This document shows positions 1 to 39,619 of a DNA stretch of 39,619 bases, piece after piece. The notes beneath the pieces were generated by a model. The model saw only the letters and a list, made by a program, of their open reading frames with translations, searched no databases and was not told where the DNA came from. Position numbers and translations under genes: made by a program. The stretch's first letter is position 1, and the number at the start of each line of letters is the position of its first letter. This DNA is from Verrucomicrobiota bacterium (GTDB lineage: Bacteria; Verrucomicrobiota; Verrucomicrobiia; Limisphaerales; JACQFS01), in assembly GCA_016199935.1 (NCBI GenBank), contig JACQFS010000171.1:1-39619 (forward strand), written 5' to 3'.

Positions 1-923
1 GGGGTGAAAATTTTCCCGACGCCGACGGGCATTTTGGCCAGGAATTGCTCCGCCGTGAAGAGGGTGTTCCCCTTGAAATCAATCGAGCCGATCTTGTATT
101 GGACGCCCTCGCGGATGGTGAAGCGGATGATCAGCCGCTTGGGGGAGGTGTAATCCAGCTTCACTTCCTTGATCTCGAAATCAATGTAGCCCTTGCTCCG
201 GTAGAAATCCGAGAGCCGGTCCTTGTCGTCCTCGAACTCCTCGTCCTTGATCTTGCCGCTGCCGGTGAGCCACGACCACATCCACCAGCGGCGGGTCTTG
301 AGTTCGCTCCGCAGCGTGCGCGGCGTGAACGCCTGCGCGCCGTTGAACTCCACGTCCACCACCCGCACCTTCGGCGTCTCGGTGATCTCGATGGTCACAG
401 TGCCGCGCCCGGCGTTCTCGTCAATCGTCACGACGTATTTGGCCTTCGTGCCCTGGTAGCCCTCCTTCTGGTAAAACTTTTTGATCTCCTCGGTGTCGGC
501 GAAGAGCTTCCGCTCGTTCAACGGCTCGCCCACCTTCGAGGTCACCTTCTTCATCAGCTTGCTGCGCGAGTAGAGCTCGTTGCCCTTGAGCAGAATTTCC
601 ATCAGGATCGGCTTGCCCTGGAGCACGTAGGAGAGGATCACGCCGTCGTCGGTGAACTTTTCGCCGATGCGGATGTTGTAGAAATAGCCGGTCGCGTAGA
701 GCGTGCGGACATCGTCATCGGCCTGGGTGCGGAGGTAAGGCTCGCCGACTTTCAGCCGGATGTTGGCGCGGACGAGTTCCTCACTGGCGGCGGCGGGGCC
801 GACGTGCTGGATGACGATCTGGGTGATCTTGGGGCCGGTGCCTCCGCCAAGTTGCGCGCGGGCCGAAGGGAGAAGCATCCCGAGGCCCAGCAACAGCAGC
901 GCGACGCGGACGAGGAACTTCAT
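1..923 (-). CDS. bamA: Outer membrane protein assembly factor BamA, N-terminal part (cut by window edge)
   Basis: The reading frame starts with ATG at 921-923 and runs open to the window edge, giving 307 complete codons. It opens with a signal peptide (MKFLVRVALLLLGLGM, cleavage near ARAQ). It continues as successive POTRA-type units, recognisable from recurring LKGNELYS, FNGAQAFTP and FKGNTLFTA segments, each preceded by a YxxxGY/YRSKGY-type helix end. BamA/Omp85 family members use these periplasmic POTRA domains to receive unfolded outer-membrane proteins; the C-terminal beta-barrel lies outside the window. The start codon overlaps the dnaB stop as ATGA (920-923), so translation is probably coupled to dnaB. 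A TamA or other Omp85 member is possible, but the start of a multi-POTRA protein with a plain signal peptide fits BamA best. Confidence 0.88.
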   Translation of the reverse strand, partial: MKFLVRVALLLLGLGMLLPSARAQLGGGTGPKITQIVIQHVGPAAASEELVRANIRLKVGEPYLRTQADDDVRTLYATGYFYNIRIGEKFTDDGVILSYVLQGKPILMEILLKGNELYSRSKLMKKVTSKVGEPLNERKLFADTEEIKKFYQKEGYQGTKAKYVVTIDENAGRGTVTIEITETPKVRVVDVEFNGAQAFTPRTLRSELKTRRWWMWSWLTGSGKIKDEEFEDDKDRLSDFYRSKGYIDFEIKEVKLDYTSPKRLIIRFTIREGVQYKIGSIDFKGNTLFTAEQFLAKMPVGVGKIFT

Positions 924-2407
924 TCGGCGATCGTTCCCTGCGGCACGTCCTCGGAGCCGACCTTTGCTGCGCTCTCGAAGCGCGTGTAGCCCTTGAGGAA
1001 CGTGAGGTGAACCTCGCCGGTCGGGCCGTTGCGTTGCTTGGCTATAAAGAGATTCACGGACAATGCGTCTGATTCAATGGCTTCGTCTTCGTCTTTCACG
1101 TCGCGGTAGAGCAGCCCCACCACATCCGCGTCCTGTTCGATGGACCCCGACTCGCGCAAATCCGACAGGCGGGGTTTGGCGCCCGGCTCGCGTTTGTCCG
1201 CCTCGCGGTTCAACTGGCACAGCACCACCACCGGCACGTCCAGTTCCTTCGCCAATGCCTTGATGCCGTTGGAAATGTCCGCGACTTCCTGCTGCCGGTT
1301 GTCGGCGCGGCGCGAAGTAGAGTGAAGCAGTTGGAGGTAGTCAATTACGAAAAGCTTGATGCCGTGCTGCTGGTGCATCCGCCGCGCCTTCGCGCGCAAT
1401 TGCAGGATGCTCAATGCGCTCGTGTCATCAATGAACAGCGGCGAGTTCGCCAGTTGCCCCGCCGCGCGCGTCAGCTTCGGGAAGTCCCGGTCCGCCATGA
1501 ACCCCTCGCGGATGTTCCGCAGGTTCACCCGCGCCAGCGAGCACAGCAGGCGCAACACCAGCGACGACGAACTCATTTCCAGACTGAATACCCCCACCGG
1601 CTGCTTGAGGTTCACCGCCACGTGCTCCGCGATGTTCATCGCCAGCGACGTCTTGCCGACGGACGGCCGCGCCGCGATCACGATCATTTCCGAACCCTTG
1701 AATCCCGTCGTCATCAAGTCGAGATCCTTGAAGCCCGACTCCAGCCCCAGGATCTTCCCCTTGTTCGTGTGCATGTCCTCGATCTGCCCGATCGCCTTGT
1801 GCACGAGATCCTTGATCGTCACCGTGCCGAGCTTGCTCGATTCCTTCTCCTCGCTCAGCCGCAGGAACTCCGTCTCCACCTCATCCACGAACTTGTCCAC
1901 CTCCGACTCGCACTCGTAAATTCGCCCCTCCACGTCCGCGCAGGTGCGGAGCAGTTTGCGCAGGAGATATTTCTCCCACACGATCTCCAGATAATAAGTG
2001 AGGTTCGCCGCGCTCGGCACCGCGTCCTGCAAACTGTTCAGGTAAGCCAGCCCGCCGACGGCTTCCAGCAGGCCCTTGTCCTTGAGCCGCTGGTGCAACG
2101 TGATCATGTCCACCGGCGTGCGCGCGTCGAACATCGCGGCCAGTTCCTCGAACACCGAGCGGTGCGGCAGATGGTAGAAAAACTCGCCGGCCGTCTTGAA
2201 CTTCTGCATCACCTCGCCCAGGCACGTCTGCGGATCGAGCAACAGGCAGCCGAGCACGCCCTGCTCCGCCTCGATGGAGTGCGGCGGGAGGCGGTTGATC
2301 TTGGCGGGGTCCACGACGGGGGCGCGCTGACGGCGGGCCTTCTTCAAGTCGGCGGGCACGCCGCCGGAGTTTTCAACGGAATCAATCACGCGGGGAGAGT
2401 AGAACAC
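920..2407 (-). CDS. dnaB: Replicative DNA helicase DnaB
   Basis: This 495-residue protein is the hexameric 5'-3' helicase that unwinds DNA at the replication fork. The N-terminal DnaB domain begins near residue 38 (LPPHSIEAEQGVLGCLL). The RecA-like C-terminal domain has Walker A ARPSVGKTS at about residues 246-254, the FSLEMSS segment (DnaB motif H1a) near 274-280, Walker B LFVIDYLQL near 352-360, and the QLNREADKR and SGSIEQDADVV motifs. Length is normal for the family (450-500). The called start is GTG at 2405-2407. The first 35 residues are basic and not conserved, so a later start is possible. The gene overlaps the bamA start by four bases (ATGA), an uncommon pairing of a replication and an envelope gene. 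Confidence 0.95.
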   Translation of the reverse strand: MFYSPRVIDSVENSGGVPADLKKARRQRAPVVDPAKINRLPPHSIEAEQGVLGCLLLDPQTCLGEVMQKFKTAGEFFYHLPHRSVFEELAAMFDARTPVDMITLHQRLKDKGLLEAVGGLAYLNSLQDAVPSAANLTYYLEIVWEKYLLRKLLRTCADVEGRIYECESEVDKFVDEVETEFLRLSEEKESSKLGTVTIKDLVHKAIGQIEDMHTNKGKILGLESGFKDLDLMTTGFKGSEMIVIAARPSVGKTSLAMNIAEHVAVNLKQPVGVFSLEMSSSSLVLRLLCSLARVNLRNIREGFMADRDFPKLTRAAGQLANSPLFIDDTSALSILQLRAKARRMHQQHGIKLFVIDYLQLLHSTSRRADNRQQEVADISNGIKALAKELDVPVVVLCQLNREADKREPGAKPRLSDLRESGSIEQDADVVGLLYRDVKDEDEAIESDALSVNLFIAKQRNGPTGEVHLTFLKGYTRFESAAKVGSEDVPQGTIAE

Positions 2408-2531
2408 TTCGCGCGCGCGGCGAGCGGAAGTTGCTGGAAAATTATCCCCGGTTGTTCACCGAGTTATTCAGCGGCGGTCACCTGACCTTGGCTGGACGCG
2501 GGTGGCGCCCTCGTTCATGATTCCCCGCACC

Positions 2532-2996
2532 ATGTCCGGGCCGGAAAAAATCACCGAGCAGGAATCCCACCGCCGCCAGGCGGCCGGGTTCTTCAACGAG
2601 ACCTGGACGCTGCTCGACAAGACCAGCCGCACCACCGACGAGGACCTGCGCATGATCCACCTCGCGCACGCGTCGCGGTGGCATTGGGAGCTGGCGGGCA
2701 CGGCGGAAAACCTGGTCACCGGCGAGTGGCAGATCGCGCGCGTTTACTGCGTGCTCCGGCGCGCCGAGCCGGCCCTGTTTCACGCGCGGCGCTGTCTGCA
2801 ACTGGTGGAGCGGCACGGCCTCGCCGGCTTTCAGCGCGGCTGCGCCCACGAGGCGATGGCGCGGGCATGGTGCCTCGCCGGCGGGAAGGCGGAAGCCGCC
2901 GACCATTTGAAGAAGGCACAGGAGATCGGCAGCCAGCTCAACGACGCAGAGGACCGGAAAGTCCTGTTCGACGACCTCGCGACCATCCCGCTCTGA
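2532..2996 (+). CDS. Small helical hypothetical protein (TPR-like)
   Basis: A soluble protein of about 154 residues with no signal peptide or membrane segment. I do not recognise a named family with certainty. The sequence is helical, with alternating Ala-rich and amphipathic stretches: FNETWTLLD, IHLAHASRWHWE, ARRCLQLVERHG, AMARAWCLAGGKAEAADHL. The final segment (AGGKAEAADHLKKAQEIG) resembles a tetratricopeptide helix pair. Three in-frame starts are possible: GTG at 2502, ATG at 2517 and ATG at 2532. I chose 2532 because the hydrophilic helical region begins there; no ribosome binding site decides the matter. It is divergent from dnaB across about 125 bp. Codon use matches the neighbours and antisense frames are weaker, so the gene looks real. 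Confidence 0.7.
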   Translation: MSGPEKITEQESHRRQAAGFFNETWTLLDKTSRTTDEDLRMIHLAHASRWHWELAGTAENLVTGEWQIARVYCVLRRAEPALFHARRCLQLVERHGLAGFQRGCAHEAMARAWCLAGGKAEAADHLKKAQEIGSQLNDAEDRKVLFDDLATIPL

Positions 2997-3020
2997 AGAG
3001 AGCAGGGAATTCCCGACCGT

Positions 3021-5138
3021 TCATTTCCCCGCCTGCTCCAGCGCATCCAGCACGATGCCCGGCGTGAGCAGTTCCGGCAGCAGAATCGGCGGCTTGCTCG
3101 CGTCCCTGGGATAGATCAGCACCATCGGCACGCCGGCGCGGCCGAACTTTTTCAGCTCGGCGGTCATCACGTCCGGCGTGAGCGTGTAGTCGCCGAGCAG
3201 CGACACGGCGTTGAGCGCCTTGAGCTTCGCCTGCACGGAGGGAATCTCGAGGCTGGTCTTTTTGTTCGCCTGACAGGTCACGCACCAGTCGGCGGTGAAA
3301 TCCACGAGCACCACGCGGCCCTCGCCGCGCGCCTTGGCCACCGTCTCCGCGCTCCACGGTTCCCACGCGATGCCGCCGGGCGTCTGCTCGATGCCGCCGG
3401 CCCTCACCGGGGCAGGCGCGCGCCAGTGAAGTTGCTTTTCCAAAATGAAAACGTAGCCGCTGATGAGCAGCGCGACGCTGATGAACATCGCCCAGCCCTT
3501 GTGCTTGCGCCCGCGCTGGACGAACTCGCCCCACACCCACGCCGCCATCGCCAGCAACACGAGGAAAATGCCGAGCCAGAAAACCTGCCGGCCGAAATGC
3601 GCCGCGCCCACGTCGAACGCCAGCCACGCCGCCGTCGCCAGCATCGGGAAGCCCATCGCGATCTTGAACTTCTCCATCCACGCGCCGGGCCGCGGCAGGA
3701 AAACAAAAAGCTGCGGCATGAAACTCAGCAGCACATACGGCAGCGCCAGCCCGAGGCCGATGACGAGGAACATGAGCACCACGACGACCGGCGGTTGCGC
3801 GAACGCGAAGCCCAGGGCCGCGCCGAGGAACGGCGCCGTGCAGGGCGTGGCGAGCGCGGTGGCGAGCACGCCATTGAAGAACGCGCCCGCGTTGCCTTCC
3901 TTGCCGGAGAGCTCGGTCGCCGCGCCCATCGCGCGGCCGCCGAGGATGATTTCAAACAGGCCGAACAGGTTCAGCGCCACGAGCGTGACGAGCACCACCA
4001 TCGCCACGATGAACTTGGGATTGCCGAACTGCATCCCCCAGCTCGCGAGCTTGCCCGCCTGCTGCACGCCGACCACCACGCCCGCGAGCACGAGGAACGA
4101 ACAGAGCACGCCCACCATGTAGATAAGCCCGTGCTTGCGCACGCTCCCCGGCGATGACTTGCTCTGCTGCACGAAGCCCAGAACTTTCAGCGCGATGACG
4201 GGCAACACGCACGGCATGACGTTGAGGATGAGTCCGCCGATGAACGCGAACGCCAGCATCAGCACGAGGGAGCGTTCATCCACCGGGCTGGCTCCCGGCG
4301 GCGTCTCGCCGCCGACGCCGGTCGGGGCCGTGGCCGCGACGGCGAGCTGCACCTCGTGGGCGACCGGCGCCCTGGCGGCGTCGGCACGTTGCACGAGCAC
4401 GCCGGTGAGCGTGGCCGGCCAGTCGCCCGAACTTTTCTTCACCAGTTTGCGGATCTGGCCGGGCGCAATCTTTTCCGTGAGGGCGGCGACTTCGGAGGCG
4501 TCGGTGCCGTAGGGGAAAAAATCCACGTCGCCCGCCGCGCCGTCGGTCGTGATGATGAGCGGACGGGAATCGCCCTTCGCCGCGCCGGCCCAACCGGCCC
4601 GGGCCACGGGCGCAACATTGGGCACCGGGACCAGCGCGCGGAATTTTTCGATCAACGCCGCGTCGGCCGAGGGTCGGGTTTCGCCGGCGATGTTCAGCGT
4701 CGCCGCGACTTCGGTTTTCCCCTGCACGCACTGCACTTCGCATTCGAGCCACGCGACCCTGGCGTGCAGTTCCATGAGACCGGTCGGCGCGTCGGGCGGG
4801 ATCTTCAACGGCACCACGAGCACCACCTCGTCGTGGTAGGCGTAGGTCGTCTGGTCGGCGACGACGAACTTCTCGGGCAGCGGCCATTCGATTTCGCCGG
4901 CGGTGATGCCCTTGGGCAGCGTCCACTTCACGGTGGTCGGCATGCCGGAATCGCCGGAGTTGCGCCAGTAGGTGTGCCACTTGGGTTCCATCTTGAGGTG
5001 GATGCCCGCGAGCACGGTGTCGCCGGGCTTCGCGGATTCGACGGCGAGCAGGAGGCGGACGGAGGTCTTGTTCGCCGCCAGCGCGGGCGTGGCCAGGGCG
5101 AGCAGCAGCGGCAGCGCGAGGAGTCGGAGCCAGTTCAT
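3021..5138 (-). CDS. dsbD: Thiol:disulfide interchange protein DsbD
   Basis: This 705-residue membrane protein carries reductant from cytoplasmic thioredoxin to the periplasm. It starts at ATG 5136-5138 with a signal peptide (LRLLALPLLLALATPALAA). A periplasmic DsbD-alpha-like domain follows and includes a Cys pair in LECEVQCVQG. The central DsbD/CcdA membrane domain has about eight helices and two helix-borne cysteines, in NVMPCVLPVIALKVLG and ATALATPCTAPFLGAALG. The C-terminal thioredoxin-like domain has WCVTC (Cys 619 and 622), followed by the cis-proline region GVPMVLIY. All three redox modules of classical DsbD are therefore present with their cysteines. It stands alone, separated from the divergent phospholipase D-type gene by a palindromic element. 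Confidence 0.93.
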   Translation of the reverse strand: MNWLRLLALPLLLALATPALAANKTSVRLLLAVESAKPGDTVLAGIHLKMEPKWHTYWRNSGDSGMPTTVKWTLPKGITAGEIEWPLPEKFVVADQTTYAYHDEVVLVVPLKIPPDAPTGLMELHARVAWLECEVQCVQGKTEVAATLNIAGETRPSADAALIEKFRALVPVPNVAPVARAGWAGAAKGDSRPLIITTDGAAGDVDFFPYGTDASEVAALTEKIAPGQIRKLVKKSSGDWPATLTGVLVQRADAARAPVAHEVQLAVAATAPTGVGGETPPGASPVDERSLVLMLAFAFIGGLILNVMPCVLPVIALKVLGFVQQSKSSPGSVRKHGLIYMVGVLCSFLVLAGVVVGVQQAGKLASWGMQFGNPKFIVAMVVLVTLVALNLFGLFEIILGGRAMGAATELSGKEGNAGAFFNGVLATALATPCTAPFLGAALGFAFAQPPVVVVLMFLVIGLGLALPYVLLSFMPQLFVFLPRPGAWMEKFKIAMGFPMLATAAWLAFDVGAAHFGRQVFWLGIFLVLLAMAAWVWGEFVQRGRKHKGWAMFISVALLISGYVFILEKQLHWRAPAPVRAGGIEQTPGGIAWEPWSAETVAKARGEGRVVLVDFTADWCVTCQANKKTSLEIPSVQAKLKALNAVSLLGDYTLTPDVMTAELKKFGRAGVPMVLIYPRDASKPPILLPELLTPGIVLDALEQAGK

Positions 5139-5192
5139 GGCGGAGAAGATGCACGAGACTGGAAGTTATTTGAAATGTTTTCCCGTTCGGCC

Positions 5193-5267
5193 CGGAGCGC
5201 CGGCTTCCAGCACGGCGCGTTGGGTGCCCGCCCTCATTTTCGCGCCGTGCTGGAAACCGGCGCTCCG
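5193..5267. repeat. Nested palindromic element (GGAGCGC family), copy 1
   Basis: Two 27-bp arms (5193-5219 and 5241-5267) are inverted with one mismatch and begin CGGAGCGC / end GCGCTCCG. Each arm is itself a hairpin with a GCGCCG/CGGCGC stem and a 10-base loop (GCTTCCAGCA on the left, its near complement on the right). It lies between the divergent dsbD and cardiolipin synthase-like genes, where their promoters would be expected. Confidence 0.85.
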
Positions 5268-5334
5268 CTCTCCCCGCCGCTTCTCCCTTTCCCCCTTCCG
5301 CTCCGCCGCCCGCGCCCGCTACTCTCCGCGCGCC

Positions 5335-6468
5335 ATGTCCGCCGCCAATGCGTCCGCCTTCCGCCTGCTCCGCACGGGCGCGGACGCGCTCGCCGCGATG
5401 CTCGCCGCCATCGAGTCCGCCACCGCGAGCATCCAGTTGGAGAGCTACATCTACGCGAACGACGCCACGGGCCGCGAGTTTCTCCGCGCGCTCGTGATGG
5501 CCGCCGACCGCGGCGTGCGCGTGCGCGTGCTCGTGGATGCGTTCGGCAGTTTCGAACTCGACTCCGCCCACTTCCTCGCGCTGCTCGGCGCCGGCGGCGA
5601 AATGAAATGGTTCAACCCCATCGGCCTCGACCGCTTCGCCTTTCGCAGCCACCGCAAGCTGCTCGTGTGCGACGGGCGCGTCGCCTTTATCGGCGGCTTC
5701 AACATTTCCAAGGACTACGCGGGCGACGGGCGGACCTCCGGCTGGTGCGACCTCGGCCTGCGGATCGAAGGACCGCTCGTCGGCGAGCTGGCCGCGTCGT
5801 TCGGGGAAATGTTCGCGCTGGCCGACTTCCGGCACGAGCGCCTCGCGCCGCTCCGCAAATCCTCCGCCGGGAAAATGCACAAGGGCGATTGCTGCGAGCT
5901 GCTCCTCATCAGCCCCAACTTCGGACGCAACCCGCTCAAGCGCGCGTTGCGCCACGACTTCGCCGCCGCGCGCGACCTCCGCATTGTGGCGTCCTATTTT
6001 CTCCCGCCGCTCCGGATGCGCCGCGCGCTGATGCGGGCCGCGCGCGCGGGCCGGCGGGTGCAGTTGATCCTCGCTGGCAAGTCCGACGTGCCCCTGTCGC
6101 AACGCGCCTCGCGCAGTCTCTACTCGCGTTACCTCCGCGCGGGCATCGAGGTGTGGGAATACCAGCCGCAGATTCTGCACGCGAAGATGGTCATCGCCGA
6201 CGACGCCGTGTATCTCGGCTCATCGAATCTCGACCCGCGCAGCCTGGAGTTTAACTACGAGCTGATGGTGCGCGCCGAACTTCCTGACCTCGCCGCCGCC
6301 GCGCGCGCGCGCTTCGATGAGCTGCTCGCCGACAGCCGCCGCCTCGAGCGCAAGGAATGGAAACGCTCGCGCGGCTGGCTCGCCAAGCTCCGCGAGCGGC
6401 TCGACTATTTCATCGTCGCCAAGGTGGACCAGTTCGTGAGCCGGAGGCAACTGCGGCGGCTGCGGTGA
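5335..6468 (+). CDS. Cardiolipin synthase-like phospholipase D family protein
   Basis: The 377-residue protein has two phospholipase D (HKD) motifs. The first is HRKLLVCD (His106, Lys108, Asp113), followed by GRVAFIGGFNIS. The second is HAKMVIAD (His282, Lys284, Asp289), followed by YLGSSNLD. In the ClsB/ClsA families these residues transfer phosphatidyl groups to make cardiolipin at the inner membrane. No N-terminal membrane helices are present, so it resembles the shorter ClsB type rather than ClsA. I place the start at ATG 5335: the upstream open frame runs through a palindromic element and has no conserved sequence. The stop codon is followed directly by another palindromic element. Another PLD-type phosphodiesterase remains possible. 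Confidence 0.85.
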   Translation: MSAANASAFRLLRTGADALAAMLAAIESATASIQLESYIYANDATGREFLRALVMAADRGVRVRVLVDAFGSFELDSAHFLALLGAGGEMKWFNPIGLDRFAFRSHRKLLVCDGRVAFIGGFNISKDYAGDGRTSGWCDLGLRIEGPLVGELAASFGEMFALADFRHERLAPLRKSSAGKMHKGDCCELLLISPNFGRNPLKRALRHDFAAARDLRIVASYFLPPLRMRRALMRAARAGRRVQLILAGKSDVPLSQRASRSLYSRYLRAGIEVWEYQPQILHAKMVIADDAVYLGSSNLDPRSLEFNYELMVRAELPDLAAAARARFDELLADSRRLERKEWKRSRGWLAKLRERLDYFIVAKVDQFVSRRQLRRLR

Positions 6469-6538
6469 CGGAGCGCGGAGCTCCAGCTCCGCGAGTTCAG
6501 CCTGTTTTCAACACGCAGAGCTGGAACTCTGCGCTCCG
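6469..6538. repeat. Nested palindromic element (GGAGCGC family), copy 2
   Basis: This element begins at the first base after the TGA stop of the cardiolipin synthase-like gene, so the junction reads TGACGGAGCGCGG. Left arm 6469-6493 and right arm 6514-6538 are inverted with three mismatches. Each arm is a mini-hairpin: CGGAGC-TCCA-GCTCCG on the left and GCAGAG-CTGGAA-CTCTGC on the right. Confidence 0.82.
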
Positions 6539-6596
6539 CCGGCAAACTTGACGCCCGCGCCGTGCCGACGACACTCTGCGCCAGCCAACGCGCGAC

Positions 6597-7739
6597 ATGG
6601 ATAATCCGTCACCGCCATCGCCCATCCCCTCCGGCTCGCCGCCGCCTGCGGTCGCCGCGGGCGACGGTCACGTGGCCGCCTACGAGAAGCGCGGCGACGC
6701 GTGGAACGAGAGCGTGCTCGTCCGCGATTTCTTCCACCAGCAACCCGACCTCGCCGCTTACCTGCCCGCCGCGACGGCGCCCGCGAGCCGGCCGTGGGCG
6801 CAAATTGTTTTCAACCTCGTTGTCCTCCTCGTTCTCGTCCTCGTCGTCGTCCTCGGCCAGTGGCGTTTCAAGGAACTGTTCCGCAGCGCGGAGCCGGTGC
6901 GCACCATCGCCTTCACCACCAAGCCGCAGCCGCTCGCGCGCGGCGACACGCCGGCCTCCGTGCAAGCCGCGGTCGGGCAAATCAACGACGCGCTCGCGAA
7001 GGACAACTGGCTCGGCGCTTTGGAGATCGCGCAGAAGCTCGCCATGCCCGGCGAGCCGCGCGAGGCGCTTCGCGCGAAACCCGCCGCGTGGCGCTGGCTC
7101 GTCGAGTTGCTCGTGAGCACGCCCGTGCTCGTGGGCGACCGCGCCGAGGGCGGCGAGCAGCAGCGGTATTATCAGCGCGGCCACGACAACTTCGTCCGCT
7201 ACGCGCGCAGCACCGGGACGAATTTCACCCTGCTCTACCACAAGATCGTCGCGGACTTCCACGTCCTCGGCGGCGTGCATCGCGACACGACGCTGGCCAC
7301 TGCCGACGACGAGCGCGCGCGCACCGAGGAGTTGCTGCACGACGTGAGCGAGCTGCGCAACCGCTTCAGTCCCGAACTCGCGCGGCAGACCGACACCGTG
7401 AAACGCCTCGCGCTCATCGAGGGCTGGGCGCTCGCGTGGCGGCTGGGCGAACGCGGCGCGTCGAAAGTCCTGTCACGCTTCGACAAGGACGTGCCCGCCA
7501 ATCAGGCCCGCTGGCGCCGCCTCGCCGAGTTGATCAACACCGCCGAGCGCGACCTCGCGCTCGCGAGCGACCGCGACCTGCTGCGGCTCAAGCTGTGGTT
7601 CTGGGAGGCGGCGGAGTCGTTCTGCTTCAATCCGCTCAACTTCGATGAGGAAGTGGTCATCGGCTCGTGGACGTCGCACGAGCTGGCCATCAAGGCCACG
7701 GTGCGGCAAATCCGGCAGCAGCTCAATCCCATCCAATGA
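6597..7739 (+). CDS. Hypothetical protein with one membrane helix
   Basis: A 380-residue protein not assigned to a named family. A Pro-rich N-terminus (PSPPSPIPSGSPPP) and an acidic stretch precede one strong membrane helix (IVFNLVVLLVLVLVVVLG) near residues 66-83. About 290 residues of helical, charged sequence follow and would form a large soluble domain, with several Trp-rich helices such as GWALAWRLG and LKLWFWEAAESFCFNPL. The stop overlaps the next gene's start as ATGA (7736-7739), so the two are translationally coupled and probably work together at the inner membrane. Nothing in the sequence indicates catalysis. Confidence 0.78.
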   Translation: MDNPSPPSPIPSGSPPPAVAAGDGHVAAYEKRGDAWNESVLVRDFFHQQPDLAAYLPAATAPASRPWAQIVFNLVVLLVLVLVVVLGQWRFKELFRSAEPVRTIAFTTKPQPLARGDTPASVQAAVGQINDALAKDNWLGALEIAQKLAMPGEPREALRAKPAAWRWLVELLVSTPVLVGDRAEGGEQQRYYQRGHDNFVRYARSTGTNFTLLYHKIVADFHVLGGVHRDTTLATADDERARTEELLHDVSELRNRFSPELARQTDTVKRLALIEGWALAWRLGERGASKVLSRFDKDVPANQARWRRLAELINTAERDLALASDRDLLRLKLWFWEAAESFCFNPLNFDEEVVIGSWTSHELAIKATVRQIRQQLNPIQ

Positions 7740-8857
7740 CCACGCCCGGCATTTCCTCTTTCGCCCACTGGCGCTTCGGCGCGGCGGTGGCGCTGCACGT
7801 GATGGCGTGGCTGCTGTTCTTCGAGACGGGCGCGTTCGGGCCCGTCGCGCTGCCGCAGGGACTCGTCTCTTTCTGCATCGCCTTCGCCATCGTCGCCACG
7901 CTCGCGTGGCAGTGGAAGTGTCTCGGCGACCCGCACGAGCCGCACAACTTCCTCGTCCACCTGCTCCTGCTCGCCACCGTGTTCTTTCTCATCGTGCGCC
8001 TGCAATCGCCGCTCCACCGCGACTTCACCGTCATGGACGCCGTGGCCGCCACGGCGAAATGGGCCGCGGGCGTCGTGGGCATCTTCCCGCCGCAACTCTT
8101 CCAAGTGCTCGCCTCGCCCGTGACCGCCGTGTTCTTTCTCGTCACCTGCTTCGCGCTTTCGCTGCAAAGGCATTTCGCCATCGGCCTGATGGTCGCACTC
8201 GTTTCCGCGGCGGTCGCGCTCGCGCTCGGGCAGCCGCACTTCGGCACGCTGCCGCCATTCCTCGGCGGGGTCGTGTGCGCGTGCGTCGCGGTGTGGCTCC
8301 AGTTCAACAACGCCGAGGAGCGCCACTTCTGGCGGCAGGTCTTCGCGCGGCTCGAAGCGGACAAGGCCGTGCGCGGCGACATGGAATTAAAACACCGCCT
8401 CCTCAAGCGCCTCCTGCGCGAGGGCCGGCCCATCACCGAACAGGAATGCATGGCCACCATCGAGCGCGCGCTCGACCGGCACGAGCACGACCCGTTGCTC
8501 CAGCAGACCGCCGTCCGTGTCGTGCGCCAGATGGTCCGGTCCGACGGGCTCGTTGTGATGCAGGACGATTCGCGCGGGCGCACCCTCGCGCTCAACCCCG
8601 ACCTTTACACCACACCCACCGACACCTTCGCGATGATCGCCGTGGTGCCGCGGACGATCTGCGTGCTCGCCGTGGCGGTGTTGTGGGTGCTCTCGCCGAT
8701 TGATTTGATTCCCGACAGCCTCCCCGGCATCGGCATGTTGGACGACACGGTGGTGACGCTGCTGAGCGGCGCGGTGGTGAGCAACCTCTTCGTGTGGCTC
8801 AAAGCGTGGAAGCGCAAGGGGCCGACGGACGCGAAAGGGTATTTGAACAATGTGTGA
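7736..8857 (+). CDS. Polytopic membrane protein with C-terminal DUF1232 (YkvA-like) domain
   Basis: This 373-residue protein starts at ATG 7736 inside the preceding stop codon. Five or six hydrophobic helices occupy roughly the first 190 residues (for example AVALHVMAWLLFF, VSFCIAFAIVATLAW and FLVHLLLLATVFFLIV). A soluble helical segment with the repeated pattern RLLREGRPITEQECMATIE follows. The C-terminal membrane segment carries LWVLSPIDLIPDSLPGIG and then LDDTVV, the signature of DUF1232/YkvA proteins, whose biochemical role is unknown. Joining that motif to a polytopic membrane domain is less usual than the short stand-alone form. The partner upstream is a single-helix membrane protein of unknown role. 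Confidence 0.82.
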   Translation: MTTPGISSFAHWRFGAAVALHVMAWLLFFETGAFGPVALPQGLVSFCIAFAIVATLAWQWKCLGDPHEPHNFLVHLLLLATVFFLIVRLQSPLHRDFTVMDAVAATAKWAAGVVGIFPPQLFQVLASPVTAVFFLVTCFALSLQRHFAIGLMVALVSAAVALALGQPHFGTLPPFLGGVVCACVAVWLQFNNAEERHFWRQVFARLEADKAVRGDMELKHRLLKRLLREGRPITEQECMATIERALDRHEHDPLLQQTAVRVVRQMVRSDGLVVMQDDSRGRTLALNPDLYTTPTDTFAMIAVVPRTICVLAVAVLWVLSPIDLIPDSLPGIGMLDDTVVTLLSGAVVSNLFVWLKAWKRKGPTDAKGYLNNV

Positions 8858-8878
8858 GCAGGATGAACCCGGCGCGAT

Positions 8879-9196
8879 TCAAACGATTCCCAGCCACAGT
8901 TTCACCTTGTCCTCCACGGCTTTCAATTGAGCCGGGTTGAGGACCGCCCGGCGACGGATGAGTTTCACCGCGGGAATCGTGTAAAGACTTTGCGCGTCGA
9001 AGCCGCCCTCGTCGAGACCCGGAACACGCAGCGGAACTTCGTAGCGTGAACCGCGCAACGCCGTCGTGTGATAAACCACCGCGACCAGAACGCGGTCCTC
9101 GTCCGCTATGTCGCAGCCAAGCACCAAGGCCGGCCGGACTTTGGCGGCAATCCCGAAATCAATCTGCCAGACCTCACCGCGTCTTGCGCTTGGCAT
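8879..9196 (-). CDS. PemK/MazF family toxin
   Basis: The 105-residue protein begins MPSARRGEVWQIDFG and continues with KVRPALVLG, the conserved N-terminal strands of PemK/MazF ribosome-independent mRNA interferases. A later TIPAVKLIRR segment matches the strand that carries catalytic residues in the family. The start is ATG 9194-9196; a longer reading adds 15 unconserved Arg-rich residues. The start lies inside the end of the upstream antitoxin gene (23-bp overlap), typical of toxin-antitoxin operons. Its 3' end lies 21 bp from the end of the DUF1232 gene, which converges on it. Confidence 0.8.
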   Translation of the reverse strand: MPSARRGEVWQIDFGIAAKVRPALVLGCDIADEDRVLVAVVYHTTALRGSRYEVPLRVPGLDEGGFDAQSLYTIPAVKLIRRRAVLNPAQLKAVEDKVKLWLGIV

Positions 9197-9365
9197 GGTC
9201 GGCCTCCCGTTTGTCCAGCGTGCGCGCGCCCTCGGCCGCAAGCGTCATCAATTCCTCGTCGTTCAGGCGGTCGTCCACCTGCGTTTGCATCCAGCGGGCC
9301 AGCTTGACCTTCTGGCGATCCGGCAATCGCGTGACGGCCTGTTTGATTTTGGCAACCGTGCTCAT
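9174..9365 (-). CDS. Putative antitoxin of the PemK/MazF-type toxin
   Basis: A 63-residue protein, MSTVAKIKQAVTRLP followed by RQKVKLARWMQTQVDDR and a Lys/Arg-rich tail. It precedes the toxin gene and overlaps it by 23 bp, the usual antitoxin-first order. The N-terminal part looks like the short helical addiction-module antitoxins that act on an LPxxxxxxLxxWM motif. It does not resemble the AbrB-like fold of classical MazE. Identity as antitoxin rests mainly on position, size and overlap. The start is ATG 9363-9365. Confidence 0.68.
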   Translation of the reverse strand: MSTVAKIKQAVTRLPDRQKVKLARWMQTQVDDRLNDEELMTLAAEGARTLDKREADHAKRKTR

Positions 9366-9413
9366 GGCGGCAAAACTAATCGTCCGACGGGCCAGCGTCA
9401 ACCGCGCTGCGGC

Positions 9414-9519
9414 TCACGCCCTGAACAACTGCCCCATCATTTTCCCCAGCAGCTTGCTCGCGGCGAAGAGGTTCACCGTCAGGATCACCATCCCCACCAC
9501 GCCCAGCCGCACGCCACCG
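9414..9519 (-). pseudogene. Detached duplicate of the ABC permease 3' end
   Basis: This segment reads in frame on the minus strand as VGMVILTVNLFAASKLLGKM, then MGQLFRA and a stop at 9414-9416. That is the C-terminus of the permease encoded at 10220-11956 with two substitutions. Bases 9423-9506 match 10229-10312 with three differences in 84 positions, and the similarity continues about 13 bp further with one indel. It has no start codon and no upstream domain. The intact permease end and this copy flank the HigBA-type gene pair as direct repeats. Confidence 0.9.
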
Positions 9520-9537
9520 CCTACGTGTTTGACTCGC

Positions 9538-9553
9538 GTATCATTCCTGATAC
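9538..9553. promoter_or_regulatory. Candidate operator of the HigBA-type operon
   Basis: A perfect inverted repeat, GTATCA-TTCC-TGATAC, ends 12 bp before the toxin start codon. Xre-type antitoxins repress their own operons by binding such short dyads near the promoter. Assignment as the operator is inferred from position. Confidence 0.5.
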
Positions 9554-9565
9554 ACTCGCTCGTGA

Positions 9566-9940
9566 ATGAAATCCGAACGGCCGCTCAAGGTTGTCTTCTT
9601 CAAGACAGAGGCGGGCAACGAGCCGGTGCGCGACTGGCTCAAGGAATTGCCGAAGGAAGAGTGCAAGACCATCGGCGCGGACATATTGACGGTTCAATAC
9701 GCATGGCCGGTCGGAAAGCCGCTGGTGGACCATCTCGGCGACGGCCTCTGGGAAGTCCGCTCGCGGCTGGCGAACCGCATCGCGCGGACTCTGTTCGCCG
9801 TGGTGGACGAGGAAATCGTCCTGCTCCACGGCTTCATCAAGAAGCAACAGAAGACACCGGCGAACGAACTGGATTTGGCGAAGAAACGAAAACGACTCTA
9901 CCTGCAAAATTATGAGCAAGAGAATCCATCGCGGAAGTGA
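9566..9940 (+). CDS. higB: RelE/HigB-superfamily (Gp49-like) toxin
   Basis: This 124-residue protein has the features of HigB/phage-derived Gp49-like mRNA interferases: VVFFKTEAGNEPVRDWLKEL at the N-terminus, then DGLWEVRSRLANRIARTLFA, and EEIVLLHGFIKKQQKTP near the C-terminus (the conserved LLHGFxKKxxKTP motif). The family cleaves ribosome-associated mRNA. The start is ATG 9566, just after a small palindrome. The toxin precedes the antitoxin and overlaps it by 29 bp, the reversed order typical of higBA. The pair sits between direct repeats of the neighbouring permease gene end. Confidence 0.87.
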   Translation: MKSERPLKVVFFKTEAGNEPVRDWLKELPKEECKTIGADILTVQYAWPVGKPLVDHLGDGLWEVRSRLANRIARTLFAVVDEEIVLLHGFIKKQQKTPANELDLAKKRKRLYLQNYEQENPSRK

Positions 9941-10202
9941 CCTCCGGGATTTCCTGAAAGAACAGGGCGTGCTGGAGGATGTCGAGGAGCGCGCCATGAA
10001 ACAGGCGCTCGCACTGCAACTCGAACGCCTTCTCAAGGAGAAGGAACTGACTAAGGCCGAGATGGCCTCGCGCATGAAGACCAGCCGCGCCGCCGTGGAC
10101 CGTTTGCTGGACGCAACCAATACGTCAGTCACACTCACGACGCTGGGCAAGGCCGCCCGCGCGCTTGGGCGAAAATTGAAGATTGAATTGGCACCGGCGT
10201 GA
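9912..10202 (+). CDS. higA: HigA-type Xre family antitoxin
   Basis: The 96-residue protein has a helix-turn-helix region in its C-terminal half: LEKLLKEKELTK-like helices (actual LERLLKEKELTKAEMASRMK), then TSRAAVDRLLD, then TLTTLGKAARALGRKL, matching the HTH_37/Xre antitoxin pattern. It should neutralise the toxin encoded just upstream and repress the operon. It overlaps the toxin gene by 29 bp. The stop codon lies 17 bp from the convergent end of the permease gene, inside the region bounded by the two permease-end repeats. Confidence 0.87.
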   Translation: MSKRIHRGSDLRDFLKEQGVLEDVEERAMKQALALQLERLLKEKELTKAEMASRMKTSRAAVDRLLDATNTSVTLTTLGKAARALGRKLKIELAPA

Positions 10203-10219
10203 GAGTCGGTGACGCTCCG

Positions 10220-11956
10220 TTAAGCCCGGAACAACTGCCCCATCTTTTTCCCCAGCAGCTTGCTCGCGGCAAAGAGGCTCACCGTCAGGATCACCATCCC
10301 CACCACGCCCAGCGCGCACGCCACCGACGCCGCGCTCGGTTCGATGCGGCCCATGAGCTGGTAGATCATCTTCGTGATCGGAAAATACTGCTCCTTCGCC
10401 GCGAGGATGAGGCCGTCGCTCACCTCCAGCATCGCGAAACTGAAGGTCAGGATGCTGCCGGCGATGAGGTTCGCCATGACGAGCGGCAGCGTGATCTTGC
10501 GCAGCGTGCGCAACGGCGACGCGCCGAGGTTCGCCGACGCCTCCTCCAGCGTCACGCTCGTCTGCTGGAAGCCCGCGTAGGCCGAGCGCACGATGTAAGG
10601 CAGCCGCCGCACGCTGTAGCTGATGATGAGGAGCAACGTCGGGTTGTCGCGCGGGTTGAGCCACGTGATTTTGAAATCGAACCCCGCCACGTAGCCGAAC
10701 GCCAGCACCAAGCCCGGCAGCGCCAGCGGCAACATCGCCAGCGCGTCAATGAGGCCGGCGAAGGGAATGCGTTTGCGCGTCAGCAGCCACGCGATGATGA
10801 CGCCGAGCACGAGGTCCACCATCGCGCTGAGGCTGGAGTAAAAGAGGCTGTTGCGGATGGACGAGGCCGTCAGCCCGTGACCGAAGACTTCGCCGAAGTT
10901 CGCGCCCGTCCACTCCTGCGGCAGCACGCTGAGGAACCATTTTCCCGAAAGCGACTGCACGATGACCGCGAAGTGCGGCAGCAGTGCCACGGCGATAACG
11001 CCGCCCATCATGAGCCAGATCAGCAGCGTCTCGCCGCGGCCGGCCTGCGATTCCGCGCCGCTCACGTGGCCGCGCGCGATCATCTCGTAGCGTTTGCCGG
11101 CGAGCACTTTCTTCGACACGAGGAAGAGCGCGAGCGTGAGCAGCAGCACGAAGACGACGAGCGCGTAGCCGAGCGGGTTGGTGTTGATCTCGGACACGGC
11201 GTCGAAGATTTGCACCGGCACCACGCGCGCGAAGCCGAAGATGAGCGGCGTGCCGAGATCGGTGAACGCCCAGATGAACACGATGATCGCGCCTGCGAAG
11301 TAGCCCGGCAGGATGAGCGGCAGCGTGACGGTGCGAAAGAGCCGCCAGCCGCCCGCGCCCATGTTCTGCGCCGCCTCGCGCAACGCGGGATCAATGTTCG
11401 CCATCGCCGCGGAGACGTTGAGGAACATGATGGGGTAAAGGTTCAGCACCTGGAGGATGATGATGCCGGTGAAGCCGCCCGCGCCGAGCCAGTCAATCGG
11501 CGCATCGGGCGCGATGACACCGAGCTTCATGAGGAAAAGGTTGAGCGAGCCGAAGCGGGCGAGCAGTTGCCGCAGGCCGATGGCGCCGACGAACGGCGGC
11601 ATGATCATCGGCACCAGCAGCAGCGCGCCGAGGATGGCCTTGCCGCGAAAGCTGTAGCGCGTCATCCAGTGCGCGAGCGGCAGCGTGAGCAGCGTGGTGA
11701 GGATGGTGGTGATGAGGCCGATGAGGAAGCTGTTGAGCATCGCCTCGCGCTGGAGCGGGCTGCTGAGGAGCATGCCGAAATATTTCAGCGAGAATTTTCC
11801 GTCGGCGATGAACGCGCCCTTGAGCATGAAGCTCACGGGGTAAAACAGGAACGCCGCGAAGAACAGCGCGAGAAAGCCAAGGAAGGCGACGGTCCAGAAG
11901 TTGAGATCGTAGCGCTTCGTCACGGCGGCGATTGAAAGGCACCGGGCCACCGGCAT
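10220..11956 (-). CDS. ABC transporter permease, fused double MetI-type (FbpB/ThiP-like)
   Basis: A 578-residue inner-membrane protein with about twelve hydrophobic helices in two homologous halves. Each half carries the EAA loop that docks on the ATPase: EAAQNMGAGGWRLFRTVTLP in the first and EASANLGASPLRTLRKITLP in the second. This fused-dimer layout is typical of ferric iron (FbpB/SfuB), thiamine (ThiP) and 2-aminoethylphosphonate importers; substrate cannot be told from sequence alone. Starts at ATG 11956 or, more conservatively, GTG 11923 (VTKRYDLNFW) are possible. No ATP-binding or substrate-binding protein gene is adjacent: the upstream neighbour is a DNA methyltransferase and the downstream one a toxin-antitoxin pair. 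Confidence 0.88.
   Translation of the reverse strand: MPVARCLSIAAVTKRYDLNFWTVAFLGFLALFFAAFLFYPVSFMLKGAFIADGKFSLKYFGMLLSSPLQREAMLNSFLIGLITTILTTLLTLPLAHWMTRYSFRGKAILGALLLVPMIMPPFVGAIGLRQLLARFGSLNLFLMKLGVIAPDAPIDWLGAGGFTGIIILQVLNLYPIMFLNVSAAMANIDPALREAAQNMGAGGWRLFRTVTLPLILPGYFAGAIIVFIWAFTDLGTPLIFGFARVVPVQIFDAVSEINTNPLGYALVVFVLLLTLALFLVSKKVLAGKRYEMIARGHVSGAESQAGRGETLLIWLMMGGVIAVALLPHFAVIVQSLSGKWFLSVLPQEWTGANFGEVFGHGLTASSIRNSLFYSSLSAMVDLVLGVIIAWLLTRKRIPFAGLIDALAMLPLALPGLVLAFGYVAGFDFKITWLNPRDNPTLLLIISYSVRRLPYIVRSAYAGFQQTSVTLEEASANLGASPLRTLRKITLPLVMANLIAGSILTFSFAMLEVSDGLILAAKEQYFPITKMIYQLMGRIEPSAASVACALGVVGMVILTVSLFAASKLLGKKMGQLFRA
10229..10326. repeat. Direct repeat shared by the permease 3' end and the 9423-9519 copy
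   Basis: This is the copy that belongs to the intact permease gene. Its first 84 bases match 9423-9506 with three substitutions; the following 13 or 14 bases match with one indel. Both copies are in the same orientation, 806 bp apart, with the HigBA-type operon and its operator between them. Confidence 0.9.
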
Positions 11957-12021
11957 CAAGCCCGATGAAGGTGGACGCAGATCGAGTCCAGTTTGTGCGA
12001 CGGAATGAGCCTCAATTCATT

Positions 12022-13533
12022 TTACGCCAGCTTCCTCGCAATCTCCTCGTCCAAAATCTCCCGGACGGTGAACGCGACGATGACTTTGCCGCTGCGTTTG
12101 AAAAACTGGCCAATTTCAGTCAACGCATCGCTGGAATAATCAAAGGCGACGAAAAATCCCTTGTCGCAATCTTCGCGCATCATCATCGCTTCAAACGAAT
12201 CAATGTCGGGGCGGCCAACTTTGTCTTTCTGCTTCACCTGAATCGGATACCAGCGTTCTTTCAACGCGAGTTCGCCTTCCTGTCGCTTGCGCGGCGCGGC
12301 GCTGGATGAAACGGGGTAGATGCGGCCGTCCACGCCCATGTCGCCGACCTGAACTTTGTTCGGAATGCCGCCGAGCGCCACGACCGCCCAGTTTTCAAAT
12401 TCAAAGTGCGGATACTTCCGCAATTCTGCCTCGGTCTTGGGCAAGTCGCGCACGATGAAACCACGCTGCGCTTTCCAGAGGGATTCACTTTCAGGAATGC
12501 CGCAAACGTCGCGCAACCGCTTCGCCATGACGCGGCAGGCCGTCGGTGAAATATCAATACCGATCCATTGCCGCTTGATCCGGTGCGCGGCGACGAGCGC
12601 CGTGCCGCAACCGCAGAACGCATCCAGCACGATGTCGTTTTCCTTGCTGCTCACCCGGATGATTCGGTCCAGCAGCGCGAGCGGTTTTTGCGTGGGATAA
12701 CCGAGCCGCTCCTTCGCTTGGGAATTGATGGGCGGGATGTCCGTCCAAACGGTGTCAATCGGGCGACCCTCCTGTTCATCGAGGTAACGCTTCATTCGCG
12801 GCACCGCGCCGGCACTCGGCTGGACCACGATTCCGTTTTCGTAAGCCTCTTGCATCCGCTCCTTCGTCCAACGCCAGACTTTGGTGTGCCCCAAGAATTC
12901 GTAAGTGAGGTTGGGCCGGTTGGGATTCGGATTGGTCAGATTATCCAACTGATAAAGCCTCCCGTCCGGGTCGCGGTGGGAATACTTCCCGGCGGTTTTC
13001 TCATCCAGATTGTCCGGGTCGTAAGGATTGTAAGGCCGGTTGAACGTGATTTCGCCACCACCGCCATAATAGAAAATCGAGTCGTGATTGTTCGGATATC
13101 CGGTGAACGCCAGACCCTTTGCCAAAGTGCGGTGCCAGATGATTTCGCATTGGAAATTATTTTCACCGAGAATCTGGTCGAGCATCACCTTGACGTAGTG
13201 GCTGGCGTGCCAGTCGCAGTGGTAATAAAAGCTGCCGGTCTTTTTGAGGACGCGGGCGAGTTCCGCGCAGCGCGGCCTCATGTAGTCAATGTAAGCCTTC
13301 GTGGACTCGTGGCGGTCATCGAAACGCCGCCGCTCGCTCGTCCCCGGCCAGAAAACTTCGTAGTTGCGGTTGGAGTTGAAGGGCGGGTCAATGTAAATCA
13401 GGTCAACGCATTCCTTCGGCAGCTTCTTGAGCTGTTCCAGATTATCACCGCAATAAACGACGCGCGTATCCACGAGCGCGGAAGGCTTCAAGCGTGAGGG
13501 CGCGTTCGGTTTCGCGTCAGGTTTCTTTGCCAT
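12022..13533 (-). CDS. DNA methyltransferase fused to an Mrr-like restriction endonuclease domain
   Basis: The 503-residue protein has two parts. Residues 1-345 form an amino (N6-adenine or N4-cytosine) methyltransferase with permuted motif order: catalytic DPPF (49-52) precedes the AdoMet-binding DAFCGCGT (304-311), and YPTQKPLALLDRI lies between. Residues of about 375-503 look like a PD-(D/E)xK nuclease of the Mrr type: GDMGVDGRI (397-405) supplies the acidic residue and WYPIQVKQK (428-436) the QxK motif. A GFFVAFDYS strand follows. Nuclease and methylase in one chain suggest a single-polypeptide restriction-modification enzyme or a methyl-directed variant. The start is ATG 13531-13533. No separate specificity or endonuclease gene is adjacent. 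Domain assignment of the C-terminus is from motifs only. Confidence 0.85.
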   Translation of the reverse strand: MAKKPDAKPNAPSRLKPSALVDTRVVYCGDNLEQLKKLPKECVDLIYIDPPFNSNRNYEVFWPGTSERRRFDDRHESTKAYIDYMRPRCAELARVLKKTGSFYYHCDWHASHYVKVMLDQILGENNFQCEIIWHRTLAKGLAFTGYPNNHDSIFYYGGGGEITFNRPYNPYDPDNLDEKTAGKYSHRDPDGRLYQLDNLTNPNPNRPNLTYEFLGHTKVWRWTKERMQEAYENGIVVQPSAGAVPRMKRYLDEQEGRPIDTVWTDIPPINSQAKERLGYPTQKPLALLDRIIRVSSKENDIVLDAFCGCGTALVAAHRIKRQWIGIDISPTACRVMAKRLRDVCGIPESESLWKAQRGFIVRDLPKTEAELRKYPHFEFENWAVVALGGIPNKVQVGDMGVDGRIYPVSSSAAPRKRQEGELALKERWYPIQVKQKDKVGRPDIDSFEAMMMREDCDKGFFVAFDYSSDALTEIGQFFKRSGKVIVAFTVREILDEEIARKLA

Positions 13534-13593
13534 GTGCAGAGCGTAGGAAGCGAGCGGCTGCTGGTCAATCGCCGGCTGCGCGAGGATTTGTTT

Positions 13594-13689
13594 TCACCGC
13601 CGCATCGTCAGGAGCAGCTCGTTGACCTTGTTCGCCACGGCCAGCAAGTCGGCGAGCGTGGCGGCTCGCTGAAGCCGCTCGTGTCGAAC
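13594..13689 (-). pseudogene. Possible remnant of a coding 3' end
   Basis: On the minus strand this short frame ends LADLLAVANKVNELLLTMRR and a stop codon, an amphipathic helix pattern that looks coding. An in-frame stop lies seven codons above its readable part and no start is present. It sits upstream of the methyltransferase gene in a gap of about 220 bp before the SRP RNA. It may be the decayed tail of a gene lost when the methyltransferase arrived. Chance reading in GC-rich DNA cannot be excluded. Confidence 0.25.
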
Positions 13690-13755
13690 AGGGCACCCTC
13701 AGCGGCTGGTGAATCTGCTTGAAGCCACACGCGCGAACCCGTTTCATCGCCCGCG

Positions 13756-13846
13756 CCAGGGCCCGCGGATTGTGAACTTACGAACCCCGCCAGGGCCGGA
13801 AGGCAGCAACGGCAGTTTGCTTCGCAGCTGCCGCGGTCACCCTGGT
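13756..13846 (+). ncRNA. ffs: Signal recognition particle RNA (small bacterial type)
   Basis: Bases 13790-13812 contain the universal domain IV signature CCAGGGCCGGAAGGCAGCAA, with a GGAA-type tetraloop and the flanking asymmetric and symmetric internal loops that bind Ffh. Outer strands CCAGGG..CCGCGG (from 13756) and CCGCGG..CCCTGG (to 13845) pair to close a hairpin of about 90 bases, followed by a T-rich stretch (TATTTTT) consistent with termination. The location just upstream of dnaX-ybaB-recR matches the arrangement known in many bacteria. Exact ends are approximate by a few bases. Confidence 0.85.
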
Positions 13847-13856
13847 ATTTTTCCGC

Positions 13857-13910
13857 TTACGCATTACTCGTTACTCATTGATCGCGGAACGAGTAAGGAG
13901 TAATCCGTAA
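13857..13910. repeat. TTACTCC-type palindrome upstream of dnaX
   Basis: Arms 13857-13876 and 13891-13910 (20 bp, two mismatches) are inverted around a 14-base loop. The words are TTACgCATTACTCgTTACTC on the left and its complement, containing GAGTAAGGAGTAATCCGTAA, on the right. The right arm ends 14 bp before the dnaX start. Related sequence occurs upstream of ybaB, the folP-like gene and the yqeY gene. Confidence 0.8.
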
Positions 13911-13924
13911 CCCGAACTCGACAC

Positions 13925-15614
13925 ATGTCCTACCAAGTCATCGCTCGCAAATATCGGCCGCAACGTTTCGCCGACGTCGTGGGGCAGGAGCACGTCACGC
14001 AGACGCTCGCCAACGCCATCGGGCAGAAGCGCATCGCGCACGCCTACCTTTTCTGCGGCCCGCGCGGCACGGGCAAGACCACCATCGCGCGCATCTTCGC
14101 CAAATGCCTGAACTGCACCGGCGGCCCCAAGGCGGACTTCGCCGAGGGCGACGAGCGCGCGCAGGAAATCGCCGACGGCCGCTCGCTCGACGTCCTGGAG
14201 ATTGACGGCGCGAGCAACAACGGCGTGGAGCAGGTGCGCGAGTTGCGCGAGACGTGCAAGTTCGCGCCCGCGGCCGCCGGCGCACGTGAAGTTTCTCTTC
14301 GCCACGACCGATCCGCAGAAGGTGCTGCCGACGATCCTCTCGCGCTGCCAGCGGTTTGACCTCCGCCGCATCCCGTCGCCGCTCATTGCGAAGCACCTCG
14401 CGTGGATTGCGCAGAAGGAGAACGTGCAGATTGACGCGGCCGCGCTCTACGCCATCGCGCGCGGCGCGGACGGCGGGTTGCGCGACGCCGAGTCCACGCT
14501 CGACCAGCTCATCAGCTTTTGCGGAAACAAAATCGAGGAGGCCGACGTGCTCTCGATGTTCGGCCTCACGTCGCTCCGGCAAATCCTCGCGATCACCGGC
14601 GCCGTCATCGAGGGCAACGCCGAGACGGCGCTGCGCGAGCTGAACGAACTCGCGAAGAACGGCAAGGACCTGAGCCGGCTCGTGTCCGAACTGCTGAACC
14701 TGTTCCGCAACCTTCTCATCTTCCAGGTCTCGAAGGGCGACCAGACGCTGCTCGAAGTGTCCGAAGAGGAAGCCGCTGCGCTCGCCGAGCGCGCGGCGCA
14801 GATTTCCACCGACGCGCTCACGCGCATCATGGAGGTGCTGAGCGATTGCGAAGGCCGCCTGCGCGATGTGGCGTCGAAGAAGACACTCATCGAAGTCGCG
14901 CTCTTCCGCGCGATCCAGGCGCGCAACGCCGTGCCGATTGACACGGTGCTCAAGCGGCTCCAAGACCTGCGCGCGAGTGGCGGAGGCGGACGCGCGGCGA
15001 GTGCGCCCGCAGCGGCGGCACCGACGCCGGCGGCGGCGCGGCCGTCGTTGAGTGCGGCATTCACCGCCACGGCGAGCGCGCCCGAGGTGTTGCGTGAGGC
15101 ACCGGGGAAGCTCCCCGAAAAACCTGCGGCCGCTCCGGTCGCGGCGTCAGCGCCAGTCGCTGCGACGGCACCGATGGATTTGGAAACGCTGTGGGCGAGT
15201 GTGCTCGAAGGCGTCGGGCGCGCGAGTCCGTTCATGCGCAGCCATCTGGCCGAGGCCTTCCCGGCGTCGTTCGAGAAGGGCGTGTTCGTCATCGGCTTCG
15301 ACCCGGAATTTTCCGGCCAGCTCGCGCTCGTGGACAACGCGAAGAACCGCACCGTGCTCCAGACCAAGCTCGCGGAACTCGGCCATCGCGATGCGCTGGT
15401 GAAGTTCATCGAGAAGGAAGCGCCCGCCGGCCGCGTCCCCGTCACGCCGCCAGCCACTGGAGACGCAACGCAAAGCCCCGGCACCGTCGCCACTGCGAAG
15501 GCTGCGCCGAAGGAGAAGGCCGCGCCCGTCAGCGCGGACGATTTCAAAAACGATCCGCTCATCAAACAGGCGCTCGAACTTTTCAAAGGCACCATCGTCG
15601 AAGTGCGCACCTGA
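13925..15614 (+). pseudogene. dnaX: DNA polymerase III subunit tau/gamma (DnaX) with internal deletion and frameshift
   Basis: The clamp-loader ATPase is split between two frames. The first (from ATG 13925) encodes [15 protein letters not shown], Walker [10 protein letters not shown], the zinc-region CLNCTGG and [20 protein letters not shown], up to KFAPA near 14271. The second resumes at [19 protein letters not shown] near 14273 and continues through SRCQRFDL, domain III and an Ala/Pro-rich linker to a tau-type C-terminal domain ending at 15614. In homologues about 29 residues lie between APA and PPxHVKF, including the Walker B/DEAD-like DEVHML and NALLKTLEEP. Here a single base remains in place of about 87, so roughly 86 bp is missing. 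That abolishes Walker B and shifts frame. dnaX is essential, so an assembly or sequencing error is as likely as a true pseudogene. Confidence 0.9.
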
Positions 15615-15668
15615 GCGACCCGCAATTTCCGAACCTGCTTACTCCTCACCCCTTACTCCTCACGCCCC

Positions 15669-15980
15669 ATGGCCAATCTCAACAAACTCATGAAACAGGC
15701 TGCGCGCATGCAGCAACAAATGGAACAGGTCCAGACCGAACTCGCCCAGCGCACCATCGAGGCCACCAGCGGCGGCGGCGTGGTGAAGGCCGTGGCGCGT
15801 TGCGACGGCAGCCTCGCCAGCCTCAAGATTGATCCGGCGGCGGTGAACCCCGCGGACGTCTCGCTGCTCGAAGACCTCGTGCTGACCGCCGCGAACAACG
15901 CGCTCGCGCAGGCGAAGGAGATTTACAACACCGAGCTCGGCAAGATCACCGCCGGCATGAACCTGCCGGGGATGATGTGA
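15669..15980 (+). CDS. YbaB/EbfC family nucleoid-associated protein
   Basis: A 103-residue protein with the family signature: an N-terminal helix MANLNKLMKQAARMQQQMEQ, then TIEATSGGGVVKAVARCDGS, then LLEDLVLTAANNALAQAKE and a Met/Gly-rich tail ending GMNLPGMM. YbaB dimers bind DNA in a tweezer-like fold. The gene lies between dnaX and recR as in most bacteria. A single pyrimidine-rich TTACTCC arm ends three bases before the ATG and no Shine-Dalgarno sequence is visible. A palindromic element starts right after its stop codon. Confidence 0.94.
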   Translation: MANLNKLMKQAARMQQQMEQVQTELAQRTIEATSGGGVVKAVARCDGSLASLKIDPAAVNPADVSLLEDLVLTAANNALAQAKEIYNTELGKITAGMNLPGMM

Positions 15981-16089
15981 CGGAGCGCGGTCTTCAGGCC
16001 GCTTCACCGCCCGATGCCTCATCACGCTCCACTAATTCAGAACGCTCTTCGCGCACCGCACCGTGAAGCGGCGTAAACGCCGCGCTCCG
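15981..16089. repeat. Nested palindromic element (GGAGCGC family), copy 3
   Basis: The element starts at the base after the ybaB TGA (junction TGACGGAGCGCGG) and fills the ybaB-recR gap. Left arm 15981-16007 contains a mini-hairpin with apical TTCA; right arm 16063-16089 contains GGCG-TAAA-CGCC. The outer arms pair as CGGAGCGCGG/CCGCGCTCCG and GCTTCAC/GTGAAGC. Loop order TTCA..TAAA is the reverse orientation of the copy at 37226-37324. Confidence 0.88.
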
Positions 16090-16099
16090 CGTCAAGACG

Positions 16100-16702
16100 A
16101 TGTCCTCCCTCCCCCCACCGCTCCTTGAGTTGATCGCCGCGCTGCGCAAGCTGCCCGGCATCGGGCCGCGCTCGGCGGAACGGCTGGCGTTGCACCTCGT
16201 GCAGAGCGAGGCGGCGCAGGTGCGCCAACTCGCGGACGCGCTCGTGAAGGCGGTGGAGACGATCGTGAGTTGCGAGCGTTGCGGCGCGCTGACCGAGCAG
16301 CAGCCCTGCGCCATTTGCGCGGACGCGCGGCGTGATCATTCGCTCGCGTGCGTGGTCGAGCGCGCGACGGATGTCATCAGCATCGAGAAGGCCGGCGGCT
16401 ACCGCGGGCTCTATCACGTTCTCGGTGGACGCATCTCGCCGCTCAACGGCATCGGCCCCGAAGACCTGCGCATCGGCGAGCTCGTCAAGCGCCTCGCCGC
16501 CGAACCAATCAAGGAAATCATCCTCGCGCTCCCGACCGACGTGGAGGGCGATGCGACCGGCTACTATCTCGCGAAGCTGTTGCGCGAAAAAAATGTTGCC
16601 ATCACGCGCATCGCGCACGGCCTGCCGGCGGGCAGCGGGCTGGAGTTCGCCGATGAACTCACGTTGAGCCGCGCCATCGAGGGACGGAGGGAGTTGAGGT
16701 GA
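16100..16702 (+). CDS. recR: Recombination mediator protein RecR
   Basis: The 200-residue protein works with RecF/RecO to load RecA at gaps. It has an N-terminal helix-hairpin-helix (LRKLPGIGPRSAERLALHL), a four-Cys zinc finger (Cys58, Cys61, Cys70, Cys73 in CERCGALTEQQPCAIC) and a Toprim domain (SIEKAGGYRGLYHVLGG, then LALPTDVEGDATGYYLA). It ends with the Walker-like C-terminal motif THGLP-type sequence (AHGLPAGSGLEFADELTL). Length is standard. It follows ybaB after a palindromic element, and the start ATG 16100 has no Shine-Dalgarno sequence. Confidence 0.96.
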   Translation: MSSLPPPLLELIAALRKLPGIGPRSAERLALHLVQSEAAQVRQLADALVKAVETIVSCERCGALTEQQPCAICADARRDHSLACVVERATDVISIEKAGGYRGLYHVLGGRISPLNGIGPEDLRIGELVKRLAAEPIKEIILALPTDVEGDATGYYLAKLLREKNVAITRIAHGLPAGSGLEFADELTLSRAIEGRRELR

Positions 16703-16712
16703 GAACACGCGA

Positions 16713-16776
16713 AATGACGAATGACGAATGGCCGATGGCGTTCCGCCCGGCGCGGCTCCATTCGTCATTCGTCATT
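16713..16776. repeat. ATTCGTC tandem-word palindrome
   Basis: Two perfect 19-bp arms (16713-16731 and 16758-16776) are inverted around 26 bases. They are built from 7-base tandem words ATTCGTC/GACGAAT. The right arm runs on for one more word and ends about ten bases before the HAD gene start. Confidence 0.85.
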
Positions 16777-16793
16777 CGTCATTCCCAATTCCA

Positions 16794-17408
16794 ATGACTC
16801 CCCTCGCCGCCGTCTTCGACATTGGCAAAGTCCTCCTCGACTTTGACTATCGCATCGCCGCCCGCGCCATTGCCGCGCAGGCGAGCGCGACGCCGGAGGA
16901 AGTCTTCGCGCAACTCAATGCCCACTCCGAACTGCTGCGCGAATACGAGACGGGGCTGATGAGCACGCCGGATTTTTACGCGCGCGTGAGCGGACTGACC
17001 GGCTACCGCGGTGCGCTCGCGGATTTCCGCCAGGTGTTCGCCGACATCTTCACGCCCATCGGGCCGATCATCGCGCTGCACGCGCAACTCCACGCACGCG
17101 GCGTGCCGACTTACATTTTCTCCAACACAAACGAGATGGCCATCGCGCACATCCGCGCGGCGTTTCCGTTTTTCCGCAATTTCACCGACTACGTCTTGAG
17201 TTACGAGCAGACCGCGATGAAGCCGCACCCGCGCATCTACGAGGCGGTGGAAAAAATCACCAGCGTCCCGCGCGAGCGCCTGCTCTACATTGACGACCGG
17301 CCGGAGAACGTCGAGGAGGGCGCGCGCCGCGGCTGGCAGGCCATCCATCACACGGACAACGCGGCGACGATTGACGCGGTGAAAAAAAGCGGCGTGCTCG
17401 GCGAGTGA
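16794..17408 (+). CDS. HAD family phosphatase (YihX-like)
   Basis: This 204-residue protein has the four HAD motifs. Motif I is VFDIGKVLLDFD (nucleophile Asp; the DxG variant seen in the YihX glucose-1-phosphate phosphatase group and related haloacid dehalogenase-like enzymes). Motif II is TYIFSNTNE, motif III the Lys in KPHPRIYEAVE, and motif IV LLYIDDRPENVEEG. The cap is the short helical type between motifs I and II. I start it at ATG 16794 because the longer frame reads through the palindrome. Substrate is unknown. It converges on the OPT transporter gene. Confidence 0.9.
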   Translation: MTPLAAVFDIGKVLLDFDYRIAARAIAAQASATPEEVFAQLNAHSELLREYETGLMSTPDFYARVSGLTGYRGALADFRQVFADIFTPIGPIIALHAQLHARGVPTYIFSNTNEMAIAHIRAAFPFFRNFTDYVLSYEQTAMKPHPRIYEAVEKITSVPRERLLYIDDRPENVEEGARRGWQAIHHTDNAATIDAVKKSGVLGE

Positions 17409-17424
17409 GGCCGTTCCCGAGTGG

Positions 17425-17518
17425 GGTAGCAGCCCAAGTAAGGAGGCTCTGACCAAATCGAGAGGTCAGAGAGCAGACGGCAGAAATCAGATGGAGCCTG
17501 CTCACGTCGGCTGCCACC
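17425..17518. repeat. GTAGCAGCC palindrome between convergent genes
   Basis: Arms 17425-17449 and 17494-17518 are inverted with five mismatches in 25; an inner pair GGTCAGAG/CTCTGACC adds to the stem. Each arm has its own AGCC/GGCT mini-hairpin with a 10-base loop. It lies 16 bp after the HAD stop and 3 bp from the OPT stop. It could act as a bidirectional terminator, although it lacks a T tract. Confidence 0.72.
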
Positions 17519-17521
17519 GAG

Positions 17522-19891
17522 TCACGTCCGCCGTCGCGCCACGAAGAGCAGCAACGCGCACAGCGCCACGAACGGCAGGAGTGAGAGCCAGTCGGCGTGC
17601 GGCCCGGCGAAAAACGGATTGTGCGCCTCGGCCCATTTCCCGAGCGCCGCATCCTTCTTGGCGAACGCGCTGGCCATGATCGCGATGATGATTCCCGCGA
17701 TCGCTCCGCCCGCGATGTAGCCCGAGGCCATCAGCACGCCGGGACTCTTGTCGCTCCCCGCGGCAAGTTCGGCCTCGGTGAGTTTCGCGTTGCGCGGATT
17801 GGTCCGCTCGCGGTGGTCCACGAGCCAGCGGATCATGCCGCCGATGAAAATGGGCGCCGAGGTCGCGAGCGGGAGATACACGCCGACGGCGAACGCGAGC
17901 GACGACACGCCCGCGAGTTCGAGCGTCACGGCAATCATCACGCCGAACAGCACGAGCGACCACGGCAGCTTGCGATCGAGGATGCCGCGGATGATGTAGC
18001 TCACGAGCACGGCCTTGGGCGCCTCGAGTTTGCGGACCTCCGTGCCGTCGGGGCGCCTCGTTTGCGTGCCGTTGATGCCGGGGTCCACAAACCACACGGC
18101 GCGGCCGGAGTCGTCCACGAGAAACTTTTTCGCCGCACCGCCCGCCGGGTCGGCCTGGTGCCACACGCGGTAAGAGTTCGCGTCGGTCGCCGACTGCGGG
18201 CCGCGAAGTTTTTCCGACGCACCGATTTCATTCGCGGGCGCGATCAGGCCGGGCGCGATCTTTTCCGCCGGCACATACACGGTCGCGGACTGATTCAGGC
18301 CGAGCAGAATCGGGCCGAGCGCGAGCGCCGAAGCCGCCGCGCCGATGAGGATGGCGACCTGCTGCGCGCGCGGTGTCGCGCCGACGAGGAAGCCCGTCTT
18401 CAAATCCTGCGAGGTGTTGCCGCCGTTCGCCGCCGCGACGCACACGATGCCGCCGACCGACAGCGCCGTGACGTAGGAATCGCCGCCGGTCCAGCCCACG
18501 AGCAGGAAAATGAGGCACGTGAGCAGCAGCGTGGCGATGGTCATGCCGGAGATGGGATTGGATGAGGAACCGATCTCGCCGCACAACCGCGACGACACGG
18601 TGACGAACAGAAAACCGAACACCACGACGAGCACGGCGGCGAGTGGATTGATATGGAGCGGGCGCGCGAGCAGCATCGCCGCGATGAGCACCGCGATGCC
18701 GAGGGCGACGAACTTCATCGAAAGGTCGCGGTCGGTGCGGAGCGACGGAGCGCGGGCCGTCCCGGCCCGCAGCGGGTCCGCATCGGAAGCGGCGTGAAAA
18801 TTTTCTGGCGCGCTCTCGGTTCGTGACTGCTGCGGGCCGGGACGGCCCGCGCTCCGGCCACGCGAAAAATCCGCCACCCCCGCCTTCAACCCGCGCCAGA
18901 TGGTGGGGAGCGAACGCACTAGGCTGATGAGGCCACCCGCCGTCACCGCCCCCGCGCCGATGTAGAGAATGTAGGCGCTGCGGACCTGGCCGGCCGACAT
19001 TTGCGAAATCGCCACCGTGCCCGGCGGCAGCGCGGCGGCTAGTCCTTCGCCGAAAAATTTGATGAGCGGAATCAGCAGCAGATACGAAAGCACGCCGCCG
19101 GCCGCCATGATGCACCCTATGCGCGGCCCGATGATGTAGCCGACGCCGAGCAACTCGGGCGAGACCTCGACGCCGACGGAGCCGCTCTTGAGCGGCGCGC
19201 CGAAAATTTTCTCGGGCACTTCCTTCCAGCCCTTGAGCGCGATCATCGCGGTCTTGTAGGCCAACCCGAGTCCGAAGCCCGCGAAGATGGTTCGCGCGCT
19301 CAACCCTTCCGGCGCGCGACCTTCAGGCCGCTTCGACGTTGATTCGCCGCCGGGCGGTGAAGCGGCGTGAACGCCGCGCTCCGCCACGGCGCGCGATTCG
19401 TCACACGCGCCGGCCTTGAGCACCTCGGCGCACGCGGTGCCCTCGGGGTATTTCAATTTGCCATGCTCCTGCACGATGAGTGCGCGGCGCAGCGGGATCA
19501 TCATCAGGATGCCGAGCAAGCCGCCGAGCACGGCGACGAGCGCGACGCGGAACAGTTCGAGGTCGAAGCCGAGAATCAGAATGGCCGGCATCGTCACGCC
19601 CACTCCGAACGCGAGCGACTCGCCCGCGGAGCCGGCGGATTGGGTGATGTTGTGTTCGAGGATGGTCGCATCGCGGCCGCCGAGTTTTTCCCAAAGCCGG
19701 AAGAGCGTGATGGAAATGACCGCGACCGGGATCGAGGCGCTCACGGTCAGCCCGACCTTGAGCACGAGGTAGAGCGACGACGCGCCAAAGATCATCCCGA
19801 GAAACGTGCCGACGATGACGGCACGCGGCGTGAACTCGCGGAGGCTCGCGGACGCGGGGATGAAGGGTTTCGGAATCAAATCAGAGTCCAT
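17522..19891 (-). CDS. OPT family oligopeptide/metal-chelate transporter
   Basis: A 789-residue polytopic membrane protein with the OPT-family N-terminus ([20 protein letters not shown], then LYLVLKVGL) and later family motifs ([66 protein letters not shown]). Family members import peptides or metal-siderophore complexes by proton symport. I start at ATG 19891, since the 14 upstream residues begin with TTG and are not conserved. Two palindromic repeats (18747-18855 and 19310-19383) lie inside the frame and encode Arg/Pro/Ser-rich inserts at about residues 345-381 and 169-194, both in predicted hydrophilic loops. The frame stays open, so the protein may still function. A long non-membrane loop near the C-terminal third is common in this subgroup. 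Confidence 0.88.
18747..18855. repeat. Nested palindromic element inside the OPT gene, copy A
   Basis: Two perfect 26-bp inverted arms (18747-18772 and 18830-18855) begin GGAGCGCGGG and end in the complement. Each arm is a hairpin with a 7-bp GCGGGCC/GGCCCGC stem and a 5-base loop (GTCCC left, GGGAC right). The 57-base centre also reads through without a stop, so the transporter frame is preserved. Confidence 0.92.
19310..19383. repeat. Nested palindromic element inside the OPT gene, copy B
   Basis: The left arm has CCTTCAGGCCGCTTC, and the right arm GAAGCGGCGTGAACGCCGCG followed by CTCCG at 19380-19384. The left outer clamp is degraded (GGCGCGCGAC rather than CGGAGCGCGG). The mini-hairpin loops are TTCA and TGAA. 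It encodes part of an insert of roughly 25 residues rich in Ser, Pro and Arg in the transporter. Confidence 0.8.
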
Positions 19892-20082
19892 GAATTTCCT
19901 AAAAAGCGTAACGGTCGTGCCTCCGCACTTCAACGCCTATTGATGAACATGAACACGAATTGCCGTGAAATAAGCTGTGAATAAATTTTGCTTCAACCCA
20001 GAACAGTTTTTGTTTAAGTTTCGGATGTCGGTTTTAGTTACCGCAGTATCCAGACGGCCACCAAGTCTAAAAATTTGCTGCT

Positions 20083-20988
20083 ATGCCTCCAGACAGCTAC
20101 ATAAAGGCTACAATCGATGCGGGTGCCAGAAGCCGAGTGCTGGTTTTCGCATTGCTTACGGCAAGTGTAGCTTTTTTTGCCGGAGCGTGGAAATCACGTC
20201 CAGGGAGTTGGGAAGATACTCGTTTAGAAATGGCTCGTGACGGTTATCTTTACTGGGAAGCCGTCGTAAACAAAGAAAGCACTACAAATCGTGAAATTTC
20301 GCTTTCGATCACAGGCAGTAATAGCGGCGGCTACAGCACCAATTTTTACAAGCCAGTCGAACCGCCGCCTCGAAAACGAATTGACCAAATCCGAAGGTAT
20401 CTTCTGGAAACGAGGAAAATCACGACGCAAGAAGAGGCCAAACATTATTACGATGACTTGATGAAGGAGCGGATCGAAACTGTCATGCACGTAAAGGTGC
20501 CCATTTTCGGCGTTCAATTCGACATCAACGACATCGGAATTATGGCCGGTTTGACCTTCGCCGTCATTCTCACGATGTTGACTGTCAGTTTGGATCGAGA
20601 GGTGAAAAATCTCAGACTTGTGTTTGAGAAGATTAGGAACGGAAACACGGACGATCAGAGAGCCGTTTTTGATATTCTCAGCATGAATCAAGTGCTGAAC
20701 GTCCCGCCCGTAATCGGTGAGTGCCACACTAGAGATTTTTGGAGCGGCTTAATGAAATCGTTTCTCGTGCTCCCAATTGCGATTCAAGGAGGGATCTGTG
20801 CAATTGATCTGAACACCCTCCTTGTTGGAGTAGTGCAGAACGAGACTGCAACTGCCACGCTCCTCCTATTGGAAGGGCTCTTTCTGGGGATGATTGTGGT
20901 TTTGACGATGCACTGCTTTAGCATGGTGAAGCGGATTGATTGCGTGTTTGACGAGGCGGCAGCTCGGTTGAAAACACTGGCAACGTAG
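20083..20988 (+). CDS. Hypothetical membrane protein, A+T-richer than its surroundings
   Basis: A 301-residue protein I do not recognise. Membrane helices are visible near the N-terminus (VLVFALLTASVAFFAGAW), in the middle (IGIMAGLTFAVILTMLTVSL) and as a C-terminal pair (SFLVLPIAIQGGICAIDL and LLLLEGLFLGMIVVLTMHCF). About 110 hydrophilic residues between the first two helices should be extracytoplasmic or cytoplasmic as one domain. Codon use is clearly less GC-biased than in every neighbour (many AAA, GAT, TTT and ATT codons), and its 5' flank from 19892 is equally A+T-rich, which suggests acquisition by transfer. It is flanked by two minus-strand genes and has no partner in its orientation. 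Confidence 0.8.
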   Translation: MPPDSYIKATIDAGARSRVLVFALLTASVAFFAGAWKSRPGSWEDTRLEMARDGYLYWEAVVNKESTTNREISLSITGSNSGGYSTNFYKPVEPPPRKRIDQIRRYLLETRKITTQEEAKHYYDDLMKERIETVMHVKVPIFGVQFDINDIGIMAGLTFAVILTMLTVSLDREVKNLRLVFEKIRNGNTDDQRAVFDILSMNQVLNVPPVIGECHTRDFWSGLMKSFLVLPIAIQGGICAIDLNTLLVGVVQNETATATLLLLEGLFLGMIVVLTMHCFSMVKRIDCVFDEAAARLKTLAT

Positions 20989-21006
20989 AAAATCCGACCG
21001 CATCAC

Positions 21007-22158
21007 TTACTTTTCGTTCCAGAGGATGCGGAGGTTCTTGGTTTGCCGGCCAGCGAGGATGAGGTCGAGTTTCCCGCCGCCGTTGAGGTCGGCCATTTTC
21101 AAATCCTCAATCGCGACTTCCGCGCCGCTGATTTGCACCTGACGCCAGTCGCTGCCGTCGTTGTTCGGCACATAAATTTTCACGCCGGGCACGCCCTTCG
21201 GCGTCATGCCGCGCCAGCCGGCGACGACTTGCGGCGAGCCGAGGCCGAGCACGTCGCCAACGGCGAGTGCGTGGCCGTCCTTGAGCGTGTCATCGAGCAC
21301 GCGGCGATTCCACAGGCCTTTCTTTCCGGGATCGGAATAGACGCAGACGGTCGTGCCGTGCATCGGCTCGATGGTCGCGAAGAAGCGCGTGCCGCTGGCG
21401 AGCTGGCCGTCGCGCACTTCGCCGGCAGGCTGATCGGTGAACTGCCGGTGCTTCCACGCGCCGGTGCTCTGGCCGAAGAACCACACGCCCTCCTTGCCGC
21501 CGATGAGCAGTTCGTGTTCGGGATCGTTGTCCCAGTTGATCGGTTGGAAATTGTGCGTCGCGTGCATGAAGTCGCTCACCACGGTCGTCTTCCATTCGTC
21601 GCGTGGATTCGCGGGCATCGAGTAGGCGAGCACTTTGCCGCCGACGCCTTCGTTGTTTTTATTTCCGCGGCCGTGGAGCGGCTTGACGATGAGATCCCAT
21701 TTGCCGGCGGGATTCAAAGCCCAGTGCATTCGGTGGACCGTGGGTTCGTGATGCAATGCGACGGGCGTCCACTTTTGCGTGCGGTCGGCGGGCGGGAGGA
21801 GATAAAAAACCGCGCCGCTGTTCTCCGTGTCGCCGGGATTCCAGCCAGCGCCAACGGCGATCTCCGCTTTGCCGTCGCCGTTAATGTCGCGCGCGGCGAC
21901 GCAGACGTTGTCCTTCTCGGTGAGGTTCTCGGCGATGATGAACTTCTCCCACTTGGGATTGCGATACCACTGCACCGTCTTCTTGTCGGCGAGGATGATG
22001 TCGGGTTTGCCGTCGCCATCCACGTCGGCGATGGCGATGCCGTAGCCGATCTCGACGTTGGTATCAATGTCCACGGCGCGGAACTTCGGCGCGGGCGCAT
22101 CGGCGGCATGGAGGTTGAGGGCGAGGGCGAGCAACGGGAGGGCGGTGAGCATTTTCAT
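21007..22158 (-). CDS. Secreted FG-GAP/VCBS repeat protein
   Basis: The 383-residue protein begins with a signal peptide (MKMLTALPLLALALNLHAAD). It has FG-GAP/VCBS-type calcium-binding loops, DVDGDGKPDIILAD and DINGDGKAEIAVG near the N-terminus and ADLNGGGKLDLILAG near the C-terminus, with weaker copies between (NWDNDPEHELLIGG). Such repeats build integrin-like beta-propellers. Proteins of this kind are frequent in Verrucomicrobiota and Planctomycetota, usually of unknown role. The start ATG 22156-22158 was preferred because it places the signal peptide at the very N-terminus. Confidence 0.83.
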   Translation of the reverse strand: MKMLTALPLLALALNLHAADAPAPKFRAVDIDTNVEIGYGIAIADVDGDGKPDIILADKKTVQWYRNPKWEKFIIAENLTEKDNVCVAARDINGDGKAEIAVGAGWNPGDTENSGAVFYLLPPADRTQKWTPVALHHEPTVHRMHWALNPAGKWDLIVKPLHGRGNKNNEGVGGKVLAYSMPANPRDEWKTTVVSDFMHATHNFQPINWDNDPEHELLIGGKEGVWFFGQSTGAWKHRQFTDQPAGEVRDGQLASGTRFFATIEPMHGTTVCVYSDPGKKGLWNRRVLDDTLKDGHALAVGDVLGLGSPQVVAGWRGMTPKGVPGVKIYVPNNDGSDWRQVQISGAEVAIEDLKMADLNGGGKLDLILAGRQTKNLRILWNEK

Positions 22159-22277
22159 GGTGAACGCAGCGAGAGTGGCGCGGGCAGCGCGGCGGTTCAA
22201 TCTGAAATCTGTTTCGCCACTAACGTCCCAACTCCCGCTTGCCGCCCCCTGCCCTCGCGGCTAGCTTCGCCGCGGTC

Positions 22278-22354
22278 GCGCTCGTAGCTCAGATGGATAG
22301 AGCATCCGCCTTCTAAGCGGACGGTCGTGGGTTCGACTCCAGCCGAGCGCGCCA
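22278..22354 (+). tRNA. tRNA-Arg(UCU)
   Basis: Acceptor strands GCGCTCG (22278-22284) and CGAGCGC (22344-22350) pair perfectly. The D arm is GCTC..GAGC and the anticodon stem TCCGC/GCGGA encloses loop CTTCTAA, giving anticodon UCU (Arg, AGA/AGG codons). The T loop TTCGACT is standard, although the T stem has a G-A mismatch. Discriminator G and an encoded CCA (22352-22354) follow. Confidence 0.95.
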
Positions 22355-22368
22355 ACTCGTAATGAGCA

Positions 22369-22438
22369 GGAGTAAGGAGTAATCCGTAATCAGAACCAGC
22401 GGCGCGTCCCCGTTCCCTTACGGATTACTCCTTACTCC
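22369..22438. repeat. TTACTCC-type palindrome downstream of tRNA-Arg
   Basis: Perfect 21-bp inverted arms (22369-22389 and 22418-22438) contain TTACGGATTACTCCTTACTC and its complement around a 28-base loop. It lies 14 bp after the tRNA and 58 bp before the folP-like start. Both tRNA termination and an upstream element of the next gene are possible roles. Confidence 0.85.
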
Positions 22439-22496
22439 TTACGCTTCGCCCGACTTCATCCTTTCCCCGGCGGCAAACTTCATTACTTTCCGGGTC

Positions 22497-23384
22497 GTGC
22501 TGACGCTCGAACATCTCGCCGAACTCGCGGAGAAAAATTCCGCCGCCGCCCGCGCGCGCGTCGCGGAGTTCGCCATCGGCGGGCGCGAGTTCCGCTTCAA
22601 CGCGAAGCCGGCGCTCATGGGCGTCATCAATCTCTCCGCGGACTCGTGGTATCGCGAGAGCGTCTGCCTCACGACGGAGAGCGCCGTCCGGCACGGGCAC
22701 ACGCTCGCAGCGCAGGGCGCGGACATCGTGGACCTCGGCGCGGAGTCCACGCTCGCGCACGCGGCGCGCGCGGATGACGCGGCGCAGCAGGGCAAGCTCC
22801 TCCCGGTGCTGAAGGAACTGCGCGACGCAAACATTCTCGTCTCCGTCGAGACCTACTCGCCCGCCGTCACCCGCGCGTGTCTCGAAGCGGGTGCGAACAT
22901 TCTCAACCTCACCGGCATCGACCGCAGCGAGGAAATGTTCCTCGTGGTCGCGGCACACGACGCAGCGGTGATTCTCTGCCATGTGCAGGGCGCGAACGTG
23001 CGCACCGTGGGCGATTTCAATTTCACCGCCGACCCCACGGCAATGCTGCACGAGTATTTTGCCCGGCAGATCGAGACCGCCACGCGTTGCGGCGTGACGA
23101 AAATCTTCGTGGACCCCGGACTCGGGTTTTATTACCGCAACCTCCAGGACAGCGCGGTGCGCGTGCGGCATCAGATGAACATTTTCCTCAACAGCTTCCG
23201 GCTGCGCACGCTCGGCTTCCCCGTGTGCCACGCGTTGCCGCACGCCTTCGAGTATTTCGGCGACGAGGTGCGCAGCGCCGAACCGTTCTTCGCCGTCCTC
23301 GCCGCGCTGGGGAAGACGGACCTGTTCCGCACGCACGAGGTGCCGCGCATCCGCGCGGTGCTGGCGACGCTCGGAGTTTTTTGA
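22497..23384 (+). CDS. Dihydropteroate synthase-like pterin-binding protein, divergent
   Basis: The 295-residue protein follows the DHPS TIM-barrel motif order with changed residues. LMGVINLSADSW replaces MGILNVTPDSF, GADIVDLGAEST replaces GGEST, LVSVETYSPAVTRACLEAGA replaces SVDT, and FVDPGLGF keeps DPGxGF. RTHEVPRIR near the end keeps the Arg and His of RVHDV. The SRKS motif, whose Lys contacts the substrate in DHPS, is absent (region FPVCHALPHAFEYFG). It could still make dihydropteroate, or could bind another pterin or methyl-folate like other members of the pterin-binding superfamily. The start is GTG 22497. The UVR-motif and yqeY genes follow in the same direction. Confidence 0.72.
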   Translation: MLTLEHLAELAEKNSAAARARVAEFAIGGREFRFNAKPALMGVINLSADSWYRESVCLTTESAVRHGHTLAAQGADIVDLGAESTLAHAARADDAAQQGKLLPVLKELRDANILVSVETYSPAVTRACLEAGANILNLTGIDRSEEMFLVVAAHDAAVILCHVQGANVRTVGDFNFTADPTAMLHEYFARQIETATRCGVTKIFVDPGLGFYYRNLQDSAVRVRHQMNIFLNSFRLRTLGFPVCHALPHAFEYFGDEVRSAEPFFAVLAALGKTDLFRTHEVPRIRAVLATLGVF

Positions 23385-23436
23385 AACCGCCCCGCGGCCC
23401 GTTGACTTCAAACCGCTCCACCCGCATACTTCGGCC

Positions 23437-24168
23437 GTGAACTTCGACATCACATCACTGCTCGACCAATGGGAATACCAGCCCGGCAAGCTCTCGGTGC
23501 GGAAGTTCAAGGGCAAGGACGGCACGGAAAAAATCCAGCTCCGCATTGACCTCGGCCTCATGCAACTCAACGCCGACGGCCGCCCCGACGGCAAGCGGCC
23601 CTTCGGGCATCCGTCGCTGTTCGACCATTTCCGCGCGCAGTCCACGAAGAAGGGCGACGACTTCATGCTCACCGACGACGACCTCGCGAAGCTGCACCAG
23701 GAGGCGATCCAGTTTCATCACCGCTACATCTGCTTCTTCCAGCTCGAGGATTTCGAGGGCGTGCTGCGCGACACGACGCGCAACATCGAGGCGCTCAACT
23801 TCGCCACCGAGCACGCCGAACACGAGGAACTTGTCGCGCCGATGAAACATTTCCTCCCGCAACTCCTCATGCTCCAGACGCGCGCCCGGGCCACGATGGA
23901 ACTCGAGGCGAAGAATCACGACACCGCGCTCGCGGCCATCGAGACTGGCCTCGAGAGCATCCGCGCCTTCTACCGCGAGCAGGGCCGCGACGATCTGACC
24001 GGCCACAGCGGCGAACTCGCCTCGCTCGAGGCGTGGCACGACGAACTCGTCAACAAGCGCCCGTTGAGCGAGCGCGAGAAACTCGAACGCGCCCTCGCCG
24101 ACGCCGTGCAGAACGAGGACTACGAGAAAGCCGCGCAAGTCCGCGACGCCCTCCGCCATTTGAAATAG
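23437..24168 (+). CDS. UVR-motif (UvrB/UvrC) domain protein
   Basis: A 243-residue soluble protein starting at GTG 23437. The C-terminus is a UVR motif (LERALADAVQNEDYEKAAQV, then RDALRHL), the helical hairpin by which UvrB meets UvrC and which also occurs in McsA-type proteins. The N-terminal two-thirds contain a beta segment (RKFKGKDGTEKIQLRIDLG, then LMQLNADGRPDGKRPFGH) and a long helical region with LQLEDFEGVLRDTTRN-like sequence. No zinc-binding cysteines of McsA type are present. This architecture recurs as a conserved hypothetical protein in Verrucomicrobiota; its role is unknown, and DNA repair should not be assumed. Confidence 0.8.
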   Translation: MNFDITSLLDQWEYQPGKLSVRKFKGKDGTEKIQLRIDLGLMQLNADGRPDGKRPFGHPSLFDHFRAQSTKKGDDFMLTDDDLAKLHQEAIQFHHRYICFFQLEDFEGVLRDTTRNIEALNFATEHAEHEELVAPMKHFLPQLLMLQTRARATMELEAKNHDTALAAIETGLESIRAFYREQGRDDLTGHSGELASLEAWHDELVNKRPLSEREKLERALADAVQNEDYEKAAQVRDALRHLK

Positions 24169-24231
24169 CGGCAACGGGTCGGCGACATCCCGCTCCGCCT
24201 TACGCATCACTCCTTACTCCTTATCCAACCC

Positions 24232-24678
24232 ATGCCCCTCGCCGACGAAATCAGCTCCCAGATCAAAGCCGCCATGCTCGCCAAGGACGCCGACCGCCTC
24301 GGCGCACTGCGGCTGCTCAAGTCCGCCATCGGCTACGTGGCGATTGAGAAAAAGGTGGACGTGCTGCCCGACGCCGACGTGCTCGCCGTCATCCAGAAGG
24401 AGGTGAAGAAGCGCCGCGACTCCATCGCGCAATACACGCAGGGCAACCGCGCCGACCTCGCCGCCATCGAGCAGAAGGAACTCGCCGTCCTCGAAACCTT
24501 CCTGCCGAAGCAACTCACGCCCGAGGAACTCGAAGCCCTCGTCCGCGCCGCCATTGCCGAGACCGGCGCGACCAGCAAGAAGGACATGGGCGCGGTGATG
24601 AAAGCCGCCACCGCCAAAGCCGCCGGCCGCGCCGACGGCAAGACGCTGAGCGGGCTTGTGGGGAAATTGCTTCCGTGA
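24232..24678 (+). CDS. yqeY: GatB/YqeY domain-containing protein
   Basis: The 148-residue protein matches the YqeY family along its length: LADEISSQIKAAMLAKDADR, LGALRLLKSAI, SIAQYTQGNRADLAAIEQKE, LAVLETFLPKQLTPEEL and KKDMGAVMKAATAKAAGRADG. YqeY resembles the C-terminal domain of GatB, the tRNA-dependent amidotransferase subunit, and is thought to act on aminoacyl-tRNA, but its function is not settled. A pyrimidine-rich sequence with TTACTCC words ends just before the ATG, with no Shine-Dalgarno sequence. Confidence 0.92.
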   Translation: MPLADEISSQIKAAMLAKDADRLGALRLLKSAIGYVAIEKKVDVLPDADVLAVIQKEVKKRRDSIAQYTQGNRADLAAIEQKELAVLETFLPKQLTPEELEALVRAAIAETGATSKKDMGAVMKAATAKAAGRADGKTLSGLVGKLLP

Positions 24679-24701
24679 ACCGTGGGCGATGCGGCCCGGC
24701 A

Positions 24702-26141
24702 CTACGGCCTACGCAGGCGGAAGTAGCGGTTGTTCACGGCGGTGGGGATGGCTTGGAGGACCATGTTCGTGAAGCCGTTTGTGGAAACGACTTCCGCTGT
24801 GTCACTCCACACGGTCGGGGCGGCGAGCGGGCCGGTTTGCTGCAAGACCAAGCTCGTCTCGTCGGTGATCCACCTAACCCAAAAGTTGGTATCGATGCGC
24901 GCGATGCTCAGCGGCGGATATGGAATCTCATAGCTGAACAAGTAGGCCGCGCCCGCATAATTTGTCACACGTATGGTGCTACCAGCCGCGCCAATCAGCA
25001 CGCGGTCCGTTCCCACCGCCGCCACCGAGCAGCCGAAAGAGTCTAATGCCGCCGGGCTCGGCTCAATGAAGGTGGCCAGCAGTGTCCCGTTGGTGCTGAA
25101 CAGATGTGCGGCGCCTGCCGTCGTTGACCCTGTGATGGCCCCGACCGAGCCAATAAGCACTCGGTTGCTCCCCACCGAAGCAACCGAATACCCGAAGGCG
25201 CTTTCTGTGAGACCCGTCGTGACTTTGGAGAAGTTGGTCAGAAACAATCCGTTTGTTCTGAACAGGTAGGCTGCGCCGGCGACCAACCCGTCCGTGCTGT
25301 CCCGAGGCGCGCAAATGAGCACACGGTCACTCCCCAACGCGGCCACCGAGGCACCGAAATGGGCACCAAGCGTCGGGCCGGGCTTAACGAAGGCGACCAG
25401 CAGCGCACCGTTGGTGCTGAGCAGATACGCTGCCCCGTTAAAAGAACTGATGTCGCTGTTATGGGCCGCGCCGATGATGATGCGATCGCTACCTAGTGCC
25501 GCCACCGAGCAGCCGAACCACTCAGATGGCACGTGGAAGGGGTTCGTGATGGTGGACAACAAAGTTCCGTTGGTGGTGAAAAGATAAGCCGCCCCGTGAC
25601 CCCCGGCATTCAGTGCGCCTACGAGCACGCGGTCGTTACCCAGCGCGGCCACCGAGCAACCAAATTGATCTAAGCCCACCGGGTTAGGCTTGAGGAATGT
25701 GGTCAGCAATGTGCCATCGGTGCTGAACAGATAAGCCGCGCCAGCGTTCAACGCGCCCGCGCTGTCATATTGAGAACCAACGAGCACGCGGTCGGTCCCG
25801 ATTGCAGCTACCGAGCAGCCGAATTGATCGTTGGCCGCCGGAGTTGCCTTCGAGAAGGTTGTCAAGAATGTGCCGTCAGTGCTGAACAGAAAGGCCGCGC
25901 CAGCGTTGTACACGATCGAACTGTCATTTGGCGCACCAACGAGCACACCGTCGGCTCCCACCGCCGCCACTGACGTGCCGAATAGGTCGTTGGTCGTGGG
26001 GATGGGATTGGAAAAGGTGGTCAGCAACGTGGGGTTGATGGCCTGGGCGAATGCCACTCTGATCCACAGCGTCGTGTCAACGAGCAGGCAAAGGAAAACC
26101 ATAGCGCCCAGATGGCGGAGCGAGAGAGGATGAAGGTTCAT
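24702..26141 (-). CDS. Secreted seven-repeat FG-GAP beta-propeller protein
   Basis: A 479-residue protein with a signal peptide (MNLHPLSLRHLGAMVFLCLL, cleavage near AFAQA). It consists of seven tandem repeats of about 47-53 residues, each of the form LLTTFxxPxPxxxDxFGxSV, then AAxGxDRVLIGA, then AGAAYLFSTNGT. Seven repeats predict one closed seven-bladed propeller, as in integrin-alpha-type FG-GAP domains. The C-terminal 75 residues (IARIDTNFWVRW to NRYFRLRRP) form a separate small domain common at the ends of secreted verrucomicrobial proteins. The open frame extends far upstream, antisense to the next gene, but only this part has a signal peptide and repeats. Ligand and role are unknown. 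Confidence 0.85.
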   Translation of the reverse strand: MNLHPLSLRHLGAMVFLCLLVDTTLWIRVAFAQAINPTLLTTFSNPIPTTNDLFGTSVAAVGADGVLVGAPNDSSIVYNAGAAFLFSTDGTFLTTFSKATPAANDQFGCSVAAIGTDRVLVGSQYDSAGALNAGAAYLFSTDGTLLTTFLKPNPVGLDQFGCSVAALGNDRVLVGALNAGGHGAAYLFTTNGTLLSTITNPFHVPSEWFGCSVAALGSDRIIIGAAHNSDISSFNGAAYLLSTNGALLVAFVKPGPTLGAHFGASVAALGSDRVLICAPRDSTDGLVAGAAYLFRTNGLFLTNFSKVTTGLTESAFGYSVASVGSNRVLIGSVGAITGSTTAGAAHLFSTNGTLLATFIEPSPAALDSFGCSVAAVGTDRVLIGAAGSTIRVTNYAGAAYLFSYEIPYPPLSIARIDTNFWVRWITDETSLVLQQTGPLAAPTVWSDTAEVVSTNGFTNMVLQAIPTAVNNRYFRLRRP

Positions 26142-26273
26142 CGCGTGCTCGGTGGAATGGTTCCGGTTGGTGATGCCGTTTTTAAGGCAACCGCTCGCAT
26201 CCGGCAAGCGCGTTCCACATCGAGCCACACAAATGCGCTGGCAAGCCGCCGCGTTTCTGCTACTTAAAACGCG

Positions 26274-29200
26274 ATGCCAGCCACGCTCGACCCCGCCATT
26301 GCCGCGAAGCTGACCGCCCTCGGTCACCGCTGGCGCCGGCTCGTCCTCTTGCGCGGGTTGTGCGCCATCCTCGTCGTCGGCGTCGGCAGCCTCATCGCGC
26401 TCGCGCTCCTCGACCGCCTCGTGGTGATGCCCGACTGGCTCCGCATCGCGCTCACGCTCGGCGCCTACGCGGCGACGGTGGTTTTGTTCTGGCTGCTCGG
26501 CGGGCGTTACCTCCTCCACGCGCCCGACCGGCACACGCTCGCCCGCGTCATCGAGCGCGCCGAGCCGAAGCTGCGCGAGGAACTGCTCTCGGCCATCGAA
26601 CTCGGCGAAAAGGAAAGCCGCTGGGATTCGCCCGTCTTCCGCTCGCTCGTGCAGCAGTCCGCCGCCGCGCACCTGCGCGAGGTGAAGCCCGCCGCCGTGC
26701 TGCCGCGCAAGCTCATCCGCGTCTGGCTCATCGCCGCGCCGGTGGTCGCGGTGGTATGCTTCGCGCTGCTCTCGGTCGAGCGGCTTCAGTTTCCGCAGCT
26801 CCTCCTCCGCGCCGCCGCGCCGATGCTCGACCTCGAACGCGTCTCCACCTTCCGCATCGCCGTGCTCACGCCCGCGCCCGGTGAACTCGTCCCGCGCGGC
26901 GACACGCTCACCGTGAACGTGGCCGTCGCCGGTGGCGCGCCGAAGGACGTGACGCTGGAATTTTTCCGCGCCGGCCGCCGGCCCGAGCGCGTGGCGATGG
27001 CGCCGTCGGGCAGCGAGAACCAGTTCGCCGCCGCGCTGCCGGTCGAGGATGGGCGGATGGAATTCCGCGTGCGCGCCGGTGACGCGCAGACGCGCCGTTT
27101 CCGCGTGGACTCGCGCCCGCGCCCGCAGGTGCTGACGTTTGAGAAAAAGTTTTCCTATCCCGAATACACGAAGCTCGCCGCGAAGACGGTGACGGAAAAC
27201 AACGGCGACCTCGTCGCGCTCGAAGGCACGCTCGTGGACCTCGCGCTCGACGTGGACCAGCCAGTGAAGCGCGCGGAGTTGCGCCTGAACATCGCCGGCA
27301 ACCAGCCGCTCATCCCGCTGAACGTCGGCGCGGGCCACCGCCTTACCGCCCGCGTGCCTCTTACCGCGGCAGGCATTTATCGCGTTTACCTCGTCGCGTG
27401 TGACACGGGTTTCGAGAACAAGTTCGGCTCCGAATACGAACTGCGCCCGCAGCCGGACCTCGTGCCGCAGGTCGAGTTGACGCAGCCGAAGGAGAACCTC
27501 ATCGCCGCCGCGGATGACGTGATCGAAATCCGCGGCTCGGCGAAGGACGACTTCGGTCTCGCGAGCGTGCTGCAACTGGTGAAGGTCAACACCAACGCGT
27601 GGCAGGAGATTCTGCTCGGCACGCCGACGAACGCCGAGTTCGCTGTCGCACGCGCGTGGAATCTTTTCGAGCACGGCCTGCGCGCGGGCGACCAGGTTTC
27701 CACCAAACTCGCCGCCGTGGACATCAAGGGCAACCGCAGCGAATCGCTCCCCGTGCAGGTGCTCATCACCGCGACCGGCTTCGACGCGAACCGCCTCAAG
27801 GCGCTCGACGCGCGCCGCCGCCTGCTCAAGAGCGTGACCGCGCTGGCGCAGGCCGTGCGCGATCTCGACACGCCACAGGGCAACAAGCGCGCGCCCGAGT
27901 TGCTCCGCCAATCGCTCGCGCAACTTCCCGCCGTCGCGGACAAGGCGTGGCTCGATTTGAAAATCGCCACGCGCATGGTCCGCCCCGGCCGCGAAGCCGC
28001 CGACCTCGCGCTCGCCGGGCAGGCGCTCGCGCAAATCCGCGCGCTCTTGTCGGCGGACGCAAATTTCGGCAGCGCCGACAAGGACGCGCCCGCGCCGGAC
28101 ATGGAGCGCACGTTGAAATCACTCCGACGCATCCACGATCTCGCGTGGCCCGCCGAGGCCACCTTCCGCGACCTGCTCGGCGCGGAGGAGGCGGACGTGG
28201 CCTTTGAGAAATTGCGCGACACGCAGACGAGCCTCACGCGGCTCGGGGAACGCGCGGCCCGACTCAATCCGCAGACCGCCGGCGCGGCGGGCGAGATCGA
28301 ACGGCGCAAGACCGCCATCGCCGCCGAGCTCAAGAGCATCGAGCCGATGTTGAAGGCGATGGAGCCGAACCTGCCCGGCAACTTCGCGAGCCAGGCCCGC
28401 CGGATGCGCGACACCTTCGCGAAGCAACGCGAGGCGCTCGTCCCGCCCGAAGTCAAAGGCCGCCAACGCGCGCCCGCGCCCGTGCCGCTGGCGAACATTC
28501 AGAAGGTCGTGGATGGCGCGGCGCGCGAGTTGTCGAACTTGAAGAATGAAACCTCCGTCCGCGCCGACCGCGTGCGCGCGTCGCTCAACAAGGCGAACTC
28601 CGCCACGCTGACGCGGCTGGATGATTTGCAGCGCAAGCTCGACTCGCTTGCGCGGAGCAAGGATGCCGACACGGTCCGCCGCACCGAGGCGCGCGACCTG
28701 TGGCGCGGCCTCGCGCAGGAACTTCGCTTCCGGGCCGAGTTGGAGGAAGTGCGGCCCGATGCGGACTCGGGCTTCGTCGCCGATCTCGCGAAGGCGTCGC
28801 AGATGATGCAGTCCGCGCCGGCGCCGCAACGCGACGCGACAGACCCGGCGACCGGCGCCGCCACGGTGAAGGAACTTTTCACCTCGTTGCGTGCGCTTGA
28901 GGCGAGTCACCAGTTTCAGGAAATCATCGGGAGCGTCCGCGCGCTCGCGGAGCAGGAGCGGTGGGAGCCGTTTGTGCCCGTGGCCGTCACCGCACGCCCG
29001 CGCGACTGGCGCTGGGCCGAGGGTGTGATGCAGGCCGCGCCCGCGGCGTTGCGCCAGGCAGGCGTGCCGCCCGAGGGACCGGCGCACCTCGAGGAAGTTT
29101 CGCACGGCCCGCTCGTGCGCGAGATCGCGGGCGAGATGACGGAACGTTCGAAGACGCCGTCGCACGACCGCCCCATGCCGGAGAAATTTGAGGCGCTGCT

Positions 29201-30797
29201 CGCCGAGCTTTCGCGCGCCGCCGCCAAAATCCAGAACGCCCTCAACGCCGCGCGCGAAGCCGTGGCGCAGAACGCGCCGAAGCTGAGCGAGCAGATGGAG
29301 TCGCTCGCGAAAGTCGCCGAGGCGATGGAGAAGCAGACCCGCGAACAGGAAGCAGCGATGGCGGCGCAGGAAGAGGCGAAGGCGAAGACGGAGAACGCGA
29401 AGTTGAGCGCGGAGCAGAGCGAGTTCGTGAAGGCGGTGGAGGAATTGCGCGACGCGCTGCGGCGCGAGGCGAACCAGCAGAGCCTCGCCACGAAGGAGGG
29501 CCGCGACAAGGCGCGCGATGCCGACGATGCCTCCGCGATGCTGCGCGAGCCGCCGCGCAAGGCGGATGATTTTCTCCGCGAAGCCGCCGCCGCGCCGAAG
29601 GCCGAGGCGAAGGACAGCCTCACCGCCGCCGCCGACCAGCAGAAGAAGACCGCCGACACGCTCAAGCAACTCGCGAAGCATTTCAAAAATGCCGAGATGG
29701 GCCAGAGCGAGTTGACGCGCGCGGACCTGCGCCAGGCCGAGGCCGAGATGGGCCTCAAGGAGCAGATGGACGCGCGCGACAAGCAGGCGGAGCTGCTCGC
29801 GGAGTTGTCGAAGATGTCCCAGGACGAGCAGATGAAGAAGCTCGAGGAGGAGTTGAAGCAGAGCCAGCCGATGCAGCGCGAGCTGAGTTCCATCGCGAAG
29901 AACGCGGTGAAGATGGCGGCGGGCGAGTTGCAGCAGGCCGCGATGGACGAGAAGAATCTTTCCGCCAAGGTCCGCACCGACGCGGCGAACGAGGAGCAGA
30001 AGAAATCCGAGCCGGCGAAGAATCTCGCGCAGTCCGCGCAGCAGCAGACCACCGTGAACGGCGAGGTGGACGACGCCGCGGAGGCGTTGCAGCGCGCGAT
30101 GCGGCACGAACAGCGCATCCAGCCCGACCAGCCGAACCCCGTGCAGAAGCTCGCCGATGGCGTGCAGAAACTTTCCGCCGAGACGCTGCCGCCGGTTCAG
30201 AAGGAGGTCGCGAACGCGCCGAACTCCGCCGCCGTGAAGGAACCGGTGCAGGAGGCGCAGCGGGCCATCGAAACTTCCGCCGCGATGCTCAAGGCCGCGC
30301 TCGGTGAAGGTGCCGCCGAGGCGATGGCGCAGAAACCTTCGGGCCAGCAGGACCAGAAGCCCGGCGACAACAAGGACCCGAACGCGCAACAGCTCGCCCG
30401 CGCGCTCGACCGCCTCGACGCGGCGAAGAACCAGCAGCAACAGCAGCAGGGCAAGCCGTCGCAGCAATCGCAGCAAAGTCAGCAGTCCGCGTCGCAGCAG
30501 CAGATGGACTCGATGATGGCGCAGGCGAAGGACCAGCAGAAGAAAGACCGCACCGACGAGAAGTTGCGCGAGACACCGGGCACGGGCGCGGACAGTTTCT
30601 ACACGACGAAGGCCGACGCGGCGGGCGCGCTCCCGAACCTGCCAGCCGGTGCCGCCGGCCAGTGGGGCAAGCTGCCGCCGCAGATGGCGTCGCAACTTCT
30701 CGAGGGCAGCCGCGAGAGCGTGAGCGGCGAGTATCGCGCGATGGTGGAAACCTACTTCCGCGTGATCGCCGACAAGGCGCGCGCGGCCAAGCCGTGA
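26274..30797 (+). CDS. Very large DUF4175-like membrane protein with long coiled coil
   Basis: This 1507-residue protein has three membrane helices in the first 170 residues (LLRGLCAILVVGVGSLIALA, IALTLGAYAATVVLFWLLGG and VWLIAAPVVAVVCFALLSV). Ig-like beta domains follow (about 190-500), including FEKKFSYPEYTKLAAKTV and VEGTLVDLAL-type sequence typical of DUF4175 proteins. About 900 residues of charged, Ala/Glu/Lys/Gln-rich helix with coiled-coil character come next. Near residues 1380-1430 there is a poly-Gln/Ser stretch (QQQQQQGKPSQQSQQSQQS). The protein should be anchored in the inner membrane with a long periplasmic rod. Its stop overlaps the next start as GTGA. In related phyla DUF4175 genes sit in clusters with MoxR ATPase and DUF58 genes; none is within this window. 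Function is unknown. Confidence 0.85.
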   Translation: MPATLDPAIAAKLTALGHRWRRLVLLRGLCAILVVGVGSLIALALLDRLVVMPDWLRIALTLGAYAATVVLFWLLGGRYLLHAPDRHTLARVIERAEPKLREELLSAIELGEKESRWDSPVFRSLVQQSAAAHLREVKPAAVLPRKLIRVWLIAAPVVAVVCFALLSVERLQFPQLLLRAAAPMLDLERVSTFRIAVLTPAPGELVPRGDTLTVNVAVAGGAPKDVTLEFFRAGRRPERVAMAPSGSENQFAAALPVEDGRMEFRVRAGDAQTRRFRVDSRPRPQVLTFEKKFSYPEYTKLAAKTVTENNGDLVALEGTLVDLALDVDQPVKRAELRLNIAGNQPLIPLNVGAGHRLTARVPLTAAGIYRVYLVACDTGFENKFGSEYELRPQPDLVPQVELTQPKENLIAAADDVIEIRGSAKDDFGLASVLQLVKVNTNAWQEILLGTPTNAEFAVARAWNLFEHGLRAGDQVSTKLAAVDIKGNRSESLPVQVLITATGFDANRLKALDARRRLLKSVTALAQAVRDLDTPQGNKRAPELLRQSLAQLPAVADKAWLDLKIATRMVRPGREAADLALAGQALAQIRALLSADANFGSADKDAPAPDMERTLKSLRRIHDLAWPAEATFRDLLGAEEADVAFEKLRDTQTSLTRLGERAARLNPQTAGAAGEIERRKTAIAAELKSIEPMLKAMEPNLPGNFASQARRMRDTFAKQREALVPPEVKGRQRAPAPVPLANIQKVVDGAARELSNLKNETSVRADRVRASLNKANSATLTRLDDLQRKLDSLARSKDADTVRRTEARDLWRGLAQELRFRAELEEVRPDADSGFVADLAKASQMMQSAPAPQRDATDPATGAATVKELFTSLRALEASHQFQEIIGSVRALAEQERWEPFVPVAVTARPRDWRWAEGVMQAAPAALRQAGVPPEGPAHLEEVSHGPLVREIAGEMTERSKTPSHDRPMPEKFEALLAELSRAAAKIQNALNAAREAVAQNAPKLSEQMESLAKVAEAMEKQTREQEAAMAAQEEAKAKTENAKLSAEQSEFVKAVEELRDALRREANQQSLATKEGRDKARDADDASAMLREPPRKADDFLREAAAAPKAEAKDSLTAAADQQKKTADTLKQLAKHFKNAEMGQSELTRADLRQAEAEMGLKEQMDARDKQAELLAELSKMSQDEQMKKLEEELKQSQPMQRELSSIAKNAVKMAAGELQQAAMDEKNLSAKVRTDAANEEQKKSEPAKNLAQSAQQQTTVNGEVDDAAEALQRAMRHEQRIQPDQPNPVQKLADGVQKLSAETLPPVQKEVANAPNSAAVKEPVQEAQRAIETSAAMLKAALGEGAAEAMAQKPSGQQDQKPGDNKDPNAQQLARALDRLDAAKNQQQQQQGKPSQQSQQSQQSASQQQMDSMMAQAKDQQKKDRTDEKLRETPGTGADSFYTTKADAAGALPNLPAGAAGQWGKLPPQMASQLLEGSRESVSGEYRAMVETYFRVIADKARAAKP

Positions 30798-31936
30798 GCG
30801 CAGTGGCACCGCACCGTCAGCACAAGGGCTATCCCGTGATTTCACGCCGCACGGTGCTCCGGCTTTTCGTGACGGGTGCCGCCCTGCCCTCCGCGCGGTT
30901 GTTCGCGCAGAAGAAGCCCGCGTCCGCCGATCCGGCCGATCGCGCCATTGCGCGCGGCATTTCCTACCTGATCACGCGGCAGGAAAAGGACGGTTCGTTT
31001 TTTGATCCCGAAAAGGGAAACCCCGAACTGCACTCGACGGCGTTGACGTCGCTCGGCGTGCTGGCGTTCGCCGCCGCCGGTCATCTGCCGGGCGACAAGA
31101 CGCGCGAAGGCGACACCTTCAAGCGCGCGCTGGATTTTCTGCTCCGGCCCGACCGGCAGGACCCCGACGGCTACCTCGGGCACACGGACAACTCGAACAT
31201 GTATGGCCACGGCATCGCGACGCTGGCGCTGACCGAGATGCTCGGCATGGGCTTCGACAAGACGCAGGACCGGTTGGTGCGCGACCGCGCGAAGAAGGCG
31301 GTGGATCTCATCCTGCGCTCACAGCGTGTCCGCAAGCGCGACCCGCGGCACGAGGGCGCGTGGCGTTACAAGCCCGAGTCGGCGGACGCGGACCTCTCGC
31401 TCTCGGTGTGGCAGATCATGGCGCTGCGCTCGGGAAAAAACGCGGGCCTCGACGTGCCGAAGGAGGCGATTGACCGCGCGGTGGGGTATTTGAAAAACAG
31501 CTACTCGAACGACGACGACCGCCGGCGCGGCGGCAGCGCGACGGAACAGGGCGGCTTCTCGTATCAGCCGGGGCAGCACCCGGAGTTCGCGATGACGGGC
31601 GCGGGGATGCTCGCGATGGTGGTGTGCGGCAAACACGACTCGATGGAGGTGCGCGCGGCGGCGAACTGGCTGATGACGCATCCGCCGGAGCCGAGCAACC
31701 GCTGGTATTACTACGGCACGTATTATTACGCGCAGGCGATGTTCCAGCGCGGCGGCGAATACGCGGTGGAGGCGCGTCGGCGCGTGGAGGACAACCTGAC
31801 GCAGGAGCAGCTTGACGACGGCGCGTGGCAGGGTTTGCAGGGGCAGGAATACGGGACGGGGAAAATTTACGCGACGAGCCTGGCGATCCTGAGCCTCGCG
31901 GTGAAGAACCACTTCCTGCCGATTTACCAGCGGTAG
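30794..31936 (+). CDS. Tat-exported prenyltransferase/squalene cyclase-fold repeat protein
   Basis: The 380-residue protein starts at GTG 30794 (GTGA overlap with the preceding stop) or GTG 30836. The N-terminus has a twin-arginine motif SRRTVLRLF, a hydrophobic stretch and ARLFAQ, indicating Tat export. The mature part has alpha/alpha-toroid repeats of the squalene cyclase/prenyltransferase fold: AIARGISYLITRQEKDGSFF, AVGYLKNSYS and GGFSYQPGQHPEFAMTGAGM, with short QW-like DGSF or GAW motifs. The DxDD motif of true squalene-hopene cyclases is absent, so an enzyme of that pathway is unlikely. Coupling to the DUF4175-like gene suggests a joint role in the periplasm. Confidence 0.85.
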   Translation: MSAVAPHRQHKGYPVISRRTVLRLFVTGAALPSARLFAQKKPASADPADRAIARGISYLITRQEKDGSFFDPEKGNPELHSTALTSLGVLAFAAAGHLPGDKTREGDTFKRALDFLLRPDRQDPDGYLGHTDNSNMYGHGIATLALTEMLGMGFDKTQDRLVRDRAKKAVDLILRSQRVRKRDPRHEGAWRYKPESADADLSLSVWQIMALRSGKNAGLDVPKEAIDRAVGYLKNSYSNDDDRRRGGSATEQGGFSYQPGQHPEFAMTGAGMLAMVVCGKHDSMEVRAAANWLMTHPPEPSNRWYYYGTYYYAQAMFQRGGEYAVEARRRVEDNLTQEQLDDGAWQGLQGQEYGTGKIYATSLAILSLAVKNHFLPIYQR

Positions 31937-31946
31937 GAGGGGCGCT

Positions 31947-32008
31947 GTTTGGAGTCCACGCTTTAGCGCGTCCGCGCAACCTGACACCCTGAAGGGTGGA
32001 CACCGAAC
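31947..32008. repeat. GTCCAC nested palindrome between convergent genes
   Basis: Outer inverted words GTTTGGAGTCCAC and GTGGACACCGAAC enclose two mini-hairpins: CGC-TTTA-GCG on the left and ACCC-TGAA-GGGT on the right. The same TTTA/TGAA loop order occurs in the GGAGCGC element at 37226-37324 although the stems differ. It separates the ends of the Tat-exported protein gene and the DUF4340 gene and may serve as a terminator for both. Confidence 0.75.
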
Positions 32009-32011
32009 GGG

Positions 32012-33211
32012 TCACTTCGCGTCGTCAGGTTTCTTCTCGTCTGGCTTCGCGTCTTCCTTCTTCTCCTCTTTCTTATCTTCGAGGAGTTCCGGGCGGTCCT
32101 TGAGCACGGCTTCGAGGTTCCATTTGCTGACGACGAAGACCCAGCCTTCGAGCGCTTTCTCCGTCGCCAGCTTCTCGTTGAGCTTCGACTGCTTCTCTTT
32201 GAACTCCTTGTCGAGTTTCGCCTTGTCCTCGGGTTTCTCGTCCTTGGCGGCGGCGCGCTCCTTCGGAAGGTTGGCGCTGACGGCGAGCTGCACGTTGAGG
32301 TTCTCGTCGTTCGTCTGGCCGCCGATCTTGAACTGGTATTTGAAATTGTCGAACGTCTCGACGGTCACGACGCGCGGTTTGTCGAGGCCGAGTTCCTTCA
32401 AGTCCTTCGGGAGCGGCTTCACGTCGTTGAAGCCGCCGAAGCCCAGGAAGCTGCCGAGGCCGCTGACCTTGTTCTGGTCGAGCTTCTCGCCGGGCTTCGC
32501 GTTTTCCAGAACCCACTCGGTCGCCGCGGCGTTGGTGCGGCTGAGGCGCGACCAGTTCGTCTCGTTCGCGGTGACGATGGCGACGGAGCGGATGCCTTCG
32601 AGCTTGAGGAAATCCTTGGCGATCCAGTTCTCAGGCTTCGCCTCCAGCTTCGCGAGCGCGTCGGAGACGAGGCCGATCTGCTTCGGGTCGCCGTTGGCCA
32701 TCACGTAGCGGCCGTTGGCGAAGCCCTCGCCGCCCATGCCGTCGTCGCGCGCGGACTTCTTGAAATTCTTTTTCCCCAGCAGCACCGACTTCAGGAGCTT
32801 GCCGTCCTTGTCCTTCAACTCGACGAGCGTGCCGCTCGCGCCATTGGTCCCCTGCCCCGGCGCGGTGAGTTCGAGACGCGGGAGAAACGACGCGCCGACG
32901 GTTTCGTGCTGCACAAACTTGAGGTCGGCGAGCTGCCGGAGCGACTCGCTGAGGTCGGCAAAGTTCGCGGGATAATCGGACCGCTCGCGCACGCGCCACT
33001 GGTCGCCCTGCTTCGCGAGGTTCACCTCGCCGGCGGATTGCTTGATCGTGATCTGCGCGACGGCGTTCACGTCGAACTCGCCGAGCACCTTGCCGCCGAG
33101 GCTGCCGCCGGATTGCGAGTAGGAGGCCGTGTGCTTTCGGAGCAAGAGCAGGCCGGCCCCGCCGAGGACGAGGACGAGCACGAGGACGACGAGAAACTGT
33201 TTGCGGTTCAT
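32012..33211 (-). CDS. DUF4340 domain-containing protein
   Basis: The 399-residue protein has one N-terminal membrane anchor (QFLVVLVLVLVLGGAGLLLL) and a periplasmic region with the DUF4340 pattern: ITIKQSAGEVNLAKQGDQWR, then a YPANFADLSESLRQLADLK helix, and later repeats of the same strand-helix unit (VAIVTANETNWSRLSR). It ends in a Lys/Glu/Asp-rich tail (DKKEEKKEDAKPDEKKPDD). DUF4340 proteins are regularly encoded with GldG-like ABC components. The start overlaps the gldG-like stop as ATGA (33208-33211), so this is the last gene of the ABC operon. Function is unknown. Confidence 0.9.
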   Translation of the reverse strand: MNRKQFLVVLVLVLVLGGAGLLLLRKHTASYSQSGGSLGGKVLGEFDVNAVAQITIKQSAGEVNLAKQGDQWRVRERSDYPANFADLSESLRQLADLKFVQHETVGASFLPRLELTAPGQGTNGASGTLVELKDKDGKLLKSVLLGKKNFKKSARDDGMGGEGFANGRYVMANGDPKQIGLVSDALAKLEAKPENWIAKDFLKLEGIRSVAIVTANETNWSRLSRTNAAATEWVLENAKPGEKLDQNKVSGLGSFLGFGGFNDVKPLPKDLKELGLDKPRVVTVETFDNFKYQFKIGGQTNDENLNVQLAVSANLPKERAAAKDEKPEDKAKLDKEFKEKQSKLNEKLATEKALEGWVFVVSKWNLEAVLKDRPELLEDKKEEKKEDAKPDEKKPDDAK

Positions 33212-35127
33212 TTGGCGGCGGTGCGATTGCGCTTGAGGACGAAAACGGCGAGGCCCGCGAAGATCACGACGGCGGGCATGACGAAAATGTTGATGAGCTT
33301 GAGCTTCGTCTGGAGCGACTCCATGTCGCGATGGAGTTCGCGGTTGAGAAGTTTGATCTCCTGCTTGGCCGTGGCCTCCTGCTTGCGGAATTTTTCGATC
33401 TCCGCCTTCTGCTCGGGCGAGAGGACGAAGCGCTGGCCCTTCTCCTTGTTGCGCTGAAGTTCATTCAGCCGCGTTTGAGTTTCCTGAAGACTCTTTTCCA
33501 ACTCGGCGATCTTGCCGCGGAAGCGGTCCTCCGCCTGCGCCTCCATCTGGCGCACGAGCGTGAACGGCCGCGTCATCGTCGCGCGGCTGCGGACGTTGAT
33601 GAGGTCGCTGTCGCCGGACGCGTGCTCGATGAGCGCCTGCACGAACGGCAGGTTGCCGTTGCGCATCTGGACGATCTGCTGGCCCATGAAATTCTGCACC
33701 TCCGCACCGTAACGGTCGTAGAGCACATCGGAATCGCCGACGAGCACGACCATGCCGTCCTGCTTCGAGACCTTGAGCGCGTCGTCTTTCTTCGCCTCGG
33801 GTTTCTTTTCCTCCGGCTTCTCGCCCTCGGCGGGTTTGGACTCGGGCTTGCCGTTCGGGAACGCGGTCTTGAATTTTCCCGCGAGCCGGATCGCGAGCGG
33901 ATACTCCTTGCCGGAGGGTTTGAAGTCCTTCGCGATCTGTTCGCCGGACATCTGCGCCATGAACGCGTCGGCCAGCATCGAGTCGGTGGTGGATTTGAGC
34001 AGCACGGTTTGCTTCAGGCCCTCCGCCGGCGTGCCGGTGAATGCGCCGGCGAACCAGAGCGTGAGGCTGTCAATCTGCTGCGTCGTCACGTCGTCCTTGT
34101 CCACGCCCTGCTCGGTGAGCGAAAGGACGGCGGGCGCGACCTGCGGACGGTCGGCTTCGCCGCGGAAGATGCGGCTCTTGAAATTCATGTCGGCCACGAC
34201 CTTGGTCGTGTCGAACTGGATGCCCCACGCCTCGGTGAGTTTGCCGAGCGACGACGCGCTCGGGCCCTGCATGCCCATCATCGGGTTCTGCCCCTGGCTG
34301 TCCACGGTGGACATCGGGTCGAGAAATGCGACGAGCTTGCCGCCGCGCAGCACGAACTGGTCAATCGCGAACTGCGCGGACTCGGCGAGATTTTTCGGAT
34401 GCACCACGACGAGCACCTTGATGTCGTCGTCAATTTTCTCCGCCGTCGCTTCGACCTGTTTCACCGTGAAGTCGCGCTTGAGTTCGCCGATAAAAATCCA
34501 CGCGGGCTGGCCGCCGCCGGGCTGGCCCATGCGCATCATCATCGGATTCGCCGGCTGGCCGAACACGGGCAGCGAGGACATCACGCCGATGACCGGCTTT
34601 TCCGGCCGCGCGATGCTGGCGATGGCGCGGGAGAGATCGTATTCGAGCAGGCGCTCGCGGTCGGGCGAGAGGAACGGCACGGCGACCTTCTGGTCGAGAC
34701 AACTGATGCTCAGTCCGAGATAAATCTTCTCGCCGTTCTGGAGCGTCTGGCCCTCGACGCCGTCGAGGTTCGCCGAGTCCTCGGCGTCCGAGTCCGGCTG
34801 CGGGTCGAACTTTTCGATTTCAAGATTGCCCTTCGCGAGTTGCTTGTATTCGCCGAGCAAATCCTCGACGCGCATCGCATAAGTCTTGAGCGGCACGGGC
34901 ATCATCGCCTCGCTCTGCGTGTAGTAGAGGCGGATTTTCACCGGCGTATCGAGCTTCTTGAGGATGGCCTTGGTGCCGGGCGTGAGCGTGTAAAGCTTCT
35001 CCGCGGTCAGGTCCACGCGCGTCTTGGCGAGACCGAGGATGAAGTTCAACGCGACGAGCACGACGGCGACGCCGAGCACGCCGAGGCCGGAGTAGAGGAG
35101 CGTTTCGAGTTTTTTGTTTTGGGCCAT
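33208..35127 (-). CDS. GldG-like ABC transport system auxiliary protein
   Basis: A 639-residue protein with a first membrane helix (LYSGLGVLGVAVVLVALNFI) followed by the GldG signature (VDLTAEKLYTLTPGTKAIL, then DTPVKIRLYYTQ). A large periplasmic region has the linker IEKFDPQPDSDAEDSANLDG and DYDLSRAI-type sequence. A Lys/Glu-rich segment lies near 440-460, a coiled coil (LQETQTRLNELQRNKEKGQ) near the C-terminus, and a second membrane helix (INIFVMPAVVIFAGLAVFVL) before the end. In Flavobacterium GldA/F/G form an ABC complex needed for gliding; outside Bacteroidota the complex is widespread with unknown substrate. Start ATG 35127 excludes 23 upstream residues that read into repeated DNA. Confidence 0.88.
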   Translation of the reverse strand: MAQNKKLETLLYSGLGVLGVAVVLVALNFILGLAKTRVDLTAEKLYTLTPGTKAILKKLDTPVKIRLYYTQSEAMMPVPLKTYAMRVEDLLGEYKQLAKGNLEIEKFDPQPDSDAEDSANLDGVEGQTLQNGEKIYLGLSISCLDQKVAVPFLSPDRERLLEYDLSRAIASIARPEKPVIGVMSSLPVFGQPANPMMMRMGQPGGGQPAWIFIGELKRDFTVKQVEATAEKIDDDIKVLVVVHPKNLAESAQFAIDQFVLRGGKLVAFLDPMSTVDSQGQNPMMGMQGPSASSLGKLTEAWGIQFDTTKVVADMNFKSRIFRGEADRPQVAPAVLSLTEQGVDKDDVTTQQIDSLTLWFAGAFTGTPAEGLKQTVLLKSTTDSMLADAFMAQMSGEQIAKDFKPSGKEYPLAIRLAGKFKTAFPNGKPESKPAEGEKPEEKKPEAKKDDALKVSKQDGMVVLVGDSDVLYDRYGAEVQNFMGQQIVQMRNGNLPFVQALIEHASGDSDLINVRSRATMTRPFTLVRQMEAQAEDRFRGKIAELEKSLQETQTRLNELQRNKEKGQRFVLSPEQKAEIEKFRKQEATAKQEIKLLNRELHRDMESLQTKLKLINIFVMPAVVIFAGLAVFVLKRNRTAAK

Positions 35128-35182
35128 GGCGAATCCTTCAACCACGAATGGACACGAATGAACACGGAGCCGAAGCAGACAT

Positions 35183-35247
35183 GACACGGATTGCACGGAT
35201 TGGCACGGAGCCGGATTTCATCCGTGCCAATCCGTGAAATCCGTGTC
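35183..35247. repeat. CACGGATT tandem-word palindrome inside the gld-like operon
   Basis: Two 27-bp arms (35183-35209 and 35221-35247) are inverted with one mismatch around an 11-base loop. They are made of CACGGATTG words. A second set of words, CATTCGTG, follows at 35139-35165 and ends near the gldG-like start. It separates gldF-like and gldG-like genes and could set their relative expression or stabilise mRNA. Confidence 0.88.
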
Positions 35248-35295
35248 TCATCGGGTCGCGTCGGTTCGTTTCCATTGGTCGTTTCAATCTGAGTC

Positions 35296-36048
35296 TCAGT
35301 TGCTGCGCAGGCTGCGGATCACCACGCCCGTGGTGAACAGCGAGAAGCCGATGACGGACAGGAAAAAGATGACGCTGCGCGAGTCGAGCACGCCGCGTTG
35401 GAAACTCTCGAAGTGCGTCACGACGCTGAACGACGTGACGAAATCCACCAGCCCCGCCGAGCCGGGCAGCACGCGCGTGAGGAAGTTCGTGACCGGCGGC
35501 CAGCCCGCGAGGATGAGGAACAGGCAGATCACCACCGAGAGGATGAAGCTGACGACCTGGTTGCGCGTGAGCGCGGAGGTGATGCACGTGAGCGCGAGAT
35601 ATGAACCGCCGAGCAGCAGGCTGCCGACGTAGCCGGCGAAGATCACGCCGTTGTCCGGGTGGCCGAGGTAGTTGACCGTGAGCCACACCGGGAACGACAG
35701 CACGAGCCCGATGGCGAGGAACAGCCACGACGCAAGAAATTTCCCGACGATGGCCTGCCACGGCGTGATGGGCATGGTGAGCAGGAACTCCAGCGTGCCG
35801 AGCCGCCGCTCCTCCGACCACAGCCTCATGCCGACCGCCGGCACGAGGAACAGGTAGAACCACGGATGCCACACGAAGAACGAGTCGCGCAACGACGCCT
35901 CGCCGCGCTCGAAGAACCCGCCGATCATGAACGTGAAGAATCCGCTCAGCAGCAGGAAGATGACGATGAACACATACGCCACCGGCGACGTGAAGTAAGC
36001 CGACAGCTCGCGTTTGGTGATGGTCTTGATGTTGGCCCAGGCGTTCAT
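35296..36048 (-). CDS. GldF-like ABC-2 type permease
   Basis: This 250-residue membrane protein has the ABC-2 permease layout of six helices: an N-terminal amphipathic ITKRELSAYFTSPVAYVFIV, then LFLVPAVGMRLWSEERRLGT with the conserved E-rich element after helix 2, then LEFLLTMPITPWQAIVGKFL. The C-terminal helix is VIFFLSVIGFSLFTTGVVI. It pairs with the ATPase encoded just upstream; its start lies in the ATPase stop (ATGA, 36045-36048). A GGGGGAG sequence about eight bases before the ATG is one of the few convincing Shine-Dalgarno sites in the window. Confidence 0.92.
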   Translation of the reverse strand: MNAWANIKTITKRELSAYFTSPVAYVFIVIFLLLSGFFTFMIGGFFERGEASLRDSFFVWHPWFYLFLVPAVGMRLWSEERRLGTLEFLLTMPITPWQAIVGKFLASWLFLAIGLVLSFPVWLTVNYLGHPDNGVIFAGYVGSLLLGGSYLALTCITSALTRNQVVSFILSVVICLFLILAGWPPVTNFLTRVLPGSAGLVDFVTSFSVVTHFESFQRGVLDSRSVIFFLSVIGFSLFTTGVVIRSLRSN

Positions 36049-37016
36049 TTCGTTTTCTCCCCCTTCTCCTTCGCGGTGTCCGACCAGGTGATGCTGCGGA
36101 ACACGTCGTCCAGCCGGCCCTCTTCCGAGTGCAGTTCGTCCGGCTTCCAATTGTTCTGCCCGAGCATGATGCCGACTTCGCGCGCGAGATCGGCGCTGCC
36201 GGGGTTCCGCGGAAAGACGCGCGCCGCGATGCCATCGCCGTCGTTGCCGAGCACCGCCACGCGTTTGGTCGCGGACAGCTTTTTCAAATTATCCGTCACC
36301 GCCTGCGCCGACAGCCCTTTGATGCGCATGAACACCGCGCCGGCAAACTCCGAGCGCGCCTTGAGTTCCGCCGGCGTGCCGTTCGCCACGATGCGGCCGC
36401 GATCAATGATGATCGCGCGCGTGCACGCCGCGTCCACTTCTTCGAGAATGTGCGTGGAGAAAATGATGGCCTTCTTTTCGCCCATCCGCTTGATGAGCGA
36501 ACGCATCTCGTGCTTCTGGTTCGGGTCGAGGCCGTCGGTCGGCTCGTCCATGATGAGCACGTCCGGGTCGTGAATGATGGCCTGCGCAAAACACGTGCGG
36601 TGCCGGTAGCCCTTCGAGAGCGTCTCGATGCTCTGGTGAATCACCGCTTCGAGGAAGCACATCTCGATGGCGCGATTCACGGCCTTCTTCCGATCGTCGC
36701 CCTGGATGCCGCGCAACTCGGCGGCGAAATTCAGAAAGCCCCACACCGTCATGTCCGAGTAAAGCGGCGCGCTCTCCGGCAGGTAGCCGATGATGCGTTT
36801 CGCCTCGAGCGGCTGCTCGAGCATGTTGAAGCTGCCCACCTGCACCGTCCCGCTGGTCGGCGGGATGAAGCCGGTGATCATGCGCATGGTGGTGGACTTG
36901 CCCGCGCCGTTGGGCCCGAGGAAGCCGAGCACTTCCCCGCGCTCGACGCTGAACGAAACGCCGTCCACGGCCGCCTTCGTTCCGAAATGTTTGGTCAGGT
37001 TCTGGACTTTGATCAT
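36045..37016 (-). CDS. GldA-like ABC transporter ATP-binding protein
   Basis: The 323-residue ATPase has Walker A GPNGAGKST, the Q-loop region IGYLPESAPLYSDMTV (Gln replaced by Pro-Glu, as in several GldA/NatA-type proteins), signature LSKGYRHR, Walker B VLIMDEPTDGLDPNQ and switch His in IIFSTHILEEVD. A C-terminal domain of about 110 residues follows, ending GRLDDVFRSITWSD and a Lys-rich tail. It powers the GldF-like permease. I start at ATG 37016 because the longer frame has 27 unconserved residues. The 209 bp upstream contain an A+T-rich block (37100-37135) but no clear promoter hexamers in the right orientation. Confidence 0.93.
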   Translation of the reverse strand: MIKVQNLTKHFGTKAAVDGVSFSVERGEVLGFLGPNGAGKSTTMRMITGFIPPTSGTVQVGSFNMLEQPLEAKRIIGYLPESAPLYSDMTVWGFLNFAAELRGIQGDDRKKAVNRAIEMCFLEAVIHQSIETLSKGYRHRTCFAQAIIHDPDVLIMDEPTDGLDPNQKHEMRSLIKRMGEKKAIIFSTHILEEVDAACTRAIIIDRGRIVANGTPAELKARSEFAGAVFMRIKGLSAQAVTDNLKKLSATKRVAVLGNDGDGIAARVFPRNPGSADLAREVGIMLGQNNWKPDELHSEEGRLDDVFRSITWSDTAKEKGEKTK

Positions 37017-37225
37017 TGCCGTTCCCGATGAACGCTTCCGCCGACGGTCCCGCCAAGTTGCGAGTCCGGCCGGAAGCGAGTTCCGGCACTTTGACAAGGT
37101 GTCGGAAAAACGTTCAACAATTTTTTCACTATAAGAAAGGGAGGCGGGTGACGCCGGTAAGGCTGTTGTTCCCTGTCGGCCGGCGTTGGGCGCATCCCGA
37201 TTGCTGCCCGCGAACGCGACCGGGC

Positions 37226-37324
37226 CGGAGCGCGGCGTTTACGCCGCTTCAACGTTCGGACGCCACGGACCAATCGTATCCGCCACGCCGTCGGACCCCG
37301 AAGCGGCCTGAAGGCCGCGCTCCG
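37226..37324. repeat. Nested palindromic element (GGAGCGC family), copy 4
   Basis: The left arm from 37226 has CGGAGCGC and mini-hairpin GGCG-TTTA-CGCC followed by GCTTCAAC. The right arm ending at 37324 has GAAGCGG, mini-hairpin GGCC-TGAA-GGCC and GCGCTCCG. The centre of about 45 bases is not palindromic. It fills the space between the gldA-like gene's upstream region and the GMC gene's end, starting three bases after the TAG stop on that gene's strand. Confidence 0.9.
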
Positions 37325-37327
37325 CGG

Positions 37328-38920
37328 CTACCGGCTTGAGAAACTACCGCCGCGCCCGGAAGTCAATCGATCCACCAGACGCGTCACCAACGCCAGCGCC
37401 GTGAAGGTGACGTTCGCGTTGCTGGTGGTGCGGAACGAAGCGGCGCCAATCACATACAGATTCGTGGTGCCGAAAACCCGAAGGTCGCGATCCACGACGC
37501 CGTCCTTTTCCGTTTCGCCCATGCGGGCGCCGCCGGACTGGTGATAGTTGTCGTGCAGCGTGGCCGCAAATTTCGGTTCCAGATTCATCAGCCAATCGGC
37601 GAGGTGGAGCCGGGCGAGGCCGGCGGCGCGCAGCGCGCGATCGCAGTGGAGCGTGAACTCCCTGATGGAAGCGATCTCCTCACTGCCGACGCGCCAGTCG
37701 AGAATCGCCTTGGGCAGGCCGTCGGCATCCTTCACCGCGGGATCAATGGAAATGCGGCTCGCCTTGAGCGGGGTCTGTTCGCCCTGGATGTTGAGCGAAA
37801 TTTTGGAGGTGCCCGGAACGAAGATGCGATTCTGCACGACGTATTTCCACATCAGCGGCAACAGGTGCGCGCCACAGGCCCGGAGGTTTCGGAAGAGATC
37901 GCCGAGGCCGGAAAACTTGCGGCTGTAGAGCGCCGCTTTCACGAACTGCTTGAGATAGACCAGGTTTTCGCTGATGGAACTCTCGAACGACATCATCGCC
38001 TGGATGTTCATGATCCGGGAACTTTGCAGCGTCTGGTCCGTGAGCCGGATTTTCGGCTGAAACTTGTGCCCGGACCAGACGATGGTCGAGAAGGTGTTGA
38101 AGAACCGCCGCCGGTCGAGCACCTCGAGCGCGGCGACGCGGCCCACCAGATGATCCTGAAAGTAGGCGCCGACATTTTCGTTGTTGCGCCACGGGCAATC
38201 CCAACTCGGCGTGGCGGCGGCGTGTAGGAGCAGTCGGGCAATCTCGATCGTTCCCGCCGCGAGGATGAATTCGTCGCCCCCGATCAAATGCTCCTTGCCG
38301 GCATGGTCAACGATCCGGATGGCGGTGATCGCACCGTTGGCCCCGGCGAACCCCACCACGGTGTGGTTCAACAGCACCTTGAACTTTTCGTGCGAACGGA
38401 TTTCTTCCGCGTAAGCGACCGAGAGGCTGGGCACCTTCAACCACCGCGTCAGGAACAGCTCCAACCCTTCCGTGAAATCCGTCGTCGCGCCGCCCGCGTG
38501 CTTGAAGACCTGGCGGTCGTCCAAAAACTCGCGGGGAATCCCGAGGTTCGCGTAAGTGCGCTCATAATGGGCCGCCACCTCGGCGTAGGTGACCGGCCAC
38601 TTTGAATCCGGAACCCAGTCCCGCCCGGCAAAATCAACGGGCTGAAATTCCACCAGTTGACCGCCCCAAAGATTCGAGGTCCCACCCAGATTGCGGGCGC
38701 GGCCGAGGCGGATGCCGTCATGGGGTTTGCCGACTGAAGCGAAACTTTCCGGCGCAAAATTTCCCAACGCCTGTCCGCCGCACTCGATCACCACCACCTC
38801 CTGCCCGCGCTTGACGAGCTCGCGCGCGGCGTAGAGCCCCACGGTGCCCCCGCCGATGATCACGGTTCGCCGGCCGCCCGTGGCGGGGACGGCGAGCTCG
38901 GCACATTCGGTCAGCAACAT
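37328..38920 (-). CDS. GMC family FAD-dependent oxidoreductase
   Basis: A 530-residue protein with an N-terminal FAD-binding Rossmann motif (VIIGGGTVGLYAARELVKRG, acidic end VVVIECGG), the GMC signature NLGGTSNLWGG, and a central FILAAGTIEIARLLL segment. The C-terminal GMC domain has YHQSGGARMG and NLYVIGAASFRTTSNANVTF, where the His and Asn match the active-site positions of glucose-methanol-choline oxidoreductases. No signal peptide or extra cytochrome domain is seen. It oxidises an alcohol or sugar, but the substrate cannot be read from sequence. The start is ATG 38918-38920. A second subunit often found beside bacterial GMC enzymes is not adjacent. Confidence 0.88.
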   Translation of the reverse strand: MLLTECAELAVPATGGRRTVIIGGGTVGLYAARELVKRGQEVVVIECGGQALGNFAPESFASVGKPHDGIRLGRARNLGGTSNLWGGQLVEFQPVDFAGRDWVPDSKWPVTYAEVAAHYERTYANLGIPREFLDDRQVFKHAGGATTDFTEGLELFLTRWLKVPSLSVAYAEEIRSHEKFKVLLNHTVVGFAGANGAITAIRIVDHAGKEHLIGGDEFILAAGTIEIARLLLHAAATPSWDCPWRNNENVGAYFQDHLVGRVAALEVLDRRRFFNTFSTIVWSGHKFQPKIRLTDQTLQSSRIMNIQAMMSFESSISENLVYLKQFVKAALYSRKFSGLGDLFRNLRACGAHLLPLMWKYVVQNRIFVPGTSKISLNIQGEQTPLKASRISIDPAVKDADGLPKAILDWRVGSEEIASIREFTLHCDRALRAAGLARLHLADWLMNLEPKFAATLHDNYHQSGGARMGETEKDGVVDRDLRVFGTTNLYVIGAASFRTTSNANVTFTALALVTRLVDRLTSGRGGSFSSR

Positions 38921-39110
38921 GGGCGTGACAGGTCAGTTGAAAGTGGCGCTCGTGACGCGGCTCGGTTCGGAGAGAATTGCGGTGGCGTGGAGTTGATCGG
39001 CGGCGATTTTCTGCGTGAAGCACTAACTGTCAAGCGCCTTTGCCCTCTGATTTGGAAAACCGCTCCGGAAGTGTGGGCGCGGCGCTACTCGTCGTCGCGC
39101 GACGAGTTCC

Positions 39111-39171
39111 ACCCCTCACCCGCCGCTTCGCGTCACCCTCTCCCATCGGATGGGAGAGGGCCGGGGTGAGG
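39111..39171. repeat. CCCTCACCC / GGGTGAGG nested palindrome
   Basis: The inner 12-bp perfect arms (39136-39147 and 39149-39160; CCCTCTCCCATC and complement) are bracketed by CCCCTCACCCG and CCGGGGTGAGG. This type occurs in many Gram-negative genomes. It lies in the 397-bp gap 38921-39317 between the GMC gene and the collagen-like gene; the rest of that gap, apart from the following element, shows no gene. Confidence 0.8.
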
Positions 39172-39201
39172 GCCGTTCACCGCCTGAGCGCGAGCCTCCG
39201 C

Positions 39202-39315
39202 GTAGCGCAGGTTGCCAACCTGCGGTGTCGCCGACTGGCAGTCGGCTGGCGGCCGGCGAAACCGGCGTCCGCGGATTGCCAATCCGTGACACGGCAGACT
39301 GCCAGTCTGCGCTAC
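39202..39315. repeat. Five-hairpin GTAGCGC element
   Basis: GTAGCGC (39202) and GCGCTAC (to 39315) bracket five hairpins in a row: 39207-39223, 39230-39246, 39252-39266, 39272-39286 and 39294-39310. Four have a GCC or GGC apex with perfect stems (for example GCAGGTT-GCC-AACCTGC and GCAGACT-GCC-AGTCTGC). The third is GCCGG-CGAAA-CCGGC. On the minus strand the element starts two bases after the TGA of the collagen-like gene. Confidence 0.9.
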
Positions 39316-39317
39316 CG

Positions 39318-39619
39318 TCATCTCCGCTGCGCGAGCACGAGCGCGTTATACGCGGTGCGCATCAACTCCATGTCCGCGAGCGTGGGTGGGTCGTTGGTGA
39401 AGGGCGTGTCCAGCGTCGGCACCCCGTTCGTGTTGGCCGAACTGTTCGCGGCGGCGGACGCAAGCGTGGCGGCGAGGCCGTCGCTCAACTGCGTCGCGGT
39501 CACCTCGCCGGGATCACCCTTGTCGCCTTTCTCGCCCTGAGTGCCCGTCCCGCCGGCGTTGCCATTCGCGCCGGGTGCGCCGGTCACGCCGTCGTGGCCG
39601 CGCGGGAGGCCGAGGGTGA
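39318..39619 (-). CDS. Collagen-like repeat protein, C-terminal part (cut by window edge)
   Basis: The minus-strand frame is open from the window edge to TGA at 39318-39320, about 99 codons. The visible part begins with LPRGHDG and continues as Gly-X-Y triplets (GAPGANGNAGGTGTQGEKGD, then KGDPGEV), the pattern of bacterial collagen-like proteins, which form extracellular triple helices. A tail of about 65 residues without triplets follows, rich in Ala, Ser, Asn and Thr, ending LMRTAYNALVLAQRR. The 5' part and any signal or anchor lie outside the window. A GTG at 39585-39587 is in frame, but triplets extend upstream of it, so it is unlikely to be the start. Confidence 0.8.
   Translation of the reverse strand, partial: TLGLPRGHDGVTGAPGANGNAGGTGTQGEKGDKGDPGEVTATQLSDGLAATLASAAANSSANTNGVPTLDTPFTNDPPTLADMELMRTAYNALVLAQRR

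Follow-up and report, generated by a model that had tools for sequence, protein, structure and literature searches.

A verrucomicrobial REPIN of two double-hairpin GTAG REPs and its probable mobilisation in trans by a RAYT

The 114-bp element near the right end of the window (the whole stretch of 39,619 nucleotides of Verrucomicrobiota DNA analysed here) is most probably a REPIN: two inverted REP arms that together form a non-autonomous unit, which a RAYT (an HUH single-strand tyrosine transposase) from contig C16 of the same genome would mobilise in trans; we put the probability of this reading at roughly 0.85. We observed its architecture (Table 1), its recurrence, covariation in each hairpin, a fixed polarity of the arms, physical linkage to the RAYT gene, and a tag, hairpin number and tips that track the RAYT tree. 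The window copy lies between an ORF start at 38920 and the stop codon at 39318 and is thus extragenic, a point only partly checked for the other copies.

Table 1. Features of the element and of the adjacent gene end (window coordinates)
Feature	Position	Strand	Remark
Complete 114-bp unit: REPIN/BIME made of two double-hairpin GTAG REPs placed head to head	39202..39315	.	
GTAGC tag, left arm	39202..39206	+	Sequence
Left arm (arm B) hairpin 1 (H1), GCAGGTT-GCC-AACCTGC	39207..39223	+	Per-pair pairing 95-100% in 42 genomes
Linker GGTGTC, left arm (consensus YGTNTC)	39224..39229	+	
Left arm hairpin 2 (H2), GCCGACT-GGC-AGTCGGC; base GCCG marks arm B	39230..39246	+	Sequence and pairing statistics
Spacer, including the unconserved central hairpin GCCGG-CGAAA-CCGGC (39252-39266)	39247..39270	.	
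Right arm (arm A) hairpin 2 (H3), + strand letters GCGGATT-GCC-AATCCGT	39271..39287	-	
Linker GACACG, right arm (reverse complement of YGTRTC)	39288..39293	-	
Right arm hairpin 1 (H4), GCAGACT-GCC-AGTCTGC	39294..39310	-	Sequence and pairing statistics
GCTAC, the GTAGC tag of the right arm	39311..39315	-	
Collagen-like repeat gene, 3' end	39318..39619	-	Stop codon 39318-39320, two bases off the unit

An earlier note on this DNA had described five consecutive hairpins inside one clamp. The row of hairpins between GTAGC and GCTAC is real, both by its letters and in the folding test that the note proposed: the single-stranded DNA fold of the 114 nt had an energy of -41.3 kcal/mol (z = -6.4), with 0 of 200 dinucleotide shuffles as low, and the RNA folded as a single hairpin of -71.3 kcal/mol (z -6.1). 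The entire element is also a 74% inverted repeat, and a GTAG head-to-head hairpin pair was found 0 times in 20 block-shuffled windows. The stem of H1 reaches 8 bp when the 39206/39224 pair is added. H3 has a 6-bp core (CGGATT-GCC-AATCCG, 39272-39286), its outermost pair being missing in the window copy and retained in all six other copies of this genome. The number five did not hold as a type. The conserved object is four hairpins, two per arm, and the central hairpin is an accident of the window copy's spacer, because it is missing from the other own copies (best stem 2-4 bp) and because spacer hairpins are not enriched over shuffled spacers (stems of at least 5 bp in 11% of 114 distinct units vs 16%). 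The central hairpin is also weaker (5 bp, 5-nt loop) and lacks the apex that the other hairpins have in common.

The genome holds seven 114-bp copies, including that of the window; the six others are of equal length and 90-96% identical, and all six keep the four hairpins. A variant fused to the RAYT gene is present besides these seven. Related collagen-like gene ends adjoin four other copies. Contigs C214, C227, C236 and C237, with window positions 39318-39619, carry members of one collagen-like repeat gene family, with the REPIN at the 3' end of the gene; in four members (the window and three others) it lies two bases past the stop codon. The window portion scored 23.3 bits against Pfam Collagen, under the cut-off of 27.2. 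Homology in this family spans the gene end and the REPIN, and the opposite side is mostly unrelated. A second subfamily of four-hairpin units in the same genome (G000:C55:19876-19975 and G000:C237:3138-3263), in which the linker is GGGTT and the tips are of ATC/TTC type, resembles the REPs of another RAYT subclade (L296, L300).

Each arm is 45 nt long and consists of GTAGC, a 17-nt hairpin with base GCAG, the linker YGTNTC and a second 17-nt hairpin with base GC[CGA]G. When 463 sequences were collected by tag and linker alone, with no requirement for pairing, both hairpins had 5-7 of 7 pairs in 312; the tags of these arms were GTAGC (292), GTGGC (16) and GCAGC (4). Analysis of one unit per genome in 42 genomes revealed 95-100% Watson-Crick pairing at all stem pairs, compared with 5-39% in slid controls, and pairs 11.17 and 34.40 occurred as all four Watson-Crick types while remaining 98-100% paired. 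This near-total pairing with varied pair types and low controls indicates that every stem is upheld by compensatory change, and the earlier argument that slippage is insufficient to explain the stems was borne out. Several genomes have one dominant tip while their stems vary. The base before GTAG was C in 64%, and no target-site duplication was seen at the units when one was looked for.

The two arms are not interchangeable. The base of hairpin 2 is GCCG in one arm and mainly GCGG or GCAG in the other; one GCCG and one non-GCCG arm were present in 108/114 units, and the arms are therefore inherited, or travel, together. This 114-unit set required Y at linker position 1, where the window copy has G, so that the window copy falls outside the set and fits by eye. 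Selection against pairing of the arms as one long hairpin was a candidate explanation for a further regularity: the hairpins 2 of the two arms (H2 and H3) were never equal (0/114 units), and long-hairpin pairing is disrupted at fixed columns 31/43 with the local hairpins retained. The avoidance holds for H2/H3, yet we do not claim selection, because the GCCG versus GC[GA]G difference looks ancestral, because H1/H4 identity is at chance (8.0 vs 7.7, one unit per genome) and because, in an energy model with fixed structures, the long hairpin still ranks below the form with four hairpins.

Related units were present in 27/58 sampled genomes, the own genome counted. A strict whole-unit pattern was positive in 36/320 genomes of the same order, with zero matches for the reversed control and a highest count of 63 units in one genome (G051). 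At least 118 stretches matched when species genomes were scanned with an open pattern; their titles were from Verrucomicrobia, including Pedosphaera and Limisphaerales, except for a few that read just 'bacterium' and one Proteobacteria. Unit length was mainly 132-134 or 114-117 bp, as determined by the spacer. The search for forms with two to five hairpins suggested in the earlier note yielded single-arm half units (for example beside the RAYT) and GTAGC head-to-head pairs that mostly had four hairpins in the sampled stretches; counts of three or five mostly reflected decay or weak spacer hairpins.

Four Y1_Tnp matches were identified in the own genome. The gene at C16:6570-7292, whose product has 241 aa, is flanked by an upstream arm with two hairpins, by a four-hairpin unit that begins at its stop codon, and by one more arm; it is thus a RAYT gene flanked by its cognate REPs, as in a REPtron. 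Its stop codon TAG is the TAG within the REP's GTAG. Six other RAYT loci strictly share this arrangement, with a decayed copy visible by eye at several more; the stop TAG coincides with the TAG of the downstream REP's GTAG at L246, L251, L276, L277, L285, L289 and L300, and at L279 and L291 the tag reads GTAA with the stop preserved. The product scored over the cut-off for Pfam Y1_Tnp and 79.4 bits against NCBIfam REP_Tyr_transpos, just below the cut-off of 80. E. coli TnpA_REP ranked first in a PDB sequence comparison, and the best PDB match of an AlphaFold2 model (mean pLDDT 86.5) was 4er8 (E 1.8e-7), the structure of that same protein in complex with a REP hairpin. The protein has H.H and a Tyr, with H144 invariant and H146 conserved in at least 90% of 45 rows. 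Judged by its HUH motif, single predicted catalytic Tyr and modelled TnpA_REP fold, it fits a RAYT (TnpA_REP), and it is a candidate for the apex-binding protein that the earlier note proposed to look for. The other three Y1_Tnp genes (C260, C171 and C184) were rejected as partners; they adjoin other hairpins, not this family. In two other genomes, G017 and G009, units were present and a RAYT match was not found at E 1e-20 (G009 is 57% complete).

Tag, hairpin number and tip type follow the RAYT tree. The tree had 54 rows: a 33-row clade that contains the RAYT of this genome, a sister clade of 12 and an outer nine. Double-hairpin GTAG/GTGG REPs flank 28/29 RAYTs with a detected REP in the 33-row clade; the exception, L292, seems to be a double whose second hairpin is imperfect. 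GGAG single-hairpin REPs were found in 8/8 sister-clade members with REPs, and the outer rows comprised five with GTAG/GTGG single-hairpin REPs, one with GGAG, one unclear and two without a REP. Double versus single hairpin required two changes on this tree, and tip type required 7, compared with a minimum of 6 and a shuffled mean of 17.7; the tip classes in the double-hairpin clade (GGC/GCC; TGC/TTC; two-base CC; TTCC; CTCYG) were assigned by hand. The window also contains GGAG-tagged hairpin pairs at 6470-6537, 18747-18855 and 37227-37323, and singles near 16068 and 19362. The earlier note had taken the present element for an expanded form of a superfamily to which the two-hairpin elements belong. 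Its idea of a superfamily holds, and related forms are widespread; however, the element is not an expansion of the two-hairpin GGAGCGC elements by added hairpins, because these bear the GGAG tag, which in relatives goes with another RAYT clade (the sister clade), and because the basic REP of the present clade is already double-hairpin. No GGAG-type RAYT was identified in the own genome.

We infer recognition, cleavage and movement of the unit by the C16 RAYT, and a role for the second hairpin. Each arm presents GTAG and, rather than the usual single hairpin, two hairpins that would fold when the strand is single, for example on the lagging-strand template. The RAYT would recognise GTAG together with the tips of the hairpins, and would cut and rejoin beside them; the unit would thereby be copied or moved in one piece. 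The stems would then need only to pair, which would explain why they are variable while the tips are near-constant; paired but free stems with conserved tips are the expected outcome of reading by tag and tips. For group 3 TnpA_REP, the tag and one loop base are essential and the effect of stem sequence is modest (PMC8266576), and REPINs have been proposed to move when DNA is single-stranded (PMC3116915). Two observations speak against simple recent movement: the flank that five of the seven own copies share (described below), and two orthologous sites in the sibling genome G278, at which the unit is absent together with roughly 70-110 bp around it and neither of which is an exact empty site; an automated empty-site search in the retrieved loci returned only tandem or RAYT-flank artefacts. 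At locus L095 (G006:C76, ~9745-9876) a unit is nested in a second inverted repeat (GATCGGAAGTGGCGGG ... CCCGCCACTTCTGATC), and G278 lacks ~200 bp there, the unit among them.

REPs elsewhere show RNA effects, namely 3'-end stabilisation, processing or attenuation. The unit might therefore act mainly as RNA after the collagen-like gene, as a 3'-end stabiliser or a processing or attenuation structure, and be kept for that. The stop codon two bases away, repeated in three other own copies, and the stability of the single RNA hairpin fit this explanation, which we nonetheless regard as unlikely: there is no tie to a single gene, since the copies on C80 and C144 and those of other genomes are located elsewhere, the fixed columns 31/43 break the long RNA hairpin and spare the local ones, and the tips track the RAYT. 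The earlier note had named membership of a longer gene or of an unrelated RNA family as evidence against its reading; the unit lies outside the adjacent genes and has no Rfam match at curated cut-offs, and curated and relaxed thresholds together gave only low-scoring, microRNA-like chance matches. Slightly less likely again is passive spread by gene duplication and gene conversion with the RAYT as a bystander. Five of the seven own copies sit behind related collagen-like genes with flank in common, so that gene duplication accounts for part of the spread, and the right flanks of C6, C214, C227, C236 and C237 are ~70-81% alike across longer aligned stretches. However, the left flanks of the own copies are mostly unrelated past 23-40 nt, the flanks of C80 and C144 share nothing substantial with other copies, other genomes have up to 63 units, and the RAYT-REP coupling is strong.

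Recent tandem duplication of one hairpin by slippage is very improbable. The hairpins do have the apex and outer stem letters in common, but their base letters are position-specific (GCAG vs GC[CGA]G), each position keeping its own across 43 genomes, hairpins are closer to those at the same position in other genomes than to their unit-mates, and the inner stems of hairpins 1 and 2 within an arm are equal in fewer cases than chance predicts (8.4 vs 16.0, P = 0.008). Integron attC sites, IS200/IS605 ends and phage elements all use folded single strands, and the element could in principle be one of these; this is scarcely credible for a unit that has no internal transposase and ends in GTAG, and whose linked protein matches REP_Tyr_transpos ahead of the IS200 transposase and TnpA_REP ahead of IS200/IS605 structures.

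The four hairpins may also be non-equivalent. In 23.8/42 genomes, compared with 11.2 expected (P < 1/3000), the first hairpin of arm A (A-H1) and the second of arm B (B-H2) had equal inner stems, and a within-genome comparison also showed an excess of equal stems (40 vs 34.2, P = 0.011). The other three cross-arm pairings displayed no enrichment (A1-B1 and A2-B1 not enriched, A2-B2 depleted). The single-stranded DNA fold of the window copy pairs A-H1 with B-H2, enclosing the spacer and the remaining hairpin. A conserved asymmetric second fold acting as a structural switch of the REPIN is a tentative idea with the odds against it, and shared descent of the units, only partly reduced by sampling one per genome, could account for the agreement instead. 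If true, such a switch would be read by a RAYT that engages two hairpins at each end.

Much of this framework is already in print (PMC3733652), including verrucomicrobial GTAG repeats, head-head dimers, hetero-dimers, RAYT flanking and some double palindromes. GTAG-superfamily REPs form head-head (HH) dimers, commonly hetero-dimers, with 20-100 bp spacers, are RAYT-linked, and are reported to be abundant in the verrucomicrobium Opitutus terrae (Di Nocera et al. 2013, PMC3733652). The present element likewise has GTAG at its foot, a body that is palindromic, the HH arrangement, a RAYT link and multiple dispersed copies; however, a REP of that superfamily is one stem-loop of 20-40 bp, whereas here there are two stem-loops per tag throughout a RAYT clade, and we therefore regard it as a variant rather than a standard REP. 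Doubling has precedents: double palindromes surround the RAYT 607 of P. putida and the RAYT 4255 of P. fluorescens, and the spacer of A. tumefaciens CGTC-3 dimers contains two extra stem-loops (PMC3733652). As in REPINs (Bertels and Rainey 2011, PMC3116915), two inverted REPs would, by analogy, form one replicating unit with the RAYT in trans; unlike those published, this unit has four hairpins and a fixed A/B arm polarity. The perfectly paired REPs resemble the substrates of group 3 TnpA_REP of S. maltophilia and Marinomonas (PMC8266576), by analogy with which tag and loop would be decisive and stem letters minor; those substrates are single-hairpin, unlike the present arms. E. coli TnpA_REP (4er8) is the best PDB match of the C16 RAYT by sequence and structure, but its REP has a bulged stem and a purely structural loop (PMC8266576), unlike the REPs here. 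In the literature searched, which was mostly outside subscription journals, we found neither a RAYT clade with a standard two-hairpin REP nor a RAYT-linked GGAG tag described. REP choice by RAYTs has been dissected in few systems only. One order here offers a natural series of clades with GTAG/GTGG double, GTAG/GTGG single and GGAG single-hairpin REPs, with tips that track the protein tree, and this makes REP recognition (the residues that read tag, tip, and one or two hairpins) a comparative, testable problem; it is a clean case, with stem letters free and pairing maintained.

Other palindromes lie beside the unit. Window positions 39110-39172 contain a nested palindrome (CCCTCACCC...CCCTCTCCCATCGGATGGGAGAGGGCCGGGGTGAGGG), in which GGGGTGAG agrees with GGGGWSAS, the consensus for the TIRs of TIR-associated transposases (PMC3733652); L002 has similar copies at 3141 and 3229. 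The same intergenic region contains a perfect hairpin, ACTCGTCG-TCGCG-CGACGAGT, at 39087-39107.
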